This document shows, one piece after another, positions 1-43,511 of a stretch of 43,511 bases of DNA (its first letter is position 1; every line of letters starts with the position of its first letter). A program made the translations under genes and the position numbers. The DNA lies in the NCBI GenBank assembly GCA_009780955.1, contig WQZB01000044.1:1-43511 (forward strand), read 5' to 3'. The DNA comes from Polyangiaceae bacterium. GTDB taxonomy: Bacteria; Myxococcota_A; Polyangia; Polyangiales; Polyangiaceae. The notes beneath the pieces were generated by a model that ran no database searches, was not told the DNA's origin, and saw only the letters and a program-made list of their open reading frames with translations.

Positions 1-84
1 CGCCTCGCTCTGCTCGGAACTCGGCAAAAATACTCGGTCCGCAACCTGCTCGGGGCTCGCGGCGGGCCCGAGGAGCCCGCGTAA
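1..84 (+). CDS. C-terminal end of an unknown protein (5' end outside window)
   Basis: Frame 1 is open from the first base and ends at a TAA at 82-84. It gives about 27 residues, including LALLGTRQKYSVRNLLGARG. The composition (mixed hydrophobic, basic and polar residues) looks more protein-like than the opposite strand, which reads as an Arg/Pro/Ala-rich shadow. It would be convergent with the receiver-PATAN gene at 163-942. No family can be named from so short a tail. Confidence 0.45.
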   Translation, partial: RLALLGTRQKYSVRNLLGARGGPEEPA

Positions 85-106
85 GCGTACGTTGTGGTAC
101 GTGCGC
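85..106. terminator. possible bidirectional hairpin between convergent genes
   Basis: GCGTACGT (85-92) pairs with ACGTGCGC (99-106) through one G-U wobble, around a 6-nt loop. It lies just after the TAA at 82-84 and upstream of the end of the opposing gene at 163. There is no U-tract on either side, so termination is only a suggestion. Confidence 0.3.
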
Positions 107-162
107 AGGCACCGCAGGGCCCAACGAAGGCATCGCGGCGCGCAGCAGGCTGGTAAGCATCC

Positions 163-942
163 TTACGTAGCATTCTTCTTTTCATCCTCAAGACGCATAG
201 CCTCGAGCACGAGCGCGCCGATCGACGGGCGCCCGCTTGTTGCCTCTGACACTGCGGCGGGATTATGCATGCAAAAAGCGAAACGACCCGTCCGCCAACT
301 GAGCACTTCACGCAAGACATCGAGCGGAGGCGCCGGCTTGCCATCCATTTCGGTGGCGATGAACAAACCCGTGCTAAGCGTAAGCACACCGCGCTTGCCC
401 GAAGTTGCAATGACCTCGAGCGTGCCTGTGCGGCGCTCCATTTCAAGCATCATGAGAATGCTTGTAAGCGGAAAATTCGCGAGATCACCTCGAAACGCCG
501 CTGAAGATGACGCAGGTGTCGACGTGATCGTTGGCTCCTCGCCCGCGAAATCGAGCTGCCAACGCTCTCGGCTACCAATGAGGGCCGTGACTTGCGCCAC
601 GATTTCATCGTTCGTCGCAACGCTGTCGAGCACAGTGTCGCCGCCGACCCGCAACCCCTGGATTCGCAGGGTTCTGTCCGATTCGTCGGATAGAAAAAGC
701 AGCGGCGTTTTGGCCACGTCGCTCGCTTCGGTGCGAATTCGTCGGCAAACCCAGAAACCGTCGATGTCGGGCAAGTCAACGGTGCATACGATGCAATCGG
801 GCGCCATTTCGCACGCCATGTCAAATCCGGTACGTGCCGTGGTAGAGAGACTTACTTTATAGCCGGTTTGCTCAAGGCTGTGCGCAAGCGAGCGAGCAGC
901 TAGCTCGCGGCCGTGGATGACGAGGACGCACCCGCGATACAC
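163..942 (-). CDS. degenerate receiver domain protein with C-terminal PATAN (DUF4388) domain
   Basis: The protein has 259 aa and a GTG start. Residues 4-125 form a receiver-like domain: VLVIHGRE at the first strand, Asp56 in TVDLPDIDG, and FLSDES for the conserved Ser/Thr. After an acidic/Ser-rich linker, residues 150-255 (FRGDLANFPLTSILMMLE, then TGTLEVIATSGKRGVLTLS) match the PATAN/DUF4388 fold common in Myxococcota signalling proteins. The receiver has lost the two acidic metal-binding residues, replaced by His-Gly at 10-11, and the KP motif, where GGDTVLDSV stands. Phosphorylation at Asp56 is therefore doubtful. The likely role is a signalling adaptor; its partner is unknown. The gene is divergent from the phosphofructokinase gene at 1160 with about 217 bp between. 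Confidence 0.85.
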   Translation of the reverse strand: MYRGCVLVIHGRELAARSLAHSLEQTGYKVSLSTTARTGFDMACEMAPDCIVCTVDLPDIDGFWVCRRIRTEASDVAKTPLLFLSDESDRTLRIQGLRVGGDTVLDSVATNDEIVAQVTALIGSRERWQLDFAGEEPTITSTPASSSAAFRGDLANFPLTSILMMLEMERRTGTLEVIATSGKRGVLTLSTGLFIATEMDGKPAPPLDVLREVLSWRTGRFAFCMHNPAAVSEATSGRPSIGALVLEAMRLEDEKKNAT

Positions 943-1159
943 CGAAAAAAACTAACACGTGCTTTGCTGCTTGCGGGAAACAAGCAGCGATAAGGTTGCA
1001 TTTTTTGTCGCGGTGGCTTGCGTCCCCTTTACGAGCAGCTTTCTGGTACGAAGGTCGTCGCACTTCATGTAAGCGAGTCAAGGTGCATTCGTGCGCAGTC
1101 TTTTTTCGCGAAGCGATGCTCGCCGCGCAGCAAGATTCCCAGGTATGTTCCAGTAACCC
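943..1159. promoter_or_regulatory. divergent intergenic region
   Basis: These 217 bp separate the minus-strand receiver gene and the plus-strand phosphofructokinase gene, so promoters for both must lie here. I see short A/T runs (around 944-951 and 1000-1008) but no convincing -35/-10 pair and no strong Shine-Dalgarno before the ATG at 1160. Confidence 0.4.
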
Positions 1160-2455
1160 ATGTCCAAGCTAGGCATTCTCGTCGGCGGGGGCCCTGCTCC
1201 CGGTATCAATAGCGTCATCGGCGCCGCGGCCATTCGCGCGACCTCCTCAGGTGTCGAAGTCCTCGGCGTCCACGATGGCTTCAAGTGGCTCATCGAGGGC
1301 GACACAACCCGCGTGACACCGCTCAGCATCACCGACACGAGCCGCATTCACTTCCGCGGCGGCTCAGCCCTTGGCATCTCGCGCGCAAACCCAACGAAAA
1401 GCCCTGAGATGCTTGCACGCTGCCTCACAACGCTCGATCGCGTTGGCATCAGCATGCTCATCACCATCGGCGGCGACGACACGTGCTACAGCGCAAGCGA
1501 GCTCGCCAAGGCATCGCACGGCCAACTTCGCGTCGTGCATGTGCCGAAAACCATCGACAATGATCTCGATCTGCCACAAGACGTCTACACCTTCGGCTTC
1601 CAAACCGCGCGCCACATTGGCGTTGAGATCGTCAAGAATCTGATGGTCGACGCGAAAACGACATCGCGATGGTATTTTGTCGTTGCGATGGGGCGCAAGG
1701 CCGGCCACCTCGCGCTTGGCATCGGCAAAGCGGCGGGTGCCACGCTCACGCTCGTGTCCGAAGAGTTCGAAAACCCCGTTCCGCTTGCCACCATTGTCGA
1801 CACACTCGCGGGCGGAATTTTGAAGCGCCTGTCGCAGGGTCGAACCGATGGCGTTGCCGTGCTTGCCGAAGGCCTGGTCGAGCACATTTGCCCGAGCGAC
1901 ATCGAGGGGCTCGAAGGCGTCGAGCGCGACGCACACGGCCATATTCGCATTGCCGAAGTCGACTTCGGCAACATCGTCAAGGCCGCTGTCCAATCGCGCC
2001 TCGCCGAGATGGGCATCAAAACCACCGTCATTTCCAAGAACATTGGCTACGAGGTTCGCTGCGCCGATCCAATTCCCTTCGACATGGAATACACGCGCGA
2101 TCTCGGCTACTGCGCGGCACACTACATCATCGAAGGTGGCACCCAAGTGCTCATCAGCATTCAACGCGGCCACTTCGTGCCAGTGCCGTTTTCGCGGATC
2201 ATGGATCCAGTCACGGGCCGAATGCGCGTGCGCATGGTCGACATCTCCTCCGATCGTTACAAAATCGCGCGAAGCTACATGCTGCGCCTCACGCCAAACG
2301 ATTTCGAAGACCGCACCGAGCTCGCACGCCTTGCGCAAGCGGCGAACATGACGCCAGCCAACTTTCGTGCGCGCTTCGGCTACCTTGTCGAGAGCGAAGC
2401 GCAAAACAGCATGACGCCCATGTCCGACTCCCGCCCTCAGTTGCCACAGTTTTAG
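1160..2455 (+). CDS. pfp: pyrophosphate-dependent 6-phosphofructokinase
   Basis: A 431-aa cytoplasmic glycolytic enzyme that interconverts fructose 6-phosphate and fructose 1,6-bisphosphate. The N-terminal GGGPAPGIN (9-17) is the nucleotide/PPi phosphate loop. GGDDT (104-108) carries the Asp that blocks ATP and marks PPi-using enzymes, whereas ATP enzymes have GGDGS. PKTIDND (129-135) has the Lys typical of PPi enzymes and the catalytic Asp pair. AMGRKAGHLAL and the later MEYTRDLGY region complete the family fold. By these two motifs I assign pyrophosphate as phosphoryl donor, which makes the step reversible and ATP-sparing. The gene stands alone; its TAG stop at 2453-2455 is formed by the first bases of a GTAGGGGC-family repeat. 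Confidence 0.9.
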   Translation: MSKLGILVGGGPAPGINSVIGAAAIRATSSGVEVLGVHDGFKWLIEGDTTRVTPLSITDTSRIHFRGGSALGISRANPTKSPEMLARCLTTLDRVGISMLITIGGDDTCYSASELAKASHGQLRVVHVPKTIDNDLDLPQDVYTFGFQTARHIGVEIVKNLMVDAKTTSRWYFVVAMGRKAGHLALGIGKAAGATLTLVSEEFENPVPLATIVDTLAGGILKRLSQGRTDGVAVLAEGLVEHICPSDIEGLEGVERDAHGHIRIAEVDFGNIVKAAVQSRLAEMGIKTTVISKNIGYEVRCADPIPFDMEYTRDLGYCAAHYIIEGGTQVLISIQRGHFVPVPFSRIMDPVTGRMRVRMVDISSDRYKIARSYMLRLTPNDFEDRTELARLAQAANMTPANFRARFGYLVESEAQNSMTPMSDSRPQLPQF

Positions 2456-2490
2456 GGGCGCGATGCAGGGCACCCACAAGGGGTGCCCCT
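2453..2490. repeat. GTAGGGGC-family palindromic repeat, unit A (CACA-loop type)
   Basis: A partial left half, TAGGGGCGCGATGCA (2453-2467), is followed by the arms GGGCACCC (2468-2475) and GGGTGCCC (2481-2488) around ACAAG, then CTACG. The unit at 4948-4974 has the same plan but with inner stem bases changed on both sides. The TAG of the phosphofructokinase stop belongs to this unit. Confidence 0.8.
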
Positions 2491-2513
2491 ACGATTGTGC
2501 GTTTTGTTTGGAT

Positions 2514-2537
2514 GTAGGGGCGCGATTCATCGCGCCC
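2514..2537. repeat. GTAGGGGC-family repeat, unit B (TTCA loop)
   Basis: GTAGG precedes the arms GGGCGCGA (2518-2525) and TCGCGCCC (2530-2537), closed by the loop TTCA. The same unit recurs at 5089-5112. It sits 20 nt before unit C in the opposite orientation, giving a head-to-head pair like a bacterial interspersed mosaic element. Confidence 0.8.
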
Positions 2538-2558
2538 TCGGGATCGGTCGCTGCGGTC

Positions 2559-2583
2559 GGGCGCCATGAATGGCGCCCCTACG
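2559..2583. repeat. GTAGGGGC-family repeat, unit C (TGAA loop)
   Basis: Arms GGGCGCCA (2559-2566) and TGGCGCCC (2571-2578) close the loop TGAA, followed by CTACG. An identical copy is at 5050-5074. It lies 12 bp from the 3' end of the PilZ gene, so units A-C fill the whole gap between two convergent genes. Confidence 0.8.
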
Positions 2584-2594
2584 GATGCGGGATG

Positions 2595-3083
2595 TTAGAA
2601 ACCCTCACTTCGGGCTTCGCGCTCGGCTTCGTAAATGCTGCCTGCGTGGTCGAAGCGGTCGATCAACTCCTGCTGCGCCTCGTTCTGCGCCGCGGCCACA
2701 AGACTCGGCGGCAAGCAGGGTCGAACCCCCGAAGAGCGATCGTAGCGAACGGCAAAAACGCGGCAGACAAAGTGCCGTAGTGTGTCCGCAGCTCGCGCGC
2801 CGTCAGGCACGAAGGTGAACGTGATGCTCGCGCGGCTCGCGCCGTCGACGCCATCAACAAGATGCTTGCGAGTGATTTGTCCAACGATGCGAAGGCTGTG
2901 AACTTGGTCGGCCGACAGAATCGTGAGCAAGTGGATATCGCCCGCGCTGCCCACATGCGCATCGGTTTCGAAGCAAACCCCCAGAGTGCTGATGTCGCCT
3001 TCGCGTAAAACAGGCATGTCATCGACGCCTTGTACGGCGACCCAAAATGCGCCTTTTAGGCGTTCGCTCCGTTGCTCCACCAC
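2595..3083 (-). CDS. PilZ-domain protein
   Basis: A 162-aa soluble protein starting at GTG (3083). RSER at 5-8 and GDISTLGVCF at 29-38 match the two PilZ sequence motifs (arginine box and D/NxSxxG), and the strands that follow (AGDIHLLTILSA, HSLRIVGQI, ASITFTFV) fit the beta-barrel. PilZ domains bind cyclic di-GMP. Here the arginine box reads RxxR, not RxxxR, so binding should be tested and not assumed. The C-terminal 45 residues (from SSGVRPCLPP) are outside the domain and end in an acidic helix. The gene converges with the phosphofructokinase gene. Confidence 0.75.
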   Translation of the reverse strand: MVEQRSERLKGAFWVAVQGVDDMPVLREGDISTLGVCFETDAHVGSAGDIHLLTILSADQVHSLRIVGQITRKHLVDGVDGASRASITFTFVPDGARAADTLRHFVCRVFAVRYDRSSGVRPCLPPSLVAAAQNEAQQELIDRFDHAGSIYEAEREARSEGF

Positions 3084-3194
3084 GGCAAAACCGTGGGTTC
3101 GCGCACCAAAGCCCGCAAGGCGACCTTCCGCCCCCGTTCGGGTACTCTTTCCTTAGTACTTGTACCTTTTTGCCGCCGAGCACGGAGAATGACC

Positions 3195-4496
3195 ATGCGT
3201 ACGATCTTGAACACAGCGGGGCAACGCCGTACGGCAGTGATTCTCTCCGGCGGTGGGGCACGCGGCGCGTACGAGGTTGGCGTGCTCTGGTACATTTTCG
3301 ACGATCTGTCGCGCATGCGCGGTGCGCCCCCACGCATCGACATCCTTTGCGGCACGAGCGTCGGCGCGATCAATGCGTGTTACCTCACCGCGCACCTTGG
3401 CGATCCGGTGCTTGGCATGCGAAGGCTCGTGCACTTGTGGAGTAATTTGCAGATTACACAAGTCCTTGGCTTCGGCACCCGTCAGTTGCGAGGCTTGCCG
3501 CGCCTGCTTCTCGGTGGCGGCGATGCGGGTACGGGCTTGTTCGACGTCACGCCCATGGCCGATCTCGTCGAACGCGAGATTAGCTGGCGTGCGGTCTCCC
3601 GTGCGTTTCGAAAGCGCTACCTCCGAGCGCTCACGGTGTCGACCACCGAGGTGTCGGCAGGCCGCACGGTGGTTTTCATGCAAACCGCACCCAACGTGGA
3701 CGTGCCACACACCCCGCCCCCGCGCACCCTTTTCCGTGCCGAACCCATTGGCCCGCATCACGCGCTGGCAAGCGCGGCGATCCCCATGCTGTTTCCGCCG
3801 GTCGAGATCCATGGCGAGCTTTACCTCGATGGCGGCCTTCGACAAAATACGCCAATATCGCCGGCGCTACGCCTTGGGGCAACGCACGTGTTTGCCATTG
3901 GCAGCTCACACGACGTGCAAGGCGTGGTGACCAACGAAGGCGCGTTGCGCGCTACGCGAATGCCGGGCGCGGCGTTCCTGCTTGGCAAGGTGCTCAATGC
4001 GTTCTTGCTCGATCACGTCGACATCGACCTCGAGATGCTCACGAGACTCAACGCCATACTTCAAGATGGCACCAAGGCATTTGGTCATGGCTTCGTCGAC
4101 GCGATCACGCGCGAGGCGCAGAAGCGCCATGCTCCGCCTTACAAATTCGTTGACGCATTTGCCATTCGCCCAAGCGAAGATCTCGGCAAGATTGCAAGCC
4201 TTCACGTTCATCGAGGCAAATTCGTGGGCAATCCGTTTTTCACCAAGCGCCTGTTCGACTTGCTCGAGCTCGGCGTGGGCGATGAAGCTGATCTTGCAAG
4301 CTACTTGCTTTTCGACGGGCACTTCTGCCGCCAGCTCATCGAAATGGGCCGCGCCGACGCTCATGCGCGAAGAGACGAAATCATGCGTTTTTTCGGGGAC
4401 GTTGGGCAAGACGGCGGAACTGCATTTGAGGGCGAGAGTCCGTCGGAAAGGCCGGCCTCATCCGCGGTAACAACAACGCTACCAATAGGCACCTGA
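3195..4496 (+). CDS. patatin-like phospholipase
   Basis: A 433-aa serine hydrolase. GGGARG (19-24) is the oxyanion hole, GTSVG (53-57) holds nucleophile Ser55, and LDGG with Asp212 supplies the second half of the Ser-Asp dyad. The family deacylates phospholipids or other lipid esters. The C-terminal 200 residues carry no domain I can name. I chose the ATG at 3195 because GGAG at 3184-3187 lies 7 nt upstream; an ATG at 3189 is in frame but too close to that site. No signal peptide is visible, so it is cytoplasmic or membrane-peripheral. A receiver gene follows 48 bp downstream on the same strand. Confidence 0.88.
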   Translation: MRTILNTAGQRRTAVILSGGGARGAYEVGVLWYIFDDLSRMRGAPPRIDILCGTSVGAINACYLTAHLGDPVLGMRRLVHLWSNLQITQVLGFGTRQLRGLPRLLLGGGDAGTGLFDVTPMADLVEREISWRAVSRAFRKRYLRALTVSTTEVSAGRTVVFMQTAPNVDVPHTPPPRTLFRAEPIGPHHALASAAIPMLFPPVEIHGELYLDGGLRQNTPISPALRLGATHVFAIGSSHDVQGVVTNEGALRATRMPGAAFLLGKVLNAFLLDHVDIDLEMLTRLNAILQDGTKAFGHGFVDAITREAQKRHAPPYKFVDAFAIRPSEDLGKIASLHVHRGKFVGNPFFTKRLFDLLELGVGDEADLASYLLFDGHFCRQLIEMGRADAHARRDEIMRFFGDVGQDGGTAFEGESPSERPASSAVTTTLPIGT

Positions 4497-4544
4497 CCGC
4501 GGTTGGCGATCGCTCACGGCGCAAAATCTGCAACGGATTGGCGC

Positions 4545-4943
4545 ATGGCCCGAACGCCTCACCTCCTCGTTGTTGAAGGCGATCCGCGCGCCGCTGGGCT
4601 GCTCGCGCGGATCTTCGAGGTGGACGACTATGACGTGGCCGTCGCGCGTGACATTGACTTCGCGCTCATGCTCGCCCACTCGCAGCGGCCGGATGCGATC
4701 TTGCTCGATCTCGAGCTCCCGCATGCCTATGGCGGTGATCTTTTGCGCGCACTTCGCACGGACGCCACACTGAGAGACGTGCCCATCGTTGCGCTTTCGA
4801 ATGCATTCGACCTCGGCCTTTCCGGGGAAGGCAATTCTGCCCCGTTCGGTGCAAACGCAATCGTAACCAAACCACTCGTCGTGGAAAGCTTGCTCATCCT
4901 GCTCGATCGTGTGCACGATTTTGCGCCGCTTCTCGAGGCCTGA
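4545..4943 (+). CDS. stand-alone response-regulator receiver protein
   Basis: A 132-aa single-domain receiver. LLVVEGDP near the N-terminus gives the acidic pocket, DAILLDLELP carries the phosphoacceptor Asp, IVALSN the Ser/Thr, and GANAIVTKP the conserved Lys. The acceptor-site chemistry therefore looks intact, unlike the receiver at 163-942. No output domain follows, so it would act by protein-protein contact or as a phosphate relay. I chose the ATG at 4545; an in-frame TTG at 4503 adds 14 residues. It probably shares a transcript with the patatin gene. No histidine kinase is nearby. Confidence 0.82.
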   Translation: MARTPHLLVVEGDPRAAGLLARIFEVDDYDVAVARDIDFALMLAHSQRPDAILLDLELPHAYGGDLLRALRTDATLRDVPIVALSNAFDLGLSGEGNSAPFGANAIVTKPLVVESLLILLDRVHDFAPLLEA

Positions 4944-4947
4944 TCTA

Positions 4948-4974
4948 GGGCGGCCACAGGGGGCCGCCCCTACG
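4948..4974. repeat. GTAGGGGC-family repeat (CACA-loop type)
   Basis: Arms GGGCGGCC (4948-4955) and GGCCGCCC (4962-4969) are followed by CTACG. The plan matches the unit at 2468-2490, with paired substitutions in the stem (GCACCC/GGGTGC against GCGGCC/GGCCGC). It starts 5 bp after the receiver stop codon. Confidence 0.8.
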
Positions 4975-4994
4975 ATCGGCGTTGTGTTGGCGGT

Positions 4995-5032
4995 TGCGTG
5001 TAGGGGCGTATGGCCATACGCCCCTACACGCA
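4995..5032. repeat. 38-bp perfect palindrome of the GTAGGGGC family
   Basis: Reading inward from both ends, all 19 base pairs match (TGCGTGTAGGGG at the left, CCCCTACACGCA at the right, centre GGCC). The inner 28 bp (5000-5027) are identical to 32708-32735 near the MFS gene, 27 kb away. It would form a cruciform or hairpin with almost no loop. Confidence 0.9.
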
Positions 5033-5049
5033 TCACACCCGCGAGAATC

Positions 5050-5074
5050 GGGCGCCATGAATGGCGCCCCTACG
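5050..5074. repeat. GTAGGGGC-family repeat (TGAA loop)
   Basis: Identical to unit C at 2559-2583: arms GGGCGCCA and TGGCGCCC around TGAA, then CTACG. It is paired with the TTCA-loop unit 14 bp further on. Confidence 0.85.
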
Positions 5075-5088
5075 AAATGCATGGTCGT

Positions 5089-5112
5089 GTAGGGGCGCGA
5101 TTCATCGCGCCC
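5089..5112. repeat. GTAGGGGC-family repeat (TTCA loop)
   Basis: GTAGG, then arms GGGCGCGA (5093-5100) and TCGCGCCC (5105-5112) around TTCA, as at 2514-2537. It is the last of four units filling the space between the receiver gene and the convergent VOC gene. Confidence 0.85.
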
Positions 5113-5142
5113 TCTGCCCCGCCGCAATCGCGAAAAATTGTA

Positions 5143-5526
5143 CTACTTAGGTTGGTACAAACAGAGCGGATGTCCATCCGGATCGCAAAAGTTTGCGATC
5201 GTGCCAGAGTCGATTTCTTGCACGGTGAAGGACACGCCGCGATTTTCGAGAATTGCAACGGCCTGGTGAATTGGAAGCTTCGAAAAAAAAGTCACGCCAG
5301 GGGAGATCGGGGAGATCGAGGCCCCGGTGTCGCTGCTTGTCTCGTTTGCTTCGTTTGCCGGAGCATCTTTGGCTGCATGCAGGCCAATGCGAAAGCCATC
5401 GCCAGCGTCGATGACGGACCAGCGAGGCTCCTGTTCGACGAGCTTCATGCCGAGTGTTTCAACATAGAAACGCACTGCCACTTCGACATCGCGAACAAAA
5501 TAGATAACCAAACCACCGCGAATCAT
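5143..5526 (-). CDS. VOC-superfamily (glyoxalase/bleomycin-resistance fold) protein
   Basis: A 127-aa protein with the paired beta-alpha-beta-beta-beta layout of the vicinal-oxygen-chelate fold. Module one runs from GGLVIYFVRDVEVAVRFYVE to SVIDAGDGFRIGLH; module two runs from PGVTFFSKLP to NFCDPDGHPLCLYQ. The ending FCDPDGHPL is the family's usual metal-Glu strand region, but the usual final Glu is replaced (LCLYQ), so metal chemistry is uncertain. Between the modules is a low-complexity stretch (SSDTGASISPISPG) encoded by a tandem 9-bp repeat near 5300. Substrate is unknown. It lies 24 bp downstream of the 5551-5838 gene on the same strand, probably in one operon. Confidence 0.75.
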   Translation of the reverse strand: MIRGGLVIYFVRDVEVAVRFYVETLGMKLVEQEPRWSVIDAGDGFRIGLHAAKDAPANEANETSSDTGASISPISPGVTFFSKLPIHQAVAILENRGVSFTVQEIDSGTIANFCDPDGHPLCLYQPK

Positions 5527-5550
5527 GCGCTTACCTCGCTCCGTCAGCGC

Positions 5551-5838
5551 TCAGCCGGGTTGACCATGCCCGAGCTTTTTTTTGCCGTCTTGGAAGAGGA
5601 TTTCCACTTTGCTTGCGTCGGCGTGGACAACGATTCCCTTACCGAACTTCGAATGCGTTACAAGCTGGCCTTTTTCTAGCCGCGTGGTGAGTGCGTAGGC
5701 AACGAACTCAGAGTCGGCTTTGTTCGCGACTTGCTCTTCCCAGCTTTTTTCGGGCTCTGAAGGCGTAAGCCAGAAGCCGCCGTCATCGGTATCTTGGCTC
5801 TTGCCCGAGCTCCGCGGCTTTGTGCGCTTCATCGACAT
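5551..5838 (-). CDS. small protein with UvrD/PcrA tail-like tudor motif
   Basis: A 95-aa protein. Residues 1-45 are polar and basic/acidic without clear fold. Residues 55-90 (KGQLVTHSKFGKGIVV, then VEILFQDGKKKL) match the pattern G-x-x-V-x-H-x-x-F-G-x-G-x-V followed by V-x-F-x-x-G-x-K-x-L. That pattern occurs in the small tudor-like module at the C-terminus of UvrD/PcrA helicases, where it contacts RNA polymerase. A similar contact here would be inference only. The start has ATG at both residue 1 and residue 3. It is the first gene of a two-gene unit with the VOC gene and is divergent from ligA. Confidence 0.6.
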   Translation of the reverse strand: MSMKRTKPRSSGKSQDTDDGGFWLTPSEPEKSWEEQVANKADSEFVAYALTTRLEKGQLVTHSKFGKGIVVHADASKVEILFQDGKKKLGHGQPG

Positions 5839-5894
5839 GGCGGCACCTATCTACCAGAGCTTTTGCTCTCGTGCAGGTAGCAAATCGCCGATAA

Positions 5895-7907
<2,013 letters not shown>

Positions 7908-7927
7908 GCACCACGCGGGCAGGAACG

Positions 7928-8734
7928 GTGTGGCGCATGTTACGATGGCTCGTGACCTATCCGTCGGATGACAAATCGTTCACCCTATTCGCAGTCTTTT
8001 TCATTTTTGTAGGGGTGATCATCCTCGCAGCAAGCCTGACGAACTGGCGGCGGCGAAAGCGAGTTCTTGCAACACTCAACTCGCCCATTGCCACCGCGCC
8101 CGGCACGGGTTCGGTGGAAATCAAGGGGCGCATTGCGCCGAGCGACCAAGGGCTCTTAAATGCACCGTTTAGCGACCGACAATGCGTCTGGTACATCGCT
8201 GAAGTGTACGAAAACCGAGGGACTAAGGACGAAGTCTCTTGGGTGTCGATTCTGCGAGAGTCCAACCGGTGCGCGTTTCTTGTCGACGACGGATCGGGTC
8301 AACTTGCACGCATTCTACCTAAGGGCGCGAACGTCATCGCCGGCAGCCAAGAGGTAGCCTCGAGCAACCGATCCAACGCTGCTGCGCCTCGCATCGAAAC
8401 GTTTCTCGTGTCGCGCGGCTTGAGTAACAAAAAGAGGGAAACCCTTTCCTATCGAGAAGCCGTGCTCGTGCCAGGCGAAGAGCTCTACGCCATTGGTCCT
8501 TCGCGTCGAGATGCAGGACCACCCATTGTCAGTGGCTACCGCGATGCGCCGTCGTCCGAACTCGTGCTGTTCGCGAATGGCAAGGCGGATGGCGAATTGA
8601 TTCTGACCACCAAGAGCAAGCGTGAGCTCGTGAGTTTCTTGGGGGCGAGCGTTGTCGTCGGCAGTGTTCTCACCGGCGTCGGGATCCTTTTCGGCATCGC
8701 TGCGATAGCGAAATCGTTCATCTCGACGAAGTGA
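7928..8734 (+). CDS. GIDE-domain membrane protein
   Basis: A 268-aa protein with one membrane helix near the N-terminus (FTLFAVFFIFVGVIILA, about 18-36), a basic stop (NWRRRKR), a soluble middle, and a second hydrophobic segment near the end (GASVVVGSVLTGVGILFG). The soluble part has the pattern of the GIDE domain known from the eukaryotic E3 ligase MULAN and many bacterial proteins: KGRIAPSDQGLLNAPFSDRQ, then CVWYIAEVYEN, FLVDDGSG, and later VPGEELYAIG. No RING finger follows, so no ubiquitin ligase activity is implied. Its function in bacteria is not known to me. The start is GTG at 7928, with an in-frame ATG at 7937 as an alternative. Confidence 0.7.
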   Translation: MWRMLRWLVTYPSDDKSFTLFAVFFIFVGVIILAASLTNWRRRKRVLATLNSPIATAPGTGSVEIKGRIAPSDQGLLNAPFSDRQCVWYIAEVYENRGTKDEVSWVSILRESNRCAFLVDDGSGQLARILPKGANVIAGSQEVASSNRSNAAAPRIETFLVSRGLSNKKRETLSYREAVLVPGEELYAIGPSRRDAGPPIVSGYRDAPSSELVLFANGKADGELILTTKSKRELVSFLGASVVVGSVLTGVGILFGIAAIAKSFISTK

Positions 8735-8861
8735 TTGGCACGTCGACCGATCTGTCCGCGACAGGCAACAATCTGTCGGCGACAGGTGCTCGGTAACGAA
8801 TCGCACTAGATTTTCAAGGCTTCACGCATGGCCCGAGCAATGCATTGGGGCTGCCATTGCC

Positions 8862-11372
8862 ATGCCTTTCGACGCCACGTTTGCCATTGGCCTGTCCGTA
8901 GGCGCTGGAGCGCTCGCTTACTCGGCGCCCGCCGAAGTGGGAATCACCATAGGCATCGTGCTTGTGGCAACCGTATGCCTGTCTTCGGTGCGCCCGTCGC
9001 TGTCTCGGGCCACCGGATGGACCCTTGGACCGCGCCTTCTCGCACTCGTGTGCGCCTTGGCATTTGCGTTTTCTGCATTCCGCACACAACGCGTCATTCG
9101 TAGATTTGAGAATGCGCGCATTTCAATTTCGACCGATAGGCGTTGGCCATCGCGCTGTCAGGTGGAAGGGCGCGTCGCGACCTCACCCGCGCGCACGATG
9201 GATGTTGTGCGAGTCGATGTCGATGTCGAGCGCGCAGAATGCGAACGAGGTGCATTACAAGGACAGGAAGGACTGGTCGGCCTCTACGTCCCGGTCGATG
9301 CACCGGCGCTCTCACGTGGCGACCACGTTAAGGTCGTGGCGTCGCTCGCGCCCGGGTATCGCTTCTGGAATGACGGAGCGGCCGATCCCGCGCCGTCGCA
9401 AGCGCATCGCGGCGCAATCCTCTCTGGTGGCGCAGAAGATGTCATCGTAACCAAGCGAACGCATTCGCTGCCAAGCTACATCGATCGCGCACGCGAAATC
9501 GTGCGACGGCGCATCCTTGCAACGTTTCCGCCAGAAACCGAAGGCATGGCTCGCGCGCTCGTTCTCGGCGAATCGGCACTCGATGAAGCCGATCAGAACG
9601 CGTTTCGGCAAAGTGGTTTGTCGCACCTGCTTGCTGTTTCGGGCATGCACCTGGTGCTCGTGGTTGCGTCGTTCGTCGCGGGATTGCGGGCGCTTCTGCT
9701 CCGATGGCAAGCACTTGCCGTTCGCTACGACGTTCATCGCATCGCAGCAGCCATAGGCATTCCAGCAGCGTTTTTTTACGCTGACTTCGCAGGAGCAAGT
9801 GGTTCGGCCATGCGCGCCGCATGGATGAGCGCCGTCGCGCTGCTCGCGCGTGCCCTGGCCCGAAAGCCTGACACGTGGCGCGCGTTCGGCCTGTCGATGG
9901 TTGGAATGGAACTTTTCGATCCGCTCACGGCTTACGACTTGTCGTTCCTTCTGTCAGCCGCTGCGACCTTGGGATTGCTCGCTCTGGGCCCGCCGATTAC
10001 CCGCGCACTCGAAGCGCGCTTGCCATCGTGGGCGACCTTCATCACGCGCCCATTGGCTGCAACAACGGCCGCGTCGGTTGCATGTTCGCCGGTGCTCGCG
10101 TGCATGGCGCCGGAGCTGCCCATTGCGGGCCTGGTGGCAAACCTCGTTGCGGTTCCACTCGGAGAACTTGCGGCGCTGCCGCTTTGCCTCGTGCACGCGG
10201 TGCTCTCGCCCGTGCCAGCGGCCGAACGCGGAACCGCGCTCGCTGCATCTGGCGCACTCGGGCTCGTGCGTATCGTGGCGCGGCGCTTTTCAGCTTTCTC
10301 ATGGGGCATGGTCGCCGTGCCGTTACCAACCGCCGCGGAGCTCTGCGCGCTCGCGGTGTTCGCGCTTGGACTCGGGGTGCTCGCTGGGCGTAGCGTGCAT
10401 TATGCACGTGCATGCAACTCATGGATCGTGCGGAACAAGCGGATCGCGTGGATCGTGGGCAACGCCGCGTTGCTCATCGTGCTCGAACTCGCGGCTCGGG
10501 CTGCCGGCAGCTCGCCCGGTGCGCTGCGCGTGACGTTTGCCGACGTGGGCCAGGGAGATGCAGCTCTCGTCGACTTTCCGGATGGCCGGCTCATGCTCAT
10601 CGACGGCGGCGGCCTCGTTGGCAGTCCCATCGACATGGGACAACGTGTTATCGCCCCGCTTTTGCGGGCCCGCAGGCGCACTTCGATCGATGTCGTCGTG
10701 CTCACGCATCCGCATCCTGATCACTTTGGCGGGTTGCGCACAGGTCTCCGTGGCGTGGATGTCGGCGAGTTTTGGGACACCGGGCAGGGTGAAAGCGAAG
10801 ATCTGAAGGGTGAGTACGCCGAGCTCCTGTCGTCGATGCGCGCGCGTGGGGTGCCCATTCGAAGACCGCAAGACGTTTGCGGATTGCACACATTCGGCAA
10901 CGCGGTCGTCGAAGTACTTGCCCCTTGCGCAAGCGATCCGCGCGAAAACGACCGCGGTCCGAACGACAACTCGTTCGTCTTTCGCATTCGCTACGGCGCG
11001 CGCGCCTTTTTGTTTGTCGGCGATGCCGAGCGCGCAGAAGAATACGAGCTCGTGGACCTTGCGCGGGGCAAGCTGCATGCCGACGTGCTCAAAGTCGGCC
11101 ACCATGGCAGCCGCACCTCGTCAACCAAGGAGATGCTCGAAGCTGTGTCGCCACGCGCAGCCATTATCTCGTGCGGCGTGCGCAATCGCTTCGGGCACCC
11201 TCACCCCAATACGCTGCTCGGGCTGGCCCGTGCGGGCATCACGACGTACCGCACCGATCACGACGGCAGCGTGATGGCGTGGACCGACGGACGCACTCTC
11301 GACGTTCAATCTCTTTCGACAATGCCAATGTACGGCAGGTTTCGGTACTTTTCGGCGACGTCGAGCCCGTAG
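8862..11372 (+). CDS. comEC: DNA internalization channel protein ComEC/Rec2
   Basis: An 836-aa protein containing all three family modules. The first is an N-terminal DUF4131/OB region (about 30-190). The second is a polytopic competence domain with [18 protein letters not shown] (about 250-500) and many hydrophobic helices. The third is a C-terminal metallo-beta-lactamase domain with [10 protein letters not shown] near residue 615 and [10 protein letters not shown] later. ComEC forms the inner-membrane channel that takes up single-stranded DNA; the lactamase-like domain is thought to degrade the other strand. No other com genes are in the window. The last 67 bp overlap the 3' end of hpt on the opposite strand. 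Confidence 0.93.
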
Positions 11373-11851
11373 CCAACGACAAACTTGTCGTCGATGGAAA
11401 ATCCAAGGTAGTCGATGTTCACCGCCACGCGGGCGCGCGTCGGTTTCGACAGCAGCGAGCAAACCGCAATAGAGCGAGGGCCGCGCGTGCGTAACAAGTC
11501 CATCATGTGGAGCACGGTGAGCCCGGTATCGACGATGTCTTCAACGATGAGAACGTCGTCGCCCGCAATGGGTGCTGCAAGATCTTGGGTGATCTGCACG
11601 ACACCGCTCGACTCCGTGCCATCGCCGTAGGACCGCACACCAAAGAAGTCGATGCGCAGGTTCGGAAGCTCGATCGCGCGGCATAAGTCGGCAGCAAAAA
11701 GGAAGCTTCCTTTGAGAACAACGACAAGAACCAAGTTCCTGCCCGCATACGCCTTGGCGATTTCGACCCCGAGCTCGCTCACTCGGGCCAAAATGGTCTC
11801 GGCGGAAAGCATCATAACGACGTGTTCGCTCACAATGTGTGAATGAGTCAC
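11306..11851 (-). CDS. hpt: hypoxanthine phosphoribosyltransferase
   Basis: A 181-aa purine-salvage enzyme that joins PRPP to hypoxanthine or guanine. VEDIVDTG (103-110) is the PRPP-binding loop, [11 protein letters not shown] (47-57) is the early PPi-binding loop, and [11 protein letters not shown] is the flexible catalytic loop. The end [12 protein letters not shown] is typical of the family. The start at 11851 is GTG; internal ATGs at codons 13-14 (11815, 11812) give a length closer to common homologues and may be the true start. It is last in a same-strand run after rarA and a receiver gene (gaps 39 and 24 bp) and overlaps the end of comEC by 67 bp. Confidence 0.93.
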
Positions 11852-11875
11852 CTTGACGTGGTCCGGCGTAAAGAG

Positions 11876-12358
11876 TCAAAAGTGACTACGAGGTGGAGAT
11901 TCGCGTGCATCGTAAAGCGAAAGAATTGCCTCGACGAGCGCATCGAGATCGACGGGCTTTGGCACATGGAGGTCGAACCCCGCATCCAATGCGAGCGCAC
12001 GATGGCTTGTGCCTGCATACGCAGTAACGGCAATGGCCGGTGTGCGTCCGCCATTGCTCTCGCTCAAGGCTCGAATGCGCCTTATGAGGGCATAACCGTC
12101 CTCGTTGGGCATTGCGATATCAGAGACGATGACGTGCGGCTGCCCGGCTTTGAATAGAGCAAATGCATCACGGGCATTCGAAGCAACGAACACCGTGGCG
12201 TGCCGCTGCTCGAGAAGCGTAAGCAACAACTCCCGCGCGTCGTCGTCGTCGTCGACCGCAAGCACGACGACGCCCTCGAGCGACCGCTTGGATCCCCGCG
12301 GCGCGTGCAGAGTCGAGAGCGAGGTGGCGGCGTTCCGCGCAGCCCGCGCGGTCGTCAT
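11876..12358 (-). CDS. receiver-domain protein (hybrid-kinase type receiver)
   Basis: 160 aa. A basic, Ser/Ala-rich leader of about 28 residues is followed by a complete receiver: VVVLAVDDDDDARELL (acidic pocket), VSDIAMPNEDGY (phosphoacceptor Asp), IAVTAYAG (Thr), and FDLHVPKPVD (Lys). This motif set is the one usually found at the C-terminus of hybrid histidine kinases, so the gene may be a detached receiver. The run of five Asp codons comes from a GTC repeat on the plus strand (12236-12262). A later start near LEGVVVL is possible. Neighbours are rarA upstream and hpt downstream on the same strand. Confidence 0.82.
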   Translation of the reverse strand: MTTARAARNAATSLSTLHAPRGSKRSLEGVVVLAVDDDDDARELLLTLLEQRHATVFVASNARDAFALFKAGQPHVIVSDIAMPNEDGYALIRRIRALSESNGGRTPAIAVTAYAGTSHRALALDAGFDLHVPKPVDLDALVEAILSLYDARESPPRSHF

Positions 12359-12397
12359 GGCAGCCGCTGGCCCGGCACAAGTTCCACGGACATGGTA

Positions 12398-13783
12398 CTA
12401 GCGCGTACCACGTACGGATGCGAGGCGCGCGCGAATGCGGGCTTCTTCGCCGCGATCGGTCGGGACGTAGATGGATTCGCCAACAATCGCGTCGGGCAAA
12501 TAGGTCTCGCCCGGCGCGACACCGCCGTCGTAGTCGTGCGCATACTTGTAGCCATCGCCGTAACCCTCTTGTTTCATCAGTTTCGTGACGGCATTGCGTA
12601 GCTTCATGGGCACAGGAAGTGTTCCATGGGCCTCGACGAGCGCCTTGGCGCGCTCAAGGGCATTTTTTACCGCATTCGACTTGGGCGAGCATGCCAGATA
12701 AAGCGCGGCGTGTGTAAGTGGATAGATCCCTTCCGGCATTCCCATACGACGGAACGCAGCGTCGGCGCTCGTGACAACGAGAAGCGCACGAGGGTCGGCG
12801 TTGCCAATGTCTTCACTTGCGAAAATGAGCATACGCCGCAGAACGAAGAGCGGATCATCACCTGCCTTGAGCATGCGCATCATCCAGTAAACCGAGGCGT
12901 CAGGATCGGAGCCGCGCATGGATTTGATGAACGCGCTAACAACGTTGTAATGCTCCTCGCCCGCTTTGTCGTAAAGAAGCGGCGCTTTCTCGTTGGATGC
13001 AGCCAGAGCCTTGGTGGTGACGCTCGTTTCGCCGCACGCTTGCACGTATTCGGCAGCCGCCTCGAGAATGGCAAGCGCGCGCCGGGCGTCGCCGCGTGCA
13101 AGTTGGGCGATCGCGCGCACGGCTTGGTCGTCGGCAGAAAGCTGTGCCCACCCAAGACCGCGCTCCGCATCGGAAAGCGCGCGGCGAACAAGGGTAGCAA
13201 GCGCTTCTTCGGAAAGCGCTTCGAGGCGAAAAACTTTGCATCGCGAAAGCAGCGCCGCGTTGACGGCAAACGATGGATTTTCCGTTGTTGCACCAACAAG
13301 GGTGATGATGCCGGCTTCCACATGAGGCAGAAAGGCGTCTTGCTGTGCCTTGTTGAAGCGATGAATTTCGTCAACGAACACCAGCGTGCGCTCTGCCTTA
13401 TAGGCGCGACGTTCGCGCGCGGCACTAACGATGTCGCGCAGCTCCTGGATGCTACCAAGCACGGCGGGGAACGACACGAACACCGACGTGGTTCGAGCAG
13501 CGATGACTCGCCCAAGTGTGGTTTTGCCGACACCCGGAGGCCCCCACAGAATCATCGAGGGGACGCGATCGCTATCGATCGCGTTGGCGAGAAAGCTTGT
13601 TGGGCCGAGCACATGCGTCTGACCGACAAACTCGCTCAAAAGTGACGGGCGCATGCGCTCGGCAAGTGGAATCGCCCCAGAGCGAATGGCTTGGCGTTTC
13701 GATACGGCTTCGAAAAGCGTATTGCTTTGCGACGCTGCGAACCCATCGCCGCTGCCGCCTGTTTTGCTGCGCCCGCGTACCAC
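12398..13783 (-). CDS. rarA: replication-associated recombination protein A (MgsA/WRNIP1 family AAA ATPase)
   Basis: A 461-aa clamp-loader-like AAA+ ATPase that acts at stalled replication forks. Walker A is GPPGVGKT (81-88), and Walker B is FVDEIHRF with Asp138-Glu139. The sensor region is VGATTENPSF, and the C-terminal tetramerization domain holds KSMRGSDPDASVYWMMRML and SEDIGNADPRAL, both highly characteristic. The length is normal. The start is GTG at 13783. The TPR gene on the other strand starts about 70 bp away, so the two share a short divergent promoter region. Confidence 0.95.
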   Translation of the reverse strand: MVRGRSKTGGSGDGFAASQSNTLFEAVSKRQAIRSGAIPLAERMRPSLLSEFVGQTHVLGPTSFLANAIDSDRVPSMILWGPPGVGKTTLGRVIAARTTSVFVSFPAVLGSIQELRDIVSAARERRAYKAERTLVFVDEIHRFNKAQQDAFLPHVEAGIITLVGATTENPSFAVNAALLSRCKVFRLEALSEEALATLVRRALSDAERGLGWAQLSADDQAVRAIAQLARGDARRALAILEAAAEYVQACGETSVTTKALAASNEKAPLLYDKAGEEHYNVVSAFIKSMRGSDPDASVYWMMRMLKAGDDPLFVLRRMLIFASEDIGNADPRALLVVTSADAAFRRMGMPEGIYPLTHAALYLACSPKSNAVKNALERAKALVEAHGTLPVPMKLRNAVTKLMKQEGYGDGYKYAHDYDGGVAPGETYLPDAIVGESIYVPTDRGEEARIRARLASVRGTR

Positions 13784-13852
13784 TCTGAAAGATTAGCAGA
13801 CGATCGCATGATGGCGTGTTCTCGCAGCTTGTACAAAGGTCGATCCAGAGGC

Positions 13853-15883
13853 ATGAACACTGTGATGACAAGCCCGCGTTCGGTGGTGATCCCTTTCGGC
13901 GTTCCCGACGAGGGGCGCGGGCTCGGGCTCGGCCTCGCGGCGCTCGTGCATAGCTTTGCGCAGATCGACGGCGAGGGCGTCGCGCTTGCCCAACTACTCG
14001 CACGCGCATCATGCTCTGAGCCACGCGCCAACGAGAATGGCTACGACGAGCATGGCGACAACGAGAGCGATGCAGACGCCGAGAACCTACCGGAGGCGAT
14101 CGAACACGCAACCTCGTTGCCCGACCAGCCGGCGGCGCCTGTCGAGGCCTTCATTCCGCCGCGCGCGTGGAAAGATCTCACGGGCTCGGGCAGCATGCCG
14201 TCCGATGTGAGCATCGTCGTGACCGGAACATTCGAGCCTCCGATCGGCGGTCGTGGACTCATCCAGCTTCTCGTGTTCGATGCAAAGAACGGCTACACGC
14301 GGGCAAAGGCCGAGGCCCATGTCGACGGAGACAACGCAGGGCAAACTCTGCTCGCGGCGTTCGACGAGGTCTGGTCGCAGCTCGGTGGCGAGCTTGGCAC
14401 GGTGCGCGACATCGGCGACTTGTCATGGGATGCGCTCGAAAGCGTGCTGCGCGCCGAGCGGTGTGCGCTGCACGATCCGCTGCGTGGCGGACCTCACGAT
14501 CGGCTCGCAGCCATGGCGCATCTTGGCCGGGCGATTTTCGATGCGCCTGATGCACGATTTCCGGCGAGCAGGCTCGCGGCGCTTGCGCTCGACACGGCCT
14601 TTTGCGCGCCACTCGACGGCAAGCTCGCCGACGCCGCGCTTCGTGCGCTCGTGAGGGCAACCGAAGACGCGCCGAAGAACGCCGAGCTGCTCGAAGCCGT
14701 GGCAGCCTTTCACATGCGCGCGGGCAACGGCGCAGAAGCCGAGAAGTGCGCGCACGAAGCCCTTTTGCTCACGCCAGGACGGCCACGTCTTTATGCGCTC
14801 GTCTCCGAAGCTCGCCGGGCGCGCGGCGATCTGCCGGGTGCGCTTTCGGCGATCGAAGACGGGCTCCTTCACGGCGCGACCGATCCGCTTCTCAACACCG
14901 AGCGTGGAATCGTGCTCGCCGAGCGTGGAAATCTCGATGAGGCCGAGAGCGCGTGGCGCATGGTGCTCGACATTTGTCCTATGTATGCACCTGCATTCAC
15001 CAACCTCGCATCGCTCTCCATGGAGCGAAAAGACACGGCCGCTGCCGCAGGTCTCGTCGATATGGTCCTTGTCGCATGCAGCCGTGGCGGCGCGTCGCCA
15101 GAGATGCTCCGTCGTTCGATCCAGCTCTTGCTCGCAGCCGAACCCGAGGGAATCGCGCGGGCAGCCCGCGTGAACAAGCTTGCCTGCGCGCTCGTGGAAA
15201 CAACGCCGAACGATCCCTGGGTGCACCTGGTGCTCGCGCGTGCCGCCTCAAAAATGGGCAATCGAATGGGTGCCATAAGAAGGCTCGCTCTGGTCGAAAA
15301 GCTTGCCCCGTCCTCGGTTTCTGCATCCGAAGCGCAGCGCGGAAAATTCGCGCTCGAACAGCCGCAAGCATCGCTCGAGATCGATGCGGTGCTCCGCGCG
15401 GCCTATGGTGCGACGGCCGCCGATCTCGACGCCGTTGCTGCGCGTGCACGAAGCCTTGCGATCGCGTACCCGGTTTGGCATGCATTCTTTGCCGCGGGGA
15501 TCGCCGAGCGACGGCGCGAACGATGGCGCGATGCGCGCGATGCCTTCACGAGCGCCATTCGTTTGTCGGCGGGCGCGACCCCAGCACACATGGAAATCGT
15601 CGCGGCCCACATTGCCCTCGGCGATCCAGCGTCGGCGCTCGCCCATGCGCGGCGCGCATGCGAACTTGGCGGCGAAACCGCGCGCTCGCTCGCAGTGCTG
15701 GCAACCGCGCTGCTCGCGGTGGGTGATCACGAAGAGGCACGCCAAGCGATCGATCGCGCGCTCGATCTCGATACGACCAACGAGGCCAATCGCGCGCTCG
15801 CCGAGCGCATCCGCGCCGGGCGCCGTCGCACGAGCACACTCATGCGGTTGCGGGAAGTATTCGCCCGCTGGCGCCGCTCCTAG
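13853..15883 (+). CDS. TPR-repeat protein of unknown function
   Basis: 676 aa. The N-terminal 60 residues include VVIPFGVPDEGRGLGLGLAA, followed by an acidic stretch (DEHGDNESDADAENLPEA). Residues of about 100-210 form an unrecognised alpha/beta domain (VVTGTFEPPIGGRGLIQLLV). The rest is helical TPR repeats, for example LLEAVAAFHMRAGNGAEAEK, AEKCAHEALLLTPGRPRLYA and GNLDEAESAWRMVLDICPMY. No signal peptide or membrane helix is visible, so it is probably a cytoplasmic scaffold. The reading frame is open further upstream to 13691, but that would overlap rarA by 93 bp. I prefer the ATG at 13853; GTG 13862 or ATG 13865 fit the AGAGG at 13847-13851 better. Confidence 0.75.
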   Translation: MNTVMTSPRSVVIPFGVPDEGRGLGLGLAALVHSFAQIDGEGVALAQLLARASCSEPRANENGYDEHGDNESDADAENLPEAIEHATSLPDQPAAPVEAFIPPRAWKDLTGSGSMPSDVSIVVTGTFEPPIGGRGLIQLLVFDAKNGYTRAKAEAHVDGDNAGQTLLAAFDEVWSQLGGELGTVRDIGDLSWDALESVLRAERCALHDPLRGGPHDRLAAMAHLGRAIFDAPDARFPASRLAALALDTAFCAPLDGKLADAALRALVRATEDAPKNAELLEAVAAFHMRAGNGAEAEKCAHEALLLTPGRPRLYALVSEARRARGDLPGALSAIEDGLLHGATDPLLNTERGIVLAERGNLDEAESAWRMVLDICPMYAPAFTNLASLSMERKDTAAAAGLVDMVLVACSRGGASPEMLRRSIQLLLAAEPEGIARAARVNKLACALVETTPNDPWVHLVLARAASKMGNRMGAIRRLALVEKLAPSSVSASEAQRGKFALEQPQASLEIDAVLRAAYGATAADLDAVAARARSLAIAYPVWHAFFAAGIAERRRERWRDARDAFTSAIRLSAGATPAHMEIVAAHIALGDPASALAHARRACELGGETARSLAVLATALLAVGDHEEARQAIDRALDLDTTNEANRALAERIRAGRRRTSTLMRLREVFARWRRS

Positions 15884-15900
15884 ACCGCTTTCAAGCGGTC
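15883..15900. terminator. bidirectional terminator hairpin between TPR gene and yggS
   Basis: GACCGCT (15883-15889) pairs perfectly with AGCGGTC (15894-15900) around the loop TTCA. The stem begins in the TAG stop of the TPR gene and ends directly at the stop codon of yggS on the other strand, a classic position for a shared terminator. The U-tract is weak in both directions. Confidence 0.6.
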
Positions 15901-16590
15901 TTAGCGAGAGCCGAAAATAGCGGACCCGACGCGTACCATCGTTGCGCCGCAGGCAATCGCGATTTCAAGATCGTGACTCATACCCATGGACAGATCGGGC
16001 AGGCGGTTTCGGCCGCCGTGGCGCGTTTGCAACGAAACAAGCGCCATGAACGCATGACGTGCACTTTCGAGATCGGGCGGGGGCATCGTCATCAGACCAC
16101 GGAGCTTCAGAGCTGGCTGGCGGTCGACGGCGTCGAGCAAGAACTCGAGTTCGCCCGGCGACACACCATGCTTCTGCGGTTCGGCGCCAACGTTCACTTC
16201 GACGAGCACGGGCAGCTGCCTCTGCGCGTTGCCATAGCCCTCGCTCCCCGCGCGCTTGCCTAGCTCGCGGGCAACCGTCGGCGTGTCGAGCGTGTGCACC
16301 ACATGGGCGGCATGCGCGACATGCTTTGCCTTGTTCGACTGAAGATGGCCGATGTAATGCCACTCGATGTCGGCAAGGTCCGCTAGCGCACTAGCCTTGT
16401 GCGTGAGTTCTTGCGCGTAGTTCTCGCCAAAGGCACGCTGGCCTGCTTCGTACGCCTCGCGCACGGCTTCGGCTGGCTTCGTTTTCGACACGGCAATGAG
16501 TTTGATCTCGCTCGGATCGCGCGAGCACGCCATGGCTGCGCGCGTGATTCGAGCGCGAACTCGTGCGAGCGCCTCGGCGATGGGGCTCAA
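15901..16590 (-). CDS. yggS: pyridoxal phosphate homeostasis protein
   Basis: A 229-aa PLP-binding protein of the YggS/PROSC family: an alanine-racemase-like barrel without known catalysis that buffers free pyridoxal phosphate. KLIAVSKTKP carries the PLP lysine; FGENYAQEL, WHYIGHLQSNKAKH and LSMGMSHDLEIAI are family hallmarks. The end VRVGSAIFGSR is the usual C-terminus. I place the start at a TTG (16590) that overlaps the TGA of the upstream methyltransferase. GGAG sits 6 nt before it and the resulting length is the family norm. Translation is therefore probably coupled to that gene. The frame is open further upstream, but that part is the methyltransferase sequence in another frame. Confidence 0.92.
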   Translation of the reverse strand: MSPIAEALARVRARITRAAMACSRDPSEIKLIAVSKTKPAEAVREAYEAGQRAFGENYAQELTHKASALADLADIEWHYIGHLQSNKAKHVAHAAHVVHTLDTPTVARELGKRAGSEGYGNAQRQLPVLVEVNVGAEPQKHGVSPGELEFLLDAVDRQPALKLRGLMTMPPPDLESARHAFMALVSLQTRHGGRNRLPDLSMGMSHDLEIAIACGATMVRVGSAIFGSR

Positions 16591-17441
16591 CGCTTGCTCC
16601 AGCCGCGACGAACGCGTGCATGCCAGATCATCACGTCGGAAGTTGCGGTGAGCGGGCCGCCTTGGAAGTCGCCGAGCACTTTTTCGACCTCGAAGCCATT
16701 GTAGTAGAGAAGCGCTTCCCACTCTTGCGGGAAGAATTGCCGATGCGATAACGGCGTCATAAATAAACTACCTTTTGGGGCACCTTCGGCACCTTGTTTT
16801 TTTTGCCCCGCAGGCTCGAAGCACATCGACACGAAGGCGATTTGCCGTACGCGGTCGTAGTCGAAATATTCGTAGTATTTGACTCGCCCGGCCGTGGGGT
16901 GAACGAACTGTGGGCAACGATGAGGCTTGGTTGGGTCTCGCGTCAAATCTTCGAGAACTGGCATTCCGATATCGACAACCAATTCGCCGCTCGGAACAAG
17001 ATGCTGCCTTACGCACGCAAGCCAACGCTCAACATCGCGCCGAGCGTAAAGGTGCAACGCCGTGTTGAATGTGCAAAGTACAAGTGGAAAGCGTCGACCA
17101 AGTCGCACGCCGCGCATGTCGCCACGCCGCACCGTTACGCGGTCGCGAACCTCGCGGCTTTCGTGTTCGAGGCGCGCGCGCAGATCGCCCAGCATGGCCT
17201 TTGATAAATCAATGCCAAAAACTTTGGTGCCCATGCGCGCAATGGGCAGCGCGATGCGCCCATTGCCAATGCCGTATTCAAGAACACACGGGTAGGCAAC
17301 GGCGAGCTCGGTGTAGTATGCAACGTCGTCGACTTGCCCGCCGTAGGCGTGATCGTAATACGCTGGATCTTCGTAGTGAGCGCGCGAGCCAATTTCGAGC
17401 TCGCGATCGCGCCCACGATTGCGTTCGCGCTCGCGCTGCAC
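16587..17441 (-). CDS. SAM-dependent methyltransferase (class I)
   Basis: 284 aa with a GTG start. After a basic leader, YYDHAYGGQVDDVAYYTELA is followed by the SAM-binding motif LEYGIGNGRIALPIA (motif I) and VFGIDLSKAML, ending in the acidic residue that binds the ribose. VLCTFNTALHLY is motif III. The substrate cannot be read from the sequence. The gene lies between rpoZ (35 bp upstream) and yggS (4-bp overlap downstream), all on the minus strand, so it is in one operon with both. No membrane segment is visible. Confidence 0.85.
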   Translation of the reverse strand: MQRERERNRGRDRELEIGSRAHYEDPAYYDHAYGGQVDDVAYYTELAVAYPCVLEYGIGNGRIALPIARMGTKVFGIDLSKAMLGDLRARLEHESREVRDRVTVRRGDMRGVRLGRRFPLVLCTFNTALHLYARRDVERWLACVRQHLVPSGELVVDIGMPVLEDLTRDPTKPHRCPQFVHPTAGRVKYYEYFDYDRVRQIAFVSMCFEPAGQKKQGAEGAPKGSLFMTPLSHRQFFPQEWEALLYYNGFEVEKVLGDFQGGPLTATSDVMIWHARVRRGWSKR

Positions 17442-17476
17442 TTGCCGTAACGATCGTTTGGACGAATGCGCCGGGC

Positions 17477-17719
17477 TCAGTACAAGCCCGAGCGGTTCAT
17501 ATGCTCAATCCAGTCTTGCACGGCGTCGTTGCTTGCACGATCGAAGTGGACCTGGCCGGCGGCGATCTCTCGAAGTGCAGTGACGGCCGGCTTGTTCTTC
17601 GAGTGAACAAGAGGGCCTGCCCCCTTCATGAGCTGGCGCGTGCGGCGTGCAGCAAGAATAACGAGCGCGAAACGGTTTTCTTCACGCTCGAGGCAATCTT
17701 CAACGGTAACACGCGCCAT
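17477..17719 (-). CDS. rpoZ: DNA-directed RNA polymerase omega subunit
   Basis: An 80-aa small polymerase subunit that helps fold the beta' subunit and contributes to the ppGpp site in Proteobacteria. [20 protein letters not shown] and [15 protein letters not shown] are the defining N-terminal sequence. [18 protein letters not shown] is the usual central part. I chose the ATG at 17719 because the family begins there; the open frame extends 10 codons further. It is the first gene of the rpoZ-methyltransferase-yggS operon. In many bacteria rpoZ sits by gmk and spoT; neither is here. Confidence 0.95.
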
Positions 17720-17831
17720 AATATTCTCGCTAGTTCGAAGGCGGACCATAAGCAGCCTGCCAACTTTGAAAATTGTAGGGTAGTCGCAGGCCGCTAGACC
17801 GGCAAGCTCTTAAGGTTAATTGTGAGCACCG

Positions 17832-18467
17832 ATGATGACGCTTTTGTTCGCCAGGCATGGCGAGACCGCTGACAACACGAATCGAGTTTTTCAAGGGCAG
17901 CGCGGCGGAGGCCTGTCACCGCGGGGTCGCACGCAAGCACAAAGGCTTGCGGCTCGCATGCGCACAGCAAGCCTCGACGCGATCGTGGCAAGCGATCTCG
18001 AGCGCGCGGCGGAGACCGCGCGCATCATCGGCGCGGCCACCAAACTCGTGCCCGCATTCGATCGCGATCTGCGCGAGATCGACGTCGGAGCGTGGTCGGG
18101 CAAAAGCTACGAGGAAATAAAAAAAATGTTCCCAGACGAATGGGCCGCGTGGTCGGCTGGACAAGACATTGCGCGCGGAGGCGGCGAAACCTACGCGGCG
18201 ATCGCCGAGCGCGTTGCGCGCGCCGTTTCGCGCATCATCGCCTCGCACGAGAACGAGCGCGTTCTCGTGGTTTCGCACGGCGGCGCCGTCCGCAGCTACA
18301 TCGCGAAAATTCTCGGTGTTCTTGGGGCACAGGGCATGCGCGCGCTCTCCGGCCTTGGCAACGCGAGCCTCACAGTCATCGAGATCGAGAGCGAACGCGC
18401 CGTGCTCCGCGCATGGAACGACACGGCCCATCTCGAAGGGATGTCGGTCGACGATCGCGCCGACTGA
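17832..18467 (+). CDS. histidine phosphatase (phosphoglycerate mutase/CobC-like)
   Basis: A 211-aa branch-1 histidine phosphatase. ARHGETADN gives the catalytic RHG with His9. SDLERAAETARI, the Glu in LREIDVGAWSGKSYEEI, and VVSHGGAVRSYI with the second His complete the active site. Members include alpha-ribazole phosphatase, broad phosphatases and cofactor-dependent mutases; no cobalamin gene is nearby, so the substrate stays open. It is followed 22 bp later by the Uma2 gene on the same strand and is divergent from rpoZ (112 bp). Confidence 0.88.
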   Translation: MMTLLFARHGETADNTNRVFQGQRGGGLSPRGRTQAQRLAARMRTASLDAIVASDLERAAETARIIGAATKLVPAFDRDLREIDVGAWSGKSYEEIKKMFPDEWAAWSAGQDIARGGGETYAAIAERVARAVSRIIASHENERVLVVSHGGAVRSYIAKILGVLGAQGMRALSGLGNASLTVIEIESERAVLRAWNDTAHLEGMSVDDRAD

Positions 18468-18489
18468 ATTGACGTGCTAAAATGAACTC

Positions 18490-19077
18490 ATGGCAGAGCT
18501 GGCTCGTAAACGAGCAACCTACCAAGATGTTCTCGATGCCCCAGAACACATGACGGCCCAGGTGATCGACGGGCAGCTCTATCTCCATCCGCGACCGGCT
18601 CGCCGTCATTTGCGTGCTGCGTCTTCCCTTGGGAGCTTCCTATTTGGAGCCTTTGACGCCGCGGGCGTGCATGGTCCGGGCGGGTGGGTGATCATCCACG
18701 AACCGGAGCTTCATCTCGGGCCCGAGCCCGATATCCTCGTTCCCGATCTCGGCGGCTGGCGCGAAGAGCGCTATCCCGGTGACGACGACAACAACGATCC
18801 ATACTTCGTTGTGGCTCCTGACTGGGCCGCCGAAGTCCTTTCCGAAAGTACGGCTCGTCTCGATCGGATGCGGAAGTTGCCGATCTACGCTCGAGAGCGA
18901 ATCCCACATGTCTGGCTCGTCGACCCGCGCGATCGAACCGTAGAAGTTTTTCGCCTTGGCTCGGATGGATATGTCCTAACGAAAACTTGGGGCGACGAAA
19001 ACGAGCCCGCTGAACTCGAGCCATTCGGCGCGCTGCCCATTCCGCCCTCCGCGTTCTGGGGCAGGCTACTCCGTTAA
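18490..19077 (+). CDS. Uma2-family (DUF820) PD-(D/E)XK nuclease-like protein
   Basis: 195 aa. The Uma2 layout is clear: ATYQDVLDAPEHMTAQVIDG at the N-terminus, HLGPEPDILVPDLGGW with the conserved Asp, APDWAAEVLSEST with the ExLS motif in place of the usual ExK, RMRKLPIYARERIPHVWLVD, and a final strand pair. The fold is that of restriction-type nucleases, but no member has a firmly known cellular role that I can cite. Such genes occur in large numbers in cyanobacteria and Myxococcota. It ends 9 bp before the convergent helicase gene. Confidence 0.88.
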   Translation: MAELARKRATYQDVLDAPEHMTAQVIDGQLYLHPRPARRHLRAASSLGSFLFGAFDAAGVHGPGGWVIIHEPELHLGPEPDILVPDLGGWREERYPGDDDNNDPYFVVAPDWAAEVLSESTARLDRMRKLPIYARERIPHVWLVDPRDRTVEVFRLGSDGYVLTKTWGDENEPAELEPFGALPIPPSAFWGRLLR

Positions 19078-19086
19078 ACTTTCGGT

Positions 19087-21648
19087 CTACCGCCCAACAC
19101 CTTCGAGGGTAAAAACCGGTCGTCCGGTGTCGCGCGAGGCTTGGAGATCGACCGTGAGCTCGACGAACCAGTCGTTGTCTTCTTCGGGATCGAGCAGCGT
19201 TTGACGGATGCGCCAAGCTTCTTCGCCCTCGACCACCGCCATGTGCTTTGGGCTTCGCGCTTCGGGATCGGTGCGAAGGCTCGTGTGCTCAGCAAAGTAG
19301 GGAGAAAACTCGGCCTCGATTCGCGCCGCTTCGTGCGCCTCGACACCGCTTGCACCGGGCGCGTTGGGCAGCCCGATCGTTCGCATCGTGCGCGCCGCCT
19401 CGGTCCAATCGCGCCGCGAAAGAGCTCGTACGAACCGGAACGTTTCGTTGCGAACGAGCACCATGAAGGCCCTGCGATCGCGCGTGATGTCTTTCGACCC
19501 TTCCGGTTCGAGATCGCCGGGCACGATGGGCGCCTCGATGCGCTCGGCCGGGTTTTTCAGGCGCTCCCATTCGTCGAGCAAGCTCGCATCTACCTGGCGC
19601 ACGATGGCACCGAAGTAGACGATCACGTCTTCGATCGCCTCGGTTTTTGCCCACTTCGGCACGGTTTGCACGAGTGTTTTGTAAACATCGGAGAGATACC
19701 GAAGCAAAAGCCCCTCGACCCGCTCGAGGCCATATTCCTTCACGTATTCTGAAAAAGACATAAACTGTTCGTACATTTCGCGCGCAATCGATTTAGGGCG
19801 AATGTTCTCCGCCTTGACCCACGGGTGAAGCGCGGCAAAGGCGTTGAATGTGCCATAAATGAATTCGGCTTGCGGCTTTGGGTATTCAAGCTTTTCGAGT
19901 TCCGCCATGCGTTCTTCGTATTCCACACCGGCCGCTTTCAGCTCCGCGAGCTTTTTGCCTTTCAGCATGTCGAGCTGGCGCGCGAGAATGATGTCGGGGT
20001 TTTCGAGAATCGATTCGACCAACGTAAGCAAATCGAGCTCGTAGGCAGGGTCGGACGGCACAAGGCGCTTCAGCGTGTCGAGCAAGTAGAGTGACAGCGC
20101 GTGATGGATCGAAAAATCTTCGCCGAGATCGCTATTGACAACGATGCGCCGCCGGCCGCTTTCGTCGTAATCGATCTCAAGAATGCCGGCGTTTTTGAGC
20201 GACTTCACCATCTCGATCGCCGTGCGCCCCAAAATGCGCTTTTGCGCGGGCCGCTCGTGACTCGACTTGATGAGACGCGCAAGCGCCATGCACCCGCCAC
20301 TTTCTTCGCGCGACAGCACGCTTGCGACCATGCTGTGCGACACGGTGAAGCGCGAGGTAAGCGGCTCAGGCGAAGAGACAATAAGCTTATCGAAGGTGGA
20401 TTTGTCCCAGGGGACATAACCCCATTCGGGAGGCTTTTTCTTGACGATTCTCCGCTTCTTGATGGGGTCGCTTCCTGCTTTTGCTTCGAGTCGCAAATTC
20501 TCGATGACATGCTCGGGCGCTTGGGCCACGACACTTCCTTGTTCGTCGAAACCCTTGCGACCGGCACGCCCGCTAATTTGCTGGAAATCGCGGACGCGCA
20601 AAATGGCGGTTTTTTCGCCGTCGAACTTGCATAATTTCGTAAAAAGCACGGTGCGAATGGGAATGTTGACGCCCACGCCAAGCGTGTCCGTTCCGCTGAT
20701 GACTTTCATGAGCCCTTTTTGCGCAAGCTTCTCGACGATAAGTCGATACTTTGGCAAAAGGCCCGCGTGGTGGATGCCAATGCCGTGACGAATGAAGCGT
20801 TGGATCTCCCGACCGTAGGGGCTATCGAATCGAGCGCCTTTGAGCGCTTCGGCGATTTGCTTCTTTTCGTCTTTCGTAGAGAAATCTACGCTCATCAAGT
20901 TTTGCGCTTCTTCGGCGCATGCGCGCTGCGTGAAATTGACAATGTAAACAGGGTATTGGTTCTTGCTGACGAGGTGCTGCACCGTTTCGTGAAGAGGTGT
21001 TTCGCGGTATTCGAAATCGAGCGGAACGGGGCGATGGGTGGACTTCACGACGGCCGTGGGCTTGCCGGTGAGGCGCGAAAGATATTTTTCGAACGGCTCG
21101 GGATCGCCAAAGGTGGCGCTCATTAAAAGAAAGCGTGCATTACGCAATGAAAGAAGCGGAATTTGCCACGCCACGCCACGATCGCGATCGGCGTAATAGT
21201 GAAACTCGTCGAGCACGGCGAGGTCTACCTCGGCGCGTGGGCCGCCCGCGAGGGCGATGTTGGCAAGGATTTCGGCGGTAGCGCAGACGATCGGCGCGTC
21301 GCGATTCACGGTGGCATCGCCAGTCATGAGGCCAACGTTGTCGGCGCCGAACGTTCGGACAAGGGCGAAGAACTTTTCGTTCGCAAGCGCCTTGATGGGT
21401 GACGTATAGAATGAGCGCTGACCGCGAACGAGAGCCTCGAAGTGTGCGGCCTCGGCAACGAGCGATTTGCCCGACCCGGTGGGCGTGCTCAAGATGACGT
21501 TGCTACCGGCAAGAAGCTCCAAGATTGCCTCTTCTTGTGCCGGGTAAAGTTCAAGGTTGCGTGCAGCGACGTAGCCTAGAAACGCGGAGAGAATGTCGTC
21601 GCTCGAAGCGTCCGTTGGGGGAAGATCATGCAGATGGGCTTCAGCCAT
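19087..21648 (-). CDS. Ski2-like DExH helicase with DUF3516 C-terminal domain
   Basis: An 853-aa superfamily 2 helicase. TPTGSGKS (55-62) is motif I, SPIKALANEKF is motif Ia, DEFH (148-151) is motif II, and LMSATFGDP is motif III. GIGIHHAGLLPKYR, SGTDTLGVGVNIP and QISGRAGRKGFD are motifs IV-VI of the Ski2/Mtr4 type. The C-terminal 350 residues match the DUF3516 helicase family known mainly from Actinobacteria. The family's relatives unwind RNA for the exosome; the bacterial substrate is not established. I chose the ATG at 21648 (MAEAHLHDLP), since the twelve upstream codons look non-native. It is divergent from tRNA-Ser. Confidence 0.88.
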   Translation of the reverse strand: MAEAHLHDLPPTDASSDDILSAFLGYVAARNLELYPAQEEAILELLAGSNVILSTPTGSGKSLVAEAAHFEALVRGQRSFYTSPIKALANEKFFALVRTFGADNVGLMTGDATVNRDAPIVCATAEILANIALAGGPRAEVDLAVLDEFHYYADRDRGVAWQIPLLSLRNARFLLMSATFGDPEPFEKYLSRLTGKPTAVVKSTHRPVPLDFEYRETPLHETVQHLVSKNQYPVYIVNFTQRACAEEAQNLMSVDFSTKDEKKQIAEALKGARFDSPYGREIQRFIRHGIGIHHAGLLPKYRLIVEKLAQKGLMKVISGTDTLGVGVNIPIRTVLFTKLCKFDGEKTAILRVRDFQQISGRAGRKGFDEQGSVVAQAPEHVIENLRLEAKAGSDPIKKRRIVKKKPPEWGYVPWDKSTFDKLIVSSPEPLTSRFTVSHSMVASVLSREESGGCMALARLIKSSHERPAQKRILGRTAIEMVKSLKNAGILEIDYDESGRRRIVVNSDLGEDFSIHHALSLYLLDTLKRLVPSDPAYELDLLTLVESILENPDIILARQLDMLKGKKLAELKAAGVEYEERMAELEKLEYPKPQAEFIYGTFNAFAALHPWVKAENIRPKSIAREMYEQFMSFSEYVKEYGLERVEGLLLRYLSDVYKTLVQTVPKWAKTEAIEDVIVYFGAIVRQVDASLLDEWERLKNPAERIEAPIVPGDLEPEGSKDITRDRRAFMVLVRNETFRFVRALSRRDWTEAARTMRTIGLPNAPGASGVEAHEAARIEAEFSPYFAEHTSLRTDPEARSPKHMAVVEGEEAWRIRQTLLDPEEDNDWFVELTVDLQASRDTGRPVFTLEGVGR

Positions 21649-21774
21649 GAAACCGCAAGATAGACCGCTTTCGATTTGGCACACTCTCTTCGCGTTGGTG
21701 AGGCTGTTCCGGGCCGCTCCTGAATTCGTGAGTTGCGCGGTGGCCGAGGGCCGAGTACATCAAATCTATCCTTT
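21649..21774. promoter_or_regulatory. divergent region between helicase gene and tRNA-Ser
   Basis: These 126 bp must contain the tRNA promoter on the plus strand and the helicase promoter on the minus strand. An A/T-rich stretch at 21759-21774 (ATCAAATCTATCCTTT) directly precedes the tRNA, but I cannot define -35 and -10 boxes with confidence. Confidence 0.35.
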
Positions 21775-21863
21775 GGAGAGGTGACCGAGTGGCCGAAGGT
21801 ACCCGCTTGCTAAGCGGGCGTCGGGCTAAAACCCGACCGCGGGTTCGACTCCCGCCCTCTCCG
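21775..21863 (+). tRNA. tRNA-Ser, anticodon GCU (reads AGC/AGU)
   Basis: The acceptor stem GGAGAGG (21775-21781) pairs with CCTCTCC (21856-21862), with discriminator G at 21863. The anticodon stem CCCGC/GCGGG encloses TTGCTAA, with anticodon GCT at 21809-21811. The long variable arm (GTCGGGCTAAAACCCGAC, 21820-21837) is the serine hallmark, and the T arm GCGGG-TTCGACT-CCCGC is intact. CCA is not encoded directly after the discriminator base. The 3' half is the likely attachment site of the adjoining mobile island. Confidence 0.97.
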
Positions 21864-23201
21864 CTGTAACAGCGCGAAATTGCTAGTACGTTTTGGCTCC
21901 GTGGCCAAAACTTGGCCAAAACTCGCTGGGGCCTTCAAGAGATCTGCGGACAGCGGAGGGAACGGCTCGCCGTGGCGCTGGCGGAGGTCGGGACCCCGCT
22001 TGATGTAGCTCGCCCACGTGGTCTCTGGCGACTTGTGTCCGGCTTGAGCCGCGATGACGTAGCTGTCGGTGCCGAGCATCGCAAGCCACGTGCAGCCTGT
22101 CGTCCGGAAGCTCCGGAAGTCGAACGGCAGATGGTCGACCGTACCCTCTACAAGCTCGCGGCGAGCGATGCCCGCAAGCTTTAAGTGCCGGCGCGTCCGA
22201 TCTGCAAAACGTTCGAAGAGGCGGGCGCTTCCGATGAGCGGGATGATGCGCTCGTCGTCGCTCGCACGCTCTTCGTACATCGCCTGGAGCAGCGGCATCA
22301 GATTTTCGTGAATGGGGATCTCGCGGATGCCGGCGTCGCTCTTCGTTCCTGGCTTCTCTTCGCCACTCCGCACATCGAGCTTGCGGCGCACTCGAATCTC
22401 TTGAGCGGTTCGGTCGACGTCGGACCAACGAAAAGCGTACAGCTCTTGAGGCCTCGGATAGAGGTACGTCGCGAGCACGTAGAGCCGGCGCGCTGAGATC
22501 GGAACGGCTTCGCACGTGATCAACTGCACGAATTCGTGCGGGTAGAGCGGCTGCCGCTCTCGCTTTTCTTCGTCGAGCTGCTCTTTCGTCACCGGCGGCT
22601 TCACGCTCGTCACTGGATTCGCGCTCGATGGCCCGACGCGCACCGAAGAATAGCGGGGATCATCGTCGGTGAACGCACGGGAGAACGGCGCCACGATGAT
22701 GTCACTCCACATGTTCATGGCTCGCTTGCTCGAGATCGATCCGGCAAAAACGGCGTTTGTCATCGCGTCGCGAATACCGATGATCTGCTCGCGCGTGATC
22801 GACTGCATGGGCATCGTTCCGACCCGTGAGCCGACCCACGTTGCGGCGGGCCCCTTCATGTCTCGAATCGATTTGCCAAGTCGTTCGTGGACCTCGAGAT
22901 ACCTTGGGTGCCATTCGTTCCACGTCTCCCCATGCGCTTCGGCGGATTTCAGCGCCTTCGCCTCGCGCGCGCGCTTCTCCACCAAGAGCTCGCCGTTCTC
23001 GTCCTCGCGCTCTTGCCTCGCGTGGACATAGAGTTCAGCGCGCTCGCGTGCCGTCTTTCCACCCGCGGGCGTGCTGTATTTGTCGGGCACGTCGATCCAT
23101 TTGCGTGAGCCGTCGCCGAGGCAGACGCGACCGCGAAAGTAGGTCGTTCCGTCGGCGCGTTTGCACGCCTCGACGCTACCGGTACGAGGCGGGCCACTCA
23201 T
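21810..23201 (-). CDS. int: tyrosine-type integrase whose frame ends inside tRNA-Ser
   Basis: A 463-aa site-specific recombinase. The N-terminal arm-binding region and SAM-like core-binding domain span about 1-200; the catalytic domain follows. Catalytic residues are Arg250 (PRPQELYAFRW), Arg363/Arg366 (FRSFRTT, where the usual His of HxxR is Arg), Gly-His at 388-389, and Tyr399 (TTWASYIK). Residues 447-463 (RRGRESNPRSGF...) are encoded by the antisense of tRNA-Ser, and the stop codon lies over the anticodon loop. The start overlaps the stop of the ribbon-helix-helix gene (ATGA), so the two are cotranslated. The gene drives integration and excision of the island to its right. Confidence 0.92.
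   Translation of the reverse strand: MSGPPRTGSVEACKRADGTTYFRGRVCLGDGSRKWIDVPDKYSTPAGGKTARERAELYVHARQEREDENGELLVEKRAREAKALKSAEAHGETWNEWHPRYLEVHERLGKSIRDMKGPAATWVGSRVGTMPMQSITREQIIGIRDAMTNAVFAGSISSKRAMNMWSDIIVAPFSRAFTDDDPRYSSVRVGPSSANPVTSVKPPVTKEQLDEEKRERQPLYPHEFVQLITCEAVPISARRLYVLATYLYPRPQELYAFRWSDVDRTAQEIRVRRKLDVRSGEEKPGTKSDAGIREIPIHENLMPLLQAMYEERASDDERIIPLIGSARLFERFADRTRRHLKLAGIARRELVEGTVDHLPFDFRSFRTTGCTWLAMLGTDSYVIAAQAGHKSPETTWASYIKRGPDLRQRHGEPFPPLSADLLKAPASFGQVLATEPKRTSNFALLQRRGRESNPRSGFSPTPA
21838..21863. mobile_element. putative attachment site (att) in the 3' end of tRNA-Ser
   Basis: The integrase gene abuts and crosses this T arm and acceptor stem, the usual crossover zone for tRNA-targeting integrases. 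I searched by eye for a second copy of this segment to the right (to 30.7 kb) and found none, so the second att site is either degenerate or outside the window. The exact core cannot be fixed from one copy. Confidence 0.6.
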
Positions 23202-23386
23202 CTTGACCCGTGTTTCAACATCGCAGGCGGCGGTGCATCGAGGCCAAACCGCATGCCGTATTTAATCCGAACGAGAGTCCGCACAAAGGAGGCGATCGAC
23301 ACATCGCTTTCGTCGCATATCCGATGCAGCATGTTCATCTCCTCGTCGGAGCACTTCACGACGAGGTTTCGTTTCCGCTTCACCAT
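23198..23386 (-). CDS. ribbon-helix-helix DNA-binding protein
   Basis: 62 aa. MVKRKRNLVVKCSDEEMNML is the basic ribbon strand followed by the first helix, and the second helix is SIASFVRTLVRIKYGM, the usual RHH pattern of CopG/Arc-type regulators. Its TGA overlaps the integrase ATG (ATGA at 23198-23201), so it probably controls the integrase it is coupled to, acting as repressor or recombination directionality factor. An AT-rich segment with two palindromes 60-90 bp upstream (23447-23476) could hold its operators. Confidence 0.78.
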   Translation of the reverse strand: MVKRKRNLVVKCSDEEMNMLHRICDESDVSIASFVRTLVRIKYGMRFGLDAPPPAMLKHGSR

Positions 23387-23446
23387 GAGTGTTACATGCG
23401 CCTTGCTTTAACTTTGTCCATGGCATCATTCATGCGGAACTGGGTA

Positions 23447-23476
23447 TGACGCGCGTCAAGTCGTTAATTTTTAACG
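23447..23476. promoter_or_regulatory. AT-rich operator-like region upstream of RHH-integrase operon
   Basis: TGACGCGCGTCA (23447-23458) is a perfect 12-bp palindrome. CGTTAA-TTT-TTAACG (23462-23476) is a perfect 6-bp inverted repeat with a 3-nt centre. The flanks up to 23505 are strikingly AT-rich for this genome. The position, about 60 bp before the RHH start, fits autoregulation. No clear promoter boxes can be assigned. Confidence 0.5.
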
Positions 23477-23587
23477 ATAAATTGACATGTAGATTTATTT
23501 TTGATCCTTGCTGAATGCCAATGACGGAGTCGACATCAAGAACGTTCTCGAAGGTATGCAACGCCTCGCCGAAGGGCTCGACGTGGC

Positions 23588-23734
23588 TCACGGGGGTTCA
23601 ATCGTCGCTCTCTTCTGCGTCCAGCGGAGGGCAAGCCAGGGAGCGCCTGCCGCCCCCGCGAGCCAGCATCGCGCGATAGCCAGCCGATGCCGCTCACGAG
23701 CCAGCGCGGTGATTCCACGAATCGTTGTCGTCAT
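23588..23734 (-). CDS. possible small protein (48 aa)
   Basis: ATG at 23734 is preceded by GGAG with a 5-nt spacer. The product starts MTTTIRGITALARERHRLAI and contains GAAGAPWLALRW. Its TGA overlaps a GTG (23591) that opens a second 53-residue frame ending at 23430, which runs through the AT-rich operator region and is therefore less likely coding. Support is only the good ribosome-binding site; no family is recognised. Confidence 0.3.
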   Translation of the reverse strand: MTTTIRGITALARERHRLAIARCWLAGAAGAPWLALRWTQKRATIEPP

Positions 23735-23821
23735 ATCAACTCCAAAAAACACCCTACAAAAAACACAGCCACTAAGCCGATCCTGGGGTCGCAAGCGTCC
23801 CCCAGAAAATTCGTGCTGGGA

Positions 23822-23840
23822 GGACCCCAATGGGGGGTCC
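23822..23840. repeat. hairpin GGACCCC/GGGGTCC
   Basis: GGACCCC (23822-23828) pairs with GGGGTCC (23834-23840) around AATGG. There is no U-tract. It overlaps the left part of a larger repeat arrangement in this intergenic region. Confidence 0.55.
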
Positions 23841-23845
23841 CCGGG

Positions 23846-23990
23846 CAGGGCGAGCGCATCAAATTTGGCCGTCTTTTGTCGTTCCAAAAGAGTATCGCAG
23901 GCAAATGTAGGGTCGCAGGCTGGGCGCCAGACTATGCGTTTGCCGTTTTCAGCACAATTCCCGCGGTTTTAAGATGCGCTCGCCCTGGGT
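23846..23990. repeat. long-range inverted repeat, 15-bp arms
   Basis: CAGGGCGAGCGCATC (23846-23860) has its exact reverse complement at 23976-23990. A direct copy of GGGTCCCCGG also occurs beside each arm (23835-23844 and 23990-23999). The 115-bp centre has no gene. This could be the base of a long RNA stem, ends of a vanished small element, or recombination sites. Confidence 0.6.
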
Positions 23991-24020
23991 CCCCGGACGC
24001 TGAGGGTCCGAAATAAATCC

Positions 24021-24080
24021 TGCAAACCCAGCAAACCCGTATGTGTTCGGATTTGCTTGGGAAACCTTGCATGGTTTGCA
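24021..24080. repeat. nested inverted repeats
   Basis: The outer arms TGCAAACC (24021-24028) and GGTTTGCA (24073-24080) are perfect. Inside, AGCAAACCCG (24030-24039) pairs with CGGATTTGCT (24048-24057) with one mismatch. The arrangement would fold as stacked stems. Confidence 0.5.
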
Positions 24081-24252
24081 GTGACGTCTCCAACTCAAAG
24101 CCTGCGCGAACCCCGCATAAACGGGATCGCTTTCAAGTTGAGATGGCCTGAAAAAGTAAATGTATGGCTTTCGTTGTGGTGTTAGTACAAGTCGTCATTC
24201 ACGATGGAGGAAGCGTCCCGACGCTCGAGTGCCAGCGGTCGGAATCCGTCAG

Positions 24253-24620
24253 TCATCCCTTGTCCCAAGCTTTTTTCCATTGATTCCATTGATCGAAGGC
24301 GCGGCCGACGTGTTCTGCAAGGTTAGGAACGATCTTGTCCAGCTCACCAAGCTTGTTTGGCAAAACCCAGCGCGCATCGTCATGCTTTGCAAGCCTCGGC
24401 GCGCTTTCGCCCCCAACACGTGCAACGAATATTACCCCTGGAATCGTCCTGTCGTCCTTCTTGAACATATATGACCCGAGAAGTGGCGATTCGCGCTGTC
24501 TTCGGTCGCGCGCCATTGGGTTGCGCCCGCCGCCGTGAGCGAAGGGAGAAACGCGGAGATCGCCCGGTTGCGTTGCCCTTGGGCCGTGTCGATGCGCAAA
24601 CGAGGAACGCAGAGGTGTTC
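24253..24620 (-). pseudogene. remnant of a Nudix hydrolase gene
   Basis: The last open frame (24253-24516) reads MFKKDDRTIPGVIFVARV, then HDDARWVLPNKLGELD and VPNLAEHVGRAF. These match the strand after the Nudix box and the C-terminal EARWV-type region of Nudix hydrolases. Upstream in another frame (about 24580-24618) AFLVCASTRPKG resembles the first strand of such a protein. The Nudix box GX5EX7REUXEEXGU is absent and the frames do not join, so the gene appears deleted or frameshifted. Confidence 0.5.
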
Positions 24621-24624
24621 GTGA

Positions 24625-25401
24625 TCAGGCCGACGCGCGAGCGCGCTCTGTCACTCCTGCAAGACGCAGTTGAGAATCCTCCGCAGGCGGCGGCTCTGTC
24701 GACGAGGACAGCATTTTATGCTCTTTGCCGGACGCAGCGATCAAGCGATCACGTGAAAGACGAACAGCGATCTCGGCAATGTCGTTCCCTTTGAAGTGCC
24801 GTCCGTTCCGAACAGCCGCGACGCCTGCTGACCCAGATCCCATGAACGGGTCGAGGACAACCTCTCCGGGCAGAGTGCTTTGTCGAACGAGAACGTCGCT
24901 GATCTCGACGGGTTTTTCGGTCGGGTACCCGCCACGGATTCGCTTCGCTTCGAGGATGTCGGAGATTCCGAGATCGTGTAGCTTCCGCTTTCCTTTCTCG
25001 AAAAAGAGAATGAACTCGTAACGCGAACGATAGTGATAGCCCATTCCGATCGCGCGCTTGTCCCACACGAGTGGTTTCCAGAACTTGAAGCCGACGCTTT
25101 CCGCGATCGGTTTTGCGATGAACGCCGTTTCCGGGTCGCAGAAAAGATAGAAGTGTGTGTTCTTCTCGAGCACGCGGTGAACCTCTCGAAACAGCTCCTT
25201 GAAACGCGAGTTCGGAAAGATCCTGAACCACTCATTACTTGAGCCCTTGCTCACCTTCAGCCTGGTCGTAGTTCCGATCGCTCGGTGTTTTTCCAGCGAC
25301 TCGTAGGGCGGATCCGTGATGACGAGATTCGCGCTTGCGGCGGGGAGTGTGCGAAGCCATGAGACGGCGTCGCCCTCGTTGAGCTGAAAGTTCGCCAACA
25401 T
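24625..25401 (-). CDS. site-specific DNA methyltransferase, beta class (N6-adenine or N4-cytosine)
   Basis: 258 aa. DPPY (30-33) comes before the SAM-binding DPFMGSG (184-190), the order of beta-class methylases. FQLNEGDAVSWLRTLP leads into DPPY, and TEKPVEISDVLVRQSTLPGE is the usual segment before motif I. The last 40 residues (KMLSSSTEPPPAEDSQL) are extra. I start it at ATG 25401 because upstream in-frame codons lie in a stem-loop and U-tract; there is no evident ribosome-binding site. It is divergent from the Dam-class methylase, with 227 bp between, and likely protects host DNA for the linked nuclease or acts with the Dam-like enzyme. The target site is unknown. Confidence 0.87.
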   Translation of the reverse strand: MLANFQLNEGDAVSWLRTLPAASANLVITDPPYESLEKHRAIGTTTRLKVSKGSSNEWFRIFPNSRFKELFREVHRVLEKNTHFYLFCDPETAFIAKPIAESVGFKFWKPLVWDKRAIGMGYHYRSRYEFILFFEKGKRKLHDLGISDILEAKRIRGGYPTEKPVEISDVLVRQSTLPGEVVLDPFMGSGSAGVAAVRNGRHFKGNDIAEIAVRLSRDRLIAASGKEHKMLSSSTEPPPAEDSQLRLAGVTERARASA

Positions 25402-25445
25402 AAAAAAAACGACTAGCACAATGGAATCATGCAAACTAGTCGTTT
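25402..25445 (-). promoter_or_regulatory. attenuator-like stem-loop plus U8 tract directly before the methylase start
   Basis: AAACGACTAG (25407-25416) and CTAGTCGTTT (25436-25445) are perfect 10-bp inverted arms with a 19-nt loop. Read on the minus strand, the 3' arm runs into eight T residues (25409-25402), followed immediately by ATG. This is the shape of an intrinsic terminator or of a protein operator; either would limit methylase expression. Confidence 0.55.
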
Positions 25446-25628
25446 GTTCAGTGCTTGAAGCCCTTGAAAACACCGATGATGTTCTGTATGCATTGTTTTT
25501 TTAATGTAAGCCGTGGCTAGTCGGACGATCTTTGCCATCCATGTCGTTCGACCGTCTTCGCGCGCGCGCGGTCCCCTCTCATCAGACCCGTTGAGCAGCG
25601 GCAGAGCGACTGTTACGACGGAGCCTGC
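25446..25628. promoter_or_regulatory. divergent promoter region of the methylase/nuclease locus
   Basis: It lies between the divergent methylases. AT-rich patches at 25494-25508 (ATTGTTTTTTTAATG) could be promoter elements, but I cannot place paired boxes. GGAG (25620-25623) serves the Dam-class start at 25629 with a 5-nt spacer. Confidence 0.4.
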
Positions 25629-26537
25629 ATGCCGAAGGTGGTTCATCGCGCCAACCTCCCGCTCATCGTGGAGCTTCCCACTCCGCGACCATTCCTGAAG
25701 TGGGTTGGTGGAAAGACTCAACTCTTGGACCAGCTTTGCCCGCTGCTACCCGAGATGTTCGGACGATACTTCGAGCCCTTCGTTGGAGGAGCTGCACTCT
25801 TTTTCGCCCTTCGACCACCGAGGGCGTCGCTGCGCGACGTGAACGAAGAGCTCATCGACTGCTATCGGGCGATCCGTGACGAGGTTGATTCGGTGATTGA
25901 GGCGCTCGGAGAGCATCGATACGAGCGAAAGTACTACTACATCGTCCGCGAACTTGATCCGCGGTCGCTGCCACGGGCGCGGCGCGCAGCGCGTACAATC
26001 TTCCTCAACAAGACGGGCTTCAACGGGCTCTACCGTGTCAATAGTGCTGGCCGTTTCAACGTCCCGTTCGGACGACACACGAACCCGGCGATCTGCGACG
26101 AAGACAACCTTCGCTCGTGCTCTTTGGCGCTGCAAGGGGTCGAACTGGAGGTTCGAGACTTCCGACAGATTGTGAAGGATACCGCGCCTGGAGACTTCGT
26201 CTACTTCGACCCACCGTACGCGCCCATCTCGGACACCGCGGACTTCATATCGTATGCTGTTGGTGGGTTTGGTTGGGCGGATCAAGAGAATCTGGCCGAG
26301 GCGTTCTCGGATCTGACCAAGAAGGGCGTCTATGCAATGCTCTCGAACTCCAATGCACCTGGCATCCGCGATCTCTACGCGGGCTTCACCATTGAGGAGG
26401 TGTCAGCGGTTCGCAGCGTCAACTCGAACATTTCGCGTCGCGGTAAGATCGCCGAGATTGTAGTGCGCAACTACGAACGTCGGCTTGCGCAAGCGAACGG
26501 GAAGTCGAGGCGCAGAGTGCAGCGAATTGCGGTGTAG
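25629..26537 (+). CDS. DNA adenine methylase, Dam/D12 class
   Basis: 302 aa. PFLKWVGGKTQLLDQL (21-36) and YFEPFVGGAALFF give the SAM-binding motifs. NKTGFNGLYRVNSAG (127-141) is the characteristic Dam/DpnM signature, and DPPY (194-197) is the catalytic motif, so this is the alpha-type order (SAM site first). The family methylates adenine, commonly in GATC; specificity here is not proven. GGAG lies 5 nt before the ATG. It is the first of five tightly packed genes, with the nuclease-like gene starting 2 bp after its stop, which argues for a restriction-modification role and not a housekeeping Dam. Confidence 0.92.
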   Translation: MPKVVHRANLPLIVELPTPRPFLKWVGGKTQLLDQLCPLLPEMFGRYFEPFVGGAALFFALRPPRASLRDVNEELIDCYRAIRDEVDSVIEALGEHRYERKYYYIVRELDPRSLPRARRAARTIFLNKTGFNGLYRVNSAGRFNVPFGRHTNPAICDEDNLRSCSLALQGVELEVRDFRQIVKDTAPGDFVYFDPPYAPISDTADFISYAVGGFGWADQENLAEAFSDLTKKGVYAMLSNSNAPGIRDLYAGFTIEEVSAVRSVNSNISRRGKIAEIVVRNYERRLAQANGKSRRRVQRIAV

Positions 26538-26539
26538 CG

Positions 26540-27847
26540 GTGGCCAAGTCCCAGACGTCGCAAGCGTGGGCTCGCATTGGTGCGATCCATCACATAGAAG
26601 AGAGGCTCGCGAACGGCGAATCGATTTCGCTCTCGGCTCAGGAGATCAAAGAACTCGGGGGACGCGAGCCGAGGTTGATGACGAAGTTCGACACTCGCGC
26701 GAGTCGACCGCCGCTGCTCTCCTCCGCCACGGTCTTGCCGGTGACGAACGGAAGCTATGTCATCCTCCCTGGTGACGGGTACCACGATCTGATCGAGCTG
26801 ACGTCGACCACGCGCTGGCCGTTGGTGAAGTCGGTTGCCGCTCTGCGCACGCTCCCATGGACCACCGGCCCGTGCTCCGAGTCTCAGGCGCTCGATATGG
26901 CGTTGGCGGCAGGCATTCTGGGGGACTTTCTCGACGACCCGCACGCCCGACTGACGGTACGTGGTCGGCGGCGCGCACCGAGGTTCGACTTCGAGTTTCA
27001 CTGCCCAGCGTCGGTCGAACAAGTCGTTGTCGAGGGAGTTCAGGTCGAAGTCGATTCGGGACTTGAGGGCGACGGAATACACCTGATCGAGGGAAAGCTT
27101 GGCAGCCGAGACGACTTTCATGTGCGTCAGCTCTACTACCCGCTTCGCATGTGGCAGCGCGAGGTGCCGGAAAAGAAGGTGAGTACGGTCTTCATGACCT
27201 GGAGCAATCGTCGCTTCGAGCTGCGCATGTTTTCGTTCGAGCCGGCCAATCGCTACCACGCCATCAAGCTCGTGAAGGCGGTCGACTACGTCATCGAAGA
27301 CGAGAGCGAAGTCGTGTCGCTCGCCCAAATATTGAACAGCACTGAGCTGGAGGATCTGCCCAAAGCGCCGTTCCCTCAAGCTGACGACATTCGCAAGGTC
27401 ATCGACATCGTCGACGCGGTGGGATCGGGCACGCAAGACCGAACCGGGATCGCCGACAAGTGGAATATCGACGAGCGACAAGCCGACTACTACGGGAACG
27501 CCGCAATCTTCTTGGGTCTACTTTTGCGGACCCCACGAGCATTCGCACTTTCATCGTTCGGCTCGGAGTTTGTTCGCGGTGGCCTCACCGAGCGGATGAT
27601 CTTTCTCGCCAGGCGGATGACGTCACTGCCCGTCTTTCGCACCGTCTTGGAGCATGCTGTCGTCCAGAGCGCGTTGCCCGACCATGCGCGCGTTGCCGAG
27701 TTGATTGCGCGGTCAACAGGATTGACTGGCGCCACACCACTTCGACGTGCCTCCACGGTCATTGCGTGGGCACGCTGGATGATCGATGCTTTCGCTGAAC
27801 ATCTTCAAGTGCCTATCGGCGGACAGGGAGATCATGGGGACGGATGA
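26540..27847 (+). CDS. PD-(D/E)XK-like type II restriction endonuclease (putative)
   Basis: 435 aa with a GTG start 2 bp after the methylase. The central region GVQVEVDSGLEG followed by GIHLIEGKLGSRDDFHVRQL has Asp172 and Glu184-x-Lys186, the spacing and strand context of a PD-(D/E)XK active site. RQLYYPLRMW and VSTVFMTWSNRRFEL continue the alpha/beta core. The C-terminal part (GSGTQDRTGIADKWNIDERQ, then ADYYGNAAIFLGLL) looks like a winged helix. Similar proteins annotated as type II restriction enzymes exist in my memory, but the exact family and target are not certain. The last 14 bp overlap the next gene. Confidence 0.7.
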   Translation: MAKSQTSQAWARIGAIHHIEERLANGESISLSAQEIKELGGREPRLMTKFDTRASRPPLLSSATVLPVTNGSYVILPGDGYHDLIELTSTTRWPLVKSVAALRTLPWTTGPCSESQALDMALAAGILGDFLDDPHARLTVRGRRRAPRFDFEFHCPASVEQVVVEGVQVEVDSGLEGDGIHLIEGKLGSRDDFHVRQLYYPLRMWQREVPEKKVSTVFMTWSNRRFELRMFSFEPANRYHAIKLVKAVDYVIEDESEVVSLAQILNSTELEDLPKAPFPQADDIRKVIDIVDAVGSGTQDRTGIADKWNIDERQADYYGNAAIFLGLLLRTPRAFALSSFGSEFVRGGLTERMIFLARRMTSLPVFRTVLEHAVVQSALPDHARVAELIARSTGLTGATPLRRASTVIAWARWMIDAFAEHLQVPIGGQGDHGDG

Positions 27848-28706
27848 ATCGCAGCGGGCCGCATTCGACTTCCTTCGGAAGCACGCGAAGGAGCAGACGA
27901 CCTTCACCGTTACAGATGTCGAAGCAAAGACCAAGTGGAGCGAGGGGACCTGGAAAACGTATAGGTCGAAGCAGTTCAAGTCGTATATCAGGGTGGCGAC
28001 CGAAGCGAAGGGCGCGTTCTGCGTAGATCCAAGCTTCTTGCGTCTGAGTCTTGAGGATTTTCGAGCCCTCACAACGCAGGTTCGCAAGCCTGTCGTCACG
28101 TGGTCGCGTGCCACCTACGACCACGTCGTCTCGTACGAGTTCCTGCTGCCGTTGACAAAGGAGGACAAGCTCCGTACCGCGCTCGATGACCTCTTCTATC
28201 GCGACACGCTCGAGCAGCGGACGCGAGAGATTCTCTCGAAGCCCGCGCTGGCGGAAGCTGTATCTCGCATTGATGGCGAAGCGGATGACATATACGTCTC
28301 CCGCGTAGTTACGCTCATCGCCGGGCTCATTGGAGGTTATTCGGTCAGCCACGTCAGCGGACGCTTTCGCGCGGACGCGATCGCCTCTCGCGCGGAGGCC
28401 GCCAGCATGCTTGTTGACCGAAGGCGCTATCTGGTCGACGAGACGACGGCGGTAGTCCGGTTCATCATTCCCTGCAGGAGCAGCCGCTTGATTCACGGCG
28501 ACGTGTTTGACCTCAAGGGACCGGAGGCCATCGTGGATGGTGTTCCGCGGGCAGCCGCTACCGATGTGGGGGTGATTCGACGCCTCTTCTTTCTCTTCTT
28601 TGTCGAGGCGGTGGTTGGGCCGATCCAGGGCGAGGACGAGATCTGGTTGCTTGAAGATTCGCCATATGGCCGCCGTCTCTACACACTATCCAGGTCAGAC
28701 GATTGA
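27834..28706 (+). CDS. unknown protein with N-terminal winged-helix-like region, in the methylase/nuclease operon
   Basis: 290 aa; I do not recognise the family. Residues 5-50 (AAFDFLRKHAKEQTTFTVTD, then WSEGTWKTYRSKQFKSYI) have the look of a helix-turn-helix or winged-helix domain. The middle is helical and charged (LPLTKEDKLRTALDDLFYRD), and the end has a hydrophobic helix IRRLFFLFFVEAVVG followed by DEIWLLEDSPYGRRLYTL. I chose the ATG at 27834 (GGGAG just upstream; 14-bp overlap with the nuclease gene); an ATG at 27786 is also in frame. The overlap implies coupled synthesis with the nuclease, so it may be a nuclease partner, a specificity protein or a controller. Confidence 0.75.
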   Translation: MGTDESQRAAFDFLRKHAKEQTTFTVTDVEAKTKWSEGTWKTYRSKQFKSYIRVATEAKGAFCVDPSFLRLSLEDFRALTTQVRKPVVTWSRATYDHVVSYEFLLPLTKEDKLRTALDDLFYRDTLEQRTREILSKPALAEAVSRIDGEADDIYVSRVVTLIAGLIGGYSVSHVSGRFRADAIASRAEAASMLVDRRRYLVDETTAVVRFIIPCRSSRLIHGDVFDLKGPEAIVDGVPRAAATDVGVIRRLFFLFFVEAVVGPIQGEDEIWLLEDSPYGRRLYTLSRSDD

Positions 28707-28715
28707 GGGAGGGCC

Positions 28716-29057
28716 ATGGGAAGCAAAAAGAAGTCGAAGATGAAGGCGTCGCAGCCTGCCGCGGAATTGCGGGGGACCGTACGCCACTGGCTACGACTCC
28801 ACGGGTACGACGACGTTGCCGATCTGATCGACGAGATCATTACCGAGTGGCGGAGTGCCGGCCGCGCGACACGTCGAAATTGGTGGGACATTCTCTCGGG
28901 CGACAAAAAGGGTCAGCCGCGCGGAGTTGGGGGACGAACCTTTCCGGTCCTCGCATCAGCACAACGTCGTCAAGGGAAGGCGGTGACCAAGAACGCGATC
29001 CAGCGCTCGCGCAATGAGCCACTACCGCTGGTTCCTGAAAAGACCCGGTGGAGGTAG
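28716..29057 (+). CDS. small basic protein of the methylase/nuclease operon
   Basis: 113 aa, family unknown. It has a lysine-rich start (MGSKKKSKMKAS), a helical segment (TVRHWLRLHGYDDVADLIDE) and a basic Gly/Arg-rich second half (RRNWWDILSGDKKG, then KAVTKNAIQRSRNE). It is preceded by a strong ribosome-binding site (GAGGGAGG) and lies 9 bp after the previous gene. The charge suggests nucleic-acid contact, which is inference. It is too short to be an enzyme of a known restriction class. Confidence 0.68.
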   Translation: MGSKKKSKMKASQPAAELRGTVRHWLRLHGYDDVADLIDEIITEWRSAGRATRRNWWDILSGDKKGQPRGVGGRTFPVLASAQRRQGKAVTKNAIQRSRNEPLPLVPEKTRWR

Positions 29058-29059
29058 TC

Positions 29060-29260
29060 GTGCGACGACCCTCTCCCGACGCCCTCTCTTGTATGCGCGA
29101 TCTGGCCCGTGGCGACAGCTATAGCTTTCAGCACGTGTACTCGATGCTGGCGCGATTCGCGGCAAAGGCCAATCCGCGGCTCCGTTTGCTCCCCCCGTAC
29201 CGCGAGTACGTGTCTCAGGGGTGTACTGGCGCAATCGGCTTTGACGTAATCGTCACATGA
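29060..29260 (+). CDS. very small protein ending the methylase/nuclease operon
   Basis: 66 aa from a GTG that has GGAGG exactly 5 nt upstream (29050-29054), 2 bp after the preceding stop. It contains SCMRDLARGDSYSFQHVYSM and NPRLRLLPPYREYVSQGC. No family is recognised. The excellent ribosome-binding site and the 2-bp gap make it a real operon member more likely than chance. Confidence 0.5.
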   Translation: MRRPSPDALSCMRDLARGDSYSFQHVYSMLARFAAKANPRLRLLPPYREYVSQGCTGAIGFDVIVT

Positions 29261-29416
29261 TCGAACTCCTCGCGCGGCTCCGACGCCGCAGGCGAGGTCT
29301 CCGCGGAGGCTGAATTTCCGTCTGATTCGCGCTTTTTCCAGCTTGGCCCAATGCTTGGCCCGATTCGTTTTGCTGACGAGACCAAGGTCCGCGCGCGCCT
29401 CTGCAAATAGGATGAT
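29261..29416. other. gap between the island operon and lipase gene; possible right border
   Basis: 156 bp without a supported gene. GCTTGGCCCAATGCTTGGCCC (29342-29362) has a short direct repeat of GCTTGGCCC. No copy of the tRNA-Ser 3' end is present here. Confidence 0.35.
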
Positions 29417-30484
29417 TCAGAAGCCGGCGTCGCGGATGCGGGCTACGACCGAGCGGAAGAACGCGAGGTTATCGAATCTGTCGATGACCGGTCCGAGCAG
29501 GCCCACCTCCTTGAGGTGATCGGCCGGAACGCATTGCAAGAAGGTCCCCCACTTCGCGCTTTCGACGGTGACCAAGCCATCGTTGACTTTGAAGCGGAGT
29601 CCTTCTTCGAGGAACACCGCTGTCGGGACGAGCAAAGCCTGCGTGAGGTCGAGCGAAGAGGGATCGTTTGGATACTTGCCGTCGTCACACACGCCGATGC
29701 CGGTGGCGAGGTTCGTGCGCCCCGCGTAGCTCGTATAGGTCACGCGTGGATCGTCGACGTACTTCGGATTGAAGACCTTCGTCATATGATCGACGCTGAG
29801 CTCTTCGAGCTGCGCGCGAAGGTGCGGATCCGTCTGTAACTCGTAGGCCGTCTTCTCGGCGAGCGAGAGGACCGCACCTGTCACGTCATCGACGACGTTC
29901 GTGGGAACGCCGCTGATCATCCCAAGAACGAGATCCGCCACTTTGCTCCCGCGATGCGGCGTGGACACTGTCGTGATGGACGCAATTCGATCGCCGTAGC
30001 CGAGGCCCGCCGGACTCGCGAGGATGCGTGCATCCATGCCGCCCTGACTATGGCCGACTAGGTTCACCTTCGCCTTGCCCGTCCGCGTGAGGATCGTGTC
30101 GATCTGCTCCGCGATGGCGGCTGCACGTTCCTCACTCGTGTCAAATGGCGGAGCAAGGGTGACGAAGACTTGCTCGCCTCGCTTCGTAAGATCGACGACG
30201 ACTCCATTGAAGTACGTCACGCCGATGGGACCGACCTGGAGTTTACCGAAGCCGGCCATGCCATGAAGAAAGACCACGGGATACGGCGCCCCGAGCGGCG
30301 CGGGAGAAGACTCGGGTGTGGACACGCTCGATTCAGGAATAGGTGGCGCGCTACCGGAGACACCGCTGCTGCTCGGGCTCGGAGCCGTCGAAGGCGTGCC
30401 TACGTCCGATCCACCACATCCCGCAATGCTTGCCTCGACGCTCACGACAAACGCGAGCGCCAGAATGTTCGATACCCCCCCCAT
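29417..30484 (-). CDS. lipoprotein triacylglycerol lipase/esterase (alpha/beta hydrolase)
   Basis: 355 aa. The N-terminus is a lipoprotein signal ending in SIAGC with Cys23; oddly, the first 22 residues have no Lys or Arg. A Ser/Pro-rich linker (24-63) tethers the enzyme. VVFLHGMAGFG (70-80) forms the oxyanion region, GHSQGG (144-149) holds nucleophile Ser146, TVSTPHRGS follows the family pattern for bacterial lipases, and a late DGLVTVESAKWG plus DHLKEVG would supply Asp and His. AGGAGGT at 30492-30498 lies 7 nt before the ATG. It would act at the outer membrane or periplasm. Whether it belongs to the island or the host backbone is unclear. Confidence 0.88.
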   Translation of the reverse strand: MGGVSNILALAFVVSVEASIAGCGGSDVGTPSTAPSPSSSGVSGSAPPIPESSVSTPESSPAPLGAPYPVVFLHGMAGFGKLQVGPIGVTYFNGVVVDLTKRGEQVFVTLAPPFDTSEERAAAIAEQIDTILTRTGKAKVNLVGHSQGGMDARILASPAGLGYGDRIASITTVSTPHRGSKVADLVLGMISGVPTNVVDDVTGAVLSLAEKTAYELQTDPHLRAQLEELSVDHMTKVFNPKYVDDPRVTYTSYAGRTNLATGIGVCDDGKYPNDPSSLDLTQALLVPTAVFLEEGLRFKVNDGLVTVESAKWGTFLQCVPADHLKEVGLLGPVIDRFDNLAFFRSVVARIRDAGF

Positions 30485-30668
30485 GGGATCTACCTCCTAC
30501 GACGGACCGAATGTTTCGTGAGCGAAAGTATCAAAGTATCGTCGATAGGTGAGCGATCAATGGCGTCCTTTGGACGTCTCGCGAACGGCGGGGCGAGATC
30601 GCGATCGATATCCGCGCCGCATGCGGCGTCTGTCGCACGGATCCGCAGATAGTCCTAAAATGTTGATC

Positions 30669-31412
30669 ATGCCCAAAGTGCGAGCCGACGAGCTCGTCGT
30701 GATGCTCGGCCTGGCGCCAACGCGTTCGCGTGCCCAAGCCCTAATCCTTGCGGGCAAAGTCTACGTCGGCGACGTTCGCGTCGACAAAGCAGGCGCGCGC
30801 CTTGCAGAAAATGCGCCGATCGCCATCCGCGGCAGCGATCATCCGTACGTGTCACGCGGTGGGGTGAAGCTCGCCGGCGCGCTCGATGCCTTTGGCGTCG
30901 ATCCACACGGCAAACGCTGCATCGATTTCGGCGCGTCGACCGGTGGCTTCACCGACTGCCTTCTTCAACGTGGCGCCGCGAGAGTTGCAGCCGTCGACGT
31001 TGGCTATGGGCAGCTCGCCCACGTCCTTCGAGTCGACCCACGCGTGCAGGTGCTCGAGCGAACCAACGCTCGCGCACTTGAAGCTTCGCTTGTCGGCGGC
31101 ATGGCCGATCTCATCGTTGTCGATGCGTCGTTCATTGGCCTTGGCAAGCTCGCTGACGCGATTGTTCGATGTCTTTTGCCTGGCGGCGAGCTCGTTGCCC
31201 TCGTCAAGCCGCAGTTCGAAGTCGGCCGCGAAGAGGCCTCGAAAGCCCGCGGCGTCGTGCGCGACCCAGCTCTGCGCGCCCGCGCCATCGATGGCGTGGT
31301 TGCCGAGGTGGCGGCCTCGGGCCTTGAAATCCTCGCCACAACCGATTGCATCATCAAAGGACCGCGCGGCAACCTCGAGGCGTTTGTGCACGCGCGCAAG
31401 CCTGCTAGGTGA
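30669..31412 (+). CDS. tlyA: TlyA-family rRNA 2'-O-ribose methyltransferase
   Basis: 247 aa. The N-terminal S4 RNA-binding domain is RADELVVMLGLAPTRSRAQA, followed by LILAGKVYVGD. The linker has HPYVSRGGVKLAGAL, and the FtsJ-like methylase domain carries DFGASTGGFTDCLLQ for SAM and later LVALVKPQFEVGRE with the catalytic Lys. The family methylates 16S and 23S rRNA and affects capreomycin sensitivity; the hemolysin label is historical. I chose the ATG at 30669; an in-frame ATG at 30660 is equally possible. The MFS gene starts 18 bp after the stop. Confidence 0.92.
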   Translation: MPKVRADELVVMLGLAPTRSRAQALILAGKVYVGDVRVDKAGARLAENAPIAIRGSDHPYVSRGGVKLAGALDAFGVDPHGKRCIDFGASTGGFTDCLLQRGAARVAAVDVGYGQLAHVLRVDPRVQVLERTNARALEASLVGGMADLIVVDASFIGLGKLADAIVRCLLPGGELVALVKPQFEVGREEASKARGVVRDPALRARAIDGVVAEVAASGLEILATTDCIIKGPRGNLEAFVHARKPAR

Positions 31413-31430
31413 ACGAACTCGGAAATTTTG

Positions 31431-32711
31431 ATGGCGAAACGCTCCCCCACGTTCAACCCAAATGCATCCGCCAACACCGACGCCCAGCACTCGCGAAAGG
31501 GATTTCCTCCTGGCCTCGGCGCCATCTTTCTCATCGTTTTTCTCGACATTCTCGGCTTCAGTATGGTTTTGCCGTTTCTCGCCGAGGAAGCGCGCAGCAC
31601 CTTTCATACTACCGAGTTCGTGGGCACGCTTCTCGGGTCCATTTACTCGCTCATGCAGTTTCTTTTCGTGCCGGTGTGGGGTCGTCTCTCCGACCGTATC
31701 GGGCGACGGCCCGTGCTTCTCTGGAGCGTAGCTGCCACTTGCGTCGGCTGGATCGGGCTCGCCGTTGGTCTCATCTACACATCAAGCGTCACGTGGCTTT
31801 TTCTCGCGCGCATCTTCAGCGGCATTGCCACCGCAAACCTTGGCACCGCAAGCGCCTATATCGCCGACGTCACCAAGCCCGAAGACCGTTCCCGTGGCAT
31901 GGGCCTCATCGGCATGGCCTTCGGCCTCGGATTCACCATCGGCCCGGCCATCGGCGGCATGCTCTCGGTCTTTCGCGTCAACGGTCGCGAGGGCGCCGTG
32001 CCATGCTTCGTCGCGGCAAGTCTGTCGCTATTGAACTTCGCCTGGGCAAAGCTAAGCCTGAAAGAGTCATTGCCGATCGATAGGCGTTCCACCCTTCGTC
32101 GAAGCCTTTCGCCACTGAGCGTTGCCGCCGCCCGCGAAGCGTTCGCGCTGCCAGGTGTTGCCCGGGTCATTGCGGTCAACTTCGTCTTGATTCTCTCGTT
32201 CACCGTTCTTGACCAGACTCTTCGCTTCTTCAACGCAGACTTATTTGAGATTACGAAGTTCGGCACCGGGCTCGTTCTCGCCTTCGTCGGCGTTGTTGCT
32301 GCAAGCGTGCAGGGCGCACTCATCAGGCCGCTGTCGCGCCGCTATAGCCAGGCCGATCTCATCCGCGCCGGCACGGTGATTCAGGCCGTTGCTTTTGCCG
32401 CCATCGCGATCTCACCTTCGTTTGGATTGCCCGCACTCGTTGCAGCATGCGGCCTGCTCGCGCTCGGCAATGGCCTAACGCAACCAAGCATTGCGGGTTA
32501 TGTGTCGACGCGTGCCGATCCTCGCGCGCAAGGCGCCACGCTCGGCACCAACCAGTCGGCGGCGAGTCTCGCACGCGTATTCGGGCCTGCTCTCGGCGGA
32601 TGGATGTACGGGGCATTGGGTCCGCGCATGCCGTACCTCGCAAGCGCCATGGGCATGGCCCTCGCCAGCGCCGTTGCGTTCTCGCTCGCGAAAAGCGAGT
32701 CTACCGAGTAG
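31431..32711 (+). CDS. MFS drug-type exporter (TetA-like)
   Basis: 426 aa with about 12 hydrophobic segments. The A motif GRLSDRIGRRPVLL lies in the loop after helix 2, and ARIFSGIATANLGTASAYIA plus GMAFGLGFTIGPAIGG are helices 4-5 with the antiporter motif C. The pattern is that of proton-driven TetA/Bcr-type exporters; the substrate is unknown. A 30-residue hydrophilic N-terminus precedes the first helix. I start at ATG 31431 and not the TTG three bases earlier. It follows tlyA by 18 bp. Its TAG stop (32709-32711) lies inside a GTAGGGGC palindrome. Confidence 0.9.
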   Translation: MAKRSPTFNPNASANTDAQHSRKGFPPGLGAIFLIVFLDILGFSMVLPFLAEEARSTFHTTEFVGTLLGSIYSLMQFLFVPVWGRLSDRIGRRPVLLWSVAATCVGWIGLAVGLIYTSSVTWLFLARIFSGIATANLGTASAYIADVTKPEDRSRGMGLIGMAFGLGFTIGPAIGGMLSVFRVNGREGAVPCFVAASLSLLNFAWAKLSLKESLPIDRRSTLRRSLSPLSVAAAREAFALPGVARVIAVNFVLILSFTVLDQTLRFFNADLFEITKFGTGLVLAFVGVVAASVQGALIRPLSRRYSQADLIRAGTVIQAVAFAAIAISPSFGLPALVAACGLLALGNGLTQPSIAGYVSTRADPRAQGATLGTNQSAASLARVFGPALGGWMYGALGPRMPYLASAMGMALASAVAFSLAKSESTE

Positions 32712-32735
32712 GGGCGTATGGCCATACGCCCCTAC
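32708..32735. repeat. 28-bp perfect palindrome of the GTAGGGGC family
   Basis: Identical to 5000-5027. It provides the TAG stop codon of the MFS gene and lies between this gene and the convergent CPBP gene (3' end at 32760), so it could serve both as terminator. Confidence 0.9.
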
Positions 32736-32759
32736 AAGCAGGCGTCAAATCGAAAGCGT

Positions 32760-33587
32760 TCAAAATACCAAAACCCAAACGTCGTAAACCGCGTGCGTCC
32801 ACACGGCTGCTGCGAAACCGCGCGTCACGTAAATGAGCGTGAGCGCCAAGCCGAGCATCGCGCGGAAAAGAAACGACGCCATATCGAATGTGTCGCCCAT
32901 TGGCCCAATGTAGTGCACGCCGCTAAAGATCATTGCGCAAACGATCGCCCAGGCGAGCATGATCATCGCGGCCCCAGCCTTCGATGTGCGCGTCGTTGTG
33001 CTCGGCGTGCCGGGCGTGCGCGCACTCGCTGCCCCTGCAAACACTTCGGAGGTACCCGTAAGTACCACTTGCTCGCGCGCGAAAAGCCACACGAGAATTT
33101 TCGCGCCAAGACCAAAGAGCAATACGCGAAAAGCGAGTTCTTCGTAGAAGCCGGCACCAAGCGACATGATGAAGCCGACGAAGCGCCCTTGGTCTTTGAT
33201 TGTGCCCGCGAGAATGCGGCCAACGAGGTACGACGCGGCAAGGCGCATGACAACGGCGTAGACAATGCCTTCAATTGCAATCTGCATGAATTTGCGCGGC
33301 TGAAACGCTTGCCCACGCCCCAGAAGCATGAATGCCACGGCGAACGCTGCGCCAATGGCAAACGTTGCAATCAGATACACTTCGCGATCGCCAGAAGTCA
33401 GGCGCAAAAGCTGACCGGTCACCATGTCGGTCGCGTTTTGCACGCCGATGAAAACAACCGCGATCTGGTAAATGAGGAAAATGGGAAGGGTGAGCCCGAG
33501 GTCGACCCACGCACCCGGACGGGCAAGCAACTGACCGGCCGAAGACTGCTCTTGCAAGGATGAAGATGACATGGACGCGCGCGCCAT
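32760..33587 (-). CDS. CPBP-family intramembrane metalloprotease
   Basis: A 275-aa membrane protein with about eight hydrophobic helices. GAGFYEELAFRVLLFG carries the EExxxR motif, AMIFSGVHYIGPMG carries the FxxxH motif, and AAVWTHAVYDVW gives the last conserved His, the three signatures of the CAAX/bacteriocin-processing protease family. A Thr/Ser-rich loop (ASARTPGTPSTTTRTSK) separates two helices. The start at 33587 is 5 bp after the stop of the UbiA gene; an ATG at 33572 is the alternative. The pair is probably cotranscribed. The substrate is unknown. Confidence 0.88.
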   Translation of the reverse strand: MARASMSSSSLQEQSSAGQLLARPGAWVDLGLTLPIFLIYQIAVVFIGVQNATDMVTGQLLRLTSGDREVYLIATFAIGAAFAVAFMLLGRGQAFQPRKFMQIAIEGIVYAVVMRLAASYLVGRILAGTIKDQGRFVGFIMSLGAGFYEELAFRVLLFGLGAKILVWLFAREQVVLTGTSEVFAGAASARTPGTPSTTTRTSKAGAAMIMLAWAIVCAMIFSGVHYIGPMGDTFDMASFLFRAMLGLALTLIYVTRGFAAAVWTHAVYDVWVLVF

Positions 33588-33592
33588 CCCGC

Positions 33593-34624
33593 TTACCCGG
33601 GGCGCAGCCGGTACACAATCGCCACGACCACGACGCCCCAAAGCACCAAGTTCAAGACGAACGGCACATCGCTCAGCATTTCTTGCGTGGGGCTTTCCGC
33701 CCTGCGACCACGGCCGGCGCGGCCCGAAACAAGAAGCAAGAAGCGCACAATGCCAAAGATCGTGAATGGCGCCGTGAGCCAGAGATACCTGCTATTGAAA
33801 AACTCCTCGGTTTTGGGATCGAGTGTGTAAGCGACGTAGGTTACCGCAGTTGCGAGCCCTGTCACGGCCAGCGCCACGGTGAGCGACCGCTTGCCGTACG
33901 CCTTGAGCGCCGAACGCTGCTTGCCAGCGTGCTCGCCCTCGAGTTCGTGCCGGCGCTTGCCGAAACCGAGGAAAAGCGCGAGGAGCGCAGTACACGCAAT
34001 CATGTACCCGCTTACCTGCACCCTTGGTGTTGTCGCAAGCCCGCCCGCGATGACGCGCAAAACAAAGCCAAACGCAATGAGCCCGACGTCGAGGTAGGCG
34101 ACCTTTTTCAGCTTGAAGCTATAAGCGAGATTCTCGATGAAGTAGAGAAGCGCGACGGCTGCGAAGGCAACGTTGAGTCCAAAGTAACCTACTGCGAGCG
34201 CCACCACGACAAGGCCAACGGCGAACGGCCATGCCATGGCTTCGGGCACGTCGCGACTTGCAATGGGGCGAAAGCGCTTTACCGGATGGATGCGATCGGC
34301 CTCGACGTCGACGAGATCATTAATCGTGTAAACTGCACCTGCCAGCATGCAGAAAACTGCGGTGCCAAGGAGAGCCTCCCCCGTCACACGGAGGTTCAGC
34401 GATGGATCGCCTTGCGCGGTCGAAGAAAACAGGTCTTTGGCAAAGAACATCGGCGCCAGCACGAATAGGTTTTTGACCCACTGGTGGGGGCGAATGGTCT
34501 TGATGAGACCGCGAACAAGACCGCGATGCGAGCCGGCGTGCGCCACTGGCGCATCGCTTGGCTGCGACGCTAGATCCCCTTCAGAAGACGGGTTGAGAGC
34601 CGGATCACGAGCATCGAGAGTCAC
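33593..34624 (-). CDS. UbiA-type prenyltransferase, decaprenyl-phosphate phosphoribosyltransferase-like
   Basis: A 343-aa membrane enzyme. RPHQWVKNLFVLAPMFF (45-61) is the N-terminal signature of the Rv3806c-type branch of UbiA, which joins PRPP to a polyprenyl phosphate. NDLVDVEAD (102-110) is the first Asp-rich motif and HPVKRFRP (113-120) follows. LAYSFKLKKVAYLDVGLIAF is the second characteristic region, and about eight helices follow the usual order. In actinobacteria the product feeds arabinan synthesis; here the lipid-sugar product is uncertain since no partner epimerase is visible. The CPBP gene follows 5 bp downstream. Confidence 0.87.
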   Translation of the reverse strand: MTLDARDPALNPSSEGDLASQPSDAPVAHAGSHRGLVRGLIKTIRPHQWVKNLFVLAPMFFAKDLFSSTAQGDPSLNLRVTGEALLGTAVFCMLAGAVYTINDLVDVEADRIHPVKRFRPIASRDVPEAMAWPFAVGLVVVALAVGYFGLNVAFAAVALLYFIENLAYSFKLKKVAYLDVGLIAFGFVLRVIAGGLATTPRVQVSGYMIACTALLALFLGFGKRRHELEGEHAGKQRSALKAYGKRSLTVALAVTGLATAVTYVAYTLDPKTEEFFNSRYLWLTAPFTIFGIVRFLLLVSGRAGRGRRAESPTQEMLSDVPFVLNLVLWGVVVVAIVYRLRPG

Positions 34625-34677
34625 GCCGCTCTAGATACACCAGGCGACCCCCACTCGCGAGCACTCACGAGCACCGC

Positions 34678-37600
34678 TTGACGCGCGACGCGCGGCGACG
34701 GACAACCCAGCGCGTGTCGCCACGTATAGCCCTGTTCCTTGGTTTGCTCGCACTGGTAGTCTTTGGGCCAAGCGTAAGCAGCCTTTCGGTAGCCCACGCA
34801 TACGGACCTGAGCGCTTGCCAAAGCTTGCGACACTCATCGACGATGTGGCTCGCGGTGGCATGCCTCTCGGCTACGTGCCGCTACGTAAGCTTTGGTCTG
34901 AATGGGACCAAGGCAATCCGAGCGAGGTCGAAGCGGCGCTCGATACCGTGAGTTCCGATGCGCGCGTCCCTGCTCCGATGCGCGCTTACGCAGGATTGCT
35001 TGGGGCCTACGCGCGCCGGCGCCGCGGCGATCTTGCGGGTGCCAAGGCCCGTGTGAAAGACCTTGGCTTCGTGAGCCGTTGGATCGTGACGGGGCCTTTC
35101 GACAACGAAGGCAAAAGCGGGTTCGATCGCGTTTTTGGGCCTGAAGAGCAGTTGAGCGAGCCGCTCAGCATGACGCAAACTTACGACGGCAAAGAGCGGG
35201 CTGTGCGCCATCGCCTTATCCCAGATGTTTTTCCCTACGCCTGGGTCGATCTGGGAGCCATCGTGCGCCCGCAGGAAAACGTGTGCGCGTACGCGACAAC
35301 CTTCGTGCGTGATCGGCATGCGCAAAAAGGGCCACGCCCGCTGTCGATCTGGTTTGGCAGCGCCGGCGCCGCGAAGGTGTTCTTCGACGGCAAGCTGATT
35401 CTGAAAGATGCAAAATACAAACAACTCGACGAAGATCGGTTTGGTGTCACGCTCACCATGCATGAGGGTTGGCACCGGCTCACCGTGAAAGTGTGCGGTC
35501 ACGACGATCCGCCAATGTTCGCACTACGCCTCGCCAGCGCAAGCGGCGCACCTGACGCCAATCTCGAGAGCGATCCGGATCCGTCGCACGCCAACGAAGC
35601 CGCGGCGATCCGCTTCAAGAAAGGCGAAGGCACGACCCTTCCGACTCTGTCGGGACCAGCGATAGTGTTCGAAAGGCTCGTTGCAAAGGGCGACCCCGCA
35701 TCGCTCGAAGCCTTCGCGCGCTGGCTCGTCGTGACCGACTCGGACGACGTAGCCGAGAATCGCGCACGCAACTTGGCGCGGCGAGCAGCCGAAAAATCAC
35801 CTACCGTTGAGCGCTGTCTGCTCGCCGGCGAGCTCGCCGAGAATCGCAACCAACGCGCGATATGGATCGACAAGGCCGAGGACATCGTCAAAGCTCGGGC
35901 GACCCAAAGCGAACGCATCGCGGTGCTGCTTGCACGCGCGGCGCATGCCCGAGGCGGCGCGAACTGGCGCGATGCGATTCCTTATTACGACAAGGTTCTC
36001 GCACTCGATCCCGACAACATCCAGGCAAACCTCGCACGCGTGGAGCTCTACTCGGAGGCAGGGCTACGCGAAACAGCCCTTGCCTCGCTGCGTCGCACGC
36101 TCGCAAGGCGTCCGAGCAGCGTGGCGCTCGTTCGTGCAACCTTGGCCACGCTGCGCGATCTCGGCCGCATCTCAGAAGCCGACGAGCTGACCGAGCGCTA
36201 CGCCGAGCTCCGATTCGACGACACGTCTTTGATCGACAGCCGCATCGATCTCGCCCTCGCTCGTCGCGACACGACGGCGGCCATGCACTGGATCGATCGG
36301 ATGCTCGAGGCGAATCCCGACAGTGCGCGCGCACTTGGCATTGCCGCACACGCGTACATCGCGCTTGGCGATCGACCCAAGGCTGTTGCCACATACCGCC
36401 GCGCGCTCGATCTTGCACCAGAAGACGTTGCAACGCTTCGCGCACTTGCCGACGTCTACGGCCTGTCGGGCCAAACCGACGAGCAAATCCGCCTGCTCAA
36501 GAAGGTGCTCGAACTTCGCCCACAAGACAAAGACGTACGCGAATACGTAGCTCACACCGAGCCAAGCCGGCCGCGCGCCGACGAGGCCTACGCACGCCCG
36601 GCTGCCGAATTTCTCAAGCTTCGCGACAAGCCGGCCGACGGCAAAAACCGCCGCACACTCGCCCACGTGCAAGTCACCACGGTATTTCCTAATGGCCTAG
36701 CAAGCCGGTTTCACCAGATTGTTTTTCAGCCGCTTACCGACGCTGCCGCGGCCGAGGCGCGCGAGTACGGATTCGCGTTCGAGGCCGATACCGAGACTGT
36801 GCAACTTCGCGGCGCGAAGATCTATCGCAAGGGCGGCCAGGTTGATGAAGCCATCGAGAGCGGCGAGGGCGCGGCCGACAATCCAGCCATGGCCATGTAC
36901 ACGAGTGCACGTGCGTTCTACGTGCGCTTCCCGCGGCTCAATCCTGGCGACGTCGTCGAACTACGTTACCGCGTGGAAGACATTGCACACCGCAATGCCT
37001 TTGCCGACTACTTCGGCGAGGTTGTGTACATGCAATCCGCCGAGCCCATCGCACACTCCGAGTACGTACTCATTACGCCAAAGTCGCGGCAGTTCTATTT
37101 CAACCAGCCTGCCGTCGCCGGGCTCGTGCAAGCGAAGTTCGACAAGGGCGACAACCGTATTTTCCAGTTTACCGCCAAGAACGTGCCGCCGCTCGAAGCC
37201 GAACCACTTGCACCACCCGAGGCCGAAGCCCTCGGACATGTGCATGTTTCAACATACAAAAGCTGGGACGAACTGGGACGCTGGTACTGGGGTCTCATCA
37301 AAGACCAATTCACCGCGGACGACGAAGTCCGAAGGCGCGTCGCTGAAATCACCAAAGGCCTTTCAGACGACAAGGCCAAAGTGCGTGCCGTTTACAACTT
37401 CGTGGTGCAAAAAACTCGCTACGTGGCGCTCGAGTTCGGCATCCACGGCTTCAAGCCTTACCGAAGCGCGCAAATTTTCGCGCGCGGCTTTGGCGACTGC
37501 AAAGACAAGGCAACGCTCATCGTGACCATGCTCAAAGAGCTTGGCATTCCGGCCACCATCGTTATCGTGCGCACGGGTTTACGTGGCGACTTCGAAACCG

Positions 37601-38418
37601 AGCCTGCGAGCCTTGCGCCGTTCGATCATGCCATTGCATACGTGCCGTCGCTTGATTTGTACCTTGACGGAACTGCCGAGTGGACGGGGTCGACCGAGCT
37701 TCCTGCAATGAACCGCGGCGCGCTTGCAATGCAAGTCAACGAAGGCAAACCGAAGCTCGTACACTTGCCACAGCCGCCGGCCAGCGAGAGCGTTACTTCG
37801 AAGCACATCGACGCAACGGTCGGCGCCGACGGATCGGCCGTCGTCAGCGCAACCATGACCGTGACCGGCGCAACAGCCAGCCAATGGCGCCAACGCTACA
37901 ACGCGAAGGCAACGCAAAAGCAGCGTCTGCAGGAAGATTTGTCGAGCGAGCTTCCTGGTGTGGAGCTATCGCAAGTGACAACGGGCGATCTCGAAAACAT
38001 CGAAGAGAAAGTCGACATTCAGGCCAAAGGCAAAGCCATGTCTTTCGCTCGCAAAGACGGCGATGTGTTCCGTTTGCCCGTGGGTGGCAGAGAGCACGTC
38101 GTTGTGACATGGGCCCGGCTCTCGCAGCGAAAGCGCGACGTGCGCATCATGGCTCTTACGACGCGTATAACCGAGACGAGCGTGCGCTTGCCCGCTGGCG
38201 CAAAGATTGTCTCCGCGCCACACGCCGCCGAAGGCAGCTCGCCCTTCGGCACCTACCGCGTCGAGGTCGAAAATGTGGGCGGCCTTGTGCGCGTTCGGTC
38301 CGAAGTAGCCATCATGCGCTCGCGCATTGCGGTAAGCGAGTACAGCGCATTCCGCACGTTCTGCGAAAAAGCCGATCGTGAGCTCGGTCAATCGGTGACG
38401 TATACGGTGAACAAGTGA
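34678..38418 (+). CDS. exported TPR / DUF3857 / transglutaminase-like protein (active-type)
   Basis: 1246 aa. A signal sequence (RIALFLGLLALVVFGPS, ending AHA near residue 41) indicates export. An N-terminal domain with SRWIVTGPFDNEGKSGF (about 130-270) resembles a carbohydrate-like sandwich. TPR repeats run over about 410-640 (for example AIPYYDKVLALDPDNIQANL). A DUF3857-type region starts near 665 (TVFPNGLASRFHQIVFQPL). The transglutaminase-like core has GFGDCKDKATLIV with Cys941, FDHAIAYV with His984, and LDGTAEW with Asp997: a complete triad. The end is a DUF3858-like beta domain. The start is TTG 34678 or GTG 34714. The 3' end overlaps the next, related gene by 4 bp. Confidence 0.85.
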   Translation: MTRDARRRTTQRVSPRIALFLGLLALVVFGPSVSSLSVAHAYGPERLPKLATLIDDVARGGMPLGYVPLRKLWSEWDQGNPSEVEAALDTVSSDARVPAPMRAYAGLLGAYARRRRGDLAGAKARVKDLGFVSRWIVTGPFDNEGKSGFDRVFGPEEQLSEPLSMTQTYDGKERAVRHRLIPDVFPYAWVDLGAIVRPQENVCAYATTFVRDRHAQKGPRPLSIWFGSAGAAKVFFDGKLILKDAKYKQLDEDRFGVTLTMHEGWHRLTVKVCGHDDPPMFALRLASASGAPDANLESDPDPSHANEAAAIRFKKGEGTTLPTLSGPAIVFERLVAKGDPASLEAFARWLVVTDSDDVAENRARNLARRAAEKSPTVERCLLAGELAENRNQRAIWIDKAEDIVKARATQSERIAVLLARAAHARGGANWRDAIPYYDKVLALDPDNIQANLARVELYSEAGLRETALASLRRTLARRPSSVALVRATLATLRDLGRISEADELTERYAELRFDDTSLIDSRIDLALARRDTTAAMHWIDRMLEANPDSARALGIAAHAYIALGDRPKAVATYRRALDLAPEDVATLRALADVYGLSGQTDEQIRLLKKVLELRPQDKDVREYVAHTEPSRPRADEAYARPAAEFLKLRDKPADGKNRRTLAHVQVTTVFPNGLASRFHQIVFQPLTDAAAAEAREYGFAFEADTETVQLRGAKIYRKGGQVDEAIESGEGAADNPAMAMYTSARAFYVRFPRLNPGDVVELRYRVEDIAHRNAFADYFGEVVYMQSAEPIAHSEYVLITPKSRQFYFNQPAVAGLVQAKFDKGDNRIFQFTAKNVPPLEAEPLAPPEAEALGHVHVSTYKSWDELGRWYWGLIKDQFTADDEVRRRVAEITKGLSDDKAKVRAVYNFVVQKTRYVALEFGIHGFKPYRSAQIFARGFGDCKDKATLIVTMLKELGIPATIVIVRTGLRGDFETEPASLAPFDHAIAYVPSLDLYLDGTAEWTGSTELPAMNRGALAMQVNEGKPKLVHLPQPPASESVTSKHIDATVGADGSAVVSATMTVTGATASQWRQRYNAKATQKQRLQEDLSSELPGVELSQVTTGDLENIEEKVDIQAKGKAMSFARKDGDVFRLPVGGREHVVVTWARLSQRKRDVRIMALTTRITETSVRLPAGAKIVSAPHAAEGSSPFGTYRVEVENVGGLVRVRSEVAIMRSRIAVSEYSAFRTFCEKADRELGQSVTYTVNK

Positions 38419-41400
38419 AAATTTTCTCGCGAACGGCTTTGAACCTGCTCGGTGCGCTCGGAGCTCTCGGAATCGTGAGCGTCTTCGGCTCTGTCGCAAC
38501 CGGATGCGGCGCATCCACGCCACCATCGAATGCGCCGACCTCTGTCGACAAGGCCGACAAGGCCGACAAGCTCCGGGCAGCCGCACACGGATCGTCCGAT
38601 GGCGAGGAACTCGGCCAATGGCTTCTTGGCGAGATGTTCGCGCCCGGTGGCAGCGCAGAGAACGCCGCAGGCGCGCGCGCGTCGCTCGACAAAGCGAAAA
38701 GCAAGGGGCTGTACGCGTCGCTCGGCGCAGGAGTTTTCGATGAAACGCACGGGCAGCCAAAGCGCGCCGCCGAAGGCTACGTTGCCACGCTCAGCGCTGC
38801 CAAGCGCAGCGACGACCCCGTGGCGCCACTCGCTGCGTTTTTCGCCACGCACCACCTCATCGCGCTGAGCGGCAGCGTTGCCAATCTCTGGGCGCAAACC
38901 AAGCCAGCTATTTTGCCAATTCTCGATGCACCAGGGCATGTTGGCTGGCGCGCACTCGCCGAGCTTCACGAGTGGTCGACCGCCGAAGCCCTTGACCGCG
39001 CCGAGGTGACGAGCGACCGCTACGACGACCTGATTACGAGCCGCATGGGCTGCGCGCGCAACCTGCGAATGGCGGGTCCTTTTGGTCGGGCCGCGGCGCC
39101 CGATCGGCGGCGAAGCTTTGGGGCCGAGCGATCCCCGTGGCCGCCGTCGTGGCCGGAAGATCCGGTGCGTGGGAGCGTGCCTCACGTGCTCAAGGCGGAA
39201 CGTCGTCGCTGCGTGCTTGCAAGCACCGAGCACACCGACGATGGCATTTACTACGTCGAAACGTTCTTCGACACGCCCTCCGATCGCGACGTGCTCATCG
39301 CCGTGCAAGGGTCGGTTGCCGTGTGGGTCGACGACGCGCTCGCCAGCGAGCGCGATCTCAGAAACTGGGGAGCGTGGCAACGCTTCGGTTCCGCCGTTCA
39401 TGTCAAACGTGGCCGCCATCGCGTGCTTGCGCGTGTTCTCAATGACGCGGCATCGATTCGCCTATTAAATCTCGACGGCACATCGGCCAACCTCACGACC
39501 GATACGAATGACGCAAAGCCATATAGCCTGGCTCGACCAACCCTTCTTGCCGATCCGAATCCCATTGCGCGATACGTCGAGGCCCTTGCAGTCGACGCCG
39601 AAAAAGTTACGACTACGATGTCGCCGCTCGCCCTAACGCTTGCCGCTTATGCAGCAAGCATCGACGGGCTTAGCGATGTGGCTGCCACAATGACTGCGCC
39701 GCTGACGTCAGCGAAGAACGCAGCGCCTGTCGCGCTGCTTTTCGGCGGTCGCTATGCCCATTTCGATGGCGCCTATCCGGAGCAAGTCCAGCACACGAAC
39801 GAAAAAGATCTCTACGCGCGCGCCGCCGTGGCCGATCCGAAACTCTGGTACGCGCGCGGTTGGCTCATTCTCGACGACGCCGAGCAACGCGGTCTCGTCG
39901 AGGCCGTTGATTCGCTTCGCACCCTCACCCAGCAAACACCCGACGTTCCCGACATCGCCGTACAGCTCGCGCGATTGTACGGCCGGCTTGGTTGGCGCGC
40001 CGAGCGCATGCGCACGATCAAAGACCTTGCCGAGCACTTTCCAGACGACCGCGATGTGCTTGCACTTTACATGAATTCGCTCGACGACGATGGCTCGATT
40101 GCCGAGGCCGACAAAGTCGCCGAACGAATCAAGCGCCTCGATCCCGACTCCGAGATCGATCTCGATCGCGCCATTGCGCGCCACGATTGGAAGGCAGCCA
40201 TCGAAGAGCTGAAAAGGCTCGAAAAGCGGCGGCCGGATCGCAAAGAGCTCGCCGCACGCATCGCCGACATGTTCATGCGCTCGGGCGACCCAAGCAAGGC
40301 GGCCATGGCGCTTGAAAAGGCTCTCGAGAAAAATCCGCAAGATTCGGCCACTCGCCTCAGGCTCGCCGACTACGCGTATGCCAAAGGTGACACCACCGCG
40401 TTGCGGCGCGCACTTGCCCGAGCCTTGCAAGCCGGCTCGAAGGGCAACGAAATCCGCGAAGCCATCGACCTCATCGAGGGTGCAAGCCTTCTCGAGCCGT
40501 ATCGGATGGACGGACGCAGGGTCATCAAAGAGTTCGAGGCTTGGGAAAGAAGCGGCAAGCGCATGGATGGCACCGCGGCCCGCGTGCTCGATTACGCCGC
40601 CACGTGGGTTCACCCCGACGGCTCGAGCGAAATGCTCGAGCACGAAATCATTCGCATGCAGTCGCAAGAAGCCATCGGGCAAGAGGCCGAGCAAGAGCCA
40701 CCCACGGGCCAGACTTTGCGCCTGCGCGTGATCAAGCCTGACGGCTCGATGCTCGAGCCGGAGAACGTTGCGGGCAAGGCCACTTTGACCATGCCGCATC
40801 TCGAGGTTGGCGACTACATCGAGATCGAGCACATCACGCCAACCGCAAGCGACGGTAGCAGAGGCAAAAGGTACGTTGGCCCGCAGTGGTTTTTCCGCGA
40901 AGCCGACAAGGGCTATTGGCGAAGCGAGTTTGTCGTGGTCACGCCGAAAGACAAAGCGCTCGACATCGAAACCATCGGTCGTGTTCCTGCGCCAAAGCGT
41001 TCGGACCGAGTCATGTTCGTGGAACTTCGCTGGCGAGTCGACGAAAGCCCTCCGGCCCCCGACGAGCCCGACAGCCCGAACCCGCGCGAGTTTCTGCCAA
41101 GCGTGCGTATTGGCTGGGGCGTGTCGCTCGACGAAACACTTCTTCGTTTCGTCGACGCGGCCTCGCCGGAAACTCCGCTCGATCCGCGTCTGCGCAAAAA
41201 GGCACGCGAGATTGTGGCGAAGATCCCCGCCAGTCATCGCGATGATCAAGCGCGTGCACTTTACAAATATACGCAGACCGAGATTCAAGAGAGCAACGAG
41301 CTCGATGCACGGCGCGCCATCAACGGGCGCTCGGGCTCGCGCTCATCGGCGTTCAGCTACCTTGCGCAGCTTTTGGGCATTCCGGTGGAACTCGCGCTCG

Positions 41401-42257
41401 TCAAGAGCCGCATCGCGATGCCACCGCGTAGCAAGATGAGCGCAATCGACGTTTACGACAACATCGTCACGCGCATAGAAACCGAAAAGGGTCCACGCTG
41501 GTTGACCATGCGCGACAAGTTCGCGCCTTACGGTTACATCCCCGCGGAGCTACGCGGTCAGCCTGCCATCCGCCTTGTTTCTGGCACGCCGCGCGACGTC
41601 ACACCGGCGCTCGGCGCTGCCGACGGCGTTTTGCTCGAAGGCAAAGCGGTGCTCGCGGAAGACGGCTCGGCCACGATGGATCTCGTTCAAAGCTTTTCGG
41701 GTCGCATGGGCATTCGCCTTCGCGAAATTTTCGACCAAGTGCCGCAAAACAAGCATCGCGAGCTCGTTGAAACGCAGCTTTTAGGGCCGAACATACCGGG
41801 TGCGCGCCTCAAAGACATGAAGCTCGAAAATGTGGATGATCTCGGCGCGCCGCTCGCTCTTCGCATGCACGCAGAAGTTCCTGAGATGGCGCGTGTGATG
41901 GGACCCAACAAGCTTGCTTTGAAGGCGCTATTTCCGGTGAACATCGCGCAAATCGCGTCGCTTGCAGAAAGGCAAACGCCACTTTTGCTCGGGACGTCGT
42001 CGCACGTCGAGGTAAAGTTCGAGGTTCTTATCCCCAGCAGCATCGCCATGCCAGCCGCACTGCCAACGGGCGAACTCAAAAACGAAGACCGCACTGTGCG
42101 CGTTGCCGACGCGGTTACGGGCCACTCTGTCATTCTTCAGCGCGTCATCGACATTCCTGCTGGCCGCGTGCAACCAGGCGCACAATACACCAAGTTCAGT
42201 GCTTTCACGCGCGCCGCCGACGAGCTGCTCGCGCGCGAGCTCACCTTCGGAAGGTGA
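38415..42257 (+). CDS. lipoprotein TPR / DUF3857 / transglutaminase pseudoenzyme, paralogue of the preceding gene
   Basis: 1280 aa. A lipoprotein signal ends in VATGC, with Cys near residue 31. Domain order copies the preceding gene: N-terminal sandwich (TFDTPSDRDVLIAVQGSV-like region), TPR repeats over about 440-680 (GDPSKAAMALEKALEKNPQD), DUF3857 part (VLDYAATWVHPDGSSEMLEH), transglutaminase fold and C-terminal beta domain. In the fold, GRSGSRSSAFSYL has Ser973 where Cys is required and YDNIVTRI has Asn1016 for His; the spacing of 43 residues equals that of the active copy. Thr replaces the Asp. The protein should not be catalytic. The GTG start overlaps the upstream stop (4 bp), so the two are made together. 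Confidence 0.85.
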   Translation: MKIFSRTALNLLGALGALGIVSVFGSVATGCGASTPPSNAPTSVDKADKADKLRAAAHGSSDGEELGQWLLGEMFAPGGSAENAAGARASLDKAKSKGLYASLGAGVFDETHGQPKRAAEGYVATLSAAKRSDDPVAPLAAFFATHHLIALSGSVANLWAQTKPAILPILDAPGHVGWRALAELHEWSTAEALDRAEVTSDRYDDLITSRMGCARNLRMAGPFGRAAAPDRRRSFGAERSPWPPSWPEDPVRGSVPHVLKAERRRCVLASTEHTDDGIYYVETFFDTPSDRDVLIAVQGSVAVWVDDALASERDLRNWGAWQRFGSAVHVKRGRHRVLARVLNDAASIRLLNLDGTSANLTTDTNDAKPYSLARPTLLADPNPIARYVEALAVDAEKVTTTMSPLALTLAAYAASIDGLSDVAATMTAPLTSAKNAAPVALLFGGRYAHFDGAYPEQVQHTNEKDLYARAAVADPKLWYARGWLILDDAEQRGLVEAVDSLRTLTQQTPDVPDIAVQLARLYGRLGWRAERMRTIKDLAEHFPDDRDVLALYMNSLDDDGSIAEADKVAERIKRLDPDSEIDLDRAIARHDWKAAIEELKRLEKRRPDRKELAARIADMFMRSGDPSKAAMALEKALEKNPQDSATRLRLADYAYAKGDTTALRRALARALQAGSKGNEIREAIDLIEGASLLEPYRMDGRRVIKEFEAWERSGKRMDGTAARVLDYAATWVHPDGSSEMLEHEIIRMQSQEAIGQEAEQEPPTGQTLRLRVIKPDGSMLEPENVAGKATLTMPHLEVGDYIEIEHITPTASDGSRGKRYVGPQWFFREADKGYWRSEFVVVTPKDKALDIETIGRVPAPKRSDRVMFVELRWRVDESPPAPDEPDSPNPREFLPSVRIGWGVSLDETLLRFVDAASPETPLDPRLRKKAREIVAKIPASHRDDQARALYKYTQTEIQESNELDARRAINGRSGSRSSAFSYLAQLLGIPVELALVKSRIAMPPRSKMSAIDVYDNIVTRIETEKGPRWLTMRDKFAPYGYIPAELRGQPAIRLVSGTPRDVTPALGAADGVLLEGKAVLAEDGSATMDLVQSFSGRMGIRLREIFDQVPQNKHRELVETQLLGPNIPGARLKDMKLENVDDLGAPLALRMHAEVPEMARVMGPNKLALKALFPVNIAQIASLAERQTPLLLGTSSHVEVKFEVLIPSSIAMPAALPTGELKNEDRTVRVADAVTGHSVILQRVIDIPAGRVQPGAQYTKFSAFTRAADELLARELTFGR

Positions 42258-42281
42258 TTACGGTCTCCCCGGAGCGATGCA

Positions 42282-43511
42282 ATGACCCGACACTTCAACA
42301 CCGCTGGCCCCAACCACCCCGCGGACCACTACAGCGTCAACTCCTTCGCGCGGATCAATTGGCCCGAGATCCAGCAGCTCATTGATGGGAAAAAGTACTT
42401 CGTTCTGCACGCTCCCAGGCAGACAGGGAAGACGACGCTATTGCAGGCGATCGTCGACCGGCTCAATGGCGAGGGGCGCTACGAGACGATGAGGTTCAGC
42501 GTCCAGTCGGCCCAGGCGGCGCGCGACGACCTTGCGATGGGAAATCGGATCATCGCCAGCCAATTGCTCCTTCGGGCGCAGACCAGCCGCCCTCAGAGCT
42601 GGCTTGCTGTCGAGGGTCGCTCCGTCATAAAGGAGGAGGAGCCTGGGAGCTTGTTGACGACGCTCCTCACACGTTGGGCGGCTCATTCGCCACAGCCGAT
42701 AGTGTTGCTGATCGATGAGATCGATGCGCTGGTAGGAGATACGCTGGTCTCGGTTTTGGGGCAGCTCCGAGACGGGTACATCGCTCGCCCAAGCCCCTTT
42801 CCCCATTCCGTGATCCTCTGCGGGATCCGCGACGTGCGCGATTACCGCATCCACACATCCAAGGGCGAGATCATCACGGGGGGCAGCGCCTTCAACATCA
42901 AAACCGAGTCGCTACGGCTGGGGAATTTCTCGGAGGCCGAAGTTCGTGAACTCTACGAGCAACACACGGCCGAAACGGGGCAGATCTTCGAGGAGTCAAT
43001 CTACCCGAAAGTGATGGCGCTGACGGGTGGGCAGCCTTGGCTGGTCAACGCTCTGGCTCGTGAATTGACCGAGAAGATGCCTGCGCTCCAAGACCGCTCG
43101 CGCCCCGTCACTCTCGATGACGTGGATGAAGCCAAGGAGCGCCTCATCCTCCGGCGCGACACCCATCTCGATCAGCTCGTGGACAAGCTCAAAGAGCCAC
43201 GCGTCCGGCGCGTCATTGAACCCATTCTTGCAGGAGAACAATGGGGAGAAGCCGTATCGATCGAAGATCGCCAATATGTCGTCGATCTGGGGCTTATCAC
43301 GATGCAGCGCACCGACGGTGTCCGCATCGCAAACGACATCTATCGCGAGGTGATTCCCCGAGAGTTGACGTCCATCCTTCAGAGCAACGTCTCGACACAG
43401 GTGCCTAGCACGGCTTTCGTTCTTGCCGACGGCCGGCTCGACTTCCGAGGGATGCTCGCGGGTTTCCAGCAGTTCTACCGAGAGAATTCCGAGGTCTGGA
43501 ACAAGCGAGCG
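42282..43511 (+). CDS. AAA-type ATPase, 3' end outside the window
   Basis: 410 codons are open to the window edge. HAPRQTGKTTLL (43-54) is Walker A and VLLIDEIDAL (141-150) is Walker B with Asp145-Glu146. FNIKTESLRLGNFSEAEVRE and YPKVMALTGGQPWLVNALAR are the sensor and lid region of the archaeal-type/STAND-like ATPases that often end in a PD-(D/E)XK nuclease domain; that end is not visible here. The start MTRHFNTAGPNHPADHYSVN is typical of this group. GGAG (42271-42274) lies 7 nt before the ATG. It stands 24 bp after the giant pair, on the same strand. Cellular role unknown. Confidence 0.82.
   Translation, partial: MTRHFNTAGPNHPADHYSVNSFARINWPEIQQLIDGKKYFVLHAPRQTGKTTLLQAIVDRLNGEGRYETMRFSVQSAQAARDDLAMGNRIIASQLLLRAQTSRPQSWLAVEGRSVIKEEEPGSLLTTLLTRWAAHSPQPIVLLIDEIDALVGDTLVSVLGQLRDGYIARPSPFPHSVILCGIRDVRDYRIHTSKGEIITGGSAFNIKTESLRLGNFSEAEVRELYEQHTAETGQIFEESIYPKVMALTGGQPWLVNALARELTEKMPALQDRSRPVTLDDVDEAKERLILRRDTHLDQLVDKLKEPRVRRVIEPILAGEQWGEAVSIEDRQYVVDLGLITMQRTDGVRIANDIYREVIPRELTSILQSNVSTQVPSTAFVLADGRLDFRGMLAGFQQFYRENSEVWNKRA

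Follow-up and report, generated by a model that had tools for sequence, protein, structure and literature searches.

A Dam methylase–nuclease locus of a Polyangiaceae bacterium with two additional protein families, one of them predicted to carry a SAM-lyase-like domain

In the window, i.e. the whole stretch of 43,511 nucleotides of Polyangiaceae DNA analysed in this study, a beta-class DNA methylase gene diverges from a run of five open reading frames (Table 1). A recount of the open reading frames confirmed this arrangement as described in the initial annotation, including the gaps of 2, -14, 9 and 2 bp within the run, and gene order and coupling are evident. The Dam-class methylase gene adjoins the restriction nuclease gene, which is the layout of a type II restriction-modification system, and the homology of methylase and nuclease is clear from their profile matches. 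Apart from these genes, a tRNA-Ser(GCT) is overlapped by a tyrosine integrase gene, a pair that may mark the end of an island. A direct-repeat search gave no second att copy, and matches to the tRNA end elsewhere in the genome comprised one tRNA-like place of 81% identity and weak pieces. An empty site was sought as well and given up, as in congeners that hold both flanks (20300-21864 and 30549-32700) these lay on different contigs or far apart and no joint was seen.

Table 1. Genes and other features of the locus, with positions in the window.
Feature	Position	Strand	Characteristics
tRNA-Ser(GCT) overlapped by tyrosine integrase gene (21810-23201, -)	21775..23201	.	Possible island end
Beta-class DNA methylase	24625..25401	-	PF01555 E 1e-31; divergent
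Divergent intergenic region	25402..25628	.	9-nt perfect inverted repeat (25408-25444) and three CTAGTCG
Dam-family (alpha class) adenine methylase	25629..26537	+	PF02086 E 1.1e-58; TIGR00571 E 3.5e-80
Restriction nuclease, predicted PD-(D/E)XK	26540..27847	+	DUF6996-DUF6997-DUF7226
A290 (290-aa ORF)	27834..28706	+	Winged helix and SAM-lyase/PII-like domain (predicted); 14 bp overlap with nuclease gene
B113 (113-aa ORF), small basic partner	28716..29057	+	27 homologues; fusions to A290 or Dam methylases
66-aa ORF	29060..29260	+	29122-29217 repeated on contig C97, 85% identity

The Dam-class methylase matched the DpnII methylase in the PDB (2dpm, E 1.8e-76). For the nuclease, a Pfam search at E <= 1 returned DUF6997 (E 7.6e-40), DUF7226 (E 4.7e-21) and DUF6996 (E 4e-17) only, PADLOC assigned it to REase_II (E 2.9e-49) and the PDB gave no match at E <= 1. 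The residues E170, D172, E176 and E184-x-K186 were invariant in all 26 sequences compared, a pattern of PD-(D/E)XK type, and the protein is predicted to be such a nuclease. A literature search that reached a minority of the subscription journals yielded no mention of DUF6997, DUF6996 or DUF7226. In the phylum of the window the nuclease domain was seen in 2 of 282 genomes (own genome counted). It was found in 23 plasmid records, and a Dam methylase adjoined it in all six inspected; beside these six pairs no second methylase was listed in a gene table that is incomplete. The beta-class enzyme, whose frame is open from an upstream GTG (25473) as well, has plasmid relatives of up to 70% identity, and four out of four inspected among the closest had no annotated nuclease alongside. 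Against PDB chains named DpnA it gave a weak match (3e-8). Judged from these relatives it is probably a solitary methylase.

The intergenic region between the diverging genes contains repeats that might be taken for an operator or a riboswitch. Such repeats are ordinary for the window, in which a 7-mer occurs three times within 120 bp in 71 cases and nine-nt inverted repeats occupy 34 positions, and this candidate was therefore kept as a lead only. Rfam reported only the tRNA and one antisense match under its gathering score. A hairpin 5' of the beta-methylase ATG folded better than shuffled sequences when its 59 nt were taken alone (z -2.98) but not within its context of 137 nt (z -1.05).

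For A290 and B113 the family databases gave nothing beyond chance: for A290 there was no Pfam or PADLOC match at E <= 1 and NCBIfam gave a chance-level match only (0.16), and for B113 Pfam and PADLOC (E <= 1) as well as NCBIfam gave none. Nevertheless, each has a homologue family of its own, A290 with 657 members (own entry counted) and B113 with 27 homologues at E <= 0.001, and both are therefore more than chance reading frames. B113 occurred in 2 of 377 genomes of the phylum (own genome counted) and at one locus in viral contigs; A290 was not found in phages or viral contigs. Relatives of both lie beside DNA methylases, or are fused to them, in distant bacteria and in archaea, and the homologue survey revealed natural fusions of A290 to B113 and of Dam to B113. 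A290 recurs with methylases and with three kinds of nuclease. The initial annotation had considered all three extra proteins obligate parts of this system. The recurrence near methylases and nucleases, together with the fusions, supports the view that A290 and B113 are components of restriction systems. Their obligate status was not borne out, since the plasmid collection, which holds the DUF6997 nuclease, gave no match to either protein at E <= 1e-5 and, conversely, the 290-aa family also adjoins other nucleases. The plasmid pairs that lack the extra genes (6 of 6 inspected) could also be read to mean that these genes are passengers beside a plain two-gene restriction system, but for A290 and B113 the fusions and the recurrence near methylases in unrelated phyla make this very improbable.

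The passenger reading does suit the 66-aa ORF. This frame overlaps a repeated piece of DNA, whose copy on C97 was its only relative in the own genome at E <= 0.001, and stretches lying farther downstream recur on C4, C29 and C97. Moreover, no match to the ORF was found across 41 related loci, and the system probably does not include it as a gene, contrary to the initial annotation. The C97 copy sits inside an open frame of 151 aa, so that there may still be a small gene.

To approach the fold of A290 we used the predicted structure of a natural A290-B113 fusion (P0032) that is 52% identical to the A290 of the window. The model has a ferredoxin-like PII fold, which would place the protein in that superfamily, and A290 is accordingly predicted to consist of a winged helix and a PII-like domain closest to the phage SAM lyases. 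Comparison of the profiles by hhalign gave no significant match to SAM lyases (p 0.13 and 0.31). The catalytic Glu of the lyases and the ribose-side Ser, Gly and aromatic positions appear to be retained. E203, present in 81 of 81 A290 sequences, would be this Glu, located where the T-loop ends and equated through its strand position and the E-x-[ST] spacing rather than through a printed structural alignment. For the B-loop Gln (Gln104 of Svi3-3), no Gln was conserved above 80% among A290 positions 245-277; at the likely place of Gln104 there is Glu267 (79 of 81). Within the PII-like domain, invariant residues occupy positions of the lyase active site, which argues against A290 being a DNA-recognition subunit of the nuclease, whose winged helix binds the site while the remainder is a scaffold and SAM is not involved. 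In several loci the nuclease has only 137-146 aa, with A290 following or overlapping, as such a subunit might. Homologues of the window's nuclease do without A290 on plasmids, however, and we regard this role as unlikely.

The invariant Glu also fits a back-up effector, in which failure of restriction is detected through the winged helix and the lyase-like domain then degrades SAM, or a different adenosine compound, leading to starvation or to a lack of phage-DNA methylation. A winged-helix N-terminus akin to that of A290 was found on DUF3644 (HEPN) proteins in three of four proteins scanned with Pfam and, in the fourth, on a Ser/Thr kinase encoded just upstream of a beta-class methylase (L080), as if a common trigger served different effectors. 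In addition, HEPN-family relatives of DUF3644 occur in restriction operons according to PMC3710099. On the other hand, the lyase Gln104 is not retained, no antitoxin-like partner was recognised and the sole toxin-like neighbour seen was a DarT-Macro pair at one locus (L018), and we consider a back-up effector somewhat unlikely.

Across loci, the partner of A290 that more often stays the same is the methylase, whereas the nuclease varies, and fusions join B113 to A290 in some cases and to Dam in others. From this we infer joint action of A290, B113 and the methylase. That B113 is found fused to Dam, and not to A290 alone, points to contact with the methylase rather than to control of the promoter alone. 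This finding, along with the ordinary nature of the intergenic repeats, renders it unlikely that A290 controls transcription of the restriction genes in the manner of C proteins, responding to some ligand that is not SAM or to no ligand at all. A methylase lay within 1 kb of A290 in 17 of 25 loci with the winged helix and in 2 of 15 without it (Fisher p 0.001; one locus without an A290 ORF, L043, dropped, and several of the 15 cut by contig ends or frameshifts), but with Lokiarchaeota and Spirochaetes collapsed to one each p rose to 0.057 and we therefore do not rely on this enrichment.

Our preferred reading, with a probability of roughly 0.4, is that the Dam methylase and the predicted PD-(D/E)XK nuclease carry an A290-B113 add-on which binds SAM, or a compound closely derived from it, and tunes the methylase side against the nuclease. 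The winged helix would serve to bring the complex to DNA, with the lyase-like domain acting as the reader, or consumer, of SAM. In this way, protective methylation and cutting could be kept in step as SAM falls, e.g. upon attack by a phage SAM lyase or in starvation. With such a fold, the A290-B113 pair would probably enable the system to monitor or regulate its supply of methyl groups. A wider and more doubtful proposal is that restriction systems captured the SAM-lyase fold of phages. On the host side, A290 would then sense SAM or, as a subunit, cleave it; jointly with B113 it would dock on the methylase of its own system and choose between methylation and cutting of incoming DNA. It would do so in combination with several families of nuclease, in bacteria as well as in Asgard archaea. 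To our knowledge, little is known about how cells match cutting and protection at low SAM. Among the matches listed by a literature search reaching few of the subscription journals, titles and abstract openings described no SAM-lyase domain in a restriction operon. If our reading is correct, a widespread methylase-linked SAM-lyase-like protein would tie restriction directly, and in a testable way, to the pool of methyl donor, and A290 would mirror the phage SAM lyases directed against host defences. Furthermore, A290 and B113 represent two unannotated families, by which restriction loci whose nucleases are unknown can be recognised.

Type II restriction is usually pictured as the work of two independent enzymes. 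The analogy to DpnII and MboI drawn initially applies to the Dam-class enzyme, which adjoins the nuclease and has the DpnII methylase as its closest PDB entry. It does not extend to the nuclease, which has no DpnII family match, nor, probably, to the beta-class enzyme, which diverges and resembles solitary enzymes; moreover, A290 and B113 are added. With the Dam and DUF6997 pairs of Firmicutes and cyanobacterial plasmids the locus shares the nuclease family and its invariant residues, but differs by these two proteins. C proteins are small helix-turn-helix regulators of about 80-100 aa, unlike A290 with its 290 aa. The DUF3644/EC042_2821 HEPN proteins, picked up by the A290 profile, resemble A290 in their N-terminal winged helix; their C-terminal domain is HEPN, whereas that of A290 is predicted to be PII-like, and A290 has no DUF3644 match. 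EC042_2821, which overlaps DUF3644, is tabulated in PMC3710099 as a wHTH fusion and in R-M operons. With Svi3-3, the T3 SAMase and the SAM-AMP lyases of type III CRISPR systems A290 shares the modelled PII-like fold and the catalytic Glu together with the Gly and aromatic positions; the Ser is a further position in common with Svi3-3. In contrast to these lyases, A290 has a winged helix in front, inserted helices and no conserved B-loop Gln, and it resides in restriction operons instead of phage or CRISPR loci.

The window lies on contig C44 of a 4.2 Mb assembly in 112 contigs, and an ORF check of it bore out all genes, gaps and coordinates of the initial annotation. The DpnII methylase 2dpm is the closest PDB match of the Dam-class methylase (E 1.8e-76). 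For the nuclease, Pfam reported DUF6996, DUF6997 and DUF7226, and PADLOC REase_II covers nearly the whole protein (E 2.9e-49). An alignment of 26 nuclease sequences, including 6 plasmid ones, showed E170, D172, E176 and E184-x-K186 to be invariant, which matches the expectation for a PD-(D/E)XK enzyme. The nuclease is predicted to belong to this class.

The initial annotation had further proposed that the downstream A290 (290 aa), B113 (small and basic, 113 aa) and 66-aa proteins are obligate parts of the system. Nucleases of the window's type were found in 23 plasmid records; all six inspected carried an adjacent Dam methylase, and none of the six showed a second methylase beside the nuclease (incomplete gene table). 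Moreover, a search of the plasmid collection gave no match to A290 or B113 at E <= 1e-5. Therefore, the proposed obligate role was not borne out, as on the plasmids inspected the nuclease occurs with one Dam methylase and without a match to A290 or B113. The 66-aa ORF had no match in 41 related loci and overlaps a 96-bp piece that is 85% identical to a copy on another contig, where it lies in an open frame. The beta-class methylase shares up to 70% identity with methylases on plasmids. Next to the four of these that were inspected, the incomplete gene tables list no nuclease, and the window's enzyme may be an independent passenger. The hairpin before it has a folding z of -2.98 over 59 nt and -1.05 over 137 nt. 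Since an integrase overlaps tRNA-Ser 1.4 kb left of the locus, the latter likely lies in an island. Contig C4 also weakly matches the tRNA end near 100.9 kb, perhaps an older island end.

Coordinates of genes and flanking features in the window
Feature	Coordinates	Strand	Remark
Short dispersed repeat	about 21654-21725		left of tRNA; >15 partial copies in genome
Tyrosine integrase overlapping 3' half of tRNA-Ser(GCT)	21775-23201	opposite strands	
62-aa ORF	23198-23386		beside integrase; weak RHH/CopG match
Beta-class methylase (PF01555)	24625-25401	-	start most likely 25401
Hairpin	25402-25448	-	9-nt perfect arms, then eight U; directly before beta-methylase ATG; attenuator-like
Dam-class methylase	25629-26537	+	
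Nuclease	26540-27847	+	
A290	27834-28706	+	
B113	28716-29057	+	
66-aa ORF	29060-29260	+	
Repeat pieces	29122-29310		copies on contigs C97, C4, C29

The comparative data show both conservation of A290 and B113 and a link between them. At E <= 0.001 the A290 family counts 657 proteins including the one in the window, and family details rest on 120 listed members; B113 has 27 homologues. A290 runs on into B113 in 30 of these 120 proteins, B113 is fused to a Dam methylase instead at L009 and L014 (L numbers denote matched loci in other genomes) and to a partial A290 at L039. Contig sharing was counted by proxy, as listed proteins on equal-sized contigs, with 100 shifted sets as control. By this proxy, among the listed proteins, A290 coincided with B113 in 5 cases (control mean 0.46) and with the nuclease in 5 (1.1), B113 with the nuclease in 0 (0.21); a common source tag also held for 4/5 in each A290 pairing.

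One scan yielded 41 loci, with Myxococcales, Chloroflexi, Spirochaetes, Verrucomicrobia, Acidobacteria, Proteobacteria and Lokiarchaeota among the groups represented. The six-frame ORFs of these loci were scored against the window proteins and small profiles. Among A290 loci the nuclease kind varies and the methylase is the commoner constant. A Dam-family methylase lies within 1 kb of A290 in 17 of the 41 loci and a PF01555 methylase in 2 further ones; neither kind was found within 1 kb in 22. A PDDEXK_11-type protein occurs within 1.6 kb in 11 loci by a profile built from four of them (confirmed by Pfam in L006, L013 and L014), and an HNH nuclease at L011 and L015. L005 of a Myxococcales bacterium carries the window's DUF6997-kind nuclease; its overlap with A290 is about 20 bases, against 14 in the window. 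The A290 relative in G347, a genome placed in the window's family, appears to be the one at this locus. Gene orders include Dam-PDDEXK-A290-B113 at L013 and L021, Dam-HNH-A290 at L011 and L015, and methylase-B113-A290-PDDEXK at L020. On a viral contig, B113 without A290 precedes a C5 methylase; another such B113, at L078 (3171-5734), lies between a DUF6575 protein (DUF7226 just below cut-off), possibly a further nuclease kind, and a Dam methylase. In Lokiarchaeota (L022-L024, L028, L030, L031) A290 adjoins a Dam methylase, followed in 5 of 6 loci by a conserved convergent gene (116-189 aa) without a Pfam family in the one scanned. At L018 (7986-10674) DarT and a Macro-domain protein come after A290.

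A290 appears to be two modules joined, because its N-terminal part occurs on other proteins and its lyase-like domain occurs without the winged helix. The A290 profile matched in 12 of 377 genomes of the window's phylum, in 2 nearly full length and in 10 restricted to the first ~86 residues. Pfam scans of four of these ten proteins identified DUF3644 in three (L069, L070, L072) and a Ser/Thr kinase in one (L073); another N-terminal match, L068, has a type I specificity subunit as its neighbour. Excerpts of PMC3710099 list DUF3644 as HEPN; the EC042_2821 family, which overlaps it, is described there as located in R-M operons and as a wHTH fusion. Conversely, Spirochaete proteins of 205-230 aa (L025, L029, L032, L033, L034) carry the lyase-like domain with its motif intact, without winged helix or nearby methylase. 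At L080 (418-2303) a winged-helix Ser/Thr kinase precedes, at a distance of 53 bp, a methylase closely homologous to the beta-class enzyme in the window.

In the lyase-like domain of A290, S170-x5-G176-x-F/Y178 lies on a strand matching the phage SAM lyase Svi3-3, and E203-x-T205 begins the next strand. S170, G176, F/Y178 and E203 are each present in 81/81 alignment rows and T205 in 79. The combined motif occurs in 118 of the 120 listed A290 members versus 8/218 other ORFs and 1/120 nuclease-family proteins; minus the Ser, which T3 SAMase lacks, it occurs in 62/218 other ORFs. The comparison of T3-type lyases with the A290 profile was not significant, and no conserved Gln was found in the B-loop stretch of the 81 rows. 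Therefore, we call the domain lyase-like and probably ligand-binding rather than a SAM lyase.

Taken together, the methylase-centred context, the fusions and this domain suggest that an accessory complex sits on the methylase and either reads or consumes SAM. Such a complex might brake cutting when protection fails or might withhold methylation from incoming DNA. We favour A290 as a SAM-responsive regulator, tentatively (probability roughly 0.4), over a SAM-destroying effector, which we consider unlikely. According to an excerpt of PMC12707154, phage T3 lyase degrades SAM and so blocks BREX, and it is disputed what the enzyme contributes against type I restriction. In the face of attacks of this sort, it would make sense for a restriction system to have a SAM sensor.

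According to PMC7877911, the Svi3-3 ligand is held by Ser50, Glu69, Ser71 and Gln104, Gly56 and Tyr58 pack against it, and activity needs Glu69. Compared with Svi3-3, A290 keeps the Ser, Gly, aromatic and Glu positions, whereas the B-loop Gln104 is not conserved; its counterpart is likely Glu267 (79/81 rows).
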